DNA of 64,000 nucleotides from Calditrichia bacterium (GTDB lineage Bacteria > Calditrichota > Calditrichia > RBG-13-44-9 > J075), in the NCBI GenBank assembly GCA_028284905.1, contig JANQQU010000036.1, positions 1 to 64,000 on the forward strand, written 5' to 3'. The notes under the pieces are model-generated. The model was not told where the DNA came from, did no database searches, and saw only the letters and a program-made list of their open reading frames with translations. Shown here piece after piece: positions 1-64,000 of the stretch. Positions within the stretch are counted from its first letter, which is position 1. Every line of letters begins with the position of its first letter. Made by a program: the position numbers and the translations under genes.

Positions 1-98
1 ATCTTCTATAAAATTCGTTATTTCCCAACCGCCAGGGGCGGTACTACTTTATTGTACAATGGGGGTACGACTTAACAACACATAACAACATTGGACAT

Positions 99-1568
99 TT
101 AACTCTTTTTAAATCGTTGCAATTTCTGCGTAATTCCCGCCCGCTCGGTCTCATTGAGCACCCAGCGCCAAAGCACAAAGAATGCCGCTAAAAGAAGAAC
201 GATTCGTAAAGGCACGACCGGATTCAAGAGGTAAAAGATGCTCATACAAGCAGCGAGCAATGCCGCAATCATCCCGATTCGCCTCCACTCTATTTGAATT
301 GGGTAAATCCGGTTCGAGACCAGGTAAATCGTCAATGCCATTACAAAATAACTGATTAATGTCGCCCAGGCGGCGCCCCAGTAGCTGTTTAGCGTTGGTA
401 ACAGGTAAAAGTTAGCCGCGATATTCACTAACGCGCCGCTGCCGGTAAAAACAATCATGTATTTGCTTTGCTTCTCAATATAAAAGCCTGGTGTCAGTAT
501 CACATAAATACCATAAAAACTGTAGGACAATAATATAATAGGGATGATACCAATCCCATCCCAATACATCGGACCCAGCAGCGATCCCTTTCCGAAGAAA
601 TCGAATGTCAAGACATCCCGGATGAACAATGTTACTCCGAGAATAATCATTGCTGCACCGGCGAGAAAGTAAGTTAGCACCCGCGAATATATCTCCCGGG
701 CATTTTCCTGGTGGGCGATCTTCAGGAAGAACGGTTGCCAGGCATTGCGGAAAGCACTGATCACCAACATTAGAATCGCCCCGAATTTGTAATTGGCGCC
801 GTATACACCCAACGCAGCTTTACCAAGAAAGTTTGGTACCAGAAAACGGTCGATCATCTCGATCACGGTAAAAGCAATGCCATTTGGTAAAAAGGGCAAT
901 CCGAAGATGAACAATTCCTTCACTAACGAAAAATCGATTTTCGCCGTCAGGTAGCGAAAGATAATCGGGGTCATTACCAGAAAATTGATTAGCGAGGCGG
1001 CAAGACTGGTATATAGAATACCGGCAACTTCCAGCTTAAGCACAACAACAAAGATGACGTTGAAGATGAGCTCCAGGCTAAATCGCAATCCCCGGAACAT
1101 GGTAAATTGCACAGACTTTTCCTCGGCACGCAGAATTAGGTAGGGCAAATTCCCCAGCGCATCGAAGATTAATATTAGACCGGTAATGCGAAAGAGATCC
1201 GTACCGGCGGGATTATCGAGCAATGTATCGGCAAGGAATGGACTAAAAAAGATGATCACCGCTGTGGTAATCAGACTGGTTACCAGCAAGATGTAAAAAG
1301 TGGATGAAAATACCGTTTTCCGGTCCCGCTCACCCAGAAAAAAATAGCGCATCATCGCCGAATCCATCCCATAATTATAGAAGAAATTCATAAAGGCGAT
1401 GAAGGTAAATATCATCACATATTCCCCGTAATCGCTGCGGGAGGGAATATAGTCCATCCGGGTATAAATCGGCATCAGCAGAATCGCCGGCATTTTCTGC
1501 ATGGCGGTGCTGATAGCATAAATCGCCGAATGATGGGCAAGGTTGGATATTTGTTTAAAAATACTCAT
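99..1568 (-). CDS. Wzx-like polysaccharide flippase (MOP/MATE superfamily)
   Basis: A 489-residue, very hydrophobic protein with about 12-14 predicted membrane segments spread over its full length, as in RfbX/Wzx polysaccharide exporters of the MOP superfamily. The N-terminus (residues 1-60: LAHHSAIYAIST, then MPIYTR near 33) matches the usual start of lipid-linked oligosaccharide flippases. Members move undecaprenyl-linked sugar units across the inner membrane for O-antigen or capsule assembly. It lies 19 bp downstream of the PhnP-like hydrolase gene on the same strand, so the two may be co-transcribed. GGAAG about 13 nt upstream could serve as ribosome site. The exported glycan cannot be told from the sequence, as no polymerase or ligase gene is visible next to it. 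Confidence 0.85.
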   Translation of the reverse strand: MSIFKQISNLAHHSAIYAISTAMQKMPAILLMPIYTRMDYIPSRSDYGEYVMIFTFIAFMNFFYNYGMDSAMMRYFFLGERDRKTVFSSTFYILLVTSLITTAVIIFFSPFLADTLLDNPAGTDLFRITGLILIFDALGNLPYLILRAEEKSVQFTMFRGLRFSLELIFNVIFVVVLKLEVAGILYTSLAASLINFLVMTPIIFRYLTAKIDFSLVKELFIFGLPFLPNGIAFTVIEMIDRFLVPNFLGKAALGVYGANYKFGAILMLVISAFRNAWQPFFLKIAHQENAREIYSRVLTYFLAGAAMIILGVTLFIRDVLTFDFFGKGSLLGPMYWDGIGIIPIILLSYSFYGIYVILTPGFYIEKQSKYMIVFTGSGALVNIAANFYLLPTLNSYWGAAWATLISYFVMALTIYLVSNRIYPIQIEWRRIGMIAALLAACMSIFYLLNPVVPLRIVLLLAAFFVLWRWVLNETERAGITQKLQRFKKS

Positions 1569-1587
1569 TTACGACTGTATAACTTCC

Positions 1588-2367
1588 TTAATCCCGGGAC
1601 AAATTAAAACGGAGTCCATCGTATGCCAGGTGAATATTTTCCGGCAAAGCAGCTTCCGCTTCTGCGTGCAGCACCTGGTGGGAAATATGAGTAAAATAGG
1701 TTTTACCGGCGGCAATTTTTTGTGCTTCCGCAACAGCCTCGTCAATAGAAAAGTGTGTTGGATGGGGACGATAGCGCAATGCATCCAGAATCAAAACATC
1801 AACATTTTTCAACAGATCATAGGAGGTTTCCGGAATAAAGCTGACATCCGTACAATAAGCGAAATTACCGATCCGGAAGCCAAGCACCGGCATTTTTCCG
1901 TGGAACAATGGAATGGGAATTACCGGCACATCAGCCACCTGAAACGGCTGATCATTAATAAGATTGATTTCCAGCATGGGAATACTGGACGCCTGTTTTT
2001 CATTGTTAAATGCATAGGTAAAGACCCGCCGGATATTCTCCATCGTCTCTGCCATGCCGTATAGCGGAATAGAGTGGCGGTTAAGCAAATTAAAGCTGCG
2101 CAGATCATCCATTCCGAGAATATGATCCACATGGTGATGGGTGTAAAGCACTGCATCCAAATCCCGGATGTTTTCCCGAAGCATTTGTTGACGGTAATCT
2201 GCAGAGGTGTCGATAAGGATGCGGGCATTGCCTGTGCGGATAAAAACAGATGTGCGCAAACGCTTGTCTTTCGGATCGCTCGATTGACAGACCCGGCAGT
2301 CGCAACCTGCCATGGGAACCCCCATTGACGTACCGCTGCCGAGAATGATAATTTCCATCCGTTTCAT
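1588..2367 (-). CDS. PhnP-like metallo-beta-lactamase-fold phosphodiesterase
   Basis: A 259-residue MBL-fold hydrolase. It starts with the family signature ILGSGTSMGVP, has a Cys cluster GCDCRVC (Cx1Cx2C) near residue 24 whose spacing matches the structural zinc site of PhnP, and the metal motif THHHVDH near residue 77. Later ligands are visible as LFHGK (about 154), CTDVS (about 172) and a C-terminal HISHQ. PhnP itself opens phosphoribosyl 1,2-cyclic phosphate in phosphonate use, but no phn genes are here, so a general cyclic phosphodiesterase role is the safer call. It is divergent from lexA and shares the 275-bp regulatory gap with it. Confidence 0.85.
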   Translation of the reverse strand: MKRMEIIILGSGTSMGVPMAGCDCRVCQSSDPKDKRLRTSVFIRTGNARILIDTSADYRQQMLRENIRDLDAVLYTHHHVDHILGMDDLRSFNLLNRHSIPLYGMAETMENIRRVFTYAFNNEKQASSIPMLEINLINDQPFQVADVPVIPIPLFHGKMPVLGFRIGNFAYCTDVSFIPETSYDLLKNVDVLILDALRYRPHPTHFSIDEAVAEAQKIAAGKTYFTHISHQVLHAEAEAALPENIHLAYDGLRFNLSRD

Positions 2368-2642
2368 CTAACCCATTTGATTTTTGTGAAATGCCCTAAC
2401 CGGTACAAGATTGAAAATTTACATTCGATTTAGCGCAATACCAAGTTTCTTTTCCGTTTAGAAGAATGAATTTTTCACTAGTGAACATATTTACAAGTGA
2501 ACATATTTATATCTTTTTTCGAAAAAAAGCTTGACAAAACAATAATTTATCTTTATTATTTCCAGTGAACCAATGTATACTTAATAAAACAAGTATCTAA
2601 ATTTGGGGAACACAGTTCAATTTTCTTAAGGAGCATTATATT
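2368..2642 (+). promoter_or_regulatory. lexA promoter region with GTGAAC repeats (candidate LexA boxes)
   Basis: A near-consensus sigma-70 promoter is visible: TTGACA at 2531-2536, a 17-bp spacer, TATTAT at 2554-2559. Upstream lie two exact 14-bp direct repeats AGTGAACATATTTA at 2480-2493 and 2496-2509 (16-bp period), and the first overlaps a perfect 12-bp palindrome TTCACTAGTGAA at 2474-2485. A third AGTGAAC at 2564-2570 is followed by CAAT and GTATACT, giving an imperfect inverted repeat just past the -10 box. AAGGAG at 2628-2633 serves the lexA start. Autoregulation by LexA is inferred from placement, since the operator of this lineage is not known to me. Confidence 0.6.
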
Positions 2643-3263
2643 ATGAAAGGGCTCACCAAGCGCCAGGAAGATGTTCTGCAGTTTATCGCAGAATATATTT
2701 CAAATTATAGCTATCCGCCCACTTACCAGGAGATTGCCGATGCTTTTGGCATTGCCTCCAAACACGGTGTTGTTCGCCATCTGGAAGCGCTAAACCGCAA
2801 AGGATATATTGAAAAGGCTGACACCACTGCCCGCAGTATCCGTATCGTTGATAAACGCTATCAGCATCTACCCCCGGAAATGATTAACCTGCCGTTGATT
2901 GGCCGGGTTTCTGCCGGTTTTCCCATTCTCGCCGAAGAAAATATCGAAGATCATGTTGCTGTCCCCCGCCGCTTAATCAAATCTGAAGGACGCTATTTTA
3001 CCCTGCGCGTTCAGGGGATGAGTATGATGAACGCCGGTATTATGGATGGCGATATGGTAATTGTTTTCTCCACAAAAGTTGCTGAACCGGGACAAATCGT
3101 TGTCGCGCTTATTCAGGATGAAGTGACCGTTAAACGTTTAATGGTGAATGACAGCAATAAATACCTGAAAGCGGAAAACCCGGACTATCCGGATATCCAT
3201 CCTGATGGCGACTGGCAAATTCAGGGACGGGTTGTTGGTTTAATCCGTGATGTTATCAATTAA
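2643..3263 (+). CDS. lexA: LexA repressor
   Basis: A 206-residue SOS repressor of usual length. Residues 1-70 form the winged HTH (LTKRQEDVLQFI, then PTYQEIADAFGI and GVVRHLEAL). The Ala91-Gly92 self-cleavage bond sits in GRVSAGF. The S24 peptidase dyad is present: Ser127 in VQGMSMMNAG and Lys164 in VTVKRL. RecA-stimulated autocleavage would inactivate it after DNA damage. The start is supported by AAGGAG 9 nt upstream and the canonical MKGLTKRQ N-terminus. It is followed after 47 bp by a degenerate LexA-like gene and then by two DNA glycosylase genes, a sensible SOS or base-excision-repair neighbourhood. Confidence 0.97.
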   Translation: MKGLTKRQEDVLQFIAEYISNYSYPPTYQEIADAFGIASKHGVVRHLEALNRKGYIEKADTTARSIRIVDKRYQHLPPEMINLPLIGRVSAGFPILAEENIEDHVAVPRRLIKSEGRYFTLRVQGMSMMNAGIMDGDMVIVFSTKVAEPGQIVVALIQDEVTVKRLMVNDSNKYLKAENPDYPDIHPDGDWQIQGRVVGLIRDVIN

Positions 3264-3310
3264 TCTACTGAATATCGCTAATTTTAAACATTTAGCATTA
3301 GAGCTACACT

Positions 3311-3751
3311 ATGGCCAAGCAAACAACGCTTCAATCAGAAAAAACATTCACCGGTGATGTCACCAGCGAAGAATTTTTACGCCTGCCGCGCCTGGAATAT
3401 CTTTTGGAAAATGCGGAGACTCATTTGAAGAAAGGTGTAGAAAATATGGTAATGAATCTTAGTTTCGATTCAGTCAATCGTTTCAGTATGGCTGTTCCGG
3501 ATAATCGCATGTCCGATGCCGGTCTCCGGAAAGGCGATCATGTTATCGTTGAAAAAAGACGCAGCTATCTGGAAGGGGATGTATTGGTTGTTCAGCTTGG
3601 TGAACGCATTTTCATTCGGCGTTATTTTCGCAGTGCTAATCGGATTCGCCTGGAATGCAACACCCCCGACCGGCAATCCATGATTCTCGACAAGAATACG
3701 CCCGGTTTTGCTATTCTCGGTAACGTTATTCAAGTCATCAGGGAATTGTAA
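3311..3751 (+). CDS. LexA/S24-like protein lacking HTH and catalytic dyad
   Basis: A 146-residue protein whose C-terminal part aligns with the LexA S24 peptidase domain: FSMAVPDNRMSDAGLRKGD matches FTLRVQGMSMMNAGIMDGD, followed by the same beta-strand pattern and a closing GNVIQVIREL like GRVVGLIRDVIN. There is no HTH; the first 45 residues are short and partly acidic. Both catalytic positions are changed: LexA Ser127 corresponds to Arg66 and Lys164 to Arg103, with the same 37-residue spacing in both proteins. It therefore should not cleave itself. It probably shares the lexA transcript (47-bp gap, no terminator seen, only a weak GAG ribosome site). A dimerisation partner or antagonist of LexA is possible but unproven. 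Confidence 0.75.
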   Translation: MAKQTTLQSEKTFTGDVTSEEFLRLPRLEYLLENAETHLKKGVENMVMNLSFDSVNRFSMAVPDNRMSDAGLRKGDHVIVEKRRSYLEGDVLVVQLGERIFIRRYFRSANRIRLECNTPDRQSMILDKNTPGFAILGNVIQVIREL

Positions 3752-3984
3752 ATTTTTCTTTCCTTTTTTCAAAACAATGCGCTGGTAATCTGGGGAGATT
3801 AAACCTGTTCATTGTTAAGACTCTTCACTGCTCGTTGAATTCCATCAAACCTGAACATTTCTGCCGTGTAAACCGGTGAATTTCCGAATGTAGCACTTTG
3901 CTGCCTTTGGGAAGCTCCGGAAAACAATTCATTGTATAAGGGAATTTCTATAATGCAATTTTTACGATTACGGTAGACTAAACT

Positions 3985-4881
3985 ATGAATCTATTTCTGG
4001 ATCAGGGCAAGCTTCATCCTACGCCCCCTTTTGACTTTAACAAGACACTCAATTTTTTGAAAATTTTTACCCCGGCAAAAAACGAACAGTTTATTTCCGG
4101 ACAGATGCTGACGAAAGCAATCTCCATTAACGGACAGGCATTTATTTTCCGGATAAAATCGACCGGCACTATCGACCGTCCGGAACTGGAATACGTCTTA
4201 CTCTCCGACAATACAATTTCCGAGGATACAAAATACGCTGCACTGGACCGGGCAACGTTCTTTCTCAGTCTTTATGATAATCTGCAATCGTTTTATGAAA
4301 GAGCTGCTCATGACCAATACTTCAATCCGGTTATTCGCAAACTTTACGGCTATCACCAGGTAAAATTTTTAACACCATTCGAAAATGCCTGCTGGGCGAT
4401 CCTCACCCAACGGATGTCTGTCGTGATGGCCTGGAAGATGAAACAGGCGCTCATCAGGGAATATGGCATTAGTATCAACACGCGTAAATCGACAATGCGC
4501 ACCTTCCCGGAACCGGCACAGCTATCTTTCGAAAAGCGGCATTATCTCACCAAGCTCCTGGGACACCCGCAGAAAGCTGAGTACCTGCATGCTGTCGCAC
4601 AAGCATTTACAGATGTCGACGAAACGTTCTTACGGCATGCGCCTTATGAGAAAGTGCTCGAATGGCTGGAAAATGTCAAAGGCATCGGTGGCTGGTCATC
4701 CAGATTTATTTTAATTCGCGGTTTGGGCCGAATGGAAAGAGTGCCGGCGACAGATAAACGATTACTAGTCGCTGCCACCCGGTTTTACGGGCAGAGTCTC
4801 GCGAATAACATTACTGAACTTGCAAACCAATACGGCGACTCCCAGGGCTATTGGGCCCATTACTTGCGGGTTGTCGCATAA
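3985..4881 (+). CDS. AlkA-like DNA-3-methyladenine glycosylase (HhH-GPD)
   Basis: A 298-residue base-excision glycosylase. The HhH-GPD region covers roughly residues 130-290: NACWAILTQRMSVVMA at the domain start, the helix-hairpin-helix VKGIGGWSSRFI near 232-243, and the catalytic aspartate Asp257 in VPATDKRL, the layout of AlkA-type enzymes that excise 3-methyladenine and other alkylated purines. No Cys cluster of the EndoIII iron-sulphur type is seen. The N-terminal 110 residues fit an AlkA-like beta domain. The next gene follows after 29 bp, suggesting one transcript with the VOC gene. Exact substrate range is not readable from sequence. Confidence 0.85.
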   Translation: MNLFLDQGKLHPTPPFDFNKTLNFLKIFTPAKNEQFISGQMLTKAISINGQAFIFRIKSTGTIDRPELEYVLLSDNTISEDTKYAALDRATFFLSLYDNLQSFYERAAHDQYFNPVIRKLYGYHQVKFLTPFENACWAILTQRMSVVMAWKMKQALIREYGISINTRKSTMRTFPEPAQLSFEKRHYLTKLLGHPQKAEYLHAVAQAFTDVDETFLRHAPYEKVLEWLENVKGIGGWSSRFILIRGLGRMERVPATDKRLLVAATRFYGQSLANNITELANQYGDSQGYWAHYLRVVA

Positions 4882-4910
4882 GAAAGTAAATAAATAAAGG
4901 AGGCTGGCGG

Positions 4911-5276
4911 ATGTTTCGAGTCGTTCATTTTGAGATTAGTGCTAACGATCCGGAGAAAATGGTCGCATTTTACAAGAATGTTTTTGGATGGGATATCAAG
5001 AAATGGGATGGCCCACAGGCTTACTGGATGGTCACGACTGGCAAAGACGGTGACGGCATTAATGGAGGTATTTTTCAACCGGGAGAAATTTTTAACGGCA
5101 CTGTTAACACAATTGAGGTCCCGGATATTGATGAATATTGTGAAAAGGTAACATCCAATGGCGGGCAAATCGTTGTAGAAAAGATGGTTATCCAGAGCGT
5201 TGGCTATATGGCTTATTGTAAGGATATTGAAGGCACTATTTTTGGCATTTGCCAATTTGATTCTAATGTCGGTTAA
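4911..5276 (+). CDS. VOC (glyoxalase/bleomycin-resistance) family protein
   Basis: A 121-residue single-module vicinal-oxygen-chelate protein: VVHFEISANDPEKMVAFYKNVFGW is the classic first beta-alpha half, and YCKDIEGTIFGICQ closes the second half with the usual D-EG-xFG pattern. Metal ligands of true glyoxalase I are only partly present (His6, and Glu near 111), so substrate and reaction cannot be named; the set of relatives includes lyases, dioxygenases and drug-binding proteins. It has a strong ribosome site (AAAGGAGG at 4896-4903) and lies 29 bp after the AlkA-like gene. A clear terminator follows it. Confidence 0.85.
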   Translation: MFRVVHFEISANDPEKMVAFYKNVFGWDIKKWDGPQAYWMVTTGKDGDGINGGIFQPGEIFNGTVNTIEVPDIDEYCEKVTSNGGQIVVEKMVIQSVGYMAYCKDIEGTIFGICQFDSNVG

Positions 5277-5368
5277 AAATCAGGATTTTCGTAGCGTCAC
5301 AAAATATTCTGTTATATATTGTGCGCCAAACTCTGAAGCAGTTCTCTAAATAACATATAGTAGGCAAG

Positions 5369-5409
5369 CAGCAGATAGGTGTTTCGACATTCTATCTGCT
5401 GTCTTTTTT
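5369..5409 (+). terminator. Rho-independent terminator after the VOC gene
   Basis: A perfect 10-bp stem, CAGCAGATAG at 5369-5378 with CTATCTGCTG at 5392-5401, encloses a 13-nt loop and is followed directly by TCTTTTTTC. It ends the glycosylase-VOC transcript and separates it from tag, whose start codon is only 14 bp further on, so tag must be read from readthrough or from a promoter overlapping this hairpin. Confidence 0.85.
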
Positions 5410-5423
5410 CTGTGGGGCAAAAT

Positions 5424-5987
5424 ATGTCAAAAAGATGTGAATGGGTACCGGAAGGCAATGATCTATATGCAGATTATCATGATCAGGAATGGGGCGTCCC
5501 GATACATGATGAACGAGATCTCTTTGAATTTTTAATTCTCGAAGGCGCCCAGGCTGGTTTAAGTTGGATAACCATTCTTAAGAAACGAGAGAACTACCGA
5601 AAAGCTTACGATAATTTTGCCCCGGCCATTGTCGCGACCTATGATGATAAAAAGATTCTGGAATTATTGGACAATCCCGGTATCGTACGCAATCGCTTAA
5701 AAATCAATGCGTCAATTGGCAATGCAAAGGCGTTTCTGGCAGTACAGAAAGAATTTGGTAGTTTCGACAAATATATCTGGCAATTTGTTGGCGGTAAACC
5801 AATTGTCAATAAATGGCAATCTCTCCGGGAAGTACCGGCAAGTACTGCCGAGTCCGATGCGATGAGCAAGGATTTAAAGAAACGAGGATTTAAGTTTGTT
5901 GGCTCTACCATCTGTTATGCATTTATGCAGGCTGCAGGATTAGTAAACGACCATACAACGGATTGTTTTCGTTATCACCAAGTATAG
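5424..5987 (+). CDS. tag: DNA-3-methyladenine glycosylase I
   Basis: A 187-residue Tag enzyme, the same length as the E. coli protein, which removes 3-methyladenine from DNA. The zinc ligands are visible: Cys5 in MSKRCEW, His in YHDQEWG, and His/Cys in NDHTTDC near the C-terminus. The substrate-pocket stretch LFEFLILEGAQAGLSWITIL is intact. The frame stays open 15 codons upstream to 5379, but those codons fall within the terminator hairpin of the previous gene; ATG 5424 gives the canonical MSKRCEW start, preceded by GGGG. With lexA and the AlkA-like gene it forms a small alkylation-repair cluster. Confidence 0.95.
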   Translation: MSKRCEWVPEGNDLYADYHDQEWGVPIHDERDLFEFLILEGAQAGLSWITILKKRENYRKAYDNFAPAIVATYDDKKILELLDNPGIVRNRLKINASIGNAKAFLAVQKEFGSFDKYIWQFVGGKPIVNKWQSLREVPASTAESDAMSKDLKKRGFKFVGSTICYAFMQAAGLVNDHTTDCFRYHQV

Positions 5988-5996
5988 GGGATTAAT

Positions 5997-6242
5997 ATGC
6001 TCCGTTCTTTTTTAGCTATCTGCTGCCGACAATTTCAACGGCAAGATTGTTCGTCTCAACACAAAGATAAAACCTATCAGGATAACACCGAAGATATTAA
6101 CGGATCCTTCAACAAAATCGTAGAAGATATCGACCAGGCTATCGAGCATTTGGTTAACGAACAATCTTACTATGATGAACAAGCATACTCTGATCCGACG
6201 CCCATTATCTCCCCCGATGAAAAACCAGTAAAATCGTTTTAG
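5997..6242 (+). CDS. Small hypothetical protein, 81 residues
   Basis: A short frame directly behind tag (9-bp gap) with a plausible ribosome site (GGGGATTAAT before ATG). The product has a short hydrophobic or cysteine-containing start (LRSFLAICCRQ) and an acidic, polar middle predicted helical (SFNKIVEDIDQAIEHLV). I do not recognise it. The opposite strand (6012-6272, TTG start) could encode an 86-residue hydrophobic peptide, but that pattern arises naturally from the complement of Asp/Glu/Asn-rich codons. Position after tag favours the plus-strand frame; existence as a protein is unproven. Confidence 0.4.
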   Translation: MLRSFLAICCRQFQRQDCSSQHKDKTYQDNTEDINGSFNKIVEDIDQAIEHLVNEQSYYDEQAYSDPTPIISPDEKPVKSF

Positions 6243-6641
6243 TACTGATTTCAGCAAAAAACCCCAAGGCAATATTCAGCCTAAAAATTTCCCCTCCAAT
6301 CACTGCACCAGGTCATTCGCAGAGACGTTCAACCGAGCTGTTGGAAGTCTATGGCAAGCATCTTTTTCAACTATAAATTTTCACCCGTTCGTTAGCTCAA
6401 AATGAATAATTATGTAAAAGAAAACGGGTTCAATCACACAAGACAATGCACTTATAGGGGTTTTATTTTTTTATATTCCCATTAATATCTTACCCTTATC
6501 CATATTTTTTTTTGCCCTAAATGCATTTTTTCGTTGACAATCGACGTAAAGTTTAAGTATAATACAATATTGCGTGCTTTACATTTACTCTAAGGCGCTT
6601 TTGGGATAGTTTTTTTATTCATGTTACCGAAAGGAGCCACA
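6243..6641 (+). promoter_or_regulatory. AT-rich gap with a strong sigma-70 promoter
   Basis: About 400 bp without a convincing gene. Near its end is a near-perfect promoter: TTGACA at 6534-6539, an 18-bp spacer and TATAAT at 6558-6563, about 80 bp before the start of the next small gene. The rest is AT-rich and I see no hairpin or repeat worth naming. Confidence 0.65.
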
Positions 6642-6947
6642 ATGAAAAAAGTGGCTGAAACACCTCAATCAGAGAATGAATCGTTATCATCGACTGATAA
6701 GTATGATACAAAAGATATGCTCTTAAAACTTTTTGAATTATTACAAGGAGAGCGGGCACTTATCAAAATTTACAGTAAAAAGTTAAGAAGTGAAGTTTTT
6801 TTGGTTAATCCTGAATTGCAAAATCCGGACGATTTAAGTGTAGAATTTCCCGTCTATACTACCAACGAACTTGCTTTTATATTACCGATGAACGCGGAAG
6901 AGTTTACACAGTTTCATTATTTGAAAACTCGCCTGCCTAACCAATAA
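6642..6947 (+). CDS. Hypothetical cytosolic protein, 101 residues
   Basis: A soluble, mixed-charge protein without signal peptide or membrane segment and no family I recognise. The first 30 residues are Ser/Glu/Thr-rich and likely disordered; the remainder (DMLLKLFELLQGERALIKIY onward) looks folded with alternating helix and strand. ATG 6642 is chosen over 6621 because AAAGGAG lies 6 nt upstream of it. It is preceded by one of the best promoters in the window and followed by a hairpin, so it is probably a well-expressed monocistronic gene. Confidence 0.65.
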   Translation: MKKVAETPQSENESLSSTDKYDTKDMLLKLFELLQGERALIKIYSKKLRSEVFLVNPELQNPDDLSVEFPVYTTNELAFILPMNAEEFTQFHYLKTRLPNQ

Positions 6948-7012
6948 GCAGAATATAATTAGCAAGCCTCAACACTTTTTTTAGTATTGCTCAGTACGAC
7001 CGAAGCAGAAAA

Positions 7013-7046
7013 AGTTGTAAATCATGCTTCGACATAATTTACGACT
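7013..7046 (+). terminator. Hairpin after the 101-residue gene, possible terminator
   Basis: AGTTGTAAAT (7013-7022) pairs with ATTTACGACT (7037-7046) at 9 of 10 positions, and the stem continues with ATG/CAT around a CTTCGA loop. Only three T residues follow before a run of C, so termination would be weak. It lies 65 bp beyond the stop of the preceding gene. Confidence 0.4.
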
Positions 7047-7228
7047 TTCCCCCATTTTCGACAATCCTGTCGATATTACAATTTCCACTAATTTCATAAA
7101 TAACAGCTTTTTAGGGACGCATCCATTAACTGGCACGGTATTGGGTTATGAAGTATATATGCCAGATATCGTCATTGGCCAGCGTAATTAAAACACTATC
7201 GCAGATGCGAAAATATGGAGGAAACACA

Positions 7229-7789
7229 ATGCAACCGTCAATCAATCTGAACGATCAGATTATCTGTAAGAAGATCCAACAGGGAGATGATATTGCTTAT
7301 GATGCTTTTTTTAAGAAGTATTATCCTGCTTTGGTTCTTTTTTTAAGGAAAAGAGTTCAATGCATGGATACAGCGAAAGATTTAGCCCAGGAAGTATTTA
7401 TTCGGCTATGGCATCATCGGGAAACTTTGAATCCAAACTATTCACTTAAATCATATATGTATAGAATCGCCGTGAATCTAACCATCGATGAACAACGCCA
7501 AAGATTTGCCAGAAGGAGATGTCAGGACAGTTACTCTGCGACGACACATGCATTTTCATCGCCCTCAATTACTCTGAACGAACTATATGAAGAAATTAAT
7601 TCCACCCTTTCTGAGCTTCCGAAAAACTATCAGATGACGTTTATATTAAGCCGTTTTGAAAGCTTTCAGAACCAGGAAATTGCAGAATCTTTAGGCGTTT
7701 CGGTAAAAACAGTTGAAGGCAGAATTACCAAGGCATTGAAGCTATTACAGAAGAATTTAGAAATAACAGATCATTCTCGGGTGGCTTAG
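7229..7789 (+). CDS. ECF-type RNA polymerase sigma factor
   Basis: A 186-residue sigma-70 family factor of ECF architecture. Region 2 spans roughly residues 20-90 (YDAFFKKYYPALVLFLRKRV, then DLAQEVFIRLWHHRE and the -10 reading helix SYMYRIAVNLTID). Region 4 spans about 125-175 (LSELPKNYQMTFILSRFE, then NQEIAESLGVSVKTVEGRI). ATG 7229 is preferred because GGAGG sits 7 nt upstream, rather than the in-frame start at 7148. No anti-sigma factor or FecR-like gene lies next to it, so how it is controlled is not visible. A strong terminator follows. Confidence 0.92.
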   Translation: MQPSINLNDQIICKKIQQGDDIAYDAFFKKYYPALVLFLRKRVQCMDTAKDLAQEVFIRLWHHRETLNPNYSLKSYMYRIAVNLTIDEQRQRFARRRCQDSYSATTHAFSSPSITLNELYEEINSTLSELPKNYQMTFILSRFESFQNQEIAESLGVSVKTVEGRITKALKLLQKNLEITDHSRVA

Positions 7790-7825
7790 AAGGAACTGTC
7801 TCTTACCTCTTACGTATGAAAATAA

Positions 7826-7911
7826 GCGGAATAATAAATAGCACACATCCAGTTTCTAAATGTGCTATTATCCGCAGCCCGTCGGTTGTGTGCCCAACCG
7901 TCGGGTTTTTT
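7826..7911 (+). terminator. Double hairpin with rho-independent terminator after the sigma gene
   Basis: Two consecutive hairpins. The first (7826-7875) pairs GCGGA with TCCGC and TAGCACA with TGTGCTA around an A-rich internal bulge. The second pairs CCCGTCGGTTG (7878-7888) with CAACCGTCGGG (7895-7905) with one mismatch and is followed by TTTTTT. The second is a clear terminator for the sigma factor transcript; the first could add stability. The next gene converges from the other strand. Confidence 0.85.
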
Positions 7912-7940
7912 ATTTATATCACAGGAAAAAAATGAGGGGA

Positions 7941-8246
7941 TTAGAGATAATATGTTGCAGCAAAATAACCGGTAACAATACCGGCAAAATCAGAGATTAA
8001 ATCTTTCCAACTAAATCCCTGAATGACCGTGCTGCCCTTTTTCACCGGCACTAATCCATCTCGTATTTCCCAGCCAATGCCTAATAAAAAAACGACAGCT
8101 ATTACCGCATAAGGGTAAAGCCCCATAGCGAATATGCCTGTAAAAGTTGCTATAAATGCAATGAGGTAATGTTCAAGTTTATCGTAGGGAAGCACACTTC
8201 CTTCCCGGGAAAGCCAAAAATCCTGGGACCAGGGTAAAAATTTCAT
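7941..8246 (-). CDS. Small VanZ/YfiM-like membrane protein
   Basis: A 101-residue protein with two or three hydrophobic segments. The pattern DKLEHYLIAF near residue 22, GIGWEIRDG near 57 and GFSWKDLISDFAGIVTGY near 78 resembles the DKxxH...GxxKExxD...GFSxKDxxAdxxG layout of small YfiM/DUF2279 and VanZ-type membrane proteins, whose function is not established. It starts 9 bp after the glycosyltransferase stop, so the two very likely form an operon. Confidence 0.65.
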   Translation of the reverse strand: MKFLPWSQDFWLSREGSVLPYDKLEHYLIAFIATFTGIFAMGLYPYAVIAVVFLLGIGWEIRDGLVPVKKGSTVIQGFSWKDLISDFAGIVTGYFAATYYL

Positions 8247-8255
8247 TGTAATCCT

Positions 8256-9500
8256 TTACTTTATGCTATAAACATATTCTTCAATAGTTTTCACAGCGAC
8301 ATCCGTGCCGTTTTCCGCATCTAACAATTCGCTTAATTTTTGCACTCGTTCGTGCAACCGCTGATCCTTAAGCGCAGCTTTTATTTCTGTTGCCAAAACT
8401 CCCGCTTTTAACTTATCCGGGGAAAGGGGTTTACGGGAAACACCGAGCTCTTTTAACATTGATGCCCAATAACGTTGATCGACAATATGCGGCACTGTTA
8501 CCGAAACAGCGCCAGCTTTACAGGCCGCGATGGTCGTACCAGAGCTACCAAGGTGAACGACAACTTTTGCTTGCCGGAATAAGTAATGGAATGGCAGTTT
8601 ATAATCTACCATGATAACATTATCGGGTAAATCATCTTCTTTGCCGCCTTCCCAGCCCTTTTGGATAATTGCCCGAACGCCAGCTTTTTTTGCTGTTTCC
8701 AGAAACAATTGCTTTTTGTTCATCCCCTCACTAAGCCCCATCGAGCCAAATGTGAAAACCACGTCAGCTTTGTCATCCCTTACAAATTCCGCTAAGTGTG
8801 GTGGCGGATCATAATGACCTTCCGGCACCCACCATGGACCAGTAACTGTAAAATTTTCCGGGAGATCCGGGTAAGTTTTGCCAACATGCGCAGAGGCCGC
8901 AACCAAATTAACATCTTTAGAGAATGTACCGATAGTGTTAATTTTTCTCTCAATGCCATTCAATTCAAAAAGATACTTTTCGATCGTTTTTTCAACACCA
9001 GCCTTCATACGATTTAACATTTTCCAGGCGAGGCGATTGCCTACTTGTCCAAAGTTAAAATAATTCATTGGGGAATTGTATGCGGTGGGAATAATTCCCG
9101 GACAAATGACAACAGAGGCCCAGGGAATATTATTTTGAATCATGACATGCTGACCGATGAAATCCAGGCTATGACAAACGCCAAAGTGATATCCCCGGGA
9201 TGCTTCAACCGAATCCTGGTAAAACTTTTCACCATCTTTTAAAAAGACTTCATCAACCAAATAATTCAGCTGGCTCAACGGAGACAACTTCTTCAGGCTA
9301 TCCCGCACCTTCCCGACACGTTCGAGATCGATAGTGGGCCCTACTGCGGCAAAAGGAATATTAATTTTATCGAACTTGGCTTTGTATACATCATAGGAAC
9401 AGACCTTAACGATATGGCCTGCTTTTTTCAGGTTTTCCGCCAGTGCGACAAAAGGAAGAATATCACCCGTACTTCCAACTGCAGTGAGAAGTATCTTCAT
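8256..9500 (-). CDS. Family GT1 (UGT-like) glycosyltransferase
   Basis: A 414-residue GT-B fold enzyme. The N-terminus MKILLTAVGSTGDILPFVALAENL is the acceptor-domain signature of bacterial UGT-like transferases, and the C-terminal donor domain contains VVHLGSSGTTIAACKAGAVS followed by PHIVDQRYWA, the bacterial form of the plant PSPG box. Such enzymes glycosylate small lipophilic acceptors such as sterols, macrolides, carotenoids or rhamnolipid precursors with an NDP-sugar. The acceptor here cannot be assigned. It is co-oriented and nearly contiguous with the small membrane protein gene. Confidence 0.88.
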   Translation of the reverse strand: MKILLTAVGSTGDILPFVALAENLKKAGHIVKVCSYDVYKAKFDKINIPFAAVGPTIDLERVGKVRDSLKKLSPLSQLNYLVDEVFLKDGEKFYQDSVEASRGYHFGVCHSLDFIGQHVMIQNNIPWASVVICPGIIPTAYNSPMNYFNFGQVGNRLAWKMLNRMKAGVEKTIEKYLFELNGIERKINTIGTFSKDVNLVAASAHVGKTYPDLPENFTVTGPWWVPEGHYDPPPHLAEFVRDDKADVVFTFGSMGLSEGMNKKQLFLETAKKAGVRAIIQKGWEGGKEDDLPDNVIMVDYKLPFHYLFRQAKVVVHLGSSGTTIAACKAGAVSVTVPHIVDQRYWASMLKELGVSRKPLSPDKLKAGVLATEIKAALKDQRLHERVQKLSELLDAENGTDVAVKTIEEYVYSIK

Positions 9501-9691
9501 TTACACCTTAGCATCAGTTAACGACATTATTACCTACAAGCATCTGGGACAGGGTATTAAACAAGCAGAAGTCCGGAATAACAACAATGCCACTCACAGC
9601 GCTCCCTCCGGAACAACTTTAATGATCAGCAGAGAGTATATCCCCTGCTGAGATATGATCCAAACCTTTTTTCAGGAAAAACAAAAGACGT

Positions 9692-11389
9692 TTATTTTTC
9701 CGACAACATTTTTTCAATGCCATATATCGGCTTTATATCAACCGGTATATCCGACAATTTCGCGAGAACAGTCGCCAACTCCGGAGAGACAACCCTGTAT
9801 CTATTTACAAACTTAACGGCAGCGTCGTAATCGCCATTCGCCTGCAGCATCAATAGCTCATTAGCCAGCGTTGCGACTGCTTTGGTAATTTCCTCATCGT
9901 TAACACTAAAGCGTTCGCTTGCTGCGTCAAACAGAATGCCTCCTTTTTCCAGCAAATAATTCAACGAAATGACATTGGCGCCTCCATGGGCCTCGTTGAT
10001 GCCAAAACGCACACTACGGAAAATCCCTCCAACAAAACTGGCAAAAACTTCGTTGCCAAGCTTTTCATCGAAAACCCCCTCGTTAACCATATAAGGAAAG
10101 AAATACAAGCCAACAACATCCGCTTTCGCTTCTTCCAAAACAGAATACAACTCCTTCAACTCTTTATTAACGGTGGTTTCTCGTCCATCTTTTACGATTT
10201 TTCCCGGTCCGATACCATGCACCATCTCATGCATGAGAACGTGATAGAAGAATGCATCGAAGGAAACTTTTGAGAGATCTTTTTCCGCCAGCACCCGCTT
10301 CATAATCGGCGTCGAAATTTTTTCGTATTTTGCCTGGGAAATATTTTTCAGCATTACTTTTTTGCTGCCTTTGGCTTCCCGCACGCGCTCATCATTTGGC
10401 AGATTAAAAGCGATGGTTTGAACACCGGCTACGGCATCGCCGGCAGTATAGACGACATTAACGACTTTCAGAGGAGATTCACTGCCCCGGTTTAAATTTT
10501 TATGTACTTCAGGAATTGGCAGTCGTTGCTCCAGAGTATTCAAATAACCGCCAATTTTGCTCAACTTCTGGCTGTCTTCCGGGTCCACCAGCGTAACAAA
10601 CGATTCAAAAGCTGCTTTATAGTTAAAAAGTTCATCTTCGTATACTTCGTAAGGGCCGATAACAACTTCGATGCTATGGTCCTTCAAATCCATCCAATCC
10701 ATATCGCTCTGATAATAATCATCGCTGAAGAATGCATCTGCCCGGCTGTTCAAATATGTCGCAAGTGAACTATTATCGGTCAGTTCTGCAGCTTCCTTTA
10801 GTAATTTTGCTGCCGGCGTTAAAAAAGTTTTGTAAGCTTCCGAGTAAGGAATCGCTACCAGGCGATCGCCATCGCGGCGAATGACGCTGAAATAGCCGGT
10901 AAAAGCGGGCTCATCCGTGGGGTTATCGGCAACCCACTTATTAAATTCTGCTTTACTCATATCTGCAGGATAATAGTTCGCACCGGCCGGTTTGGCAGAA
11001 ACGCCGTCGAGGAAAGGTTTATTATGCTCAAGGCGATCAAAAGGTCCAAAATTAATTGTGAAGTACTCCTGGACAGCTTTCATTTCCGGGCCATCCATTC
11101 CGGCAATCTTTTCCTGTAAAGCGACATTTTCACTGTAGACCTGGTGAAGGAAAATATCATTCATCAGTCGCGATGCTTCGACAATTTTGATGAGCGCTTT
11201 TTGGTCCCCTTCACTTAGTGTAGACGCATCATAGGCAATCTCCACCGGGGTAAATTTCGCCAATTGCGTGGCAACATTATACTCGTGGTGATTCTGGTCT
11301 GCATGAGCATCATCCGATTGCTTGCTACATGCTACCAGCGCCAAAATTATGAAAGCTGAAAAAACCTGCTGAAAAAAAGCTTTACTCAT
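9692..11389 (-). CDS. Lipoprotein metallopeptidase of the DPP III-like (M49-related) type
   Basis: A 565-residue secreted protein. ATG 11389 has AGGAG upstream and gives a lipoprotein signal (FFQQVFSAFIILALVAC) with the lipobox Cys; the frame is open 15 codons further. The zinc site is HEMVHGIGP near residue 385 with a downstream EEAKAD glutamate motif about 50 residues later. This arrangement is known from bacterial DPP III-like proteins and the peptidase half of plant Nudix-DPP III fusions, with HExxH instead of the HExxxH of classical M49. It is presumably anchored in the outer or inner membrane and faces the periplasm or surface; whether it degrades peptides is not shown. Confidence 0.75.
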   Translation of the reverse strand: MSKAFFQQVFSAFIILALVACSKQSDDAHADQNHHEYNVATQLAKFTPVEIAYDASTLSEGDQKALIKIVEASRLMNDIFLHQVYSENVALQEKIAGMDGPEMKAVQEYFTINFGPFDRLEHNKPFLDGVSAKPAGANYYPADMSKAEFNKWVADNPTDEPAFTGYFSVIRRDGDRLVAIPYSEAYKTFLTPAAKLLKEAAELTDNSSLATYLNSRADAFFSDDYYQSDMDWMDLKDHSIEVVIGPYEVYEDELFNYKAAFESFVTLVDPEDSQKLSKIGGYLNTLEQRLPIPEVHKNLNRGSESPLKVVNVVYTAGDAVAGVQTIAFNLPNDERVREAKGSKKVMLKNISQAKYEKISTPIMKRVLAEKDLSKVSFDAFFYHVLMHEMVHGIGPGKIVKDGRETTVNKELKELYSVLEEAKADVVGLYFFPYMVNEGVFDEKLGNEVFASFVGGIFRSVRFGINEAHGGANVISLNYLLEKGGILFDAASERFSVNDEEITKAVATLANELLMLQANGDYDAAVKFVNRYRVVSPELATVLAKLSDIPVDIKPIYGIEKMLSEK

Positions 11390-11466
11390 GGAAATATTCT
11401 CCTGCAATTTTCTGGAGACCCAATATAGTGACAAGAACGCTCTGTTTCAAGGCGGGGAAAATAGAA

Positions 11467-11489
11467 CGCCCGGCAAAAATTGCCGGGCG
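11467..11489 (-). terminator. Hairpin terminator of the acyl-CoA dehydrogenase gene
   Basis: A perfect 10-bp GC-rich stem with an AAA loop (CGCCCGGCAA / TTGCCGGGCG). Read on the minus strand it lies 33 bp after the dehydrogenase stop codon and is followed by TTCTATTTTCC. It separates that gene from the peptidase gene downstream. Confidence 0.75.
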
Positions 11490-11522
11490 CTAGAATTATC
11501 AGAAAGGAGGGCGACTCATCAG

Positions 11523-12695
11523 TTAAACGAGTTCTTTCTCCATGTTAATCGCATACTTCTTGATGAGATCACGGGCAATCACCAGACGGAGTATTTCCGA
11601 TGTGCCTTCACCTATTGTTCCCAATTTGGCATCCCGGTAAAACTTCTCGACCGGGTACTCTTTAATATAGCCGTAACCGCCAAAAATCTGCACAGCTTCA
11701 TTTGCGATATCGACGGCGGCTTCGCTACTAAAAAGTTTCGCCATAGTCGCTTCCGTCAATGAGGGAAGGCCCTGGTCTTTCAGCGAAGCAGCGCGCAATG
11801 TCAACAAGCGGCCCGCTTCAATCTTTGTGGCCATATCTGCCAGTTTGAATTTAATCGCCTGGTACTGAGAAATCGACTTGCCAAAAGCGCTGCGCTCCTG
11901 GGCATAACGCATGGCATGGTCAAAAGCACCGCGGGCGATGCCTACACACATAGCGGAGATGCTAATCCGGCCACCGTCGAGGATTTTCAATGCATCGAAA
12001 TATCCTTCGCCTTCGTTTCCGAGAAGGTTTTCCGCCGGCACTTCACAATCTTCCAGGAATAGCTCTGCAGTATCGCTGGCGCGCATTCCCAGCTTGTTCA
12101 TGGGATTACCGACGGTATATCCCGGCATACCTTTTTCTACAATAAATGCAGAGATACCCGCTTTCCCTTTTTCCGGGTTGGTTCGTGCCATAACAACGGC
12201 GTAATCAGCATAATTTGGATTGGTTATAAACGTTTTTGAGCCGTTAAGAATCCACTTATCGCCCACCTTACGGGCCGTTGTTTTTAAGCCGAATGCGTCG
12301 CTGCCGCCACTTGGTTCGGTTAACGCCCAGGCGGCCATTGTCTCTCCACTGGTCAAGCGGGGAATAATTCGCTGACGCTGGGCTTCGCTGCCAAAAGTAA
12401 AAATATGGTTGGTACCCAAAGAATTATGTGCGGCAACGCTAAGACCGATGGATGGGTCCGCCGCGGAAATCTCTTCTAGTATTAATGCATAATCTGTATA
12501 ACCCATTTCCGCGCCACCATACTCCTCCGGATAAAACACTCCTAGCAATCCTAACTCCCCCATTTTTTGGATCAGGTGCGCAGGAAATTCTTTTCGTTCA
12601 TCATATTCCATCACATTCGGCACAATCTCTTCCTGGGCAAAATCGCGTATTGCCCGCTGGATAGAAACCTGGGCATCACTCAGTTGGAAATCCAT
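11523..12695 (-). CDS. Acyl-CoA dehydrogenase
   Basis: A 390-residue flavoenzyme of full length. Visible blocks are the N-terminal helical domain, the beta-domain WALTEPSGGSDAFGLKTTA near residue 128, NGSKTFITN, and the C-terminal helical domain with RSAFGKSISQYQAIKFKLADM and QIFGGYGYIKEYPVEKFYRDAK. The catalytic base is the Glu in GTIGEGTSEI near residue 366, as in short/medium-chain acyl-CoA dehydrogenases. It oxidises acyl-CoA to enoyl-CoA and passes electrons to ETF. AAGGAG lies 6 nt before the ATG. Chain length specificity is not readable. It appears monocistronic. Confidence 0.95.
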   Translation of the reverse strand: MDFQLSDAQVSIQRAIRDFAQEEIVPNVMEYDERKEFPAHLIQKMGELGLLGVFYPEEYGGAEMGYTDYALILEEISAADPSIGLSVAAHNSLGTNHIFTFGSEAQRQRIIPRLTSGETMAAWALTEPSGGSDAFGLKTTARKVGDKWILNGSKTFITNPNYADYAVVMARTNPEKGKAGISAFIVEKGMPGYTVGNPMNKLGMRASDTAELFLEDCEVPAENLLGNEGEGYFDALKILDGGRISISAMCVGIARGAFDHAMRYAQERSAFGKSISQYQAIKFKLADMATKIEAGRLLTLRAASLKDQGLPSLTEATMAKLFSSEAAVDIANEAVQIFGGYGYIKEYPVEKFYRDAKLGTIGEGTSEILRLVIARDLIKKYAINMEKELV

Positions 12696-13027
12696 TTACT
12701 ACTCCTTACCTTAATTTTTCTGTATCACACTTTTCACATCGTCAATTTATCTGGATTCTAGCTCGAAATTTTTTCGCTACTAACTTTCCAATATCAATTT
12801 AGTAAAAAAATAATCTATGTAAACGATTCTCTTATTTTTCCGCAGTTGACATCGCCTCTCTGCTCCTGAAAAGCTTTTTGAAATGCAGATATTAATGAAT
12901 ATATTAAGCGCGCCGATTCGGTATTATTAAGTATGTTACAATTACCGGGTAAAATAAGAACAGATTGCGGCACTATATTTTCCAACGCCCATAAGGCGCT
13001 GAATGATCACGTTAACCAGAGGCTTTT
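12696..13027 (+). other. Gap between divergent acyl-CoA dehydrogenase and YfhO-like genes
   Basis: About 330 bp. It must hold two divergent promoters, but I see no pair of -35/-10 boxes with good spacing: a TTGACA at 12846 has no matching -10. AGAGG before 13028 serves the plus-strand gene. No hairpin or repeat stands out. Confidence 0.5.
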
Positions 13028-15580
13028 ATGGCTAAGTCACCGAAGAAATCTACCCGCCCATCTTCTAAAATTCCGACATCAAGAAAAGCCCCCCAGGATG
13101 GATTCATGCAACAGCTCGAAAATCCTCGCGCCAGCTGGATTGGCCTGGGTATTCTTTTCGCTATCGTATTATTTCTCTATAGCCCGATGGCATTCCAGGG
13201 AATGGATGTGCAGGGAAGCGACGTTGTATCCGGTATCGGAAACACCAAGCAGATAAAAACCTACGAAGCAGAAACCGGGATCAGGCCTTTATGGAATCCT
13301 TATATGTTTGCGGGTATGCCAATCTATCACCGTTATACCGCCATTACCTGGTCTGCCGATACCCTTTTATTTGCGCTTACAGATCTTCTCGATGTACGTA
13401 TTTTATTTTTATTGCTTGGTGCTTTGGGAATGTTCCTGCTCATTCGCTATCTCCAACAAAGCACTATAATCGCGCTTATTTCCGCCGCTGCTTTTACTTT
13501 AATGCCACACTTTCAAGCCCTTATAGTTGTCGGCCATTTTTCGAAGCTTAGGGCAATCATGTGGCTGCCATATGTGATGCTTACCTTCCTGATCTTGCTC
13601 GAAAAACGTAATCTACTCAGTGGTCTGCTGTTTACCACTGCCTTTGCTTTAATGCTTCGTACTCAGCACTATCAAATCGTATTCTATGGCATGTTATTGC
13701 TGATTTTTATCGGCATTACACCTTATGTGAAATTAGCCCTGGAAAAAAAATGGGGCGATTTCCTGAGAGTGAACGGTTTGGTCGTCGCAGCTGTCGTCCT
13801 TGTTGCGATGATTGTTGCGCAACCATTGCTGCCAACCCGGGATTTTACCCCACACTCCACCCGTGGTGGTAATGCCGTTAACATCCAGGGCCCAGTATCC
13901 GAACAGGACAAAAAAGGTGTCGGTTATGATTATGCAACCAATTGGTCTTATTCTGCAGAGGAATTCTGGAACTTGATCGTCCCGCGCTTTCATGGCGGCA
14001 CATCCACCGAAGTGTATACCGGAAATGCTGTTTCCCAATTTAAGAATCGGGAGATTCCTGCGTATTGGGGGGATTTACCGCTGACACAATCCCTGGAATA
14101 TTTAAGTGTGATCCTCGCTTTTCTTGCGCTAATTGCGATTTTCTTTCAGTGGCATAATCCACTGGTTAAAGCCCTGACGGCACTTACCATATTTGCGATA
14201 CTTTTATCTCTTGGCAGAAACTTTTCATCTCTATATAAAATATTTTTCTACTACCTTCCCTTTTTCGACAAATTCCGGGTACCGATGATGATCCTCACCC
14301 TGGTCTCGTTCAATACCTGTATTCTGGCAGCAATTGGTATCCAGGAAATGTTTACCAAGGGATTTGCGGATAAAGAACGACAGAAGCGCCTGTTTATACT
14401 CGGTGGTGTTTATCTGGCCATACTGGCACTACCATTACTATTGGGCAGTAGTTTCGCACTCTCTCCGGCCGGGGAGGTGCAGCGTTATACCGGTCAATAT
14501 GGCCCGGAACAGGCCCGGCAGCTGGTGGAGTTGCTCAAAAAAGCCCGCCTGGATATTCTGCAAACATCCGCGATTCGAACCTTATTTTTTTTCCTGATGG
14601 TCGGCGGCCTCATCTTTATGCTTCTCAAGGATATTGGCAAGAAATCCTATTTATTAGTGGGCCTGCTCGTTCTGGTCACCCTGGACCTCGGTTTGGTTTC
14701 TGCTGGTTATCTGAAAGGCCAGTTTGTAGACCTCGATCGTATCGAGCAGCAAGTATACCGGGAAAATGCCGTGGATCAGATCATTAAAAATGATGCCAGG
14801 GATCAGGGTGAAGCCCTTTACCGGGTAGTTCCGCCAATTCGCAGTGTAGCGAGTGATTCCCGCTGGCAGTATCATCATCAATCTATTGGGGGATATTCTC
14901 CTGCTAAAACGCAGGTGATTCAGGATATCATCACCAACAATCTGATTACCCGTACCAATCCTTCCATGCCAATCAATCTAAACGTTCTTGGCCTGTTGAA
15001 CGCTAAATATTTGGCCCTTAGTCAACGATTCCCTTCCATGCCGGAATTAACCTATCTCGGCAGCGATGAGAATGCCAATATTCACGCCTACCGAAATGAA
15101 AAGGCACTTCCCAGGGCTTTTATGGTTGGGGAAACCAAAGTGATCGAAGATGGCGTGGAACGGTTGAAGTTTATGAACTCAGCAGAATTCGATCCATCCC
15201 AAATCGCCTTGCTGGAAGCGCCGCTTGCTGCAGAGATAGCCGCACCAGACAGTAACAGCTACGCCAGAGTCACCGATTTTAAGCCAAACGAAATGACTTT
15301 GGAAGTATCGACCAATACGCAAACATTACTGGTGCTTTCTGAAGTATACTATCCGGAATGGACGGCAACCACTGAAGATGGTCAGACGCTGGAAATTTAC
15401 AAAACCAACCATATCATTCGCTCGATGGTGGTCCCTGCCGGAAAACACACCATTCACTTGAACTTCTATCCAGTCAATTACTTTACCGGCGTAACGATTT
15501 CATGGATTGGTTGGCTAATTGTTTATGGCGGATTGTTATTTTTCGGATTTATGGCTTACCGGAAAAACAGTGAACAGTGA
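13028..15580 (+). CDS. YfhO-like multispanning membrane protein
   Basis: An 850-residue integral membrane protein of the bacterial YfhO family. A hydrophilic Lys/Pro/Ser-rich N-terminus (1-35) is followed by about 12 membrane segments. The family-typical first loop GMDVQGSDVV...NPYMFAGMPIYH lies after the first segment. A soluble region (about 590-800) precedes a last membrane segment and a short basic tail. The fold is GT-C-like, and YfhO proteins have been linked to lipid-carrier-dependent glycosylation of cell-wall polymers; the reaction here is unknown. AGAGG supports the start. It converges on the C5-epimerase-like gene. Confidence 0.85.
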   Translation: MAKSPKKSTRPSSKIPTSRKAPQDGFMQQLENPRASWIGLGILFAIVLFLYSPMAFQGMDVQGSDVVSGIGNTKQIKTYEAETGIRPLWNPYMFAGMPIYHRYTAITWSADTLLFALTDLLDVRILFLLLGALGMFLLIRYLQQSTIIALISAAAFTLMPHFQALIVVGHFSKLRAIMWLPYVMLTFLILLEKRNLLSGLLFTTAFALMLRTQHYQIVFYGMLLLIFIGITPYVKLALEKKWGDFLRVNGLVVAAVVLVAMIVAQPLLPTRDFTPHSTRGGNAVNIQGPVSEQDKKGVGYDYATNWSYSAEEFWNLIVPRFHGGTSTEVYTGNAVSQFKNREIPAYWGDLPLTQSLEYLSVILAFLALIAIFFQWHNPLVKALTALTIFAILLSLGRNFSSLYKIFFYYLPFFDKFRVPMMILTLVSFNTCILAAIGIQEMFTKGFADKERQKRLFILGGVYLAILALPLLLGSSFALSPAGEVQRYTGQYGPEQARQLVELLKKARLDILQTSAIRTLFFFLMVGGLIFMLLKDIGKKSYLLVGLLVLVTLDLGLVSAGYLKGQFVDLDRIEQQVYRENAVDQIIKNDARDQGEALYRVVPPIRSVASDSRWQYHHQSIGGYSPAKTQVIQDIITNNLITRTNPSMPINLNVLGLLNAKYLALSQRFPSMPELTYLGSDENANIHAYRNEKALPRAFMVGETKVIEDGVERLKFMNSAEFDPSQIALLEAPLAAEIAAPDSNSYARVTDFKPNEMTLEVSTNTQTLLVLSEVYYPEWTATTEDGQTLEIYKTNHIIRSMVVPAGKHTIHLNFYPVNYFTGVTISWIGWLIVYGGLLFFGFMAYRKNSEQ

Positions 15581-15716
15581 ACAGTGAACAGTTGTCAGTG
15601 ATCAGTTTACAGTGATCAGTTATCAGTGAACAATTTTCAAGACAACGTAATTCATGATAACTGTTTAATGATAACTGTTTACTGTTTACTGACAACTGAT
15701 AACTGTCAAATTCTAT
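15567..15716. repeat. Iterated CAGTGAACAG / inverted GATAACTG word array
   Basis: The left half repeats CAGTGAACAG and CAGTGATCAGTTATCAG words; the right half carries their inverse (GATAACTGTTTA, TTTACTGACAACTG). The halves can fold into a long imperfect hairpin. It lies between convergent genes and overlaps the last codons of both, where it may stop transcription from both sides. There is no uniform repeat-spacer organisation, so it is not a CRISPR array. Confidence 0.7.
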
Positions 15717-16701
15717 TCAGCTTACGCAGGGCCCAGTATTTTGCCCAGTACATCCGTATTTTGCTACTCAAACGGTTGTATTTCATCCAGCGATCGGCAG
15801 TTTCCAGGAAATAATCATCGCCGGTAATTTTGTGTAGAATGCGTAACTGGGAATTAATCAGAATAAAGTAGCCGATTGATGCCGGATCGAGCTTCGGATA
15901 AAAATCTTCCCGGCAAAGGTTATAGCGAATCCAGTATCCTAAATCAAATGCCGGTAGTGTTTTTTTCAAGGCGGCAATACCTTCATCGAATAGTTTTTTT
16001 GCCTGCTCACTTTCCGGTACCGCCCGCACACAATCATATAATCCAAACAGTGAAAAGATTGCCCCATCGAGAACAACCGTCGGAAATTGCGCCGGGTATT
16101 CTTCATAGAGTGGCCCATTTTCTGAAAAGGTAGTCACCCCTCCTTCTTTCGCGGGAATCTCATAAATCTTTAGAGCATCAAGAGCAGCTTTCCGGTATTT
16201 GGGATCATCGGTTATTTGATGCGCCCGCAGCAAAATAGAAATACCCCGGCTTTGCGCAAAAGCGGATGGCCAGGGGTCGAACATACGATATTCCGGTTTG
16301 GGAACTTCCGACAACCAAAAAACACCGCGCGCCTCATCTTCAACACGGGCATTATAAAACCAATCGGCAATTGCCAGAAAGCGACTGCGATCTGCCGGCG
16401 AGCCGGTTTCCAGATAGGTATGAAAGATCGCCAGCCCATATTGCCCAATTGAAATGGGATAATAGATCAACTTTCTTTCTTCAACATCTATGTAAGTAGG
16501 AATCAGGGGAATGCCATTATCATCAAAATGAAAATTCTGGCTAATGCCGGCGAGCAGGGCGGATTCAAACATCAGGAAGTAGTATTCCCCTAACTGGGAA
16601 GAGTGAACATCTTCCGCCATGGGATAAAATTCTGCTCCCCGGCTGAGGTCTCGCTTCAGCTTCTTCAGCATGAAGGATATTTTTTCAAACTTACTCGCCA
16701 T
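15706..16701 (-). CDS. Glucuronyl C5-epimerase-like protein
   Basis: A 331-residue protein resembling the C-terminal alpha/alpha-barrel domain of D-glucuronyl C5-epimerase. The stretch from IGQYGLAIFHTYLETG through DPWPSAFAQSRGISILLRAH (about residue 150) and the late NLCREDFYPKLDPASIGY follow the family pattern. Animal enzymes convert glucuronate to iduronate in heparan chains; bacterial relatives are poorly characterised. No signal peptide is visible, so it would act in the cytoplasm, on lipid-linked or nucleotide-linked precursors if it is an epimerase. It starts 10 bp after prfB and is probably read with it. Its stop lies within the word-repeat array. Confidence 0.75.
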   Translation of the reverse strand: MASKFEKISFMLKKLKRDLSRGAEFYPMAEDVHSSQLGEYYFLMFESALLAGISQNFHFDDNGIPLIPTYIDVEERKLIYYPISIGQYGLAIFHTYLETGSPADRSRFLAIADWFYNARVEDEARGVFWLSEVPKPEYRMFDPWPSAFAQSRGISILLRAHQITDDPKYRKAALDALKIYEIPAKEGGVTTFSENGPLYEEYPAQFPTVVLDGAIFSLFGLYDCVRAVPESEQAKKLFDEGIAALKKTLPAFDLGYWIRYNLCREDFYPKLDPASIGYFILINSQLRILHKITGDDYFLETADRWMKYNRLSSKIRMYWAKYWALRKLNRI

Positions 16702-16711
16702 GTTTTCGCGT

Positions 16712-17819
16712 CTACTTGTTTAACTCCGGTGCCTTCAGCAAGTAAGCGTAAATAAAATCATTTATCTCGCCATCCATCACCCGTTGGATATCGCCAGTTT
16801 CATGCGTGGTGCGATGATCTTTGACCATATTATAAGGGTGAAATACGTAGGAACGAATCTGATTTCCCCAACCGATTTCAGTCTTGCTGTCTTCCATTTC
16901 CTGCCGCTTCGCTTTTTCTTCCTCCAGCTTCTTTTGATAAAGCTTTGCTTTAAGGATTTTCATCGCATTCGCTTTATTCTTATGCTGAGAGCGCTCGCTT
17001 TGGCAGGTGACGACAACGCCAGTCGGCTCATGGGTAATACGCACCGCGGAATCCGTACGGTTTACGTGCTGCCCCCCGGCGCCACTGGCGCGATAGGTAT
17101 CGATGCGCAGATCGTTGGGGTTAATTTCTATTTCAATATCATCATCCATTTCCGGGAGAACGAAAATAGAAGCAAAAGAGGTATGGCGGCGTCCGTTCGA
17201 ATCGAAGGGAGATATACGAACTAAACGATGAATGCCAACTTCCGAACGTAAGTAGCCAAAAACGTAATTCCCTTTGATTTCAATCGTTACGCTTTTGATT
17301 CCCGCTTCTTCGCCGTCGAGCTGGTCGAGAATATTGGTCTTAAAGTTACGCCGCTCTGCCCAGCGCAGGAACATGCGCATCAGCATTTGCGCCCAGTCCT
17401 GGCTTTCCGTTCCGCCAGCGCCGGGATGGATGGTGAGAATCGCACTTTTACTATCTTCCGGCTGCGAAAGTAGTCCACGAAGCTCGAGATCTTTTACGGA
17501 TGAAATTAATTCGGCACTCTCGCTGTCCAGTGACTTAAGTTCATCCTGATCGTCCGCTTCCCGGGCCATTTCCAACATTAGTTCGATATCTTCCGTCTGC
17601 TGAAAATGCTTCTTCCAGTCCTCAAGTTTTTCTTTCTTCTGATTGAGGTGCTTCAAGGTCGATTGGGCTTTTTCCGGGGAATTCCAAAAATCGGGATGAC
17701 TGGTTTTTTTCTCTAATTCAGCAACTTCTGTTTCCAGGGTATCTATATCAAAGATACCCCCGAAGGTTAGTCAGTACTTTTTTTGCTTCGTTAATGCGGC
17801 TGGTAATATCTTCAATCAT
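16712..17819 (-). CDS. prfB: Peptide chain release factor 2, with programmed +1 frameshift
   Basis: RF2 split over two frames. The first frame starts at ATG 17819 (AAAGGAA upstream), gives 23 residues (MIEDITSRINEAKKV...), and ends at TGA 17750-17748 in the classic context CGG GGG TAT CTT TGA T. A +1 shift at CTT continues as DIDTLETEVAEL... to 16712, giving 368 residues, close to the usual 365. The tripeptide SPF (RISPFDSNG) that reads UGA/UAA and the GGQ loop (SGAGGQHVNRT) are intact. The GGGGG acts as the internal Shine-Dalgarno-like stimulator. RF2 autoregulates through this site. It lies between the SpoIID-like and epimerase-like genes in one probable operon. Confidence 0.97.
17748..17762 (-). 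promoter_or_regulatory. RF2 autoregulatory frameshift site
   Basis: Read on the minus strand: CGGGGGTATCTTTGA. It has the SD-like G run, the conserved TAT spacer codon, the slippery CTT and the in-frame TGA, three nucleotides apart as in E. coli prfB. Low RF2 lets the ribosome pause at TGA and slip +1. Confidence 0.95.
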
Positions 17820-17856
17820 CTTTAATAATTCCTTTTAAAATCTGTTCAGCAAGTGA

Positions 17857-19458
17857 TTAGTCTTTGTAAATAGACTTAATATCACATGACTCAAAATAAT
17901 GCTCGAGAATCTCTTTACTGTTTTTTCCTTCCATGGCCATTACCGCCGCGCCGGTTTTACACATACCAATGCCATGGCCCTGTCCGGCACCGACGAAAGT
18001 AAATGATATCGGTGTGCCGGTATCATCCAATTCACCTTCGACGATAAAACAGGAGCTGGGGAGGTAATCGTAAGCGAGTGCTTCGCGAATATTCAACTGA
18101 CCGCGAATCCGGTAATTTTTCAGGCTACCAATCAGTTCAACTTCTTTCAAACGGCCGGAACGCCCCCGTTGCAGCGGAATCACCTCGAAAAGAATACCGA
18201 TATCCTCACCGGTTTTTTTACGGATTAACTCTTCGAGCTCTTTGCGGGAATAATTCATCTCCCAGCGGAAATATTTCTTCACCCGTTCCAGTGATGGTGG
18301 CAGAGAACGGCCTTTCAAATTACTCCAGGTATCCGGGCGGCTATGAATCCATTTCCGCACCATCAGTTCATCTTGCAAGGTCGTAAAATCATCCGGCACG
18401 GTATGCCAGTCATATTTTCCTTTGAAGAGGACCTCTTCGCCTTTTTCACCCGGAACGGCAGAATCTTCTGTATGTCCGCCGCAAATCAGATGAAACGGTG
18501 TATCAAGGATAACATCCTTGGCAAAGAACACCTCACCGCGGGTTTCTTCCACCGCTTTATCAATCATTTCTTCGTCAAAATCGGCGCCGAAGTAACGCAG
18601 GGTTTTTCCGATGTTATCATAATCAAACGGATCGCCCAATTGCTCATGATTTACGCGAGCCATTGCTTCGCTGCGGGCGACAATTGCCAGGCTCTTATAA
18701 TAATCCAGTGGCAAGCTGGGGCCCGCCTCGGAAAAAAGTACACGCTTCAAATAAGTTTCCAGCGGCACTTCGCTAATTGCCATTAAGCGTCCCTGGATAT
18801 CGAAACGAAACTCCAGTACGCCATTATACACTAAGTCATCAAAATAATCTTTTTGTAAGATGTCATTAAAACTGCGAACGCCAAAGACTTTAATTTTCGT
18901 ATTAATATCCTCCGGAACAATGCGCAAAACATTTGCCACTTCCGCAGACTTATCATACTCGGCATCAAAGGCTTCCAAAGACCCTTGTGGTTCCCGAAGT
19001 TGTTCTTTTTCGACGTAAGGAATAAATTCCGGTTGAAATTTTTTGAAGGCTTTCCGAGCGGCCATCTCGGTGCTGTATTTACCGGCCGTAATGATGTATT
19101 TCGTATTGGTGCTAATTTTTCGGTTCTGCACATAATTTTCCCCGCCAAGCACTTTCAGCTCCGCGCTGTCATCCAACGCCTTTACTTTTTTCAGCTGTTG
19201 CTCAGCGACCTCCTTGCTGAAGGAATCGAAGATAACCAGAAAAAACTGCTCTTTCCCCGGTTTACTATCTTTAATCTTCACTCGCCACTTTAAATCGGAG
19301 GAAATTTTCTTTACAAGATCCGCCCCCGTTTCATCCTGCAAGGAGAACTTCCCCATTACTTTGAAATCAACATGCTCCTGATTGCGAAACAGACCCACGC
19401 GAAAAACCGGCTCACCATTCACCTGTTTTAACTGATACTTAGCGGCGCTACCTTCCAT
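17857..19458 (-). CDS. SpoIID/LytB-domain protein
   Basis: A 533-residue protein with a SpoIID/LytB domain in its C-terminal two thirds: EVPLETYLKRVLFSEAGPSLPLDYYKSLAIVARSEA near 240-275, and the signature FVGAGQGHGIGMCKTGA near 490. The N-terminal third has two SPOR-like stretches (FFLVIFDSFSKEVAEQQLKKV and YIITAGKYSTEMAARKAFKKF). SpoIID-type proteins cut denuded glycan strands or stimulate amidases. No signal peptide is seen with either start (ATG 19458 with GAGA upstream, or GTG 19473), so either it is cytoplasmic or it uses an uncommon export route. The prfB start lies 37 bp downstream. Confidence 0.85.
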   Translation of the reverse strand: MEGSAAKYQLKQVNGEPVFRVGLFRNQEHVDFKVMGKFSLQDETGADLVKKISSDLKWRVKIKDSKPGKEQFFLVIFDSFSKEVAEQQLKKVKALDDSAELKVLGGENYVQNRKISTNTKYIITAGKYSTEMAARKAFKKFQPEFIPYVEKEQLREPQGSLEAFDAEYDKSAEVANVLRIVPEDINTKIKVFGVRSFNDILQKDYFDDLVYNGVLEFRFDIQGRLMAISEVPLETYLKRVLFSEAGPSLPLDYYKSLAIVARSEAMARVNHEQLGDPFDYDNIGKTLRYFGADFDEEMIDKAVEETRGEVFFAKDVILDTPFHLICGGHTEDSAVPGEKGEEVLFKGKYDWHTVPDDFTTLQDELMVRKWIHSRPDTWSNLKGRSLPPSLERVKKYFRWEMNYSRKELEELIRKKTGEDIGILFEVIPLQRGRSGRLKEVELIGSLKNYRIRGQLNIREALAYDYLPSSCFIVEGELDDTGTPISFTFVGAGQGHGIGMCKTGAAVMAMEGKNSKEILEHYFESCDIKSIYKD

Positions 19459-19671
19459 ACAACATCTCTTCACTTATTAAAGGGTTATAATTTTTGTGCA
19501 TAGCTTCACAATTTACAGAAATATTTTTTTAAAATCAAGATTTTCGGCAATCCTCAAAAAAATCGCAACATATTCCCGTAATTTGTGAACCGAACAGTGA
19601 AATCAACGTTTTAAATTTGATTTTACATCTGTATAGTATTAAAATGGCTGCGAGTCTAACGGGGAATCATA

Positions 19672-21333
19672 TTGCGATATCGACCGACATATTTTCTACT
19701 CTCTTTACTGCTTCTGTTTTTCTACAGCAGACTGCCCGGTCAGGTCCTTCAAAATAAACCGGATGTAACCATCAGCTATGGTGATCATCTGGTAATCGGC
19801 GTATTAAGTGATAAAAAATTTGATCTCAATCCTTTTGAAATAACTTCCCCGATCCACGAAGAAATCATTCAGATGATTTACGGATATGGACTAACCAAAA
19901 TCCCTGACAAAGTTGTTAACCCTCCCGATTTGATTGCCCGTTATATCGAAACAGATGATGCGCGTATCTGGCGGATGGTATTGGAACGTAATATCAACTT
20001 CCAGAACGGCCGGCGCCTTTCCAATGATGACGTTGTTTTCACCTTTGAAGTGGTAAAAAAACACGGTGGATTTAACCTGAACCGCAAGCTGGATTTCAGT
20101 AATCTGAAGTCTGTTAGCATCAAGGGCGACCTGGAGATAATTTTCGAGCTTTATGAGCCGGACAAATCCTTTAATCTGAAAATTGCCGATATTCCGATCC
20201 TTTCCCGCGGTTACTATCAGGGTCTGTTAAAATTTGGTTACGAATATTTTAACGAGAGAAAACCGCTTGGCATGGGGCCGTTTGAATTTGAAACTCAGGC
20301 CGAGAACATGCTGACCTTAAAATCCTCGCCATTTTATTATTCCGGGCAACCGTTTCTTGATCGCATCAAGCTCCAGTTCTTTGATGACGAACAAGAATTG
20401 ATTGATGCGCTGGTGAACGGCGATGTCGATTACATCGAGCTGCCGGACGAAAACAACGCCCGCAGTATTTACGATCTGATGGGCAGCCGTATCGTCGTAT
20501 TTGGCATTCCGCGCACGGAAGTTCAGGTAACGGTCATGCTTTTCAACGTTAAAAGCTTCCCGCTTTCCCAATCGGAAGTGCGCCAGGCAATTTATGCAGC
20601 GGTTAACCGACGGCAGATTGTTGACCGTTTCATTAGCTCCACCGCAGAAGTCGCCAATACTCTTGTCCCCGCCTCTTCCCCCCATTACAAGAAATCACTT
20701 TTTAACCGCTATGGGAAAAATCTGGAGTATGATCCCGAGGTCGCTTTACGGATGCTGCGCCGGGCTGGCTGGCGTCCCAATCAGCAAAACCTGATGGCTC
20801 GCAATAACCGCCCACTCTCTTTTAAGCTGCTGTTCTCGCAAAACTCTGAACTGGAAGCGAATATCGCCCGTTCAATTACCATCGACCTCTCCGAGTTAAA
20901 TATTCAGGTTCAGCCGACGCCGATATTGCCTTTCGAGAAAAAAGAGCGGCTGGAAAACAGCGACTACCAGGCGATGATTTATACCTACACCTATCACCCG
21001 GAATATCTTTCCGACGCAGTGGAAAAATTTTACTTTGAAGTGCTCGGTGCCCGGCAGCGAGTGCCCAACTATCAAAACGGTTATATGGATGGTTTTTTCA
21101 AGCTGGTAGAGGACAAAAAGAATTTCCGGGAAAACTCCTTTGATCGTTTACAAACATTCGCCCGGGATGAAATGCCCGCGGTATTTCTCTTTTTTCAAAA
21201 ACAAATCCTCATCGGTTTAAGCAATCGTTTTTACGAGTTTCGTTCCACTTTTCAAAACGGCCCGGACTTCTTCTATCGGATGAACCCGATTGATACCTGG
21301 TTCGTGCCCAAAGAGAAGCAGAAATATAAATGA
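19672..21333 (+). CDS. Periplasmic solute-binding protein, family 5 (peptide/nickel type)
   Basis: A 553-residue SBP_bac_5 protein with an N-terminal signal (YFLLSLLLLFFYSRLPGQV). The mature part shows the family pattern: WRMVLERNINFQNGRRLSNDDVVFTFEVVKKHGG near 95-130, PLGMGPFEFET near 200, and VRQAIYAAVNRRQIV near 303. Such proteins deliver peptides, sugars or nickel to ABC permeases, but no permease or ATPase gene is nearby. Its stop overlaps the start of a histidine kinase gene by 4 nt (ATGA), so it is likely a ligand-sensing partner. The start codon is TTG with GGGG upstream; no in-frame ATG precedes it. Confidence 0.9.
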   Translation: MRYRPTYFLLSLLLLFFYSRLPGQVLQNKPDVTISYGDHLVIGVLSDKKFDLNPFEITSPIHEEIIQMIYGYGLTKIPDKVVNPPDLIARYIETDDARIWRMVLERNINFQNGRRLSNDDVVFTFEVVKKHGGFNLNRKLDFSNLKSVSIKGDLEIIFELYEPDKSFNLKIADIPILSRGYYQGLLKFGYEYFNERKPLGMGPFEFETQAENMLTLKSSPFYYSGQPFLDRIKLQFFDDEQELIDALVNGDVDYIELPDENNARSIYDLMGSRIVVFGIPRTEVQVTVMLFNVKSFPLSQSEVRQAIYAAVNRRQIVDRFISSTAEVANTLVPASSPHYKKSLFNRYGKNLEYDPEVALRMLRRAGWRPNQQNLMARNNRPLSFKLLFSQNSELEANIARSITIDLSELNIQVQPTPILPFEKKERLENSDYQAMIYTYTYHPEYLSDAVEKFYFEVLGARQRVPNYQNGYMDGFFKLVEDKKNFRENSFDRLQTFARDEMPAVFLFFQKQILIGLSNRFYEFRSTFQNGPDFFYRMNPIDTWFVPKEKQKYK

Positions 21334-23165
21334 AACTGAATCTGAACACCAGGATGCGGCTGTTAAAGCGGCAGTTTGACCGCTTTCTGTCCCGTAAGAT
21401 TAGTAATCGCCTGATCGTCTCCTACATGTCCCTCGGTGTATTACCGCTGGTCATCGTTAGTCTGGTGCTCATTTCCCTCACGCAAGATACGCTGCAAACC
21501 TACATTTACGAAAAAAACCGGGAAACCGCTTTACGGGCGAGCAACGAAATCCTCCTTTTTATCCGCGAGCCGCTCACTATTCTGCAAACAGCCACTTTAA
21601 CCCGGGACGCGATCGGGATGGACGCGATTGAACAAATCAACCTGGTGAATCGCCTCAAGGAAGGATACCCGATTTTCCGAAAAGTATTCATTCTTAACGA
21701 TAGCGGGCAGGTCAATGCGACCACGCGTTTCGGAGAAGAAAACCTCAATTTCCGGGACGATCCTTTCTTTCTCGATGGTATCCGGGGCAAGGAGTATTTC
21801 TCGGATGTCTATTTTACCCAATCACGTTTTCCCCTGATGTCTATCGCGGAGCCGATTGAACGATTCGGGCAGATTGTTGGGGTGATTGTTGCCGAGATTG
21901 AGCTTCGCAGTATCTGGGCGCTGGTTGATAATATTCCGGTGGGCGATACCGGATTTGTTTTCCTGCTCAGCCGGGAAGGTCGGGTAATTGCCCACAAAAA
22001 TAAAGACAAGGTATTTGAGAAGGAAGATTACTCCCGCTTCGATTTCTTTTCTTCCCTGAAAACAGAAAAGGAATTAACCACCGCCTATCAACTGGGGGAA
22101 GATACCCATGTTCTTGTTTACGAAAGTGTGCCGGAGCTGAACTGGGGCGTTGTTGTTCAGCAATCGCACCGGGAAGCTTTTGCCCTGGCAACACAAATGC
22201 AGAAACGAGTACTCTATCTAACAGCGTTAACCATTCTCATCGCAGCAATTATTGGCTTACTGGGTGTGCAACGCTTTACCAAACCACTGCTTACCCTGGT
22301 AAAAGGTGTGCGGGAATACGGTGAAGGGAATTTGCAGCACAAGATCGAGATGCAAACCCGGGACGAACTGGCAGAACTAGCCCAGGAATTTAACTCCATG
22401 GCAAAATCGCTTCATAAAAACCAAATTCGTTTACGCCGTATGGAACGATTGGCGGCGCTCAGCCGCTTTGCCTCCCTGGTGAGCCACGAAATCCGCAATC
22501 CGCTCAATGCGATGAATATCAATATGCAAATCCTGAAGAAGACCATCCACAAGCCGGATGTCGCCCCGGAGCGGAAAACAAAGTATCTGGACATCATTTC
22601 ATCGGAAATCACCCGTATGAATGAATTGGTTACCAATTTTTTAATTATTGCCCGTCCGCCGGAACTAAATATGATCCGAATTAATATACATGAATTATTG
22701 GAAGAAGTATTACTGCTGCACGAAGCGCAGGCGACGGAAAAGAACATTCGTATCGAACGATCGCTGACTACGGACAATCCTTGCGGCATGCTGGATTACA
22801 ATCAATTGAAGCAAGTGCTGCATAATATTATCGTAAACGCTTTCGATGCCATGCCGGATGGCGGTAAACTCTCGGTGCGGACCACAATCATTGAACCCGG
22901 GAAGTCCAACAAGAATAACCGGCACTTTGTCAAGATGGAATTTCATGATAGTGGCGAGGGTATCCCGGAAGAAATTCTCCAGGAAGTATTCGAGTTCTAT
23001 TACACCACCAAACGCGCTGGCAGCGGCCTTGGATTAGCAATTGCCAAACAAATTGTTCAGGGGCATCAGGGGGATGTATACATCGAAAGTAAAATCGGTG
23101 AAGGCACGGCGGTAATCATCGATCTGCCGATCGACCAAACCACGCCGGCCCTAAATGAGAACTAG
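21330..23165 (+). CDS. Membrane sensor histidine kinase (Cache-HAMP-HisKA-HATPase)
   Basis: A 611-residue kinase. A membrane segment at about 27-50 is followed by a ~240-residue periplasmic double-Cache-like sensor (PLTILQTATLTRD, RFPLMSIAEPIERFGQIVGVIVAEI), a second membrane segment near 290-312, HAMP (about 312-365), the H-box ASLVSHEIRNPLNAM with phospho-acceptor His386, and an ATPase domain with N box (IIVNAFDAM), G1 (HDSGEGIPE) and G2 (GSGLGLAIAKQIV). It is translationally coupled to the upstream binding protein and lies 256 bp before an NtrC-type regulator, its likely partner. The Cache domain or the binding protein could sense a small extracellular ligand. Confidence 0.95.
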   Translation: MKLNLNTRMRLLKRQFDRFLSRKISNRLIVSYMSLGVLPLVIVSLVLISLTQDTLQTYIYEKNRETALRASNEILLFIREPLTILQTATLTRDAIGMDAIEQINLVNRLKEGYPIFRKVFILNDSGQVNATTRFGEENLNFRDDPFFLDGIRGKEYFSDVYFTQSRFPLMSIAEPIERFGQIVGVIVAEIELRSIWALVDNIPVGDTGFVFLLSREGRVIAHKNKDKVFEKEDYSRFDFFSSLKTEKELTTAYQLGEDTHVLVYESVPELNWGVVVQQSHREAFALATQMQKRVLYLTALTILIAAIIGLLGVQRFTKPLLTLVKGVREYGEGNLQHKIEMQTRDELAELAQEFNSMAKSLHKNQIRLRRMERLAALSRFASLVSHEIRNPLNAMNINMQILKKTIHKPDVAPERKTKYLDIISSEITRMNELVTNFLIIARPPELNMIRINIHELLEEVLLLHEAQATEKNIRIERSLTTDNPCGMLDYNQLKQVLHNIIVNAFDAMPDGGKLSVRTTIIEPGKSNKNNRHFVKMEFHDSGEGIPEEILQEVFEFYYTTKRAGSGLGLAIAKQIVQGHQGDVYIESKIGEGTAVIIDLPIDQTTPALNEN

Positions 23166-23257
23166 TAATTTTTGCCGGAAAACCTTATATTAAAGTCAGT
23201 TAAATTAAGGGACAAAAGTTACCAGGCATTAAAAAAGCCACCAGCAGTTTTGCTCAC

Positions 23258-23273
23258 TTTGCAAATTTGCAAA
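23258..23273. promoter_or_regulatory. Perfect 16-bp palindrome TTTGCAAATTTGCAAA
   Basis: It lies in the 256-bp gap between the kinase and regulator genes and is perfectly self-complementary. Its size and AT-rich symmetry fit a dimer-binding operator. No T run follows, so it is not a terminator. I could not tie it to a regulator. Confidence 0.4.
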
Positions 23274-23421
23274 TCTACAAGTGGCCTAACTAAATTGCTA
23301 CAAACCATGTATCAGCAACTTATTTTGTCCCTGGATTTATTTATACGAAATATATCACCGTTCAAAATACGCATTCGGAACGCAGAAAAGCCGGACAAAC
23401 GAATTTACAGGATTATATTTG

Positions 23422-24795
23422 ATGAAAGAAAAGATACTGCTTGTCGAAGACGACATTAACACCTTGAACGGACTGGCAGAAATTCTCGAAGACGAGTCAT
23501 TTGAAATTACCAAGGCAAAAAATGCCCGGCAGGCACTCGCTGCTATGGAAAAAGGCACTTTTGAAGTTGTCTTGATGGATTACCTTCTCCCCGACCAGGA
23601 TGGCCTGGCCCTCTCTAAAATGGTGCTGGAAAAAAATCAGGACATTAAGATTATCATGATGACTGCGTTTGGCACCGTCAAAAATGCTGTGGATGCAATG
23701 AAGATGGGCATCTATGACTATCTCACCAAACCGATCAATCTCGATGAGCTACTGATTATTCTTCGCCGGGCACTGCAGGAGCATCGCCTGATTCGGGAAA
23801 ATCAAAGCCTGAAATCCAAGCTGAACAATAAATACCGTTTTGACAATATTATCGGCGTCAGTGGCAAAATGCAGCAGGTCTTTCAGAAAGTTGCAAAGGT
23901 GGCACAATCTGATGCAACCGTTCTGATTCGTGGAGAAAGCGGCACCGGAAAAGAGCTGATCGCCCGCGCGATTCATTACCAAAGTAAGCAACAAGGCCAG
24001 TCATTAGTAGAAATTAACTGCGCGTCGATTCCCGAAAACCTGCTGGAAAGTGAATTGTTTGGGCACGAAAAAGGTGCCTTCACCGGTGCCTACAAAATGA
24101 AAAAAGGTAAATTTGAAGTTGCTCACAATGGCACTTTATTTCTTGATGAAATTGGCGAACTGCCACTTTCCCTGCAGGCAAAACTGCTGCGGGTGTTGCA
24201 GGAGAAACGCTTTAACCGGGTGGGCGGCGTCGACAACATAGAAGTGAACGTCCGTCTGATTGCAGCGACCAATGCCGATCTGGAACAAAAAATGACCTCC
24301 GGAGAATTCCGGGAAGATCTTTACTACCGGCTTAACGTTATTCCGATTATCATTCCCCCACTCCGGGAGCGCCTGGAAGATATTGGTCCGCTGACTGATC
24401 ACTTCATCGATAAGTATGCAGATAAGGAAAGTCGCCTTTTGAAAGGCATTACCGATGACGCCCGGAAAACATTATTGGCCTACGAATGGCCGGGTAATGT
24501 GCGAGAGCTGGAAAATGCCATCGAAAACGCGGTGGTTATGTGCGAAGGTGACCATATCGAATCAGAAGACTTACCCGGTTATTTGAAAGGCAAAAAGAAT
24601 ACAGCCTCCTCTCCCCTGATGGACATCGTTATGGATGATAACGAACTGGGATACAAGGACAAGCTGGAAGCCTGCGAGCGGGAAATCATTCGGCAGGCAT
24701 TGATTGAAAACGATAATAATAAAACCCGCGCTGCCAAAAACCTTGGCTTTACTTTGCGCACCTTAAGAAATAAAGTTAAAAAATATAACTTATGA
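23422..24795 (+). CDS. Sigma-54-dependent NtrC-family response regulator
   Basis: A 457-residue activator in three parts: receiver (1-120, acidic DD near 8, phospho-acceptor Asp53 in LMDYLLPDQDG, Thr and Lys in MMTAF and TKPI), AAA+ domain (about 140-375, Walker A GESGTGKE, the sigma-54 contact loop GAFTGA, Walker B GTLFLDEIGEL, arginine-finger region REDLYYRLNVIPI), and a Fis-type HTH at the C-terminus (NNKTRAAKNLGFTLRTLRNKVKKY). ATG 23422 with AGGAT upstream is preferred over the TTG one codon earlier. It probably answers the preceding kinase and switches on sigma-54 promoters, possibly of the beta-barrel gene behind it. Confidence 0.96.
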   Translation: MKEKILLVEDDINTLNGLAEILEDESFEITKAKNARQALAAMEKGTFEVVLMDYLLPDQDGLALSKMVLEKNQDIKIIMMTAFGTVKNAVDAMKMGIYDYLTKPINLDELLIILRRALQEHRLIRENQSLKSKLNNKYRFDNIIGVSGKMQQVFQKVAKVAQSDATVLIRGESGTGKELIARAIHYQSKQQGQSLVEINCASIPENLLESELFGHEKGAFTGAYKMKKGKFEVAHNGTLFLDEIGELPLSLQAKLLRVLQEKRFNRVGGVDNIEVNVRLIAATNADLEQKMTSGEFREDLYYRLNVIPIIIPPLRERLEDIGPLTDHFIDKYADKESRLLKGITDDARKTLLAYEWPGNVRELENAIENAVVMCEGDHIESEDLPGYLKGKKNTASSPLMDIVMDDNELGYKDKLEACEREIIRQALIENDNNKTRAAKNLGFTLRTLRNKVKKYNL

Positions 24796-24803
24796 GGTGT
24801 ATT

Positions 24804-25457
24804 ATGAAATTTTGCCTGTTACTGCTGCTTGGCATGTTAACTTCGCTAGCGTTTGCCCAGGAATCCCAGCGGCAAACTTTACCGAACTTATTCCCCACCG
24901 AGCCGCGCGACATAGAAGACACCCGGGTAACCTGGGACGATTTTTATCAGCAAAACGGTATGGCGCAATTTAACGTCGGTAACGAGTTTGCCGGTTCATC
25001 CATTGCCTATTATCGTGGTGGCAGCGGCCACTTGATTTATGGCTTTAACGTGGACATCCTCAGCGTGGGCACAACCCCGCCGCCGATCCAAAATTTTTAT
25101 ACACCGACGATCAACCAAACCGGCATGCTCATCCCATTTTGGTTCACGCTGAAAATGCGGCTTTCCCAAAATCCGAACAACACACTGTCACCATATTTGA
25201 TTACCGGTGCAGGGCCGACGCTGGGCATGCGCATCAAGGACAACAGCAGCTTTGTAAACGCGCTATCCAGCATCGACAGCGAATTGGGCGCAGGTGGTTT
25301 TGTTGGTGCCGGTGTCGATTATCTTTGGGCGGGCAGCTGGGCAATTTCCATGGACGTGCGCTATAACGTTATTCGTTTTGCCAATGCAACCGGTTTAAGC
25401 GATGCATACGATGGCGTTTCGTTTTCAGTCGGATTTATTCGCGCTTTTGGGCTTTAG
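24804..25457 (+). CDS. Small outer-membrane beta-barrel protein
   Basis: A 217-residue exported protein with signal peptide MKFCLLLLLGMLTSLAFAQ and alternating hydrophobic/aromatic strands ending in VSFSVGFIRAFGL, typical of 8-strand OmpA/OmpW-like barrels. ATG 24804 (GAGG 7 nt upstream) is preferred over 24792, which overlaps the regulator stop. No family-specific motif is visible, so it may be a porin, an adhesin-type barrel or a ligand sensor. It is the last gene of the binding protein-kinase-regulator run. Confidence 0.8.
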   Translation: MKFCLLLLLGMLTSLAFAQESQRQTLPNLFPTEPRDIEDTRVTWDDFYQQNGMAQFNVGNEFAGSSIAYYRGGSGHLIYGFNVDILSVGTTPPPIQNFYTPTINQTGMLIPFWFTLKMRLSQNPNNTLSPYLITGAGPTLGMRIKDNSSFVNALSSIDSELGAGGFVGAGVDYLWAGSWAISMDVRYNVIRFANATGLSDAYDGVSFSVGFIRAFGL

Positions 25458-25621
25458 GATGTTTAGGGGATTAGGGGGTTAGGGATTTAGGCTGTTAGGG
25501 GATTAGGGATTCAAGCTTTTGTGTAAACAACAGAAGTAGGCAAAAAGCCCCTTATAGATGCATTTTTTGGATAACACCCCAATAACCTAACCCCCTAAAA
25601 ACCTAGACCCCTAAACCCCTT
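25456..25621. repeat. TTAGGGG word array with inverted CCCCTAA counterpart
   Basis: 25456-25515 carries about seven irregular TTAGGGG/TTAGG words; 25569-25621 carries the inverse (CCTAACCCCCTAA, CCTAGACCCCTAAACCCC). The two halves can pair as a long hairpin, and the G-rich strand has four or more G3-G5 runs that could form a quadruplex. It ends the beta-barrel transcript and precedes the HDOD gene. Confidence 0.7.
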
Positions 25622-25648
25622 CTTCACGACTTAGAACCTATTGTTGAG

Positions 25649-26521
25649 ATGACCATGACGCAGCATATTAACGAGCAAGACACCCAGATTGATGCACTGG
25701 ATCTGCCATCGGAAACCGCCCTGCGTATTCTGCAGTTATGTGCCGATGTAGAGACGCCGGTTTCCCGGATGGTAAACGTGCTTAGTGCCGATCAAAGTTT
25801 CTTTTCCCAGGTGTTGCGAATTGCGAATTCCAGTTATTTCAATTATCCCAAAGTGGTGCATAATATCGACCGGGCAATCATCGTGATGGGATTCAGCAAT
25901 CTGAAGGAAGTAGCACTGAGTATTGCTTTCCGTCCATTTTTTCTGGAAGAAAACCCCAATGTAAAATTTAATTTTCGCTCGTTGTGGAACCACGCCACAT
26001 TATCGGCAATTGTCGCGAAACATCTGGCCGATAAATACGATCCGGATTATGCCGACATGTATTATGTTGCCGGACTCGTCCATGATATTGGCAAAATAGC
26101 CGCCTCCCGAAATATCCCCAGGGATTTCTACTTCCTGGTAGAAAAAGCCGGTAAAAGCCGAAAGCGATTCCATCAGGCGGAAAGGGAATATCTGAACTTT
26201 CATCATGGCGATATCGGCAGCAAAGTATTGGATCGCTGGCAGCTACCTCCCGCATTGATCAATATGGTTCGCTATCATCATTATCCGGAAGAATTTTCCG
26301 GCGACGCTGAAGACGGCCGAAAAGTGCACCTGATGTTCCTCAGCAATCTGCTCGCCCATTTTATTCATCACGAATTGGACAATCTTGATGAATTGATCGC
26401 AATGGACCCAAAACTGGAAGACTACTTCACACTCAACTCCGCAGAGTTTAAAGAATTGATCCAGGAAGTAACCAGAACGGCAGAAAAACGCCATTCTTTT
26501 TTGGAAATTCATCAACTTTAG
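25649..26521 (+). CDS. HDOD-domain signalling protein
   Basis: A 290-residue protein consisting of one HDOD domain: LPSETALRILQLCADVETPVSRMVNVLSADQSFFSQVLRIANSSYFN in the first 70 residues is the classic start. The HD-like pair remains as HATLSA and GLVHDIGKIA near 150, then HHGDIGSKVL and RYHHYPEE. HDOD proteins act as signalling or scaffold domains in chemotaxis and stress circuits; the full metal set of HD-GYP cyclic-di-GMP phosphodiesterases is absent. ATG 25655 is an equally possible start. A hybrid sensor gene follows after about 100 bp, suggesting a joint pathway. Confidence 0.9.
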   Translation: MTMTQHINEQDTQIDALDLPSETALRILQLCADVETPVSRMVNVLSADQSFFSQVLRIANSSYFNYPKVVHNIDRAIIVMGFSNLKEVALSIAFRPFFLEENPNVKFNFRSLWNHATLSAIVAKHLADKYDPDYADMYYVAGLVHDIGKIAASRNIPRDFYFLVEKAGKSRKRFHQAEREYLNFHHGDIGSKVLDRWQLPPALINMVRYHHYPEEFSGDAEDGRKVHLMFLSNLLAHFIHHELDNLDELIAMDPKLEDYFTLNSAEFKELIQEVTRTAEKRHSFLEIHQL

Positions 26522-26623
26522 CGGATTCTCACTTGATATTTTCCCACGCTATCCGTAATATAATTCAGAAACTACATTAAGGTCGATGTAGTAGGCATGA
26601 TGCGAATCGAAGTTGGTAGGGCA

Positions 26624-28849
26624 ATGGACAGGCAAGCCAATATTACCCAGTATTTTGAGAAGATCCTGGCGTCTTTGACAGAAGTCGGTGAACAAGCGGA
26701 GTTTTTCTCCCGCCTGCAATCGATTGCGGCGGAGATAAAACATCTGGAATCGTTTACCCGGCAATCCCAGCAATCCCTCAATCAGCATATCGACGAGTAC
26801 CGTCAGCAGATCAATCTCTTTTCTGATCTCATTACCTTTCAGGACGAAACGCTCCAGTTCCAATCCGCAGATCAGGTGCAGTCCGCTATCTTTGGCTATC
26901 TTAATGCCAATATGACCTTCGATCATATTCTTATCTGCCTGGAAGGCAACGACCATCATTTCCTGACTGATTCCCCGGATATGAAAGACCTTTACCAGGA
27001 CTTTCTCCATGTCAATAATGGCCGCTCGGTACTGATGGAAGCAGCCCGGTTGATCGACCAGGCGGAAATACTATCCATGGAAGAAGTCTCCGCCCCAACC
27101 GCTGCACTATCCTGGGATTTACTGGACGCCGGCAGCGCGATTCTCTTCCCTTTGAAAATTCGTAATGATCTTTGGGGATTCGGTTTATTAACCCGGCAGC
27201 GACCGCTTTTCGAAACCACCCATAGCGCCTTTATCAACCTGGCGCTGAACTGGATATCATTATTGCTTTACGAACATTACCGCGAGGATACACCTTCCGG
27301 GGGAACAGCAAAACATCCGGATATTCTCGCCGACGTCAAGTATGCCGATTACTTCGAAAAAGGACCATTATATATCTACACGCTGGATCGTAACGGCGTT
27401 ATACTTTATGCTAATTCATCCGGCGTGGACGACAATCCGGTAATCCCCAATGATGCGATCGGGGAAAAGTTCACCTCTTTCTTACCACCGGATCATCGCC
27501 CCGGACTGGAAAAAATTCTTCTCGATTTACAGGATGGCGAATTTCAATCCTACCAGTGCCCCCTGGTCGCCCAGAATGGCAATGTGCGCGTCTGGAAGCT
27601 GTTCATTAATTGTCAGCCATTAAAAGACAACTATTCCATGAAAACCGTTTTTGCGCTCGATACAACTGCCGAATATTACCAGGAATCACTGGCAGTGCGT
27701 AACGAGATTATGGATCAGGTATCGCAATTCTCCCGGGTGATGACTGCTTACCTGAATAATCTGTTAACAGTTATGGTTCCAAATGTCAGTCTGATGAAAA
27801 ACCGCCTTCCCGACACCCATGAGTTGCAAAAGCATCTGCTCCCCATGGAAAAGGCGCTTGGGCAAACCGGCAGTCTGGTGAAAAAGTTTCTGAACTATAA
27901 TCTTGCCGATGTTGATGAACAACAGCGGAAAATCGACTTAAACAAGTTAATCGACGGGCTGGTGACTCGTTTCCAGGTGAAGTATCCTACTAACTTCGAA
28001 TTTCGGGTAGATACCGATCCGGCAATTCCGGCATTACCGGTATTTCCGAAGCGGATTACACAGCTCCTGAAAATATTGCTGCAAAACAGCTTGGAAGCAT
28101 TAAAGGGCAAGTCGGATGGGGTCATCAGTTTCGCAACCCGCTTGGTGAATGTTGATAAAAACAACACTTTACTTCACGATCAGTTTGTGCTTTCCCGCGG
28201 GCATTATATCGAACTATTGGTAGAAGACAATGGCAGTGGGATTGCCACCGCTGCTCAGCCCCATGTTTTTAAACCTTTCTATTCCAACAAAATAAAGAAT
28301 GAGGGTTTGGGCCTCGGATTATACGTTGCTTACAATATCGTCAAGGATATGCGCGGAGAAATATTCCTGAAAAGCGAAGTAGACACGTTTACCCGTTTCT
28401 ATATCTACCTGCCGGTAAAAATGGCGGAGAAATCTAAGTCCACGAAATTGGCGCCCCCTCTGAAAAATGGTCATGCCAAAAAAGCGCAAGCGATATTGGT
28501 CATAGACGACGAGTATAGTATTCGCAGCGTTTTGCAAGAAGTTTTGGAAATGCAGGGATTTACGGTTTACAGTGCAGCGAATGGCCGGGAAGGCGTCGAT
28601 CTTTTCCAGGCAAACAGCGGCCAGATCGATTTGGTTCTGCTCGACATGGTAATGCCGGAAATGGATGGCAAAACAGCGTTTAAGGCGATACGTGAGATCA
28701 AGCCCGAGCAAAAGTTTATTATTATGAGCGGTTACAGCAAACAGGAAGATATTCTGGAAATTAGCGGTAACGGCAACGCCCCACCCTTTATGGGCAAACC
28801 CTTCCAGATTAAGGAGATTTTGAAAGAGATTCAGGCTATTCTTCATTAG
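26624..28849 (+). CDS. Hybrid sensor with degenerate H-box (His replaced by Ala) and receiver
   Basis: A 741-residue soluble protein. It has an N-terminal coiled stretch (1-75), a GAF-like region (about 80-220), a PAS-like region (about 245-365), a kinase core and a C-terminal receiver (about 635-740). The core keeps the ATP-site boxes N (LLQNSLEALKG), G1 (VEDNGSGIA) and G2 (EGLGLGLYVAY). The H-box, expected as AHDFNNLL, reads TAYLNNLLTVM, so Ala375 replaces the phospho-acceptor His. The receiver keeps DDE, Asp in LLDMVMPEMDG and Lys in GKPF. It may bind ATP without autophosphorylating. ATG 26624 (AGGG upstream) is chosen; ATG 26597 is possible. Confidence 0.85.
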   Translation: MDRQANITQYFEKILASLTEVGEQAEFFSRLQSIAAEIKHLESFTRQSQQSLNQHIDEYRQQINLFSDLITFQDETLQFQSADQVQSAIFGYLNANMTFDHILICLEGNDHHFLTDSPDMKDLYQDFLHVNNGRSVLMEAARLIDQAEILSMEEVSAPTAALSWDLLDAGSAILFPLKIRNDLWGFGLLTRQRPLFETTHSAFINLALNWISLLLYEHYREDTPSGGTAKHPDILADVKYADYFEKGPLYIYTLDRNGVILYANSSGVDDNPVIPNDAIGEKFTSFLPPDHRPGLEKILLDLQDGEFQSYQCPLVAQNGNVRVWKLFINCQPLKDNYSMKTVFALDTTAEYYQESLAVRNEIMDQVSQFSRVMTAYLNNLLTVMVPNVSLMKNRLPDTHELQKHLLPMEKALGQTGSLVKKFLNYNLADVDEQQRKIDLNKLIDGLVTRFQVKYPTNFEFRVDTDPAIPALPVFPKRITQLLKILLQNSLEALKGKSDGVISFATRLVNVDKNNTLLHDQFVLSRGHYIELLVEDNGSGIATAAQPHVFKPFYSNKIKNEGLGLGLYVAYNIVKDMRGEIFLKSEVDTFTRFYIYLPVKMAEKSKSTKLAPPLKNGHAKKAQAILVIDDEYSIRSVLQEVLEMQGFTVYSAANGREGVDLFQANSGQIDLVLLDMVMPEMDGKTAFKAIREIKPEQKFIIMSGYSKQEDILEISGNGNAPPFMGKPFQIKEILKEIQAILH

Positions 28850-28883
28850 CAGCGAAATAGCATCCCCAACTAAAACTCACCTT

Positions 28884-30821
28884 TTACTTATCTTTCAAAG
28901 CGATTACCAATTTCTTGCCGTCAAAACGGCAATGATTGTTGGCCATAGGAAACGCCCGGCGGCACTTTGGGCAATACTGCTTTAGGCTATCGGTATCGAA
29001 TGTCGATTTCTGCCCCAGCCAGTCCTTACGAAATTGCTTTATCTCCTCGCTAACTGCCAACCCGGTAAATTCATAAGTAACCAACTCCAACTGGGGATTT
29101 TTCCCGATTAGCAATTCTCCCGTTTTCTTCACCCCGTTTTTCTCGAAAGTAATTGCAATAGCGTCCCCTGGCTTATGCTTTTCCAGTTGCTTCCGGAAGG
29201 CTTTTTTACTTTTCAAGGAATCACCGCCAAACGTTAGCAGAACGTCATTTTTGTCCAACCCAGCTTCATACAATGGTGTGCCGACCAACGTGCGGCGATT
29301 CAGCGTTGCTTTTCCCTTTTTAAACGTTGCGTCGATACGCCCAATCCAGGGGGCATCTTTTTCTTTCAATCGCAACAACAGGCCGGCGGATTTTAATTGG
29401 GCCGCATAGTCCGGCAGTTCGCTGCCGTGGACATATTTTTGAAAAAAATCATCAGCGAATGCTGCATCGCCAGTGACCGTCCCCAGCAATTTCTGTAGAT
29501 CATCGTTGGTGTACGGTTGCTCCGTTTTACCAAAACTTTCCCAGGTTGCTCTCATAAAATCGTCGAGGGATTTCCCGGGGAAACGGCGGCGCATTTCCAA
29601 ATCGAGCGCCAGGCCAATCGCTGCGCCATAAGCATAGTAGGAAATGAAAGTATTGCTGAAGTTCTTTTCATCCACGGAGACAGCGGCATCGGAAAAAGGG
29701 GCGCGCTGACTCATTCCTGCCGGCCCAAAGTAGCGGTGCCCAGGAGAATTGATAATCCGGTTCAGTAGCTTCCCCGCTTCCCGGGCATATTTGTCAATAT
29801 CGATGATTGCCGCCCGCTGCAGAATCAGGTAATCATAATAGCTGGTAAATCCTTCCGCAAACCACAATTCCGCAGACATGTTCGCCCGGCTAAAATCAAA
29901 TGGTTCCAGCGATTTCGGACGAATGCGTTCCACATTCCAGACATGGAGAAATTCGTGAGCAACCGTCCAGAGGTGAATTTTCGAATGGGTGCTCAATGGA
30001 TCGACATCGGTGAGAATCGTCGAATTACGATGTTCCATGCCATCGCCATCCGCGCCCGGCAGGTAATCGGCAATAAATGTATAAGTACCGGTTTCGAATA
30101 CAGGCGCTTCCCCAAAAATCGCGATCGATTCCTCAACCACTGCTTTGGTCATTTCCGTATAAGTATCTAGCTCTTTTGCTGTTCCCTGATGATGTACTGC
30201 CAGTCGATAGCGTTGCTCCCGCTGCCCGTCATCATGCGTCCATTCCCGCAGCTGAAATGCGCTGATTTCCGTCGGGCTATCCATAAAATAGGCGAGGTTG
30301 GGGGCCGTAAAAACATCTGATTGTTCGGTCGGGAATAGCTGTGTGGCGATTTTCCAATACCTTACCGGTTTCTGAAAATGAATTTCGATCGGGCGATCTT
30401 TTAGCGCATCCGCCCACATAAACGTTGCCGGCATATTCATATGCGCATGGGTGTTATCGATGGCGAGATAAGTGCCATCACACTGATCCCCGAATATGGT
30501 ATACTGAAGTTTTACGGTGCCGTCATGCCCCTTAATTTTCCATTGGTGCGGATTCGGGCGTTCCAGTGGTAATACAGCGCCAGTGCCGTTAAATGCCCGC
30601 ACATTATAAACATTTTTGGCAAACTCATGTAATGCATAACGCCCCGGAGAAGAGCGGCTCATGGAAACTAATAACGGATCATCACTTAGCTCCGGAAATG
30701 TTATCGACACTTCTCCTTCATGATGGGCAGCGTTTTCGAAAGAGATGGTATATTTCACCGGCGATTGGGCCAGTATTAATGTGCTGGAGAATAACGAGAA
30801 CATCAGGCGAAAAAAAGTCAT
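28884..30821 (-). CDS. M61-family glycyl aminopeptidase-like protein with PDZ domain
   Basis: A 645-residue secreted protein with signal peptide (MFSLFSSTLILAQ). It has an N-terminal beta-rich region, the M61 catalytic domain with zinc motif HEFLHVWNVERIRP near residue 295 and the third-ligand helix WFAEGFTSYYDYL near 325, and a PDZ domain near 500-590 (TPLYEAGLDKNDVLLTFGG). The last 35 residues add a zinc-ribbon-like CPKC...HCRFDGKK, uncommon in the family. M61 enzymes release N-terminal glycine or alanine. It converges on the hybrid sensor gene. Confidence 0.9.
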   Translation of the reverse strand: MTFFRLMFSLFSSTLILAQSPVKYTISFENAAHHEGEVSITFPELSDDPLLVSMSRSSPGRYALHEFAKNVYNVRAFNGTGAVLPLERPNPHQWKIKGHDGTVKLQYTIFGDQCDGTYLAIDNTHAHMNMPATFMWADALKDRPIEIHFQKPVRYWKIATQLFPTEQSDVFTAPNLAYFMDSPTEISAFQLREWTHDDGQREQRYRLAVHHQGTAKELDTYTEMTKAVVEESIAIFGEAPVFETGTYTFIADYLPGADGDGMEHRNSTILTDVDPLSTHSKIHLWTVAHEFLHVWNVERIRPKSLEPFDFSRANMSAELWFAEGFTSYYDYLILQRAAIIDIDKYAREAGKLLNRIINSPGHRYFGPAGMSQRAPFSDAAVSVDEKNFSNTFISYYAYGAAIGLALDLEMRRRFPGKSLDDFMRATWESFGKTEQPYTNDDLQKLLGTVTGDAAFADDFFQKYVHGSELPDYAAQLKSAGLLLRLKEKDAPWIGRIDATFKKGKATLNRRTLVGTPLYEAGLDKNDVLLTFGGDSLKSKKAFRKQLEKHKPGDAIAITFEKNGVKKTGELLIGKNPQLELVTYEFTGLAVSEEIKQFRKDWLGQKSTFDTDSLKQYCPKCRRAFPMANNHCRFDGKKLVIALKDK

Positions 30822-30984
30822 CAGGCATCCTTATAGATTGGTTTTCTGCTGCCAATATATTCCACCATTTTCTGAAAACAAAAATTGAATGCGGAAAATT
30901 AAGAATTGGTGGCAGAGAGGCCCCGACAGCAAAAAGAATGCTCACCAGAAACCGTTACCGGGAATGTTTAAAACATTGAAAAGA

Positions 30985-32076
30985 TTAAGCAGGTTTGCGA
31001 CGAAGAGAGACGATTAAATCGATGATAGCAAAAATACAGGCCAACAACATGAGAACGAAACTAATGTAGATACCGGTCTTTGTAGAGATCAGTAATATCG
31101 GCTCAGGATAATCAAAGATCAGGTAATGCGCAAAACTGAGCAGCAGGACAATCAGAAAATTTCGAGCCGTAATCAACTTATCGAGAAATGTATCAATATT
31201 ACGGTTCTTCAAAAAGTTCATAAACGCCGACCAATTGAGGAAAAACAGGTATATCGGCAAAATATTCGCGAAAGTAATATTCAGCATCAGCAAGTTGACA
31301 AAATGAAACAGTATGGCAATCAGGATAAAGAAACGGAATGTCGGCTTATGGAAAATTGCCGGCAAAAATAACAGCTCCCAAATAACTGCGCCGTAATCGA
31401 AAAATTCCCAGAAAAGCACGTTCTTAAACGTGACGAAAAACGGTAAGAGAAACATATCCCTGCCCACAGCATGATAATAGCGGTCAACATGCGCATAGAC
31501 GGCCTGATACGATGGATCCAGATATCCGGAAAAAAGTTTGGGGACCGCGGCGGAAAAAAGAACGAATCCATAAATTACCGCCAGTAAAGTAATCGGCCAA
31601 TAATGAATCTCATTGGAGGAATTATTTCCCTGTTTGCTATCCAGAGAGTAAACAGCACCCCAATTTGAAAAACTCATAATAATCGGGATAATCGTAAAAA
31701 AGAGGGTATCATGATTAATCTTGCCGAATGAATAAATAAAATTCAGATTGAGGATTAGTAACGGCGTAATCAGGATTGAGACCAGGCGGGTCCGGTATCC
31801 GAAAAGCAGGCAGGTATAAAGCAAGCAGATCATCGCACCGGAGATGGTAAAAAATGCAGCATTCGGGAATCCGGAAAAGAATACGCCGGCAATGCTGATT
31901 TCCGGAGGATCAAAGAAGTAATCCGGCACCTGGCTTATCCAGCCAAATCTTGGAAAACCGGTAATCAAGATCATGTATGCCGCATAAAAGATACGCAGCA
32001 TTGCCAGGCTTTCCGGGCTGCTTCGAAAGGTATCAAATACCCAATTGTCAAATTTATCGATAAGTGTGCTATTCAT
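30985..32076 (-). CDS. HTTM-domain membrane protein (vitamin K carboxylase-like fold)
   Basis: A 363-residue integral membrane protein with eight or more predicted segments. LAMLRIFYAAYMILI near residue 25, the loop with PDYFFDPPE, and NHDTLFFTIIPIIMSFSNWG follow the HTTM (horizontally transferred transmembrane) family, distant relatives of vitamin K-dependent gamma-glutamyl carboxylase. Bacterial members are mostly uncharacterised. The upstream gene ends 7 bp before its start, so the two are an operon and perhaps a complex. Confidence 0.8.
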   Translation of the reverse strand: MNSTLIDKFDNWVFDTFRSSPESLAMLRIFYAAYMILITGFPRFGWISQVPDYFFDPPEISIAGVFFSGFPNAAFFTISGAMICLLYTCLLFGYRTRLVSILITPLLILNLNFIYSFGKINHDTLFFTIIPIIMSFSNWGAVYSLDSKQGNNSSNEIHYWPITLLAVIYGFVLFSAAVPKLFSGYLDPSYQAVYAHVDRYYHAVGRDMFLLPFFVTFKNVLFWEFFDYGAVIWELLFLPAIFHKPTFRFFILIAILFHFVNLLMLNITFANILPIYLFFLNWSAFMNFLKNRNIDTFLDKLITARNFLIVLLLSFAHYLIFDYPEPILLISTKTGIYISFVLMLLACIFAIIDLIVSLRRKPA

Positions 32077-32083
32077 AATCCGG

Positions 32084-32545
32084 TTACTGTAGATTTACTG
32101 CAAAACTTTTGTCATAACTGCGATTGATTTGATTATTCGCATCACGGACATAATCATACCATTTTACTTTAAAAGCATCGATATCCGTTCGGCCGGACAT
32201 GCCGCTAATGCGTTCCTTCAAATATTCCTTTAACTGCGCTCTTTGCTGCTCGGTAAATTCTGAAAAAATAGCCTGTGTTTTCATCTTGTTACGAAGGATG
32301 CGCTCGTGGAGAAAAACCGGCATAGGGCGAAACAGTTCATTGATATCGACTGCGCTGGAATCGCCATCGGCGAAATACGCCCAGCATTCCGGCTTATCGA
32401 AGCGGAATTCAGCATCCGGTACTTTTGCAAAAGAAGGGAAAATAAAGGAAGGGTACGGTTCTGAGAATTTCTTCCCGATAAACAATTGCAAAAACAGGAA
32501 TGGAAATATTAGCAAAAACAGCAACCTGACATGACTCTTTTTCAC
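32084..32545 (-). CDS. Hypothetical single-span membrane or exported protein, HTTM partner
   Basis: A 153-residue protein with an N-terminal hydrophobic segment (VRLLFLLIFPFLFLQLFIG) after a basic start, acting as anchor or uncleaved signal. The rest is soluble, ends in a helical stretch (EQQRAQLKEYLKERISGM, later WYDYVRDANNQI), and would face the periplasm. I do not recognise a family. Small proteins of this layout next to HTTM genes suggest a dedicated subunit, which is inference from contiguity (7-bp gap). Confidence 0.7.
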   Translation of the reverse strand: MKKSHVRLLFLLIFPFLFLQLFIGKKFSEPYPSFIFPSFAKVPDAEFRFDKPECWAYFADGDSSAVDINELFRPMPVFLHERILRNKMKTQAIFSEFTEQQRAQLKEYLKERISGMSGRTDIDAFKVKWYDYVRDANNQINRSYDKSFAVNLQ

Positions 32546-32831
32546 TATTGCAACTCCAGCCTATATCCACTTAATCCCCTACGACGGAAATCGAACAATT
32601 TGTTATATGCAATCCAATCTCAAAGGGATATTACCATCATCTATATTCACAGGTGTTTCTATTTTTTGCAATTGTTGTATTCAGATTAAGTAAAGATTAT
32701 TTCATTGTCAAATCCTTTTTGACAGAGCGCTCTTCAGCAGAAAAGACGCAACGCTCCCACATCCCAGTGAAACTTATTTGTCTCAGATTCGAAGTCTTAT
32801 TATTCCATCAATAACATCAGGGGTTTCTATT

Positions 32832-35210
32832 ATGATCAGGAATAGTATCGTTACTGCCTTGCGAAGTATCTTCCGGCATAAAGGATTTGCGTTTATCAAT
32901 ATCGCCGGACTGAGTATCGGGATGGTATGTTTTCTTTTTATCGGTCTGTATGTATTGGATGAATTCAGCTACGACCGTTATCATGAAAATAGCGACCGTA
33001 TTTACCGGGTCGTTCCGGATTTGCATACTTCTGCTGGCATACGGGAATTAGCGCAAAGCGGTCCACCGGTTGCGCCGGGTTTGCGCGATGAGTTTCCGGA
33101 AGTCAGTCATAGCGTTCGTTTTCTGCGGGGCAATGGCCTGTTTCTGGTTGGCGAGAAGAGATTTCAGGAAAACCAGGTACTTTATGCTGATGATAGCGTT
33201 TTCGATATTTTCACATTTCCTTTCATTCAGGGAGATCCTGCAACAGCATTAGAAGCACCAAACAGTGTGGTTATCTCCCGGGAAATCGCCACAAAATATT
33301 TTGGCAAGAAAAATCCCATGGCGCAAGTGATTACCCGGAATGATGGGACAGTTTTTGTTGTACGGGGCGTTATGGAAAACCTGCCTGCCAATTCTCACTT
33401 CCGGTTTGATATGCTCCTCTCCATGAATTATTTAGCGCAGGAAGCGGCGGACTTAATGCACAGTTGGGATGCTTTCATTTTTCCCAGCTATATTTTACTT
33501 GCAGAAAACAGTTCAGTGGCAGCCCTGACAGCAAAGCTGCCAGATTTCCTCGCCCGCCATCATGGCCCGGATTACGGCGTTTCCCTCCATCTTCAACCAC
33601 TGAGCGATATTTACTTGCATTCCCAGCGCCGCGGGGAAAACGGAGTGCGTGGCAGTTACGGTTCGCTCCTGATTTTCATTGCAATCGCCCTGGCAATATT
33701 GATTCTCGCCTGTGTTAATTTTGTTAATCTTACCACCGCCCGCGCAGTGGATCGTGCCCGGGAGGTGAGCATTCGAAAAGTGATTGGTGCCTACCGCTAT
33801 CAGCTTATCCGTCAATTTCTGATTGAATCGCTGCTGGTAAGTGTCTTTGCATTCTTACTGGCCGGTTTGCTCTACCTGGCGATTCAGCCGTTATTTGTGC
33901 AATTAGCGGGAAAAACAATCTCAATTACTACGGCAAGCGCAGCGCCATTACTTTACCTACTCCCCGCCCTTGTGTTGTTAATTGCAATTTTCGCTGGTGG
34001 ATATCCGGCATTTCATCTCTCCGGATTTTTATCACTGGATGCCTTGAAAGGCGGGTTTCACGCCAGCAGCAAAGGCACCCGGCTGCGCAAGGGACTGGTG
34101 ATTTTTCAGTTCAGCATCACCCTGATGTTATTAATCGGCACCCTAATCGTAAACAAGCAGCTGGATCATTTTCGCGGGCAGCACCTGGGTTTTGACAGCG
34201 AGGAGATGCTGGTCATCAATTTTCGCGGAAACCCGGCCGTCGTCGAAAATTATCCGGTCATTCGCCAGGCATTGCTTGCCCACCCGGCCGTTAAAGCAGT
34301 GAGTGCGTCCGATAGAACGCCGGGCGGCGGTGTAACCTCCACCGGCATTGGCATGGTTCAGGACGGCGATACACTGGGAGGAATCTTCGGGCGTTATGCA
34401 GTGGATGAAAATTTTATTGACAACTACAATATTCAATTATCCGCCGGCCGGGCCTTTTCACCTGCTTTTAGCACCGACAACAGCGAAGCTGTGATTATCA
34501 ACGAAGCGGCAGTTGACTACTTCGGCTGGTCTTCTCCGGGAGAAAGCCTCGGGAAAACGTTGATTGGTATTCACGATACTGACAGCCGGATCGTCGGCGT
34601 CGTTAAAAATTTTAACTTCAACTCACTCCATTCCCGTATTGAACCGCTCTACATGATTTATGCGCCGGAGCGTTATCGCTCCCTTTCCCTGCGGCTCGAA
34701 ACGGCAAATTTGAATCGCACCATCAACGATTTGCAGGCAATTTGGGATCGACAGGTGCAGGAGCAACCGTTTGATTATTTTTTCCTCAACCAGCAGTTGG
34801 CGCAGCAATACCGTGCCGAACAACAGTTTAGCAAAGTTGTCGCTGTCTTTTCGATTCTGGCGATTATAATCGCCTGCCTGGGCATACTCGGCCTGGCCAC
34901 TTTTGAAGCACGGCAGCGTACCCGGGAAATTGGTATACGAAAAGTACTGGGCGCCTCTTTCACTCAGTTGCTGGCGTTGCTCTCGAAAGATTTCATAAAG
35001 CTGGTACTCTTTGCAAATATTATTGCCTGGCCAGTGATTTACTGGTTTTCCGCTCAATGGCTCCAATCATTTGCCTATCGGGCGGATATAAGTATCGGCA
35101 TATTTGTACTAGCAGGTGCAGCGACGCTTTTGTTGGCAATAGCAACAATCAGTTATCTGACCTTTCGGACGGCCATGGCAAATCCAGTCCATGCACTACG
35201 GAATGAATAA
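32832..35210 (+). CDS. MacB/FtsX-type ABC transporter permease
   Basis: A 792-residue permease with duplicated architecture: N-terminal membrane segment and MacB-type periplasmic domain (ALRSIFRHKGFAFINIAGLSIGM start), an FtsX block of three segments near 285-430 beginning TTARAVDRAREVSIRKVIGA, a second periplasmic domain, and a final FtsX block starting FEARQRTREIGIRKVLGAS. No ATPase gene is adjacent, so it must use one encoded elsewhere. ATG 32832 with AGGGG upstream and the MIRNSIVTALRS start is preferred over 32778. Such permeases serve as mechanotransmitters for export or lipoprotein handling, often antimicrobial efflux. Confidence 0.92.
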   Translation: MIRNSIVTALRSIFRHKGFAFINIAGLSIGMVCFLFIGLYVLDEFSYDRYHENSDRIYRVVPDLHTSAGIRELAQSGPPVAPGLRDEFPEVSHSVRFLRGNGLFLVGEKRFQENQVLYADDSVFDIFTFPFIQGDPATALEAPNSVVISREIATKYFGKKNPMAQVITRNDGTVFVVRGVMENLPANSHFRFDMLLSMNYLAQEAADLMHSWDAFIFPSYILLAENSSVAALTAKLPDFLARHHGPDYGVSLHLQPLSDIYLHSQRRGENGVRGSYGSLLIFIAIALAILILACVNFVNLTTARAVDRAREVSIRKVIGAYRYQLIRQFLIESLLVSVFAFLLAGLLYLAIQPLFVQLAGKTISITTASAAPLLYLLPALVLLIAIFAGGYPAFHLSGFLSLDALKGGFHASSKGTRLRKGLVIFQFSITLMLLIGTLIVNKQLDHFRGQHLGFDSEEMLVINFRGNPAVVENYPVIRQALLAHPAVKAVSASDRTPGGGVTSTGIGMVQDGDTLGGIFGRYAVDENFIDNYNIQLSAGRAFSPAFSTDNSEAVIINEAAVDYFGWSSPGESLGKTLIGIHDTDSRIVGVVKNFNFNSLHSRIEPLYMIYAPERYRSLSLRLETANLNRTINDLQAIWDRQVQEQPFDYFFLNQQLAQQYRAEQQFSKVVAVFSILAIIIACLGILGLATFEARQRTREIGIRKVLGASFTQLLALLSKDFIKLVLFANIIAWPVIYWFSAQWLQSFAYRADISIGIFVLAGAATLLLAIATISYLTFRTAMANPVHALRNE

Positions 35211-35316
35211 GCAGAGGAATAACAGTAGCAGTTTAAACTCTGAACTCTGAACTTAACTTTGATTCTCCACAGCAATCGATTATCTTCATGACTGCAAACG
35301 AATATGGAGATGAACT

Positions 35317-36303
35317 ATGGAGTATCGTCAATTAGGCCGAACCGGCTGGCAGGTGTCTTCGATCAGCTTTGGGGCCTGGGCAATTGGAGCGGACTGGGGT
35401 GCGGTGAGTGATGAAGATGCAATGAAAACACTGCATCACGCGCTGGACCTTGGTATTAACTTTTTCGACACCGCCGATGTTTATGGCGATGGCCGCAGTG
35501 AACGGCTGATTGCCAGATTACGCCAGGAACGTCCTTCTGAGAAATTTTATGTGGCAACAAAAGCAGGCCGCCGACTGAACCCGCATACCAGCGAAGGCTA
35601 CAATCGCGAGAACCTCACTGCCTTTGTCGAGCGCAGCCTGAAAAATCTGCAAACAGAATCTCTTGATTTACTCCAACTCCATTGCCCGCCGACCGCTGTG
35701 TATTATCTACCTGCCGTTTTTGACGTTCTTGATGGCCTGGTTGCCGCCGGCAAACTGCAACATTATGGCGTTAGCGTGGAAAAGATAGAAGAAGCGCTGA
35801 AAGCGATTGAATACCCACAGGTAAAGACAGTACAGATCATTTTTAATATTTTTCGCCAGCGCCCGGCGACGCTTTTCTTCCGGGAAGCAAAAGCACGGCA
35901 GATCGGCATCCTTGCCCGGGTGCCGCTTTGCAGCGGATTGCTCACTGGTAAATTCAGTGCGGCTTCTTCCTTTGGCGCGGATGATCATCGCCAGTATAAC
36001 CGCCATGGAGAAGCGTTTGATGTCGGGGAAACTTTCAGCGGTGTGCCTTATTCGCTTGGCCTGGAGGCAGTCGAACAGCTTCGGCCGCTCTTACCTCCCA
36101 AGGTCAGCATGGCCCAATTTGCCCTGCGCTGGATCTTAATGCACGATGCAGTCAGTTGCGCTATTCCCGGCGCGAAAAACCCAACACAGGTCGCCGATAA
36201 CGCTGCGGCGGCGGACCTCCCTCCCCTATCCGAAGGAACGATGCAAAAATTGCAGGAAATTTACCAGGAGAAGATATTCGCCGCAGTACACCATCGCTGG
36301 TAA
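35317..36303 (+). CDS. Aldo/keto reductase
   Basis: A 328-residue (alpha/beta)8-barrel NADPH-dependent oxidoreductase. The catalytic tetrad is visible: Asp51 and Tyr56 in FFDTADVYGDG, Lys82 in VATKAGRR, His122 in LLQLHCPP. The cofactor end appears as CAIPGAKNPTQVADN near 280. GGAGAT lies just before the ATG. The family reduces sugars, aldehydes and ketones; a substrate cannot be assigned. It is not adjacent to the alginate genes, so I do not claim it as their missing uronate reductase. Confidence 0.92.
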   Translation: MEYRQLGRTGWQVSSISFGAWAIGADWGAVSDEDAMKTLHHALDLGINFFDTADVYGDGRSERLIARLRQERPSEKFYVATKAGRRLNPHTSEGYNRENLTAFVERSLKNLQTESLDLLQLHCPPTAVYYLPAVFDVLDGLVAAGKLQHYGVSVEKIEEALKAIEYPQVKTVQIIFNIFRQRPATLFFREAKARQIGILARVPLCSGLLTGKFSAASSFGADDHRQYNRHGEAFDVGETFSGVPYSLGLEAVEQLRPLLPPKVSMAQFALRWILMHDAVSCAIPGAKNPTQVADNAAAADLPPLSEGTMQKLQEIYQEKIFAAVHHRW

Positions 36304-36364
36304 TTTCCGTAGCGCATCCAAATCTTCTCCTCTCCCGAAAATATGGTTTTTGGAAATAAAATAC

Positions 36365-36393
36365 TTGACTTAGTGTAAATTTTACAATATAAT
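36365..36393 (+). promoter_or_regulatory. Promoter with NrtR-like operator filling the spacer
   Basis: TTGACT (36365-36370), 17-bp spacer, TATAAT (36388-36393). The spacer holds a palindrome TGTAAA-T-TTTACA (36374-36386), extended to 36371-36389 with one mismatched pair. A repressor bound here would block polymerase. The GTG start of the next gene is 6 nt beyond the -10 box, so the transcript is probably leaderless. Confidence 0.7.
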
Positions 36394-36398
36394 CCATT

Positions 36399-37064
36399 GT
36401 GGAAAAAAATGAAAAACCATATGCAGCAACCGACCTCGGTATTTTCCGATTCGCGGAGAACATGCTACAGGTCTACCTGGTTCGTCTGAAGATGTCTCCA
36501 TTTCCCGGGAAATATTCCCTGCCCGGCGCCCTGCTCCAGTACGATGAAGATATGGCACAAGCTGCAGAGCGGGTATATCGGGAAGCAACCGGACAAGAAG
36601 CGGCGCTTTTCGAGCAGGTTTATACTTTCTCGGCGCCAAACCGGGATATCCGCCATCGCTCCATTTCCACCGCTTACATGGCCTTCCCCCAGGGAGATAT
36701 TGACGACTTTCGTCCTTGCGATAAATACGACTTCGGCGGTTGGTTCAACGCCGCTGAAATGAGTGGACTGGCTTATGACCATGACGAAATTCTCGCGCTA
36801 ACGCGGGATCGAATTGCTGCGAAACTGAACTATACAACGATTGCGCTGCTGCTGCTCCCGAAAGAATTTACCTTAACGGAGATGCAGCGCTTGTACGAAC
36901 ATTGCCTGGAACGCACCTTGGATAAACGCAATTTCCGTAAAAAGATCCTATCGATGGAAATTGTCACTCCAACCGGCAAAATGCTGCGCGGGCAAAAAGC
37001 CCGGCCGGCGATGCTATACCAGGCTGTCGACCGTAAAATGGAGATGATTCCCCTATTCAGATAA
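36399..37064 (+). CDS. nrtR: NrtR-type Nudix-related transcriptional regulator
   Basis: A 221-residue protein with a Nudix domain (about 8-145) fused to a winged helix (about 150-215: LLPKEFTLTEMQRLYEHCLE, then DKRNFRKKIL). The Nudix box (LQYDEDMAQAAERVYREATG) lacks the second glutamate pair of active hydrolases, as in NrtR repressors that bind ADP-ribose and control NAD synthesis or salvage. The start is GTG without a ribosome site, 6 nt after a -10 box. Its own promoter and the region before the next gene carry the same type of palindrome, supporting autoregulation plus control of the neighbour. Confidence 0.85.
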   Translation: MEKNEKPYAATDLGIFRFAENMLQVYLVRLKMSPFPGKYSLPGALLQYDEDMAQAAERVYREATGQEAALFEQVYTFSAPNRDIRHRSISTAYMAFPQGDIDDFRPCDKYDFGGWFNAAEMSGLAYDHDEILALTRDRIAAKLNYTTIALLLLPKEFTLTEMQRLYEHCLERTLDKRNFRKKILSMEIVTPTGKMLRGQKARPAMLYQAVDRKMEMIPLFR

Positions 37065-37114
37065 AACGGATATCACAGCTGATGACGCGTATAAACATAT
37101 TTTTTTTGAAAACT

Positions 37115-37133
37115 AAGTGTAATTTTCACACTT
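37115..37133 (+). promoter_or_regulatory. Second NrtR-like operator
   Basis: AAGTGTAATTTTCACACTT, an imperfect 19-bp palindrome (7 of 9 pairs) lying 47 bp before the next start codon. It shares the AGTGTAA-TTTT-AC core with the palindrome in front of the regulator gene. No clear -10 box at good spacing was found. Confidence 0.6.
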
Positions 37134-37179
37134 TTAATCTTGCAGAACTTTTTGATTTCAACACGGAACGGAGTTTACC

Positions 37180-37734
37180 ATGAATCAACATTATTTTTTC
37201 GAAAGAACCCGCAACGATCGTATCATTGAAGAAATTCATAACAGCGAGGCATTTGGCATCTTCCTCGAAACCGGCGCTGGATTGCCGGTAACGCAGGCGC
37301 TGAGCGCTCATCCCGGCGTCGAACAAACGATCTACTTCGCTGAGTCGCCAATAAATCATCGGTATTCCCGGCAGAAGTATGGCCCTTCCCCGAATCGGGC
37401 AGCTTCGCGAAGTGCTGTGCTCCAACTGCTTTCTCATCAAGTAAACACGCATTGCAGGGATAATGAAGAATGCAATCTGGTATTTGTATCCGGTTTTCAG
37501 CTGTTTACGGATGGGGAAAATGTTTCCCGTGGCTGGATCGCGGTTTACTTCCAGGGGGAAACCCGCCTGTTCTATCTGACTATTCCCGGGAACGATCGCA
37601 AAGAACTGATTGATGCTGTTGGGGAAGCCGGCGTTCAATTATTGAAATACGCGATAGACGACGAGCAACCGCAGTTCAACCGGGGCACCTGGGAACAGGT
37701 ATCAGCATCAGCCAAACAACGCGCTGCCATCTGA
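37180..37734 (+). CDS. PncC/CinA-like protein under probable NrtR control
   Basis: A 184-residue soluble protein that distantly recalls the CinA C-terminal / NMN deamidase fold: an early glutamate in FLETGAGLPVTQALSAHPGVEQTIYFAES, a later SRSAV, and VSRGWIAVYFQGETRLFYLTI in place of the G-x-a-fvai strand. The match is weak and the catalytic Ser of PncC (ESCTGG) reads Thr (ETGAG), so function is tentative. PncC returns NMN to NAD, which would fit an NrtR target. CGGAG lies before the ATG, and an NrtR-like palindrome upstream. Confidence 0.6.
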   Translation: MNQHYFFERTRNDRIIEEIHNSEAFGIFLETGAGLPVTQALSAHPGVEQTIYFAESPINHRYSRQKYGPSPNRAASRSAVLQLLSHQVNTHCRDNEECNLVFVSGFQLFTDGENVSRGWIAVYFQGETRLFYLTIPGNDRKELIDAVGEAGVQLLKYAIDDEQPQFNRGTWEQVSASAKQRAAI

Positions 37735-37754
37735 CGAAAGTGCAGGTAAAGCTG

Positions 37755-38132
37755 CTAACTCTCCTTAACGGTTTCGGCTGGAGATAAAAAGTTCATAACC
37801 AGCTGCTTGAGTGCTTCAATATCATTCACCTGGTTAATTGCCGCAGCACTGACAGCCACCTCCAACTCGCCGGCATTTTCCGAGAGAATTGCCGGCAGCG
37901 CAATGTCGTCTCGGCCATATTGAGCGATCAATTCATCCCGGTGAAGAAAATCCAGCGGTACTGCCAGCGTCTCCAAAAATTCTTTCCAGGATTTTCGCAT
38001 CCCCAAATTGGAATGGGTAATTGCACAAAGATTGCAGGCGTAGGTTGCGGGAGAAAATATCTTATGGGCGATATCCGTCAGGGTGTTAAATAATCCGCTG
38101 TCTGCATTATATACGAAGATTAGTCTTTCCAA
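37755..38132 (-). CDS. Conserved hypothetical protein, 125 residues
   Basis: A small soluble protein beginning RLIFVYNADSGLFNTLTDIAHKI, with ATYACNLCAITHSNLGMRKSWKEFL holding a CxxC pair near residues 33-36 and LHRDELIAQYG near 62. I recall similar short proteins with the same FVYNAxSG start and CxLC pair from many bacteria, always of unknown function. The thiol pair could bind metal or act in redox. It converges on the PncC-like gene with only 20 bp between stops. Confidence 0.7.
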   Translation of the reverse strand: MERLIFVYNADSGLFNTLTDIAHKIFSPATYACNLCAITHSNLGMRKSWKEFLETLAVPLDFLHRDELIAQYGRDDIALPAILSENAGELEVAVSAAAINQVNDIEALKQLVMNFLSPAETVKES

Positions 38133-38662
38133 TAACTCTCCCCTTTCGTTTTCATCCGATGCATAATATAAAACTGTATATTCCCGATACGACTAATTTG
38201 TATTACAATTTTGGGTAGTGTTAAAAAATTTATGCTACAATTTGTCATCGCGAGGAGTGCCCCAAAGGGATCCCTACGGGGCAACGACGTGGCGATCTCT
38301 TTGCGGATGCAACTCATGGGATTGCTTCGGCAAAAAGCGCCTCGCAATGACGAGGCAAATAGCATTAAATGTTTAACGCCACCCAATTTCTAAAATTTCC
38401 GAACTATTTCCTGCCCGGCTGGTTATTTAAAATAAGCGGCAGAGAAATAAACATAATCCGTTCATGGAAAAGTCCATTTATCAATATTGGCCAGTTCTTT
38501 CCCGGAAGCCGCTTCTGTAACTCACAAACATATAGATTTTTAAAAAACAATCTGATATATTGACTCCCTTTATGAAAATTATTTCGATTTTTAAAGTATA
38601 TAATCATTCGACTCAATTTTTGCGGCATAAGTTCGATTCTACAAGATAAAAAGGATTCTCAA
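38133..38662. other. 530-bp gap containing a dispersed repeat
   Basis: No convincing gene. It contains the dispersed repeat at 38243-38352 and otherwise AT-rich sequence. AAGGA before 38663 serves the next gene. Short frames here (for example 38369-38563) lack ribosome sites and family resemblance. Confidence 0.6.
38243..38352 (+). repeat. Dispersed intergenic repeat, family A, copy 1
   Basis: About 110 bp with near-matching inverted ends (TGTCATCGCGAGG ... CTCGCAATGACG) and an internal hairpin GCCCCAAAGGG/CCCTACGGGGC. The same word order recurs inverted at 51480-51590 (GCGATCTCTTTG, GATTGCTTCGGCAA). Similar CGTCATTGCGAG elements occur between genes of many bacteria. Confidence 0.85.
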
Positions 38663-40792
38663 ATGAGAAAACTGGCTATTCTGGCAAGTATTATACTAAT
38701 CTTCTCTGCCTGCGTCAACGAACGCGAAGCAGCTTTTGAAGCGCTCCATACCATGGAATATTCCCGCAATATTCAATTAAAAGCCGTCAGCAAATGGCTG
38801 AATCACCAGGATCCGGAAATCCGACTGCGCACCGTCGAAACGATCGGTGCGATAAGCGCGATTCAGGGTGATGTCGGTCCACTGAAAACCAAAGTAGATT
38901 CCTTCCAAACCGCTCTTGCGAATCGGCTGCGAGATAAAGATTTTCGGGTGCGGAATGCAGCAGCCTTTGCTTTGGGTGAATTGTTTATTCCCTCAGTAGC
39001 CGACGATTTGAAAAGTGCATTGGAAAAAGAGCAGAATAAAGAAACGCGCCTGAAATTGATTCGTGCACTGGGGAAATCCGAAACCGCTGCAAGTCCGCAA
39101 TGGTTACTAAATTCTCTTGAAAGTAATGATCCGGATCTTCAGAATACTGCTTCTCTTGCTGCTGGCGTTATGGCTTATCGCGGGCATTATCCCTTGCCAA
39201 CAGTGCAGTCTATCGAGCGTGCGTTGGCATTGGCTGATAGTCGCCCGGAAGATACCTGGTATCATACCTACGCGCTTTACCGCATCGGCGCTTTGCAATC
39301 ATTTCAAACCGTCATGCTGGCCATGGGCAGAGACAAATACCCGCCGGAAACCCGCTATTTCCTCTTAAAGGGCATGGAAAAAATGGCCGAGCTGGTGGAG
39401 TCTGAAGAGTTTCAGAAAAACCGTAGTAAGCAGGGATATCGGGAATTATACACCGCGTATCGTTCCGCAGAATTCCGGGAAACACTGAAAAAATATTTGA
39501 AAGCTCCTATCTGGTACGTACGCATTGCCGCGATTCGCACCATTAGTGCAATCAAGAATACCCCGTTGCTCAATGATTTGCTGGACTTACTGGAAGACCC
39601 GCACATGAATGTCCGCATCGAAGCGCTGCGCAGCCTGGAACTGCAAAATAAATGGCTGGCCAGGCGGGAAGCGCGCCGGATTTACAAGGATGCAACGGAC
39701 TGGCACATTCAGGGGGAAGCTTTGATTCTCCTCGCTGGTATTCAACCGCAAGAGGCACTTGGGCATATTAAAACGGACTGGATGGAAAAAACATGGCCGG
39801 AAATTTCATACGCGATTCGCGCACTGGAAAACATCGAAGTAAGCGAAGCGCAGCGATTGCAGCGGGAAGCCGATGAAGCGACGCGCCACCTGATGACCCT
39901 GGCAGACAACGGCAATGTTGCGCAGGCAACAACCGCAGTAGAGGTTTTGGTAAATCGCTCCCGGCCGCCGGCAGTCGCTTATTTCCTGGATAAACTGAAA
40001 GCCGGCGATCTGGCCCAGTCTACCATTATTGCCAATTATCTTTCCGTGATGAATCCTCGCCCCAATGATGCGGTGGCACCTTTAATTGAAGCATACGGTC
40101 ATTTCACCGCCCCGCGGGATCTGGAAGCGATGGAACCGATTATTTCTGCCCTGGATAGTATCGGCAGCAGCGATGCGGTTGAGTTTCTCCAATCTCAACT
40201 TAGCAATACCTATCCGTCGATTCGTGAGAAAGCCGCTAGTGCCCTGGAGAAAATTACCCAAAAGAAGATCGCCAGGCCAGAAGTGACAAACGAGTATGCA
40301 ATGAAGTGGGATTTCCCCGCGCTCAGTGCAGACTCTACTTATAGCATCAATTTTCAAACCAGCCGGGGCAGTTTTATCATCGAACTGTACCAGGATGAAG
40401 CACCGGTAACCAGCGCTAATTTCGTGCAATTGGTTAAAGACAATTTCTACAATGGCATCTACTTTCATCGTGTGGTGCCCGGTTTTGTTGTGCAGGCAGG
40501 CGATCCCCGGGGAGATGGCTGGGGCGGCACAGATTATACCGTTCCCTGTGAGTATAACGATCTCAGTTACCGGCGCGGGATGGTGGGCACTGCTCATGCC
40601 GGGAAAGATTCCGGTAATAGCCAGTTCTTTGTTACTCATACCCCGCAGCCGCATCTTGATGGCAAGTATACCTTGTTCGGGGCAGTCACATCCGGCATGG
40701 ACGTCATTGACAATTTGATGATCTACGATCAAATTCAGCAGGCGACACTCAGTGTAACTGCTAAACAGGTTCCTGTCGCTGCTGTTCAGTAA
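38663..40792 (+). CDS. Lipoprotein with HEAT repeats fused to a cyclophilin-type peptidyl-prolyl isomerase
   Basis: A 709-residue protein with lipoprotein signal (RKLAILASIILIFSAC). Residues about 25-540 form a chain of HEAT-like helical pairs (for example DKDFRVRNAAAFALGEL, EDPHMNVRIEALRSLEL, YPSIREKAASALEKI). The C-terminal ~155 residues are a cyclophilin domain with FHRVVPGFVVQAGDPRGDG, the substrate arginine in FHR, and GNSQFFVTHTPQPHLDGKYTLFG. It would act at the envelope as a folding factor whose solenoid recruits clients. AAGGA precedes the start. It stands alone between repeat-rich gaps. Confidence 0.92.
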   Translation: MRKLAILASIILIFSACVNEREAAFEALHTMEYSRNIQLKAVSKWLNHQDPEIRLRTVETIGAISAIQGDVGPLKTKVDSFQTALANRLRDKDFRVRNAAAFALGELFIPSVADDLKSALEKEQNKETRLKLIRALGKSETAASPQWLLNSLESNDPDLQNTASLAAGVMAYRGHYPLPTVQSIERALALADSRPEDTWYHTYALYRIGALQSFQTVMLAMGRDKYPPETRYFLLKGMEKMAELVESEEFQKNRSKQGYRELYTAYRSAEFRETLKKYLKAPIWYVRIAAIRTISAIKNTPLLNDLLDLLEDPHMNVRIEALRSLELQNKWLARREARRIYKDATDWHIQGEALILLAGIQPQEALGHIKTDWMEKTWPEISYAIRALENIEVSEAQRLQREADEATRHLMTLADNGNVAQATTAVEVLVNRSRPPAVAYFLDKLKAGDLAQSTIIANYLSVMNPRPNDAVAPLIEAYGHFTAPRDLEAMEPIISALDSIGSSDAVEFLQSQLSNTYPSIREKAASALEKITQKKIARPEVTNEYAMKWDFPALSADSTYSINFQTSRGSFIIELYQDEAPVTSANFVQLVKDNFYNGIYFHRVVPGFVVQAGDPRGDGWGGTDYTVPCEYNDLSYRRGMVGTAHAGKDSGNSQFFVTHTPQPHLDGKYTLFGAVTSGMDVIDNLMIYDQIQQATLSVTAKQVPVAAVQ

Positions 40793-40797
40793 TTTTT

Positions 40798-40880
40798 CAG
40801 CCACGGATACGCACTGATCTTCACGGATTTTTATAACTTCGATGATTTTATCCGTGAAAATCTGTGCACATCCGTAGCTA
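40798..40880. repeat. Dispersed inverted repeat, family B, copy 1
   Basis: GCCACGGATACGCACTGAT...CACGGATTTT on the left mirrors ATCCGTGAAAATCTGTG...ATCCGTAGC on the right. It sits directly after the HEAT-cyclophilin stop and can fold as a long hairpin. Other copies are at 45565-45666 and 53920-54092. Confidence 0.75.
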
Positions 40881-41050
40881 AATTTAATCAGCGCAGGCCT
40901 CAGCTTCTATTACTTGCATTTCCCGCCCGCTCCCCTTAATTTTATCTGATATCAATTTAAAAACTTACGCTGCCGGACATCCCGGATTAGTTTATTAACA
41001 GACAAACTCTCAAGCGACATTTCAGATCATCCTATAAATAGTATTCAAAA

Positions 41051-44000
41051 ATGAGTACACTAAAATCCACCGCCCTTCTGCTAATTTTATCGTGTTTAGC
41101 ACTCTTTCATGTGGCATTTGCGCAACCCTCGACTGCCCTTATCGATAATGAAGCCGGCCTGCCATTTATTCAAAATTTTGGCCCTAAAGATTATCGCAAT
41201 GCGCATGCCCAGAACTGGGCCGTTCTCCAGGATGAGCGCGGTATTATGTACATTGGTAATGGTCTTGGCGTGTTGGAATATGATGGGGTTGACTGGCGGC
41301 TGATCCCGGTGACGAACAGAACACCAGCCCGAAAGCTGGCGATGGGATTGAATGGGCGCATTTATGTCGGCGCACGGAGAGAAATTGGTTATTTGGCAGC
41401 GGATTCCCTCTCACAGCTTCAGTACGTATCTCTTTTAGCACATATTCCCGAAGAATATCATAACTTTAGTAACACATTTCAGCTCGAAGTTACACCTGAG
41501 GGAATTTATTTCGCTTCAAGAAATCTCCTCTTTCGTTGGCAACCGGAGAAAACAGAACGTTTCGAAAACCTGGAAAAAAAGTCCGCAACAGAAGCACGTT
41601 TATTAAACACCCATGAATCCGGAACAATGGAGATATGGGAGCTCCCCCGCCTCCATCGCATATTTAGACTGAAGAATACACTTTATGCAATTGATCGGGA
41701 AATCGGGCTATTGGCAATGACAAAAGTTGCCGGCGCCGACACACTGTTAGCAGTGCCGGGCGGTGAACAGGTTGCCGGTCAATTCACGCATATTGTACTG
41801 CCATATTCCTCCACCGATACTCAATCACTTTCTCCGGAACAAACGGCTTCTTTGGAAAGGGTTATTATCGGTAACCGAAGCCGTGGTTTGTTCTCATTCG
41901 ATGGAGAAAACTTTCGTCCATTTTCGAACAAATATGCTGCTGAATCTTCGGCATTCCTGAACGATGCCCGTCCCCGCGATGGCCTGATGTTTTCTGATGG
42001 TTCTTTCATAGTGCCAACGCTACGTAAAGGCGCGGTGCTTATTGACTGGCAAGGGCGCTTAAAACAGGTCATCAACAAAACTGCCGGACTGCGCGATGAA
42101 ACGGTAAGATCTATTTACAGGGATCGGGAAGGGGCATTATGGCTGGCATTAAATAATGGGCTGGCGAGGATAGAAATCCCCGGCCCTTTTACCGCTTACA
42201 ATCAAATTATAGGGCTTAACGGCAGCGTCAATTCTATCATAAAAACTGATAACGCCTTGTTCACCTCCGGGAGTAAGGGCGTCCACTCAGCCGCTTTTTC
42301 CGGAGGAACAGGTGATTATCCACAATTTAGCGGATTGCCCGGTACCCTTACCAGTGCCGCGGCTTTACTTTCTCTGGATGACAGAGTGCTTGTTGCCATG
42401 TCTTCTAACCTCTACCAGATAACAAAAAATCAGCTGGTCATGGTGGAAAATCTCCGGGCGAGATCACTTTATCAATCGAGATATTACCGGAATCTGGTAT
42501 TTGTCGGGCTTCATGATGGTCTCGCTGTGCTGAAAAAAAACGGCGATCAATGGCAGCTGGTAAATCGAATTGCTGATTTCAAAATATATGTCCATTCAAT
42601 TGTAGAGGAATCCCCGGGTGTGCTTTGGCTAGGTCTTTTTTATGATGGCTTCAGCCGGATTACAATTCCTGCTTTACAGGATACACTTAGCGGGGAGCCG
42701 TGGGCAGATACCGAAGCAACAGAAATTGCCGCAACTATCGAATATTTTGACAAATCTCATGGACTACCGAGGGGCACCGGCCGGGTATTTTATATTGACC
42801 AGCGACCGGTTTTTGCAACGAACAAAGGACTGCGGCGATTTGACCCCCTAAAAATAATGTTCACGCCGGACAGCACTTTTGGAATCCCCTTTGCCGACAC
42901 AACTCGACTCATTTCCCGCATGGTAGAAGGTAATGAGGGGGTAGTGTGGACAAAGAGCACTTCCAAAGAAGGACGGCGGGAAACCTGGTTTGCGACGCCG
43001 GCGAGTAAATCTGGCGAAGCTGAGTCAACCACGATAAGAGCCCGCTATACGCCTAATAATATCCCATTTTCCCGTATTGCTGACTGGGGCAGTGTCTACG
43101 CGCTCTATCCTGATCCGGAACAATCGGGCATTCTCTGGATTGGTGGACCGGACGGTATGCTTCGTTATGATCGTTCTGTCCAAAAGGATTATGCGGTGGA
43201 TTTTCCCGCCCTGGTGCGGCGGGTGGTCACCTTGAAGCAGGACTCCGTGATATTTGGAGGCGCTGTTTCTGAAAACACAGTAAATAGTGACATCTCAACT
43301 TTGGCATATGCTTTCAACGGACTCCGCTTCCAATATGCGGCACCCAGTCATGACGATCCCTCCCAGAACCGTTACCAGGTATATCTGGAAGGGTTTGACG
43401 AAGGCTGGTCTGCCTGGAATGCGGAAACCCAGAAAGATTACACCAACTTGCCGGAAGGCGATTATCGTTTCCGGGTGCGGGCAAAAAATATCTATCAACA
43501 TGAGAGTAGTGAGGGCATTTACCAATTCACGATTTTGCCTCCCTGGCATCGCAGTTGGTGGGCTTATATGCTCTTTAGTATCCTGTTTATTGCCTTCTTT
43601 GCATTGTCCTTATATGGCTATAATAAACGCCGCACCCGGCAGTTGCGGGCGCAAACCAGAGCTTTAGAAGCGACCGTTAAAGAACGGACAACGGAAATCG
43701 TTGCCAAGAACGCCCAGTTGGCAGAACAAGCCGAACAATTGCAAGAACTCAACACAATGAAGTCGCGCTTTTTTGCAAACATCTCCCACGAGTTCCGGAC
43801 GCCACTGACCCTGATCATGGGCCCAGTTGAACAGGCGATCGACCGAATAAACGATCCGGATCTGAAAAATAAAATGTCCGGCGTACAACGCAATGCCCAG
43901 CGCTTACTTCGTCTGATCAACGAATTGCTGGATCTGGCGAAGCTGGAAGCGGGCAAGCTGACTTTACAGGCCAGCCAGGGAAATATTGTCACGTTCTGCA

Positions 44001-45487
44001 AAGGTATGGTCGCCACCTTCGCCGCCGCTGCGGAAATTCGCAAGATCGATTTACAGCTCAATATTTCTCCTTCAACTATAGACGAACAGACTTTCCCGCC
44101 AATCTATTTCGATCATGACAAAATGGAAAAGGTGTTCGTGAACATCCTCAGCAATGCCTTGAAGTTCACCCCGGATAAAGGCAGAATAATTTTGGAATTG
44201 GGAATCCCCGAAGGGGCAGGTCGAATTTCCGAACTAAAAGATAAAAATACTCCCAAAATTCAGCTTCCGGATCCCGTCACTAAAAATTCCGAATTCCCAG
44301 TTCCGAATTCCGAATTCTCAAAACAGTGTGTCCAGATTCGGATCAGCGACAGCGGCGCAGGCATTCCCGCTGAGGACTTGCCGCATATCTTCGATCGTTT
44401 TTACCAGGCCCGGGACGAGTCCGGCAGTACCAATCAACTCGGCAGCGGTATTGGCATGGCCCTCGCAAAAGAGCTAGTAGAACTTCACCAGGGCAGTATC
44501 TCTGTGGAGAGCGAAATTGGCAAAGGCACCACTGTTACGATCCAACTCCCCTTTGGGAATTCCCGATTATCGAATTCGGAATTCCGAATTCCGAATTCCG
44601 AATTAAAAGACAAAGAGGGTCCTAAGATCCAGCTTTCAGACCCCATCACTGAAAATATAGGAATCGACAATTCCGAATTCCGACCTGCCCCTTCGGGGAT
44701 TCCGAATTCCGAATTCGAAAATTCCGAAATCGTTCTGATAGTAGAAGATAATCCCGACATGCGCACCTACATCCGGGAGTCCCTGATACAAAAGCCAAGG
44801 GCGATATATGACATCCGGGAAGCAGCGAATGGCCGGGAAGGTTTTGAGCAAGCGACGGCGATAATGCCGGACCTGATCATCAGCGATGTAATGATGCCGG
44901 AAATGGACGGCTACCAGCTTTGCGAGAAATTGAAGACTGACGAACGCACTAGCCATGTGCCGGTCATTCTGCTCACCGCCCGGGCCGGCGAAGAGAGTAA
45001 GATCGCCGGACTGGAAACCGGCGCAGATGCTTACCTCACCAAACCGTTTAATTCCCGGGAACTGCTGGTGCGGGTGAAAAACCTGATTGCCCAACGGCGG
45101 AAACTGCGCCAGCAATTTTCCAATGAAGTTCATCTCAAACCGCGCGATATAGCGATCACTTCCGCAGATGAACAGTTTCTCCAAAAAGCAATCGACATCG
45201 TGGAAGCCAATATTGGCAATGAAAATTTTTCCATCGAAGACTTCGCTGCAGAGATTGGGTTGAGCCGCTCACAGCTTCATCGGAAAATACAGGCACTGAC
45301 CGATCAGTCCCCCAGCGTATTTATCCGCTCCCTCCGTTTAAAGCGGGCCGTCGATTTAATCGAGCAAAAAGCCGCGACTATCAACGAAATTGCTTATCAA
45401 ACCGGTTTTAGCTCCCCGGCATATTTCCGGAAATGTTTCCGGGAACAGTTTGGCGTTTCCCCGAAAGAATATCAGCGGCGGTCCTAA
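41051..45487 (+). CDS. Hybrid two-component system protein (propeller-Y_Y_Y-kinase-receiver-AraC HTH)
   Basis: A 1478-residue one-piece sensor and regulator. Signal peptide (STALLLILSCLALFHVAFAQ), periplasmic propeller (about 30-740, Reg_prop blocks such as SIYRDREGALWLALNNGLAR), Y_Y_Y domain (about 770-832), membrane segment (838-860), HisKA with His in ANISHEFRTPLTLIMG (about 912), ATPase (N box LSNALKF, G1 ISDSGAGIP, G2 GSGIGMAL), receiver (about 1227-1345, SDVMMPEMDG) and AraC HTH (about 1375-1478). Such proteins sense oligosaccharides and activate glycan-use genes. Two in-frame repeat insertions lie within it. No ribosome site is evident. The alginate locus 6 kb downstream is a possible target. 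Confidence 0.95.
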   Translation: MSTLKSTALLLILSCLALFHVAFAQPSTALIDNEAGLPFIQNFGPKDYRNAHAQNWAVLQDERGIMYIGNGLGVLEYDGVDWRLIPVTNRTPARKLAMGLNGRIYVGARREIGYLAADSLSQLQYVSLLAHIPEEYHNFSNTFQLEVTPEGIYFASRNLLFRWQPEKTERFENLEKKSATEARLLNTHESGTMEIWELPRLHRIFRLKNTLYAIDREIGLLAMTKVAGADTLLAVPGGEQVAGQFTHIVLPYSSTDTQSLSPEQTASLERVIIGNRSRGLFSFDGENFRPFSNKYAAESSAFLNDARPRDGLMFSDGSFIVPTLRKGAVLIDWQGRLKQVINKTAGLRDETVRSIYRDREGALWLALNNGLARIEIPGPFTAYNQIIGLNGSVNSIIKTDNALFTSGSKGVHSAAFSGGTGDYPQFSGLPGTLTSAAALLSLDDRVLVAMSSNLYQITKNQLVMVENLRARSLYQSRYYRNLVFVGLHDGLAVLKKNGDQWQLVNRIADFKIYVHSIVEESPGVLWLGLFYDGFSRITIPALQDTLSGEPWADTEATEIAATIEYFDKSHGLPRGTGRVFYIDQRPVFATNKGLRRFDPLKIMFTPDSTFGIPFADTTRLISRMVEGNEGVVWTKSTSKEGRRETWFATPASKSGEAESTTIRARYTPNNIPFSRIADWGSVYALYPDPEQSGILWIGGPDGMLRYDRSVQKDYAVDFPALVRRVVTLKQDSVIFGGAVSENTVNSDISTLAYAFNGLRFQYAAPSHDDPSQNRYQVYLEGFDEGWSAWNAETQKDYTNLPEGDYRFRVRAKNIYQHESSEGIYQFTILPPWHRSWWAYMLFSILFIAFFALSLYGYNKRRTRQLRAQTRALEATVKERTTEIVAKNAQLAEQAEQLQELNTMKSRFFANISHEFRTPLTLIMGPVEQAIDRINDPDLKNKMSGVQRNAQRLLRLINELLDLAKLEAGKLTLQASQGNIVTFCKGMVATFAAAAEIRKIDLQLNISPSTIDEQTFPPIYFDHDKMEKVFVNILSNALKFTPDKGRIILELGIPEGAGRISELKDKNTPKIQLPDPVTKNSEFPVPNSEFSKQCVQIRISDSGAGIPAEDLPHIFDRFYQARDESGSTNQLGSGIGMALAKELVELHQGSISVESEIGKGTTVTIQLPFGNSRLSNSEFRIPNSELKDKEGPKIQLSDPITENIGIDNSEFRPAPSGIPNSEFENSEIVLIVEDNPDMRTYIRESLIQKPRAIYDIREAANGREGFEQATAIMPDLIISDVMMPEMDGYQLCEKLKTDERTSHVPVILLTARAGEESKIAGLETGADAYLTKPFNSRELLVRVKNLIAQRRKLRQQFSNEVHLKPRDIAITSADEQFLQKAIDIVEANIGNENFSIEDFAAEIGLSRSQLHRKIQALTDQSPSVFIRSLRLKRAVDLIEQKAATINEIAYQTGFSSPAYFRKCFREQFGVSPKEYQRRS
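44195..44330 (+). repeat. In-frame GAATTCC-word repeat inside the hybrid sensor gene, copy 1
   Basis: About 45 extra residues (1049-1093) between the N and G1 boxes of the ATPase domain, encoding ISELKDKNTPKIQLPDPVTK and PNSEF words. 44201-44223 is an exact 23-bp inverted copy of 44681-44703. 44231-44288 is similar in direct orientation to 44600-44658. Confidence 0.85.
44552..44728 (+). repeat. In-frame GAATTCC-word repeat inside the hybrid sensor gene, copy 2
   Basis: About 58 residues (1168-1226) joining the ATPase and receiver domains, encoding SNSEFRIPNSELKDK and IPNSEFENSE. The DNA is an array of GAATTCC/GGAATTC words related to copy 1. The frame stays open throughout. Confidence 0.85.
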
Positions 45488-45866
45488 GCGCATCGGCTAT
45501 CCATTTCTGACATTCGTTTCCCTACTTCTTTTTTGAAACACTCTGTAGTGATGGCTTTTATAAGTTAGCCACGGATCAACTCGGATTTACACGGATTCAA
45601 AGAAGATTTTATTAATATTCGAACAAGCCTTTAAAATCAGTGTACATCAGTGTAAATCTGTGGCTTAAATCCTCGCCCCCTCCCTCCGAAACCGCTAAAA
45701 GTCGCATAAAATCGGCGAAATGCGACATAAGGTTCGCTTTTTGCGACACTGTTGCTTAGTGCCTCCTTCCCCTTTTTCCTACTTTTTTTCAGCAATTGAA
45801 TGATCCTTGACGATAAACTATCGGCAAGCGAAAACAAGAACAAGAATAATCAGATTGCCGGAAAAC
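45488..45866 (+). promoter_or_regulatory. Gap with repeat B2 and three TGCGAC half-sites
   Basis: About 380 bp after the hybrid sensor gene. It holds the family B repeat at 45565-45666 and then GTCGCA (45701-45706), TGCGAC (45721-45726) and TGCGAC (45742-45747), starting 20 and 21 bp apart, about two helical turns. They could be binding sites for the AraC-type domain of the upstream regulator, which is only inference. Confidence 0.45.
45565..45666. repeat. Dispersed inverted repeat, family B, copy 2
   Basis: TTAGCCACGGATCAACTCGG with TTACACGGATT on the left, CAGTGTACATCAGTGTAAAT and CTGTGGCTTA on the right; the ends are inversely related. It shares words with copies at 40798 and 53920. Confidence 0.75.
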
Positions 45867-46097
45867 ATGGAATTAAAAAAGCACCAGAATCACTCTGAAA
45901 ACAGTTCGAATGTGGATGCAAAGAAGCAGGAAAAACTGCGGCAGGAATACCGGCATCTGATCGCCGAATTTCAAAAGCTGAATACACAAAATGCCTACGA
46001 CGCCCTGCTGGAATACTTAATGAACGAACTGGCAAAAATTGAACGAAAAGAAACGACACTCTCAGATGATAACGCAACCCCTCAACCGAGCAAATAA
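45867..46097 (+). CDS. Small hypothetical coiled-coil protein, 76 residues
   Basis: A charged, helical peptide: MELKKHQNHSENSSN, then KKQEKLRQEYRHLIAEFQKL with heptad character, and a polar tail. The frame is open upstream to 45807, but ATG 45867 has GGAAA close by. No family is recognised. It lies between the putative TGCGAC sites and the giant beta-helix gene (73-bp gap) and may be co-transcribed with it. Its size and composition leave some doubt that it is a gene. Confidence 0.5.
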   Translation: MELKKHQNHSENSSNVDAKKQEKLRQEYRHLIAEFQKLNTQNAYDALLEYLMNELAKIERKETTLSDDNATPQPSK

Positions 46098-46170
46098 CCA
46101 CGGCTGCTTTACAACCGTGAATCGATAGATGTTACACTTTTAACAGAAATCAAAGTAGAAGGAGAATATT

Positions 46171-49100
46171 TTGTCCAGATTAACCAATCATTTATTTATA
46201 GCATTTATCTGCCTGTTTACAGCCATAACACCGCTGATGGCAGATACCGTTGTCGTAAATACAGTTAATGATGTGGCAGACGGTGATGTTACTTCTATCG
46301 CGACCCTTACCACCTCCCCGGGAACGGATGGGGTAATCAGTTTGCGGGAAGCGATACTGGCTGCCAATAATACCGCGGGCGCGGATGTGATTGAATTTAA
46401 CATCACGGGCGCGGGGCCACATACGATTGCAGTTTCATCCCAATTACCCTTCATTACGGAAACACTCACGATTGATGGCTATAGCCAATCTGGTGCAGTG
46501 CCGGCAACCACAACAAGTGCTGCAGTGATTCAAATTGAATTAAGTGGCGGTAATAGTGTTACGGAGGGATTAGTTATCAATCTGAATGTTTCTAACTGCC
46601 TGATTACGGGTCTGGCGATCGGAAATTTTCAAGATGGTATCTCTATTTTGGGCTCGGGAAATACCATCGCCGGTAATTATATTGGGAGCGATGCTTCCGG
46701 TACTGTTGCTGCTTCCAATTTTGTCGGAATAGATGTAGCGAATGCCGGGGCCTTTGGAAATACGATTGGCGGCGCTACTCCGGCGGAACGCAATATTATC
46801 TCCGGAAACGACTTACCCGGTATTGTATTTCGTGACGGGCCTGCCAATAACAAAATCACTGGAAATTATATTGGCACCAATCCCACCGGCACCGTCGCCC
46901 TTGGCAATTCCGGCATGGGAATAATATTTTTAAATGCTTCCCACAATCAAATTGGCGGTTTAAATCCCGGTGAAGGAAATGTCATATCAGCAAATGGTTT
47001 TGCCGGTCAGGAATTCGCGGGCGGAGGTATTGTAATTGCCATATCAGATAGCAACACCGTGCAGGGTAATTTAATTGGTACGGACGTTAGCGGCACCCAG
47101 GCACTACCAAATGCGAATATTGGTATTCATCTATCCGATCAGCCAGCCTCTAAAGGAAATGTTATCGAGAGCAACATTGTTGCGAACACTGCGGCGAGTA
47201 ATGATGCTCCCGGCATTGGCATAAAGCTGGCATATGCGGACAGCACCTCAGTTATCGATAATGCAATTTATGGAAATGACGCAGAAGGTATCTTACATAA
47301 CAGCGGTATTGGCAATACTTTTACCGGCAACAGCATTTATGCCAATGGCGCACTCGGCATCGACCTTGCCCCGGCAGGTGTGACGGCAAATGACGACCGC
47401 GATACGGACAACGGGCCGAACAATCTCCAGAACTTTCCGGAAATTATTGCTGCCAGCATCATCAACGGCAATCTGCAGGTATTGGCAGATTTTAACAGTC
47501 TGCCTAGTACGACTGGCTTTCGGATCGAATTTTTTGGCAATTCAAGCGCCGATCCTTCCGGCAACGGTGAAGGGGAAATTTACCTCGGATTTCTCGATCT
47601 TTATACCGACGATGAAGGTAATCCGGCAAACCGGATTGTCTTTACCAGTACTGCTGGATTGGTGAAAATCGGCGATTTTGTAACCGCTACCGCCACCGCG
47701 CCGGATGGCAGCACATCGGAGTTCTCCAATGCCTTCCAGGTTGTCGAAGGCGGCAACTGCTTTTTAGTCACCAATACTAATGACGACGGCGACGGCTCCC
47801 TCCGTGCTGCGATGGATCGGGCAAATTTTCAACCGAACATCGATGCCAGCACGCCGGACACAATTAAGTTTGACATTCCCGGCGCCGGACCGCATACCAT
47901 CTCCGTGCTAACCAAACTGCCCTCAATTATCGAGGCGGTGGTTATTGATGGCACAACAGAACCGGATGCTGACTGTACTTCCTGGCCACCGACATTGGCA
48001 GTTGAAGTAAGGGGCGGCAGTAACAGCTTCTTTTTCAGCGGTTTCAGTTTTCGGAGCGGCACCGATGGTTCGACGATTCGCGGCCTGGTCATTAACAGTT
48101 TTCGTGGGTTCGGTATACGGATATACAATAGTGATGACAATACGATTGAGTGTAATTTTATCGGTACAGACGTCAGCGGTACCCAGGCGCTGCCGAACCT
48201 CGACGATGGTATCGAAATTTCCAACAGTTTTCGCAATACCGTTGGTGGGTTAGCAGAGAATCAGCGCAACCTTCTATCCGGTAATGGGCGCTGGGGAATC
48301 GGTCTCTTAGGAGGTGGCGAACACCAAGTGCTCGGTAATTATGTCGGTACAGATGTGAGCGGCGCTTCACCGTTGGGCAATGGCGCCGAAGGTATTATCC
48401 TCGGTGAGTCGAGTAATAATATAATTGGTGGCGTGGAAAGTGGGTCCGGCAATATTATCGCCTATAATGGGCAGGACGGCATCTATATTACTACTGAAGG
48501 CGGCATAGCCATAAATAATGCTTTACTGGGCAATTCGATTTTCAATAACGGCGGGTTGGGTATTAATCTGGAAGCAGAGGATGACCCGAGTCCGGGTGTT
48601 ACACTCAACGATCCCGGCGACGGTGACAGCGGTCCCAATAACCACCAAAATTTCCCGCTCATCACCGAAGTAGCTGCCAACGGTAGTACGGTATCGATTA
48701 GCGGTTTCTTCTTCAGCACGTCTTACCGAAGTGATTATCGCCTGGAATTTTTTGCCAACAGTACTTGTAATGGGAATCAGAATGGCAATCCCCAGGAAGA
48801 TACCGAGTATGGTGAAGGGGAAATTTTTCTCGGCGCGATATATGTTGATACCGATGGCAATGGCAATGCATACTTCTGCGCCTCTTTCAACGCACCTGTT
48901 GAACCGGGGGCATTCATTACGGCAACCGCAACGGCAGCAGACAATAATACTTCGGAATTTGCCCAATGTAAGATTGCAGAAGAGTTTCCGGTATTAAACA
49001 GCATCACTGTTACCACAGCAGATGACGTTCTCGATGGCGAAACTTCCTCCATCGAAAATCTCATCATGTTTCCCGGTAGCGACGGTTTGATTAGCCTACG

Positions 49101-51462
49101 CGAAGCGATTGCTGCTGCGAATAATAACCCGGGGCCGGACGAAATCCGTTTTGACAGCGGCCTGGATGGCGTGCCGATCGTGCTCGATATTGGCGCATCC
49201 GAAGAAGATCTTAATGGAGATGGCGATCTTGATATTAGAGACTGCACTGGCCTGACCATTATCGGAAACGGTGCTGACAATACGATTATCGATGGCAATG
49301 CCAGCGAGCGTGTGTTTGATCAGCTCGCCGGCGACCTGACGATTTCCGGCGTCAAGGTGCAGAACGGTAAAACTACAGTAGATTATTTCTTCGATGGCAC
49401 CGGTGGTGGTCTGCGGAATTTAAATGGGGGAAACCTGACAATATCAAACTCAGAATTTAGCGGGAATGAGACCATCTTTGATGGCGGCGCACTTTTTGTC
49501 CGTAGTTCTGAAGGTTCAAATGTGCAACTGAATGCCAGCAGTTTTACCAATAATTTTTCAGCGACTGATGGTGGTGCATTTCACGATCAAACAAAAAATG
49601 GAATCGTTAAGATCGATAGCTGTATTTTCACCGGGAACTATGCAACCAGAGAAGGCGGCGGTTTCAAAGCGGATGCTTCACAGAGCAATACTGCCTACTT
49701 TATCCGCAACAGTATTTTCTCCGAAAACACCGGCATCAGCGGCGGCGGCGGTATTGAGTATGATGCATCAGGCAACGGCTCAATGCTGATCAGTAACAGC
49801 ACCATCTCCGAAAACTACACAGCTGATGAAGGTGGCGGTGTCAACTTTAGCTCATCGAATTGTGTCCTTACAATCACCAATACAACCATCTCCGGCAACC
49901 GCGCCGATGACTCCGGTGGCGGCATTAATCATGGTCCAAGCAGTGTCGCGTTGAATCTCAATTTTGTCACGATTACCGATAATATTGCCGATGATGACAA
50001 TAATGGCTCCGGTGAAGGCGGCGGCATTGACCTGAAAACGTCCGCAGCATTTACCAGCATTAAAAATTCCATTGTGTTCGGCAATATCGACAGAAGCACA
50101 CCGGCGACCAATGATTGTGGCAACAGCCGTGGTGGCACTTATAACTCACAAGGCGGCAATGTCTTTGGCGTCGGTACTGGTTGCCCCACCGGATCAGGCG
50201 ATATTGAGGCCGCCAATGCGCTACTTGGTCCCCTGCAAGACAACGGTGGATTTACACCAACCCATGCCTTGCTACAAGGTAGTCCGGCCATCAACTTTGC
50301 AAGCTGTGGCACCGTCACAAATGACCAGCGTGATGAACCGCGGAATGATGGTTTCTGCGATGCCGGTGCGTTTGAGCTGCCCGGCACGCCGGTAGAGCCC
50401 AATAACCCGCATGAGTATACGCTACTCGCGGCAGAAGATGTCGAAATCAGCACAGTAGCAGCCACTGGCAACATTCATGCGAACGATGATGTAAAATTAT
50501 ATCGCGGTGCACCAACTTCTCTTATTGGCAATATCAGCGCCGTTGATGACATAGAAATCCGCAGCAAAAACACTATCAACGGAGACGTATCTGCCGGTGA
50601 TGATCTCGACAATGATGGCACTATCAATGGCACCGCCAGCGACAATGCTTCGGTAGACCTGGTGGCATTACCGGTCTTGAACGCCTACAGCGCCGGCGGC
50701 GACGATGTGACTGTAGAAGAAAATCAGGATATCGCCCTACCGCCCGCCAGCTATGCGGATGTTGAAGTGGAAAGCGATGGTACACTGCGCTTTGCCAGCG
50801 GAGAATACTTTCTCGATGCATTAACTTTCAACAGTGACGCCCGTTTTGTTGCTGATGTCAGCGCTGGTGAAGTGATCATTAATATTGTCAGTGATTTGGA
50901 ATTCGGTCAGCGGATGACTGTGGAAGTAAATGGTGGCAGCAGCGACCTCCTCACCTTTAATAAGCTGCAAAGCCGGAGCATCGAACTCGGGCGGGAAGCG
51001 ACAGTGCTTGGGAATATCATCGCCCCGAATGCTAATGTGCGGGCAAATAGCTATGTGCGTTTCCGCGGTGCAATATGTGCTAAGGATATCACTTTTAGCA
51101 CCGGTGCGGTTATCTTCAGCCATGATACCAATCAGGCTTTTCCAAAACAGGTAATCGATGATGAAGCAATCGCAACACTGCCGGAAACATTCTCGTTGGA
51201 TCAGAATTATCCTAATCCCTTTAATCCGACAACTACTATCCGTTTCGCACTGCCGGAAGCCAGCGATGTCCTTCTGGAGATCTATAATGTTACCGGGCAA
51301 AAAGTGCGCACCCTGCTGAACAGCAACATGACAGCGGGCGTCCACACCCTGCAGTGGGATGCCACTAATGAGCGTGGTGCGAAGGTTAGCTCGGGGATTT
51401 ATATCTACAGAATTAACGCCGGGACGCATCAGGCGATGAAGAAGATGATTTTGCTGAAGTAA
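46171..51462 (+). CDS. Giant secreted beta-helix protein with CSLREA-type modules and sorting tail
   Basis: A 1763-residue surface protein. Start codon TTG with AAGGAG 6 nt upstream; signal peptide to about 24 (LMADTVVVNTVND). Three CSLREA-like units follow (VISLREAILAANN near 55, GSLRAAMDRANF near 545, LISLREAIAAANN near 975), each leading into right-handed beta-helix repeats with NxIxGNYIGTDxSGT words. Near 1410-1640 is a bactofilin-like polymer-forming stretch (GNIHANDDVKL, GNISAVDDIEI, INGDVSAGDDL), then the sorting domain LDQNYPNPFNPTTTIRF to the C-terminus MKKMILLK. Catalytic residues are not evident; adhesion or glycan binding is likely. It lies behind the hybrid sensor. Confidence 0.88.
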   Translation: MSRLTNHLFIAFICLFTAITPLMADTVVVNTVNDVADGDVTSIATLTTSPGTDGVISLREAILAANNTAGADVIEFNITGAGPHTIAVSSQLPFITETLTIDGYSQSGAVPATTTSAAVIQIELSGGNSVTEGLVINLNVSNCLITGLAIGNFQDGISILGSGNTIAGNYIGSDASGTVAASNFVGIDVANAGAFGNTIGGATPAERNIISGNDLPGIVFRDGPANNKITGNYIGTNPTGTVALGNSGMGIIFLNASHNQIGGLNPGEGNVISANGFAGQEFAGGGIVIAISDSNTVQGNLIGTDVSGTQALPNANIGIHLSDQPASKGNVIESNIVANTAASNDAPGIGIKLAYADSTSVIDNAIYGNDAEGILHNSGIGNTFTGNSIYANGALGIDLAPAGVTANDDRDTDNGPNNLQNFPEIIAASIINGNLQVLADFNSLPSTTGFRIEFFGNSSADPSGNGEGEIYLGFLDLYTDDEGNPANRIVFTSTAGLVKIGDFVTATATAPDGSTSEFSNAFQVVEGGNCFLVTNTNDDGDGSLRAAMDRANFQPNIDASTPDTIKFDIPGAGPHTISVLTKLPSIIEAVVIDGTTEPDADCTSWPPTLAVEVRGGSNSFFFSGFSFRSGTDGSTIRGLVINSFRGFGIRIYNSDDNTIECNFIGTDVSGTQALPNLDDGIEISNSFRNTVGGLAENQRNLLSGNGRWGIGLLGGGEHQVLGNYVGTDVSGASPLGNGAEGIILGESSNNIIGGVESGSGNIIAYNGQDGIYITTEGGIAINNALLGNSIFNNGGLGINLEAEDDPSPGVTLNDPGDGDSGPNNHQNFPLITEVAANGSTVSISGFFFSTSYRSDYRLEFFANSTCNGNQNGNPQEDTEYGEGEIFLGAIYVDTDGNGNAYFCASFNAPVEPGAFITATATAADNNTSEFAQCKIAEEFPVLNSITVTTADDVLDGETSSIENLIMFPGSDGLISLREAIAAANNNPGPDEIRFDSGLDGVPIVLDIGASEEDLNGDGDLDIRDCTGLTIIGNGADNTIIDGNASERVFDQLAGDLTISGVKVQNGKTTVDYFFDGTGGGLRNLNGGNLTISNSEFSGNETIFDGGALFVRSSEGSNVQLNASSFTNNFSATDGGAFHDQTKNGIVKIDSCIFTGNYATREGGGFKADASQSNTAYFIRNSIFSENTGISGGGGIEYDASGNGSMLISNSTISENYTADEGGGVNFSSSNCVLTITNTTISGNRADDSGGGINHGPSSVALNLNFVTITDNIADDDNNGSGEGGGIDLKTSAAFTSIKNSIVFGNIDRSTPATNDCGNSRGGTYNSQGGNVFGVGTGCPTGSGDIEAANALLGPLQDNGGFTPTHALLQGSPAINFASCGTVTNDQRDEPRNDGFCDAGAFELPGTPVEPNNPHEYTLLAAEDVEISTVAATGNIHANDDVKLYRGAPTSLIGNISAVDDIEIRSKNTINGDVSAGDDLDNDGTINGTASDNASVDLVALPVLNAYSAGGDDVTVEENQDIALPPASYADVEVESDGTLRFASGEYFLDALTFNSDARFVADVSAGEVIINIVSDLEFGQRMTVEVNGGSSDLLTFNKLQSRSIELGREATVLGNIIAPNANVRANSYVRFRGAICAKDITFSTGAVIFSHDTNQAFPKQVIDDEAIATLPETFSLDQNYPNPFNPTTTIRFALPEASDVLLEIYNVTGQKVRTLLNSNMTAGVHTLQWDATNERGAKVSSGIYIYRINAGTHQAMKKMILLK

Positions 51463-51479
51463 AGTAAGGAATTTTCATC

Positions 51480-51590
51480 TGTCATTGCCCCGAAGGGGTC
51501 CCTTCGGGGCGAGGCTTATCTTGCCGAAGCAATCTCAAATGGTGCATCTACAAAGAGATCGCTTCGTCGCTGAACTCCTCGCGATGACAG
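51480..51590 (-). repeat. Dispersed intergenic repeat, family A, copy 2 (inverted)
   Basis: Inverse copy of the 38243-38352 element with an extra hairpin CCCCGAAGGGG/CCCTTCGGGG at its left end. Ends are TGTCATTGCCCC and CTCCTCGCGATGACA. It sits between convergent genes (beta-helix protein and aminotransferase) and may act as transcription barrier. Confidence 0.85.
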
Positions 51591-51637
51591 ATAAAACGAC
51601 ATTCAGCACTATTTCTTTAAAACTACCGAATAAACTT

Positions 51638-52747
51638 TTACAAACGATCAACATAATGCTCAAACTGCCTTAAAGCCTCCGGAAAGTTCTCCCGCCCCAA
51701 ACCAATTCGGAAATGATTTTCCTCATGATCCATTACGCTGCCGGGCAATACCATTACATTTTGCTGTTGAACTACATCTTCGCAGAAATCCAGCACGGGC
51801 ATATCCAGCAATAATTTCGGAAAAGCGACCGAGCCTCCCTGCGGCGGCAGCCATTGAAATTTTTCCGGATACTTTTGAAAGAAGGATGCTGCCAGGGACA
51901 AATTTGCAGCGATCGTCCGGCGGTTTCTTTCCAGAATTTTTTCTTTCGCCCGCAATGCCATAATTGCGAGGATCTCTCCCGGTGCTGTACTGCAAATCGT
52001 GGTGTAATCCTTCATTTGCAGCAAATTCCGAATGATGCCTTTGTGCTTGCTCGCCAGCCAGCCGATGCGCAATCCCGGCAGAGAAAAGGCCTTTGAGAGT
52101 CCGCCAAGCGATACCCCACCTTCATAAACATCACATATTGCCGGCAAACGCTTCGCCGGATCATGCTCAAGGAAGCGATACATCTCATCTGAGAAGATAA
52201 ATAAATTATGCTGACGGGCGATCTCGATAATCTTTTCAAAATCTTCCCGATCGGGAATAAAACCGGTAGGGTTGTGGGGAAAGTTAAGCACAAGCGCCCG
52301 GGTGCGACGGGTGATCATCTCGCTCAATGCATCGATATCCAAATGCCAGCGGCCATCACGCACCTGCAGCGGCCAGGGAAATGGCCTGCAGCCGGAACTG
52401 CGGGCAACCTCGTAAAGGGATTGATAGGCGGGAAAAAGGTGAATGATATTATCACTTTTACGGAGGAGAATATGCATGGCCAGGTAAATGCATTCGGAGG
52501 GAACGGCAACAACCAGATCGTCCGCTGAAACAGTATCATAGAGCCGGGCAATCTCCTCTCGCAATAATGGATGTCCCTGGGACTCGCTATAACCAAGTGT
52601 CAGGGAATCCCACATCTTGCGGGAATCCTCATCCGCCATTGCCAATAAATCATTCAGGGCAAGGCTTTCACAGTCGGACGCACTAAGCAGATAACGAGCG
52701 GTGAACTCGTACTTCGCAAAATATCTTTCCAGTTCGAAAACGCGCAT
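51638..52747 (-). CDS. Fold-type I PLP-dependent aminotransferase
   Basis: A 369-residue class I/II aminotransferase. LTLGYSESQGHPLLREEIARLY near 50, the cofactor stretch VLNFPHNPTGFIP near 155, SDEMYRFLE, and the PLP lysine in GGLSKAFSLPGLRIGW near 228 are all present; the terminal arginine motif is HFRIGLGREN near 345. Relatives act on capreomycidine-like or other unusual amino acids as well as common ones, so the substrate stays open. It is last in the minus-strand run after kdgK (about 110-bp gap) and need not belong to uronate metabolism. Confidence 0.88.
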   Translation of the reverse strand: MRVFELERYFAKYEFTARYLLSASDCESLALNDLLAMADEDSRKMWDSLTLGYSESQGHPLLREEIARLYDTVSADDLVVAVPSECIYLAMHILLRKSDNIIHLFPAYQSLYEVARSSGCRPFPWPLQVRDGRWHLDIDALSEMITRRTRALVLNFPHNPTGFIPDREDFEKIIEIARQHNLFIFSDEMYRFLEHDPAKRLPAICDVYEGGVSLGGLSKAFSLPGLRIGWLASKHKGIIRNLLQMKDYTTICSTAPGEILAIMALRAKEKILERNRRTIAANLSLAASFFQKYPEKFQWLPPQGGSVAFPKLLLDMPVLDFCEDVVQQQNVMVLPGSVMDHEENHFRIGLGRENFPEALRQFEHYVDRL

Positions 52748-52854
52748 GTTTCGTTATCCGTTCTTCGTTGCTCGTTGTTCGTTGACAACTACAAGTGCAG
52801 AGGAACTTACTGGCTTTTGCACTTATTTACTGTACTACCTACTGCCTCTGTTCC

Positions 52855-53889
52855 CTACCGCTCTACCCGTCCGGAACCGCTGCCCTTCGCCAGTTTGTCT
52901 ACTTCTTCCACGGAAACCAGATTGAAGTCGCCGGGAATAGTTTGTTTCAGACAGGAGGCCGCTACGGCAAATTCTAATGCTTCCTTTGTGTTCGGTTTGC
53001 TGAGTAATCCGTAAATCAGTCCACTGGCGAAAGAATCACCACCGCCAACACGGTCTACCAGGCGAATCTCATAGCGCTTTGAGCGATAGCCGTCGCTGCA
53101 GTCTTTTTCGTCCAGCAGCATGGCACTCCAGCCATTGTCCGAGGCGGAAAAACTCTCCCGTAAAGTAATCGCTACGGTATTAAAATCATACTTTTTCTTC
53201 AGCTCTTTGGCAACCTGGTAGTAGGCAGCTTCATCCAGTTCCGCAGCGTCGACGTCCGTGGTGCCTGCCTTCAAGCCCAAACTTTTTTCGGCATCTTCTT
53301 CGTTGGCGATACAAACATCGACGTATTCCATCAACGGCTGCATGGTTGCTTGCGCTTCTGCTTCCGTCCAAAGTTTCTTCCGGAAATTGAGATCACAACT
53401 GATGGTCGCGCCGGCAGCCTTTGCTGCTTTGCAGGCGGCGATTACTGCCAGACGAGGCTTCTCACCAATCGCCGGGGTAATGCCGGTCCAATGAAACCAG
53501 GCGGCGTTGGCAAAAACCGCATCCCAGTCGACAGCATTCGCCTCCATTTGCGAGACGGCCGAATTAGCGCGATCATAGATTACTTTTGACGCCCGCTGAC
53601 TGGCACCGGTTTCCAGAAAGTAGATACCAACCCGGTCGCCATCACGAACAATAAAATCGTCCTTCACTCCGTAACGACGGAGATGATTCACCGCTGATTG
53701 CCCAATCTCGTGCTTCGGCAGGCGGCTGACAAAATAACTCTCCAAACCATAATTTGAGAGAGCCACAGCGACATTTGCTTCCCCGCCACCATACGTGGCA
53801 TCAAATTGCTGTGCCTGCACAAAACGGGTAAATCCCGGTGAGGTTAACCGTAACATGATTTCTCCGAAAGTAACTACCTTTTTCATCAT
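52855..53889 (-). CDS. kdgK: 2-keto-3-deoxygluconate kinase (PfkB family)
   Basis: A 344-residue sugar kinase. TFGEIMLRLTSPGF at the start and YGGGEANVAVALSNYGL near 33 are typical of KDG kinases, and the PfkB signature DRVGGGDSFASGLIYGLL near 285 holds the catalytic Asp. It phosphorylates KDG from alginate or pectin to KDPG, the substrate of the neighbouring Eda. The frame is open to 53925, but CAGGAG lies directly before ATG 53889 and ATG 53886, either of which could start. The family B repeat B3 separates it from eda. Confidence 0.9.
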   Translation of the reverse strand: MMKKVVTFGEIMLRLTSPGFTRFVQAQQFDATYGGGEANVAVALSNYGLESYFVSRLPKHEIGQSAVNHLRRYGVKDDFIVRDGDRVGIYFLETGASQRASKVIYDRANSAVSQMEANAVDWDAVFANAAWFHWTGITPAIGEKPRLAVIAACKAAKAAGATISCDLNFRKKLWTEAEAQATMQPLMEYVDVCIANEEDAEKSLGLKAGTTDVDAAELDEAAYYQVAKELKKKYDFNTVAITLRESFSASDNGWSAMLLDEKDCSDGYRSKRYEIRLVDRVGGGDSFASGLIYGLLSKPNTKEALEFAVAASCLKQTIPGDFNLVSVEEVDKLAKGSGSGRVER

Positions 53890-53919
53890 CTTTCTCCTGT
53901 TTGAATTCTTTTTAATATT

Positions 53920-54092
53920 GGCCACGGATGATCACTGATTACACGGATTTTTTTCAACCACTTATCCATTTAAAGATTTAAACCGACCACCCATACCCAT
54001 TCAACCCGAGTTTGTTGAAGGATAAATTTCCGAAAAAACGATTTGTTTTAATTGATCTCTTTATCTGTGTAAATCAGTGTTCATCAGTGGCC
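53920..54092. repeat. Dispersed inverted repeat, family B, copy 3
   Basis: Ends GGCCACGGATGATCACTGATTA and TAAATCAGTGTTCATCAGTGGCC are clear inverted copies around a ~125-bp unrelated middle. It occupies most of the 230-bp gap between eda and kdgK, and could attenuate transcription between them. Confidence 0.75.
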
Positions 54093-54119
54093 TAAAAAAA
54101 TAATACAGATAAATAACAC

Positions 54120-54764
54120 CTAAGAGGATTTACCGGCCAAAATACTTTCCCGCAGCAAACGGGCATTTTCGGTTAACTTGGTAAAATTGCTATCGGCAAT
54201 CGCTTTTTTATCCAATAAGGCACTGCCAACCCCTACTGCACAGGCGCCCGCCTTAATCCAGTCACCAGCATTGGTTAGGGATACGCCGCCGGTGGGCATT
54301 AAATTCAAGTGCGGCATCGGCGCTTTGACGCCTTTAAAGAAAGGCATTCCGAGGACATCCGCCGGAAAAACTTTCACAATATCCGCCCCCTGTTCATGGG
54401 CTTCCAGGATTTCCGTCGGGGTAAAACATCCCGGCATTACCGGCAGGTTATAGCGATGGGTCGTCTGCACAACTTCTGCCTTATAAACGGGGCTTACAAC
54501 ATATTTTGCCCCGGCATTAATGGCCATACGGGCGGTCTCGCTATCCAGCACCGATCCGACCCCAACCAAAACATTTTCCATCTCTTTGGCTACTGTTTCG
54601 ATAACTTGCAAGGCATTTGGGGTTGTCATGGTAATTTCGATCGACGAGATGCCGCCTTCCAGCAGTGCTTCCGTCACCCGGAGCAGTTTTTGGGAATCGG
54701 CCATGCGGATCACTGCCACTGCGCCTTCGTCAATTATTTTCTGGACAATCTCTGAGCGAGTCAT
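54120..54764 (-). CDS. eda: KDPG aldolase (2-keto-3-deoxy-6-phosphogluconate aldolase)
   Basis: A 214-residue class I aldolase, the usual length. Glu in ISSIEITMTTP, the Schiff-base Lys in GADIVKVFPADVLG near 131, PVMPGCFTPTEI and LMPTGGVSLTNAGDWIKAG are all in place. It splits KDPG into pyruvate and glyceraldehyde-3-phosphate in the cytoplasm, ending uronate breakdown. GAGGAAATA precedes the ATG. It follows the PL6 lyase gene by 158 bp on the same strand, and kdgK lies beyond repeat B3. Confidence 0.96.
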   Translation of the reverse strand: MTRSEIVQKIIDEGAVAVIRMADSQKLLRVTEALLEGGISSIEITMTTPNALQVIETVAKEMENVLVGVGSVLDSETARMAINAGAKYVVSPVYKAEVVQTTHRYNLPVMPGCFTPTEILEAHEQGADIVKVFPADVLGMPFFKGVKAPMPHLNLMPTGGVSLTNAGDWIKAGACAVGVGSALLDKKAIADSNFTKLTENARLLRESILAGKSS

Positions 54765-54922
54765 TATTTCCTCGTGTAGGTTTAATATTCGTATTTCAAA
54801 GCGGCTATTTTATATTTCCGGGAATATTACAGAAATTTAAAATAGTATAAAATATAAATTAGAAGATTCTTTTCAATTCCTCATTCGCTTAGCTGAGGAG
54901 AAAAGAATATTTTAAGGTATAA

Positions 54923-56704
54923 TCACTTCATTAAGACCATTTTTCCGGTAATCAAGGATTTAGCAGTACTAAGGCGGTAGAAATATACGCCGGAAGCATT
55001 TGCCGATGCGTCCCAGGTGACTTCATGTAATCCGACTGCAAGTCTTTCCTTTAACAGACTTGTGATTCTCTGACCGCTAATGTCGAAGATTTCCAGGGTA
55101 ACAACGCCGGTGGTGTTCAGGCGAAAACGAATCGTTGTCTGCGGATTAAACGGATTGGGATAGTTCGGCAACAATTGCAAATCACGAATGATTTTTTCCT
55201 GCCCTAACGGATTGATACCGACCGGAATTTCCGGTGCACCTGGCCCAACATCCGCCGCGGTTAACGGGCGCCTGAGCGGTGTTGCATTACTATACTCATC
55301 AGCGCCGACGTCCGGATTGGCATCACGAGGCTGCCCCTGCATATCAGTTGCTACATAGGGATAATCGTTGATTGCCATGCCGATTGCAGCGCTATTATCC
55401 GTAAGTTGCCAGAGACTGTCGCTATACTGCATTAACGGATCGGCCACGGTTATTTGTCCTGCTGTTGCCGTTCTTCCCAGCGTGGCAATGCTGTCGGGAT
55501 ACATCAGGTTAGATGACCAGGTCATATTCACCGGTGCGGTCATTTCCTTAATCAGCTCGTTGGTTTTCCCCCAAACGAGGTTATTCGCCATTACGACATC
55601 CCGTGGCGGTTTGCTGTAGGAACCGTTATTGTTAAAGCCGATTTCAATATTGTGAGTATTATTGACCAGCGTGTTATAAGTAATAATTGCCCGATTGATA
55701 CGGAAGTGTTTCGACAGTGAACTGCCACCGTCATAATCCCCATTGGTCAGGGTAATCGGGGCATCCCAGCGGGTGCCGGTCAGTTCGCTGAAATAGTTGT
55801 TAAAGATGATATGATCATCACCATACACCCGAATGCCGCCGGTGCCGGCTTTGCCTTCTCCCAGAAAGAAATTCCCCTCAACTGTGGTGCGGTTGCCATG
55901 GCGCAGGGAGAGTGTTCCCTGTGAGCTTCGAAAAGTATTATATTGAATTAGATTGTCGGATGTTTTCACCGAAACGATTTCCGGATCGCCATCGCAATTT
56001 TCAAACAAATTATAACGGAGCGTGGTATGCCCGCTGGACATCGACAGTTCGCTCCAGCCAATCCGCACCGCCTCCATTTCGTTCTCGACCCGCGGGCCGA
56101 TATTCCGAAAATGATTGTATTCGATGATATCATATTGCGAAGATTGATAAACCGGATCGCCGCTGCCATCTACCGTCAAAAAATTACCGGGCATGTGCTT
56201 CTCTTCAAACAAATTATGATCGATGCGATTATGATGGCTTTGCGCATTGGGGTCGTTCCAGATGCCCTGAATAATCACCCATTTTCGCGAGGTGGTTTCA
56301 TTCAACCGAAAGACATTTCGCGTCACCCGAATGTTATTGCAGGCTTCCAGTTTCACAACTGTTTTATCTGTACTGGTAAAGAGAAATCCTTCGATAACCA
56401 CGTAGGCACATTGCCGCAAATTGAAATAAGTATCGCCGGTCAGCTCGGCCATCTGGCGCTCTTTGGCGCGAATAACAATCGGTGCCTCCGCGGTGCCACT
56501 GTTATACATGGTCATCGATCCATCGGTATTGTAAACGCCATTAAGTACTTCAACCGTATCGCCGGCCTGGGCATTTTCGACGGCATCTTCAAGCTGATCG
56601 GCATTGGATACGATAATCTTCCCGGCAAATAATGGATGCCCAAGTAAAAACAGGCAAGTCAACATAAAAGCGGAACGCATAAAGGTATTCAGGAAAGTTT
56701 TCAT
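54923..56704 (-). CDS. PL6-family alginate lyase with C-terminal sorting domain
   Basis: A 593-residue secreted lyase. Signal peptide (AFMLTCLFLLGHPLFAG), right-handed beta-helix of the PL6 / chondroitinase-B type (about 30-480), and sorting tail (LLPNYPNPFNPQTTIRF ... ITGKMVLMK). The catalytic pair is visible: Lys in IVSVKTSDNLIQYNTF near 245 and Arg in TLSLRHGNRTTVEGNFF near 267, and calcium-site residues in NEMEAVRIGWSE near 213. PL6 enzymes cut alginate by beta-elimination at the surface, often at MG blocks. It starts 5 bp behind the jelly-roll lyase gene, so they form an operon. Confidence 0.94.
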   Translation of the reverse strand: MKTFLNTFMRSAFMLTCLFLLGHPLFAGKIIVSNADQLEDAVENAQAGDTVEVLNGVYNTDGSMTMYNSGTAEAPIVIRAKERQMAELTGDTYFNLRQCAYVVIEGFLFTSTDKTVVKLEACNNIRVTRNVFRLNETTSRKWVIIQGIWNDPNAQSHHNRIDHNLFEEKHMPGNFLTVDGSGDPVYQSSQYDIIEYNHFRNIGPRVENEMEAVRIGWSELSMSSGHTTLRYNLFENCDGDPEIVSVKTSDNLIQYNTFRSSQGTLSLRHGNRTTVEGNFFLGEGKAGTGGIRVYGDDHIIFNNYFSELTGTRWDAPITLTNGDYDGGSSLSKHFRINRAIITYNTLVNNTHNIEIGFNNNGSYSKPPRDVVMANNLVWGKTNELIKEMTAPVNMTWSSNLMYPDSIATLGRTATAGQITVADPLMQYSDSLWQLTDNSAAIGMAINDYPYVATDMQGQPRDANPDVGADEYSNATPLRRPLTAADVGPGAPEIPVGINPLGQEKIIRDLQLLPNYPNPFNPQTTIRFRLNTTGVVTLEIFDISGQRITSLLKERLAVGLHEVTWDASANASGVYFYRLSTAKSLITGKMVLMK

Positions 56705-56709
56705 GATAG

Positions 56710-58089
56710 CTACTTCACCAATAACATTTTTCGTGAATGGATTTTCCCAGCGTTCACCAGGCGGTAGTAATAAATACCGCTGGCGAGATCAGTCGCATGC
56801 CAAACAATGGTATACTGCCCCTGCGGTTTTACTTCATTGATCAGGGTTTCCGCTAACTGGCCGGCCGCGTCGAAGATTTGTAACTGCACGTGACCTGCTT
56901 TCGGGATTTGAAAAGCAATCGTTGTTGCAGGATTGAAGGGATTAGGATAGTTCTGCAACAGCTCAATCTTCTCTGGCACTGTGGTTGGCGAATCACCAAT
57001 GCTGGTGGTAACTCCGGTGGTTGCCGAATCGATATTAGAGAAGGCCGAAGCTGCCTCCCAATTTTCCGCACGGACCCGGTAGTAAAAAGTCGTATTTAAT
57101 GGCAAGAACGGATCGTTGAAAGTTGTTATCCCGGACTCAATCATCTCATAGTCTTCCCAAGTCATCCCATCCATTGAGCGTTGGATCAAGAAATTGGTTT
57201 CATCAGCCGATTGATCCTGCCAGGTTACTTCGATTTGGTAGGCGTTAACAGCAACGGCGTTCAATCCGGTGGGTGGATTGGGTGTGGCGCTTGCCTGCGG
57301 CTCTTCGATAGAGACGTCAGCAAAATATACCTGCTCATCCCGTAAGTAAGAAGCATTGAGCAAACTGCGATAAATTCCCCATTTCGGCCGGTTAAAATCG
57401 GCGTTGAGGCGCCACATATCCAGATCATAGTTTTGGTAAGCCAGCACAGTATCACCAGCCAACGTCTCTATCAGAAATTCCAGTTTTCCGGCATTCTGGT
57501 TTAACGTCCGGCAATAAACCTCCAGCCATTGTCCCTTAAGCGGTTCCAGATTTACGAAGGCGACCGTCGAGGCGTTCATATTAGAAGCGGCATGACGCAG
57601 CTGCAGACGATCTGGATTGCCATCCCGCATGGTAATGGTGAGAATCGGCATACTATCATCAGGACCACCGCGCGGTTTGATCTGGAACATGTGACTGAAG
57701 TTAGGCGATGTCTGAAAAGCGCTGTCCACTTTGAATTTCCAGCGATAGATATGGGTTTCTCCAGCGGTTGCCAACAAATTGCCCGGAGACTGGTCGTAAG
57801 TTTTTATTTCATTTCGCTGACGATCGAAGTTGATACAACGGTCATTGTCCTCGTCGGTATGAATGTGAAAAACAAAGATATAACTTTGCAGTTCATCACT
57901 CCACACTTCCTCAATATGACGGCCGAAATCATTATGGGCACAATCCGGCACTTCATACGACGTACCGCCGAATACGTTGGAAATTAACTCATATGTATCG
58001 CCAGGCCCATCGGCTTCCAGCACTACCGGTTGAGCGAAAACAGATGTGATAGAAAAAATTAGCAGATATAAACAGTAAAATAGTCGCAT
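56710..58089 (-). CDS. Secreted jelly-roll polysaccharide lyase-like protein with FN3 and sorting tail
   Basis: A 459-residue exported protein. ATG 58089 gives a clean signal (LFYCLYLLIFSITSVFAQ); the frame is open 33 codons further up. Residues about 25-265 look like a concanavalin-type jelly roll: YRWKFKVDSAFQ, SHMFQIKPRGG and PKWGIYRSLLN recall heparinase I and PL20/PL7-type lyases, with QIK in the place of the PL7 QIH. An FN3 domain (about 270-360) and the sorting tail (LLQNYPNPFNPATTIAF ... SRKMLLVK) follow. Alginate or glucuronan is a plausible substrate from context only. Catalytic residues are not certain. Confidence 0.75.
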   Translation of the reverse strand: MRLFYCLYLLIFSITSVFAQPVVLEADGPGDTYELISNVFGGTSYEVPDCAHNDFGRHIEEVWSDELQSYIFVFHIHTDEDNDRCINFDRQRNEIKTYDQSPGNLLATAGETHIYRWKFKVDSAFQTSPNFSHMFQIKPRGGPDDSMPILTITMRDGNPDRLQLRHAASNMNASTVAFVNLEPLKGQWLEVYCRTLNQNAGKLEFLIETLAGDTVLAYQNYDLDMWRLNADFNRPKWGIYRSLLNASYLRDEQVYFADVSIEEPQASATPNPPTGLNAVAVNAYQIEVTWQDQSADETNFLIQRSMDGMTWEDYEMIESGITTFNDPFLPLNTTFYYRVRAENWEAASAFSNIDSATTGVTTSIGDSPTTVPEKIELLQNYPNPFNPATTIAFQIPKAGHVQLQIFDAAGQLAETLINEVKPQGQYTIVWHATDLASGIYYYRLVNAGKIHSRKMLLVK

Positions 58090-58460
58090 GATTTTTAACG
58101 ATCTTTTATTGTTAAGATTTAGCATTAATTTTTCATCAGGATAGCAATAAAGGAGCATTGCTATTAATGTCCAATACTCAATTTCCAATTTTGAAGGTAA
58201 AAACTAAAGAATCAGGATTTGCGATGAACTATACTTCGATATTGGATATTCGATATTGTGTATTCACATTTTGCTTGATCAATATTTCTTAACAGCGGGA
58301 GACTGTTTGTTAACACTTATTGACAGGAATAAATTCCGCCTGGTAATATTGCCGCATCGCAGATGCCCTGAAGGTTTTCTCAGATAGAAACATTTGCCTG
58401 GCACTATCTAAGTGTATGAACAAAAAATGCTTCATCTCCTCCCGACAAACTTGACAACAT
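58090..58460 (-). other. 371-bp gap with an iterated ATATTG word repeat
   Basis: Between the beta-helix lipoprotein and jelly-roll lyase genes. 58169-58264 holds CCAATACTCAATTTCCAAT and, inverted, GATATTGGATATTCGATATTG; the two can pair. I see no gene or clear promoter in the rest. Confidence 0.55.
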
Positions 58461-60101
58461 TTATTGATTAAGGCGTTGCTTTAACTGATATTCATACAAT
58501 GATGGTACTTCAATCGCGGGCTGATTCATCCCTTCGAAATAAGCATTCGGTCCATACTCAAATTTCAGGGGATAATTACCGTTGAACCCAATTAATCTGG
58601 CATCAGGGCCGTCATTAATGCCTTTAATAATGACCGTATCTCCTGCTTGCTCAGAGAAAGTAAAATTGAGATCAATATTCCAGAAAGTATTGTAGCGACC
58701 ATGCGTCGGCTTCCAGTATCCGGCACCACCATGCTTAAACAAATCCGGCTGTTTATCCTCCACGACAATACGGATGTTGTCAAATAAGTTCTGATGATTC
58801 GTGCCGCAGTGCTGATCGAGGGTTGGTGTTTGCAAGATATCGATATTACTATACACACTGGCTTTACAAAAAGAGTTAAAGCTCAGGGCATGCTCGGAAG
58901 GGCAATCGACAACGCTGTTTTTTACTAGCGCATGGTTCACTTTTCCAAGATGGGTAGTGTAGTGAGCAGTGCGGCCGCTAAAGGTAACATTCTCAATGGT
59001 AATGTTGGCGCAGTCATCGCTTAAAATTCCGTTATCGCTATTAACAAAATGGATATCCCGTACCCAGGCATGGGCCACGCTGGTCAGGTAAATGGCGTTA
59101 TAGCCATGTTCGAGGTGATGGCCACCATAGGATACTTCCGGAAATTCGATGCGCAGATGTTCGATACCAATTTCCGTCAGCACCTCCGCCGGCGAGAGCA
59201 CAGTCTGCCATTCCGCTTTTACATCGTGCAGTAAGGGCGTTTTGATTGAAACGAGATCATCCTTGACGCCGGTAATCGTAACAATTTGCTGAACCAGCGG
59301 TCGTTGCGGATTTTCCCAATGGCGGGCGCCGATCTTAAACTCGCCATCTCCATACAGATGTTTTAAAAAAGATCCCTGGGCACCATCATGATTATACCAG
59401 AGGATCTTAACCAAATCACCACTGTTTAGTCCGGCGGTGTTTTTGGCGGTAAACTGATATTCTCCGCGTTTCCCACTGTTAATTTCCGTAAGCACCATCG
59501 CCGGTTTATCCAGTTCCGGAAGATAGGGATAAATTCGCTTCCCTTTCACCCGCGGCCAGATAATCCCGCCCGTCCAGGAAAACGGAGAGAACATTTCTCC
59601 GGACTTCACTCGTTTATCATTTTTGACCAAATATTCATTGAGCTCGATCATCCCTTCCGGCAAAGGCATATCCTTCATCGGCACCGGCATATAGAGTGTA
59701 GTACCGGTTTCGCCACTGCCCGCCCCCTGCAGCACAAAATTGCTTCGTTCGATAAAAAGATGTTTTTTTAGAATGAATTTTCCCGGGGGGAAAGTCAATA
59801 CTGCAGTATTCGGCAAAACATTTGCTGCCGCCAGCGCTTTGAGTATGGCATCACTATCATCTTTACCATCATCGGGAATTGCCCCAAAATCACGAACATT
59901 GATATTTCCTTCGTAACTTGGCAGACGATCTTCCCCCCAATGATAACCGGCATAAGAAAAATCAGGAAGATAAACGCCTCTATTGTTTTCCGCTGTTAAT
60001 ATTTGCGGCATCCATGAACTATCGTCTTGTGGTTTTTGACAATGCATTAAACCGGCAGCGCAAACACCAACCAATACCCATTTCAAGATACAATTTTTCA
60101 T
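58461..60101 (-). CDS. Beta-helix lipoprotein, pectate-lyase-superfamily type
   Basis: A 546-residue protein. ATG 60101 gives a lipoprotein signal (LKWVLVGVCAAGLMHC); upstream codons to 60227 overlap the previous gene's C-terminus and are not favoured. The mature start VYLPDFSYAGYHWGEDRLPS and VRDFGAIPDDGKDDSDAI is the Pectate_lyase_3-type opening of a right-handed beta-helix, continued by FVLQGAGSGETGTTLYMP and AHAWVRDIHFVNSDNGILSDD. The substrate is unknown; relatives are found beside alginate and pectin genes. It is a paralogue of the protein encoded 32 bp upstream and ends with a similar SLYEYQLKQR tail, but it has no sorting domain. Confidence 0.85.
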   Translation of the reverse strand: MKNCILKWVLVGVCAAGLMHCQKPQDDSSWMPQILTAENNRGVYLPDFSYAGYHWGEDRLPSYEGNINVRDFGAIPDDGKDDSDAILKALAAANVLPNTAVLTFPPGKFILKKHLFIERSNFVLQGAGSGETGTTLYMPVPMKDMPLPEGMIELNEYLVKNDKRVKSGEMFSPFSWTGGIIWPRVKGKRIYPYLPELDKPAMVLTEINSGKRGEYQFTAKNTAGLNSGDLVKILWYNHDGAQGSFLKHLYGDGEFKIGARHWENPQRPLVQQIVTITGVKDDLVSIKTPLLHDVKAEWQTVLSPAEVLTEIGIEHLRIEFPEVSYGGHHLEHGYNAIYLTSVAHAWVRDIHFVNSDNGILSDDCANITIENVTFSGRTAHYTTHLGKVNHALVKNSVVDCPSEHALSFNSFCKASVYSNIDILQTPTLDQHCGTNHQNLFDNIRIVVEDKQPDLFKHGGAGYWKPTHGRYNTFWNIDLNFTFSEQAGDTVIIKGINDGPDARLIGFNGNYPLKFEYGPNAYFEGMNQPAIEVPSLYEYQLKQRLNQ

Positions 60102-60133
60102 AGCAGCTCTCGATTTTCTGTAATGAATTTTGC

Positions 60134-62032
60134 TTAACGCAGTAGCACCATCTTTTTTACAACCTGGTTTTCCCCGGCCTGGATCTGATAAAAATAGATG
60201 CCGGATGTCGCGGCTCCCCCATGCCACTCAACCGAGTGCGCCCCGGCTGGACGGCTTTCGTCCAGCAATGTGTCGATTTTTTCCCCAAGCGTATTGTAGA
60301 TCGTTAAGAGTACATGGGCATTTTTTTCTAAATCGAAGCGGATAACCGTTGCCGGGTTAAAAGGATTGGGATAATTCTGATAGAGTGTCACCGACTGCGG
60401 GATAACACTCGTTTCTCTCTCGCCTTTTATCCCGACTACCGGCCCACCGCGATCGGCCAGTTGTGCGAGGAAAAGTGAGCGGGGATTCAGTCCGGGCATA
60501 TTTGTACCTTCAATATATCCTTCCGGGACATCAAAAGAGCAGGGCGGTCTTTGGCCAGTAACATATCCGGCACAACCTATCGCGTAGTTTTGTGCAGTAG
60601 GCGGCTGCTGAACATGAATTTCCGAGCCATGAACATCGCAATTCCAGGCAATAGAGTGTGCCGCCGACCAGCCGTGACTGGTGCCAAAATAGCCACGATT
60701 GTATAAACCAATTCGCCGGGGATTGTAGCCGGATCGCGGTCCATCGAGCTCGCGGTGATTATCATAAAGAAGTCCCTGGCTCCAGCGGCGGTGTCCTTCG
60801 CTGCCAGCATAAGAGCCCTGGGCAGTGCAATCGAGAAAAACGATCCCGGAAGTATTACTGGTTCCGTTGGAAGTATAACTGTGTCGTCCGTTATTGGCGT
60901 GGCAATCCTTAAAAAGAATTAATTGCGAGGCATGATAAGCATTGAAGTTATAACGCCGGCCGCCGTCGATCAGGGAAACCGGTTCGATCGCCCGGCAGTT
61001 TTCCACGGTAACCCGCGTGGCGGTATTGGTATAAACACCCGATAATCCGAAATGGAGAAAGGTGCAGTTGCGCACCCAGGCATCTTCCACGGTGTGCAGA
61101 TAAACTGCATTCCAGGCATGGTTTTCATCAGTGCCCCCGGCAGTCTCGATATCAATCCGCAGATTTTCGATACCGATATGGGTTCTCAGAAAATTGCGTT
61201 TGTATTTATAGATATAAGATTGTGCCAAATCTCGAACCAAATGATTAAAAACAGGTGCGTCGATAGTAATCGTATTTCCTTGAATGTTGGTAATATAACG
61301 GTTGTAAACAATCGGCTGACTGCCCACTTCCCAGGGAACATCTACCGGATCCGCACCGGGTTCACCGGAAAAAGTGCCGCCATAGTCAATCGCATTCAGC
61401 CAGGCGTCGGTGCAGGGATGATAGATAACAATGTTATCGCCAATCGCGAATGGACTGGCATCATCCACCTGAAATTCCCGCTCTCCGACAAAAACTGTAT
61501 CGCTAACGATATTGCGACGGGTTCCGAGAATAGAGTCTGCCCATAAAGTCGATGATCCCCCGCCGGCAATAAGCACATCCCGTTTTCCAGGTAGATTCCC
61601 GGTGGCGAAGAGAATCGTGTTATTGACGGGATCTTCACCATCGCCAGCACCGCGCAGCACTACACCATCGAGATTTAAACGCAGGTTAAAACGAATTTCA
61701 TATGTACCTGCCTCCAGAAACAATGCGCCACGAAAACCGCTTGAATCCAACGGGAAACCGGCCATCGCATCAATCGCCGACTGAATATGTGCAGTGTTAT
61801 CTCCGGCGATCGGGGAAATTGTACTGACTACCGGTATATCAGGGATTGCCTGATTACTGTTTTTGTAGCCGGCGTAACTAAAGTCCGGAATACGATTTCC
61901 CAGTGAATCGCTGGCATAGACCAGTTTTCCATCGTTATCATAATAGACTAATTGTGATTGCCAGCTTTGGCCGAAAGTGATCGTGGTGAAGGCAATTAAA
62001 AGGATAAGGAAGTGTTTTGCTTGTTGGAACAT
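60134..62032 (-). CDS. Secreted beta-helix protein with sorting domain, paralogue of the lipoprotein
   Basis: A 632-residue protein. ATG 62032 gives signal peptide MFQQAKHFLILLIAFTTITFGQ with GGGAG upstream; ATG 62053 is the alternative. The same RIPDFSYAGYKNSNQAIPD opening as its neighbour is followed by a beta-helix (VVLRGAGDGEDPVNNTIL, NAVYLHTVEDAWVRNCTFLHF, TRVTVENCRAIEP) and the late LNPRSLFLAQLADR. The sorting tail LYQNYPNPFNPATVIRF ends in KKMVLLR. A lyase or glycan-binding role is inferred from fold and locus. Its stop lies 32 bp before the lipoprotein start, indicating an operon. Confidence 0.85.
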   Translation of the reverse strand: MFQQAKHFLILLIAFTTITFGQSWQSQLVYYDNDGKLVYASDSLGNRIPDFSYAGYKNSNQAIPDIPVVSTISPIAGDNTAHIQSAIDAMAGFPLDSSGFRGALFLEAGTYEIRFNLRLNLDGVVLRGAGDGEDPVNNTILFATGNLPGKRDVLIAGGGSSTLWADSILGTRRNIVSDTVFVGEREFQVDDASPFAIGDNIVIYHPCTDAWLNAIDYGGTFSGEPGADPVDVPWEVGSQPIVYNRYITNIQGNTITIDAPVFNHLVRDLAQSYIYKYKRNFLRTHIGIENLRIDIETAGGTDENHAWNAVYLHTVEDAWVRNCTFLHFGLSGVYTNTATRVTVENCRAIEPVSLIDGGRRYNFNAYHASQLILFKDCHANNGRHSYTSNGTSNTSGIVFLDCTAQGSYAGSEGHRRWSQGLLYDNHRELDGPRSGYNPRRIGLYNRGYFGTSHGWSAAHSIAWNCDVHGSEIHVQQPPTAQNYAIGCAGYVTGQRPPCSFDVPEGYIEGTNMPGLNPRSLFLAQLADRGGPVVGIKGERETSVIPQSVTLYQNYPNPFNPATVIRFDLEKNAHVLLTIYNTLGEKIDTLLDESRPAGAHSVEWHGGAATSGIYFYQIQAGENQVVKKMVLLR

Positions 62033-62119
62033 TCTTTCGAAACTCCCATTCATAATGATGACATTTCACTTAAATCCGTAAACTTAGAATGTATTGACAA
62101 TTATTTTTTGTCAAACTAA

Positions 62120-62175
62120 TCACCCTTCGACAATCTCAGGATGATAGCAGCAATTACGCTAAGTTTGTCGAAACG
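62120..62175. repeat. Short inverted repeat CTTCGACAA ... TTGTCGAA
   Basis: CCTTCGACAATCTCAGGATGA on the left pairs at its end with GTTTGTCGAAACG on the right, in the 176-bp gap between beta-helix genes. The words resemble a widespread intergenic element (CCTTCGACAAGCTCAGG). Only one copy is seen here. Confidence 0.5.
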
Positions 62176-62229
62176 TATAGACAGAATACGCCAAATCGCA
62201 AGTGACAGACTACTAACTTTTACTTTCGT

Positions 62230-64000
62230 TTATTTAAGCAACAACATTTTTCGAACCTGGCTTTGATCAGCAACCTTCAATTCATAAAAATAGACACCGG
62301 AAGCCTGCTCACTGGCATCCCATTGCAGGTAATAGCTACCCGCCTGACGGGACTCATTTAATAAAGTAACCACCGAAGCACCAAGCGAATCGTAAATATT
62401 CACCTGCACATTCGCTGCCCTGCTCAATTCAAATTGAATTGTCGTTGTTGGGTTAAAAGGATTGGGGAAATTCGGATGCAGGATAAATCCCTCCACCACT
62501 GCAGGTGATCCGAAATCATCGGAAATTGCCACTAATCCGGACACCCAGCGTAAATCCCCCAGTGCTTCGCCATCGTCTGCCAGGCCGAGCACCGGCGAAT
62601 TCCCCGCCAGGGTAAAATTACCGTCCAAGCGATTTTCATATAACGGGTCCAGATTTACCATGCCATTTCCGGTCCCGGCATCCCGATTGGTTACCAGCGG
62701 ACCGACATTGAAGGTATCGCAATAGGAAATGGTCGAGAGAAGGCCTTCAATAATCAACGATTCACTATTCCCCGGACTATTACTAAAAATGCTATTTTTA
62801 ATAGAAGAAGCATCGCAATCCCGCAAATAAATGATGCGCGAATTATTGTTGCCGCAATTATCAAAGGTTGAGTGATTAATACGCACTCGGGGTTGGGGTG
62901 TAAAGGGAACGGTATCGCCGCCATAAACAAAGATCGCTTCTTTTCCCGTTTCCCAGAAAGTGCAGTTACTGATTTCGAGCCAGTCGGCATTATGCTCGCC
63001 ACTACCTTCAACTTCCTCATTCAGGCGCAAACCGATACCCGTGCTATTTTCGAACAGGCAATTGGCAAACACCAGCGAATCTGCATAGCTACCGGCATGT
63101 GCCCGGAAAAAATTACCATCAGTATCGTCGCCGACATCGCGTAGATAACAATCATTCAGATTCAATACAAAAGAGGTGTTTAGCGATTGATCATCGGTTC
63201 GAATGATGTATCTTGCCGGAGTTGCACTGCCTGCCATGCCATCCAACTCAATGCTGTCGAGACGCAATGATCCGCCTTGCTGAATGACAAAAATACTGCG
63301 TGGCTCAGCAGTGCTGTTATTATTGCGAATCACCGGACGATCTTCGGCATTGGCAGCTTTTCGAATCACTAAAGGCACATTGATGATGATATCCTGGTCA
63401 TTCAAATATTCCCCGGATTGCAACTCGAGAATATCGCCGGGTAAAGCGTTATCTACTGCCTGCATCAGGGCATTCTGTGCCGGCGCTACCTGCTGAATAT
63501 TCGACGGCAACGGCCACCAATGCGGGCCGGTATTTTCGCTGTTGACCGGATGAATTGTCACCGGAGCGGTAGAATACTGATCGGCCCCGACATCTTTGCT
63601 GCTTCCCCGGGAATGTCCGTCCATATCGATGGTCACATCGGGATAGTCTCCGCTTGCCGCCCCAATGACCGGACTGTTCACATTATCTGGCCTCCATAGG
63701 CTATCGCTCCCCAATTGCAACAGTGGATCCAGTTCGTCAATGCCGCCGGGCGACGTGATCCCCAGCGGAGAGCCAAACATAATATTCCCTTCATATTGCA
63801 TATTTTGTGGCGTGTCTTCATAGTCAATCAATTGCGCGCTATTGGTTGTATAAGCGACATTGTTGGCAATAACACAATCGAGCGGCGGCAAGGTGCGTTC
63901 GTCATCATTTCCGGCACCAATCAGAAACGGATTACGGCAGTTAACGAAAGTATTAAACATCACCGTTGCCCGCTTCACCTGAAAGTAACGGTTCAGGGGA
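62230..64000 (-). CDS. PL6-like protein with second beta-helix and sorting tail, N-terminus beyond window
   Basis: About 590 residues of the C-terminal part; the frame runs off the right edge. The first visible residues (LNRYFQVKRATVMFNTFVN) align with SLSKHFRINRAIITYNTLVN of the complete PL6 lyase at 54923-56704, so the catalytic PL6 helix is mostly outside. After an SKDVGADQYS end-of-module motif a second beta-helix module follows (about 155-480 of the visible part: VDNALPGDILELQSGEYL, then many strand words), and the sorting tail FILHPNFPNPFNPTTTIQF ... VRKMLLLK. The methionine at 63978 is not the real start. Confidence 0.85.
   Translation of the reverse strand, partial: PLNRYFQVKRATVMFNTFVNCRNPFLIGAGNDDERTLPPLDCVIANNVAYTTNSAQLIDYEDTPQNMQYEGNIMFGSPLGITSPGGIDELDPLLQLGSDSLWRPDNVNSPVIGAASGDYPDVTIDMDGHSRGSSKDVGADQYSTAPVTIHPVNSENTGPHWWPLPSNIQQVAPAQNALMQAVDNALPGDILELQSGEYLNDQDIIINVPLVIRKAANAEDRPVIRNNNSTAEPRSIFVIQQGGSLRLDSIELDGMAGSATPARYIIRTDDQSLNTSFVLNLNDCYLRDVGDDTDGNFFRAHAGSYADSLVFANCLFENSTGIGLRLNEEVEGSGEHNADWLEISNCTFWETGKEAIFVYGGDTVPFTPQPRVRINHSTFDNCGNNNSRIIYLRDCDASSIKNSIFSNSPGNSESLIIEGLLSTISYCDTFNVGPLVTNRDAGTGNGMVNLDPLYENRLDGNFTLAGNSPVLGLADDGEALGDLRWVSGLVAISDDFGSPAVVEGFILHPNFPNPFNPTTTIQFELSRAANVQVNIYDSLGASVVTLLNESRQAGSYYLQWDASEQASGVYFYELKVADQSQVRKMLLLK

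Follow-up and report, generated by a model that had tools for sequence, protein, structure and literature searches.

An HTH-less, LexA C-domain-like protein encoded beside lexA in the Calditrichota

The window analyzed here is a 64,000-nucleotide stretch of DNA from a Calditrichia bacterium, in which a complete lexA gene is followed on the same strand, after a gap of 47 nt between stop and start codons, by an open reading frame (ORF) at 3311-3751 (+) whose 146-amino-acid product we label dS24. The genes and features of the locus are as follows.

2481..2512, +: two possible LexA half-boxes, GTGAACATATTTAC and GTGAACATATTTAT, in the upstream lexA promoter region (two-mismatch matches at 2481 and 2497)
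2565..2580, +: putative LexA operator, GTGAAC-CAAT-GTATAC, just downstream of the lexA -10 box (the sole exact match in the window)
2643..3263, +: lexA, 206 aa, complete, with HTH, Ala-Gly site, Ser127, and Lys164 (NCBIfam lexA model, 219 bits against a cut-off of 111; Pfam HTH and S24; alignment)
3311..3751, +: dS24, HTH-less, catalytically dead LexA C-domain-like protein, 146 aa
3470..3730, +: S24 core of dS24, approximately residues 54-140 (Pfam; AF2 pLDDT mostly >90 from about residue 57)
3506-3508 and 3617-3619, +: codons of dS24 Arg66 (Ser position) and Arg103 (Lys position)

Our genome sample comprised 40 Calditrichota genomes, and the relatives designated L050 to L057 are Calditrichota, Calditrichaceae, or Caldithrix MAGs. 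The lexA operator arrangement recurs at the same place in relatives, and a AGTGAACA-type stretch lies at a similar place upstream of their lexA genes. An operator function of GTGAAC-n4-GTATAC at lexA is supported by this conservation. Close to the start of recA, reverse boxes of a related form occur in G000, the window's own genome, and in G003 and G005, and the form GTGTAC-n4-GTACA(T/C) is found at lexA in more distant families and also before umuDC in G020. By number, the 14 two-mismatch box matches found are near chance (8.9 expected), and GTGAAC-n4-GTNYAC has 5 exact matches over all of G000 against 6 for a control pattern, so that box matches away from lexA are no evidence by number alone. 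Read directly, the 47-nt gap contains no LexA box and no obvious terminator, and dS24 is therefore most simply co-transcribed with lexA. Given the LexA box in the lexA promoter, with a similar one at recA, the pair is probably SOS-induced jointly. An RNA-family scan of the window returned no match.

Fold and active site of dS24

Pfam places a Peptidase_S24 match (PF00717) at residues 54-140 of dS24 (E=2e-9; 37.5 bits against a cut-off of 23.3) and gives no match to a DNA-binding domain, including the LexA HTH (PF01726). The NCBIfam lexA model matches only over model positions 112-201, with 45 bits and below its cut-off of 111, and the UmuD model gives 33.5 bits, below its cut-off of 110; the orthologue L050 scores 43 bits as LexA versus 25 as UmuD. 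By BLASTP, dS24 residues 58-146 align to LexA 119-204 with 25% identity. In AF2 models, the window protein and the distant orthologue L050 alike show a confidently predicted all-beta core that starts at about residue 57 and runs to the C-terminus, with low confidence for the N-terminal 45-50 residues. When the window model was searched against the PDB with Foldseek, LexA C-domains ranked at the top (1jhf/1jhc, 1.7-1.8 Å over 88 columns, 25% identity), followed by UmuD' and then lambda CI, and a profile of 19 dS24 orthologues matched LexA structures at 6e-12 and UmuD' at 6e-5. The original prediction had described an S24 protein without a DNA-binding domain directly behind lexA and had proposed structure prediction of the protein alone as a check. 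Pfam, AF2, and Foldseek agree on that fold, Pfam on the absence of an HTH, and the same-strand gap of 47 nt on the position. A non-S24 fold is ruled out by the two AF2 models and the Foldseek search. Foldseek also returned a weak match to SipA of Streptococcus pyogenes (4n31, E=7e-3), a signal-peptidase homologue without a full catalytic dyad; unlike dS24, SipA is a pilus assembly protein and has no known link to SOS.

The multiple alignment sets Arg66 of dS24 opposite LexA Ser127 and Arg103 opposite Lys164, giving a spacing of 37 residues in both proteins, just as had been predicted. We counted residues over 30 distinct dS24 orthologues aligned with LexAs. The Lys position is Arg in all 30, and the Ser position is occupied by something other than Ser in 29 (G14, A8, R4, Q1, S1, T1, H1), whereas every LexA in the alignment has both Ser and Lys. 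The suggestion that both arginines might be conserved among homologues thus holds for the invariant Arg103 but not for position 66, which is Arg in only 4 of 30, and no orthologue combines Ser with Lys, as simple decay in the window's genome would have it. The Ala-Gly cleavage site is missing from the window protein and all orthologues. Other positions are family specific: Asn49 (30/30), Arg113 (29/30), and a TPGF motif (T 29, P 30, G 26, F 27 of 30). Asp64, present in 28 of 30, corresponds to a Gly that is invariant in LexA and precedes Ser by two residues, and an Asp64-Arg103 salt bridge may take the place of the catalytic dyad. Five residues past the Ser position, Gly71 is kept in 29 of 30 orthologues; we take it to be the equivalent of E. 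coli LexA Gly124. Conservation is stronger in the C-terminal strand than in the core (1.11 versus 1.74 bits). From these alignments and models, we file dS24 as a pseudoprotease family of the S24/LexA C-domain kind.

Distribution, linkage, and inheritance

Every Calditrichota genome with a LexA HTH of LexA strength also contains dS24 (31/31), a count that takes in G015, a 62% complete MAG in which dS24 is split over two frames, and G012, in which it is partly masked. Both are present in G039, where LexA is cut by a contig end. Among the eight genomes without LexA, dS24 is found in none, apart from G035, which has a 23-residue end of it; G008 (one contig, 92% complete) has neither LexA nor dS24 and retains a DinB polymerase. 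This co-occurrence is affected by the fact that adjacent genes are missed together in incomplete MAGs. LexA and dS24 are also undetected in G014, of the same genus as G008 (g8), and G012 of that genus has both; a recent loss of the LexA switch in G008 and G014 is possible.

The original prediction asked for homologues next to lexA in related genomes, and in 29 of them dS24 is the next gene after lexA on the same strand (27 measured; G012 and G015 by coordinates). The gap is often 3-30 nt across relatives, with start codons chosen by the analyst. In G001 the two genes lie at the ends of different contigs, and in G022 and G023 two genes separate them. LexA is the only candidate partner beside dS24 throughout. 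The intervening genes (L080:5159-6734 in G022; L081:4739-6314 in G023) are on the same strand with overlapping ends, and we take them to resemble a TcmP / Gp37 (DUF5131) pair; one of the two has no Pfam match. A relative of one of them lies near DUF6504 in G012 (L076:4497-5228).

The dN/dS of dS24 is 0.04-0.19 where dS could be estimated, with several such dS values high and rough and other pairs saturated, and it exceeds that of LexA in every pair where both are estimable. At these ratios, dS24 is shown to be under purifying selection. All 30 orthologues form one clade (100/100) on a long branch of their own outside Calditrichota LexA, which argues against a recent lexA duplicate; that origin is unsupported in this tree, which holds only 5 LexA rows from other phyla. 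The term LexA paralogue used in the original prediction is therefore loose. The dS24 and LexA trees split families alike, although deep dS24 branches are only moderately supported, and this parallel speaks for joint inheritance. Judging from these trees, lexA and dS24 most likely share a history of joint inheritance that predates the diversification of the Calditrichota.

A contig scan for dS24 outside the Calditrichota returned only Calditrichota dS24 and ordinary LexAs, and its narrow patterns could miss distant relatives. Across 39 genomes of another phylum, matches occurred only in LexA-sized frames (at least 205 aa, E of 1e-14 or below), and a single-sequence dS24 scan of genome contigs gave no match. 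Phages and plasmids contain no dS24 match, and the lone viral-contig match (L100) is an ordinary LexA; we therefore rejected a phage or plasmid gene. Although the S24 fold itself is known, we found no description of the lexA-dS24 arrangement, or of dS24, in the open-access literature on LexA paralogues, Calditrichaeota/Caldithrix SOS, DUF6504, and LexA-RecA structures.

Polymerase genes and candidate partners

Downstream of dS24, the window carries genes for an HhH-GPD DNA glycosylase-like protein (3985-4881, +), a glyoxalase-family protein (4911-5276, +), and a 3-methyladenine DNA glycosylase (5379-5987, +), the last of which also has a counterpart after the lexA locus in G003, G005, G007, and G011. 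No Y-family polymerase of the source genome lies on the window's contig. In many genomes, dS24 is followed on the same strand by an 84-aa DUF6504 protein (PF20114) and then a 400-420 aa pol IV-type polymerase (DinB2), and the Y-family polymerase near dS24 in relatives is of this type and not UmuC. This pair, whose polymerase is a second one of pol IV type, lies 0.2-1.1 kb behind dS24 in G024, G032, G021, G016, G039, and others, and it occurs apart from lexA in, e.g., G002, G003, G017, G025, G029, and G034. With or without an adjoining lexA, the two genes are a pair and would make up a two-gene lesion-bypass module. We found no paper on DUF6504 in the open-access literature. dS24 is retained in G000, where a second pol IV-type polymerase is lacking and the sole DUF6504 is a divergent one, and in G005 and G026, which have no DUF6504; a single Y-family polymerase and nothing matching UmuD were found in G005, and in G000 a umuDC pair that includes its own UmuD lies at another locus. 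Since the module can be missing or located elsewhere while dS24 stays, the polymerase association is real but not obligate, and a strict partnership with DinB2/DUF6504 is ruled out.

We tentatively propose that dS24 is a phylum-wide, previously undescribed SOS regulator: an encoded, permanently post-cleavage LexA C-domain pseudoprotease, co-made with LexA from one autoregulated promoter and pairing with LexA (or RecA). Our confidence in this falls a little short of even. It is more tentative still, but quite possible and the likeliest of the readings weighed here, that LexA itself is the partner and that dS24 tunes SOS. Pairing with LexA is favored by the presence of dS24 in all LexA-bearing genomes, directly behind lexA in nearly all; by G008, which lacks both despite keeping DinB; by retention of dS24 where DinB2/DUF6504 is missing (G005, G026); by the loss of Ser, Lys, and cleavage site while the Gly124 equivalent and C-terminal strand are kept; and by the higher score of dS24 as LexA than as UmuD (45 versus 33 bits). 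Against it, the demands of folding may by themselves account for conservation of the Gly124 position and last strand, adjacency to lexA may serve only SOS regulation and not be telling of the partner, and this reading offers no account of the conserved N-terminal part (Phe22, Pro26, Asn49). LexA, RecA, and a DinB are near-universal here, so co-occurrence separates the candidate partners poorly.

Under the LexA-partner reading, dS24 would be an SOS-induced pseudoprotease, a gene-encoded copy of the C-terminal domain of cleaved LexA, made together with LexA from one LexA-repressed promoter and providing a standing supply of LexA-like C-domain. With the C-domain dimer surface kept, dS24 would pair with LexA, and the LexA:dS24 heterodimer, with its single HTH, would bind operators poorly, as reported for the LexA-LexA/CTD heterodimer, an inactive intermediate whose intact subunit is recyclable (PMC3834820). 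After damage, dS24 made alongside new LexA would hold LexA in an inactive mixed form, setting the SOS threshold and delaying re-repression. The LexA-like repressor UmuDAb dimerizes via its C-terminal ~12 residues and Gly124, which is at the LexA dimer-interface position (PMC11332147). The sign of the effect could also be the reverse, with dS24 stabilizing LexA, a role that DdrR and gp7 play toward their own repressors. DdrR of Acinetobacter, whose gene adjoins umuDAb (PMC11332147), and gp7 of phage GIL01 are small binders of LexA-type repressors that resemble dS24 in suggested role only, and we claim no homology; they enhance repressor binding to DNA, whereas titration is favored for dS24. Compared with the LexA C-domain or post-cleavage fragment, dS24 is alike in fold, dimer-interface Gly, and C-terminal strand, but it is the product of a separate gene without HTH, dyad, or Ala-Gly site, has an N-terminal part of its own, and forms a separate clade.

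A close rival, although an unlikely one in our estimate, is that dS24 manages a polymerase as a permanently "cleaved" UmuD'-type dimer, steering a Y-family polymerase (DinB2 or the near-ubiquitous DinB) in SOS. The frequent lexA-dS24-DUF6504-DinB cassette makes this role, absent from the original prediction, a serious one. Cleaved UmuD' works without its protease, so that loss of the dyad and cleavage site would be allowed in dS24; UmuD' likewise lacks an HTH, and its structures turn up in both the fold and the profile searches with dS24. The same role sits poorly with genomes that keep dS24 without DinB2/DUF6504, among them G005 with its single Y-family polymerase and G000 with a separate umuDC, with the DUF6504-DinB2 pairs that stand alone elsewhere, and with the closer similarity of dS24 to LexA than to UmuD. 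Thus, dS24 shares with UmuD/UmuD' the HTH-less S24 architecture and, in many relatives, nearby polymerase genes, but it has no cleavage site or dyad, falls below the UmuD model cut-off, and neighbors lexA, not umuC, even with a true umuDC elsewhere in the same genome.

That dS24 acts on RecA is improbable; as an uncleavable LexA-like C-domain, it would bind the activated filament, compete with LexA, and damp the response once accumulated. LexA peptides cross-linked to RecA* come mostly from the C-domain (PMC3834820), whose fold dS24 has, and dS24 is probably SOS-induced and has no cleavage site, but what dS24 has lost includes the whole region around that site, a stretch that hardly varies among LexAs. 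Slightly more doubtful again is another partner, or a homodimer function, within the SOS regulon, for which there is no positive evidence even though small uncharacterized families lie near or under LexA boxes here; it would give a place to the conserved N-terminal part and to Asn49, Asp64, Arg103, Arg113, and TPGF, which the other readings leave unaccounted for. We give hardly any weight to dS24 as a functionless, decaying lexA duplicate. The lost catalytic residues and cleavage site and the dN/dS above that of LexA would suit decay, but retention in every LexA-bearing Calditrichota genome, the low dN/dS where estimable, and Asn49 and Arg103, invariant in the family and different from LexA, rule it out.

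Standard depictions of the SOS circuit show only LexA and RecA. If our reading is true, a dead LexA-like protein retained next to lexA throughout a phylum would add a third inherent component, with LexA, RecA, or a polymerase as its target, and would exemplify in nature how a protease fold can be turned into a regulator. The proposal is directly testable, as the family is small and its gene adjoins lexA.

Other genes near LexA boxes and lexA-like sequences

Farther along the window, an ORF at 6621-6947 (+) encodes a 108-aa protein of a small family without Pfam or NCBIfam match, whose members turn up repeatedly in the vicinity of lexA among Calditrichota, in several genomes. A similar 104-aa protein at G000:C40:223070 (L087, L103) has an exact LexA-box match (GTGAACGTAAGTATAC) upstream, and this may be an uncharacterized SOS family. 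Also in G000, an 86-aa protein with no family assigned (C2:131953; L086:1531-1791) starts approximately 15 nt behind an exact LexA-box match (GTGAACACACGTATAC). The umuDC genes of G000 (C2:9055-9869; L078:3246-4957) encode a UmuD with the GDSM serine and EFCVRRF where G001 has EFAVKRY, i.e., Arg for the catalytic Lys, so self-cleavage may be impaired. Finally, G003 encodes an 84-aa protein (C79:57420-57614; L101:2421-2675) that consists solely of a LexA DNA-binding domain and so mirrors dS24; its gene is one of a series of short genes on one strand that resembles a prophage.
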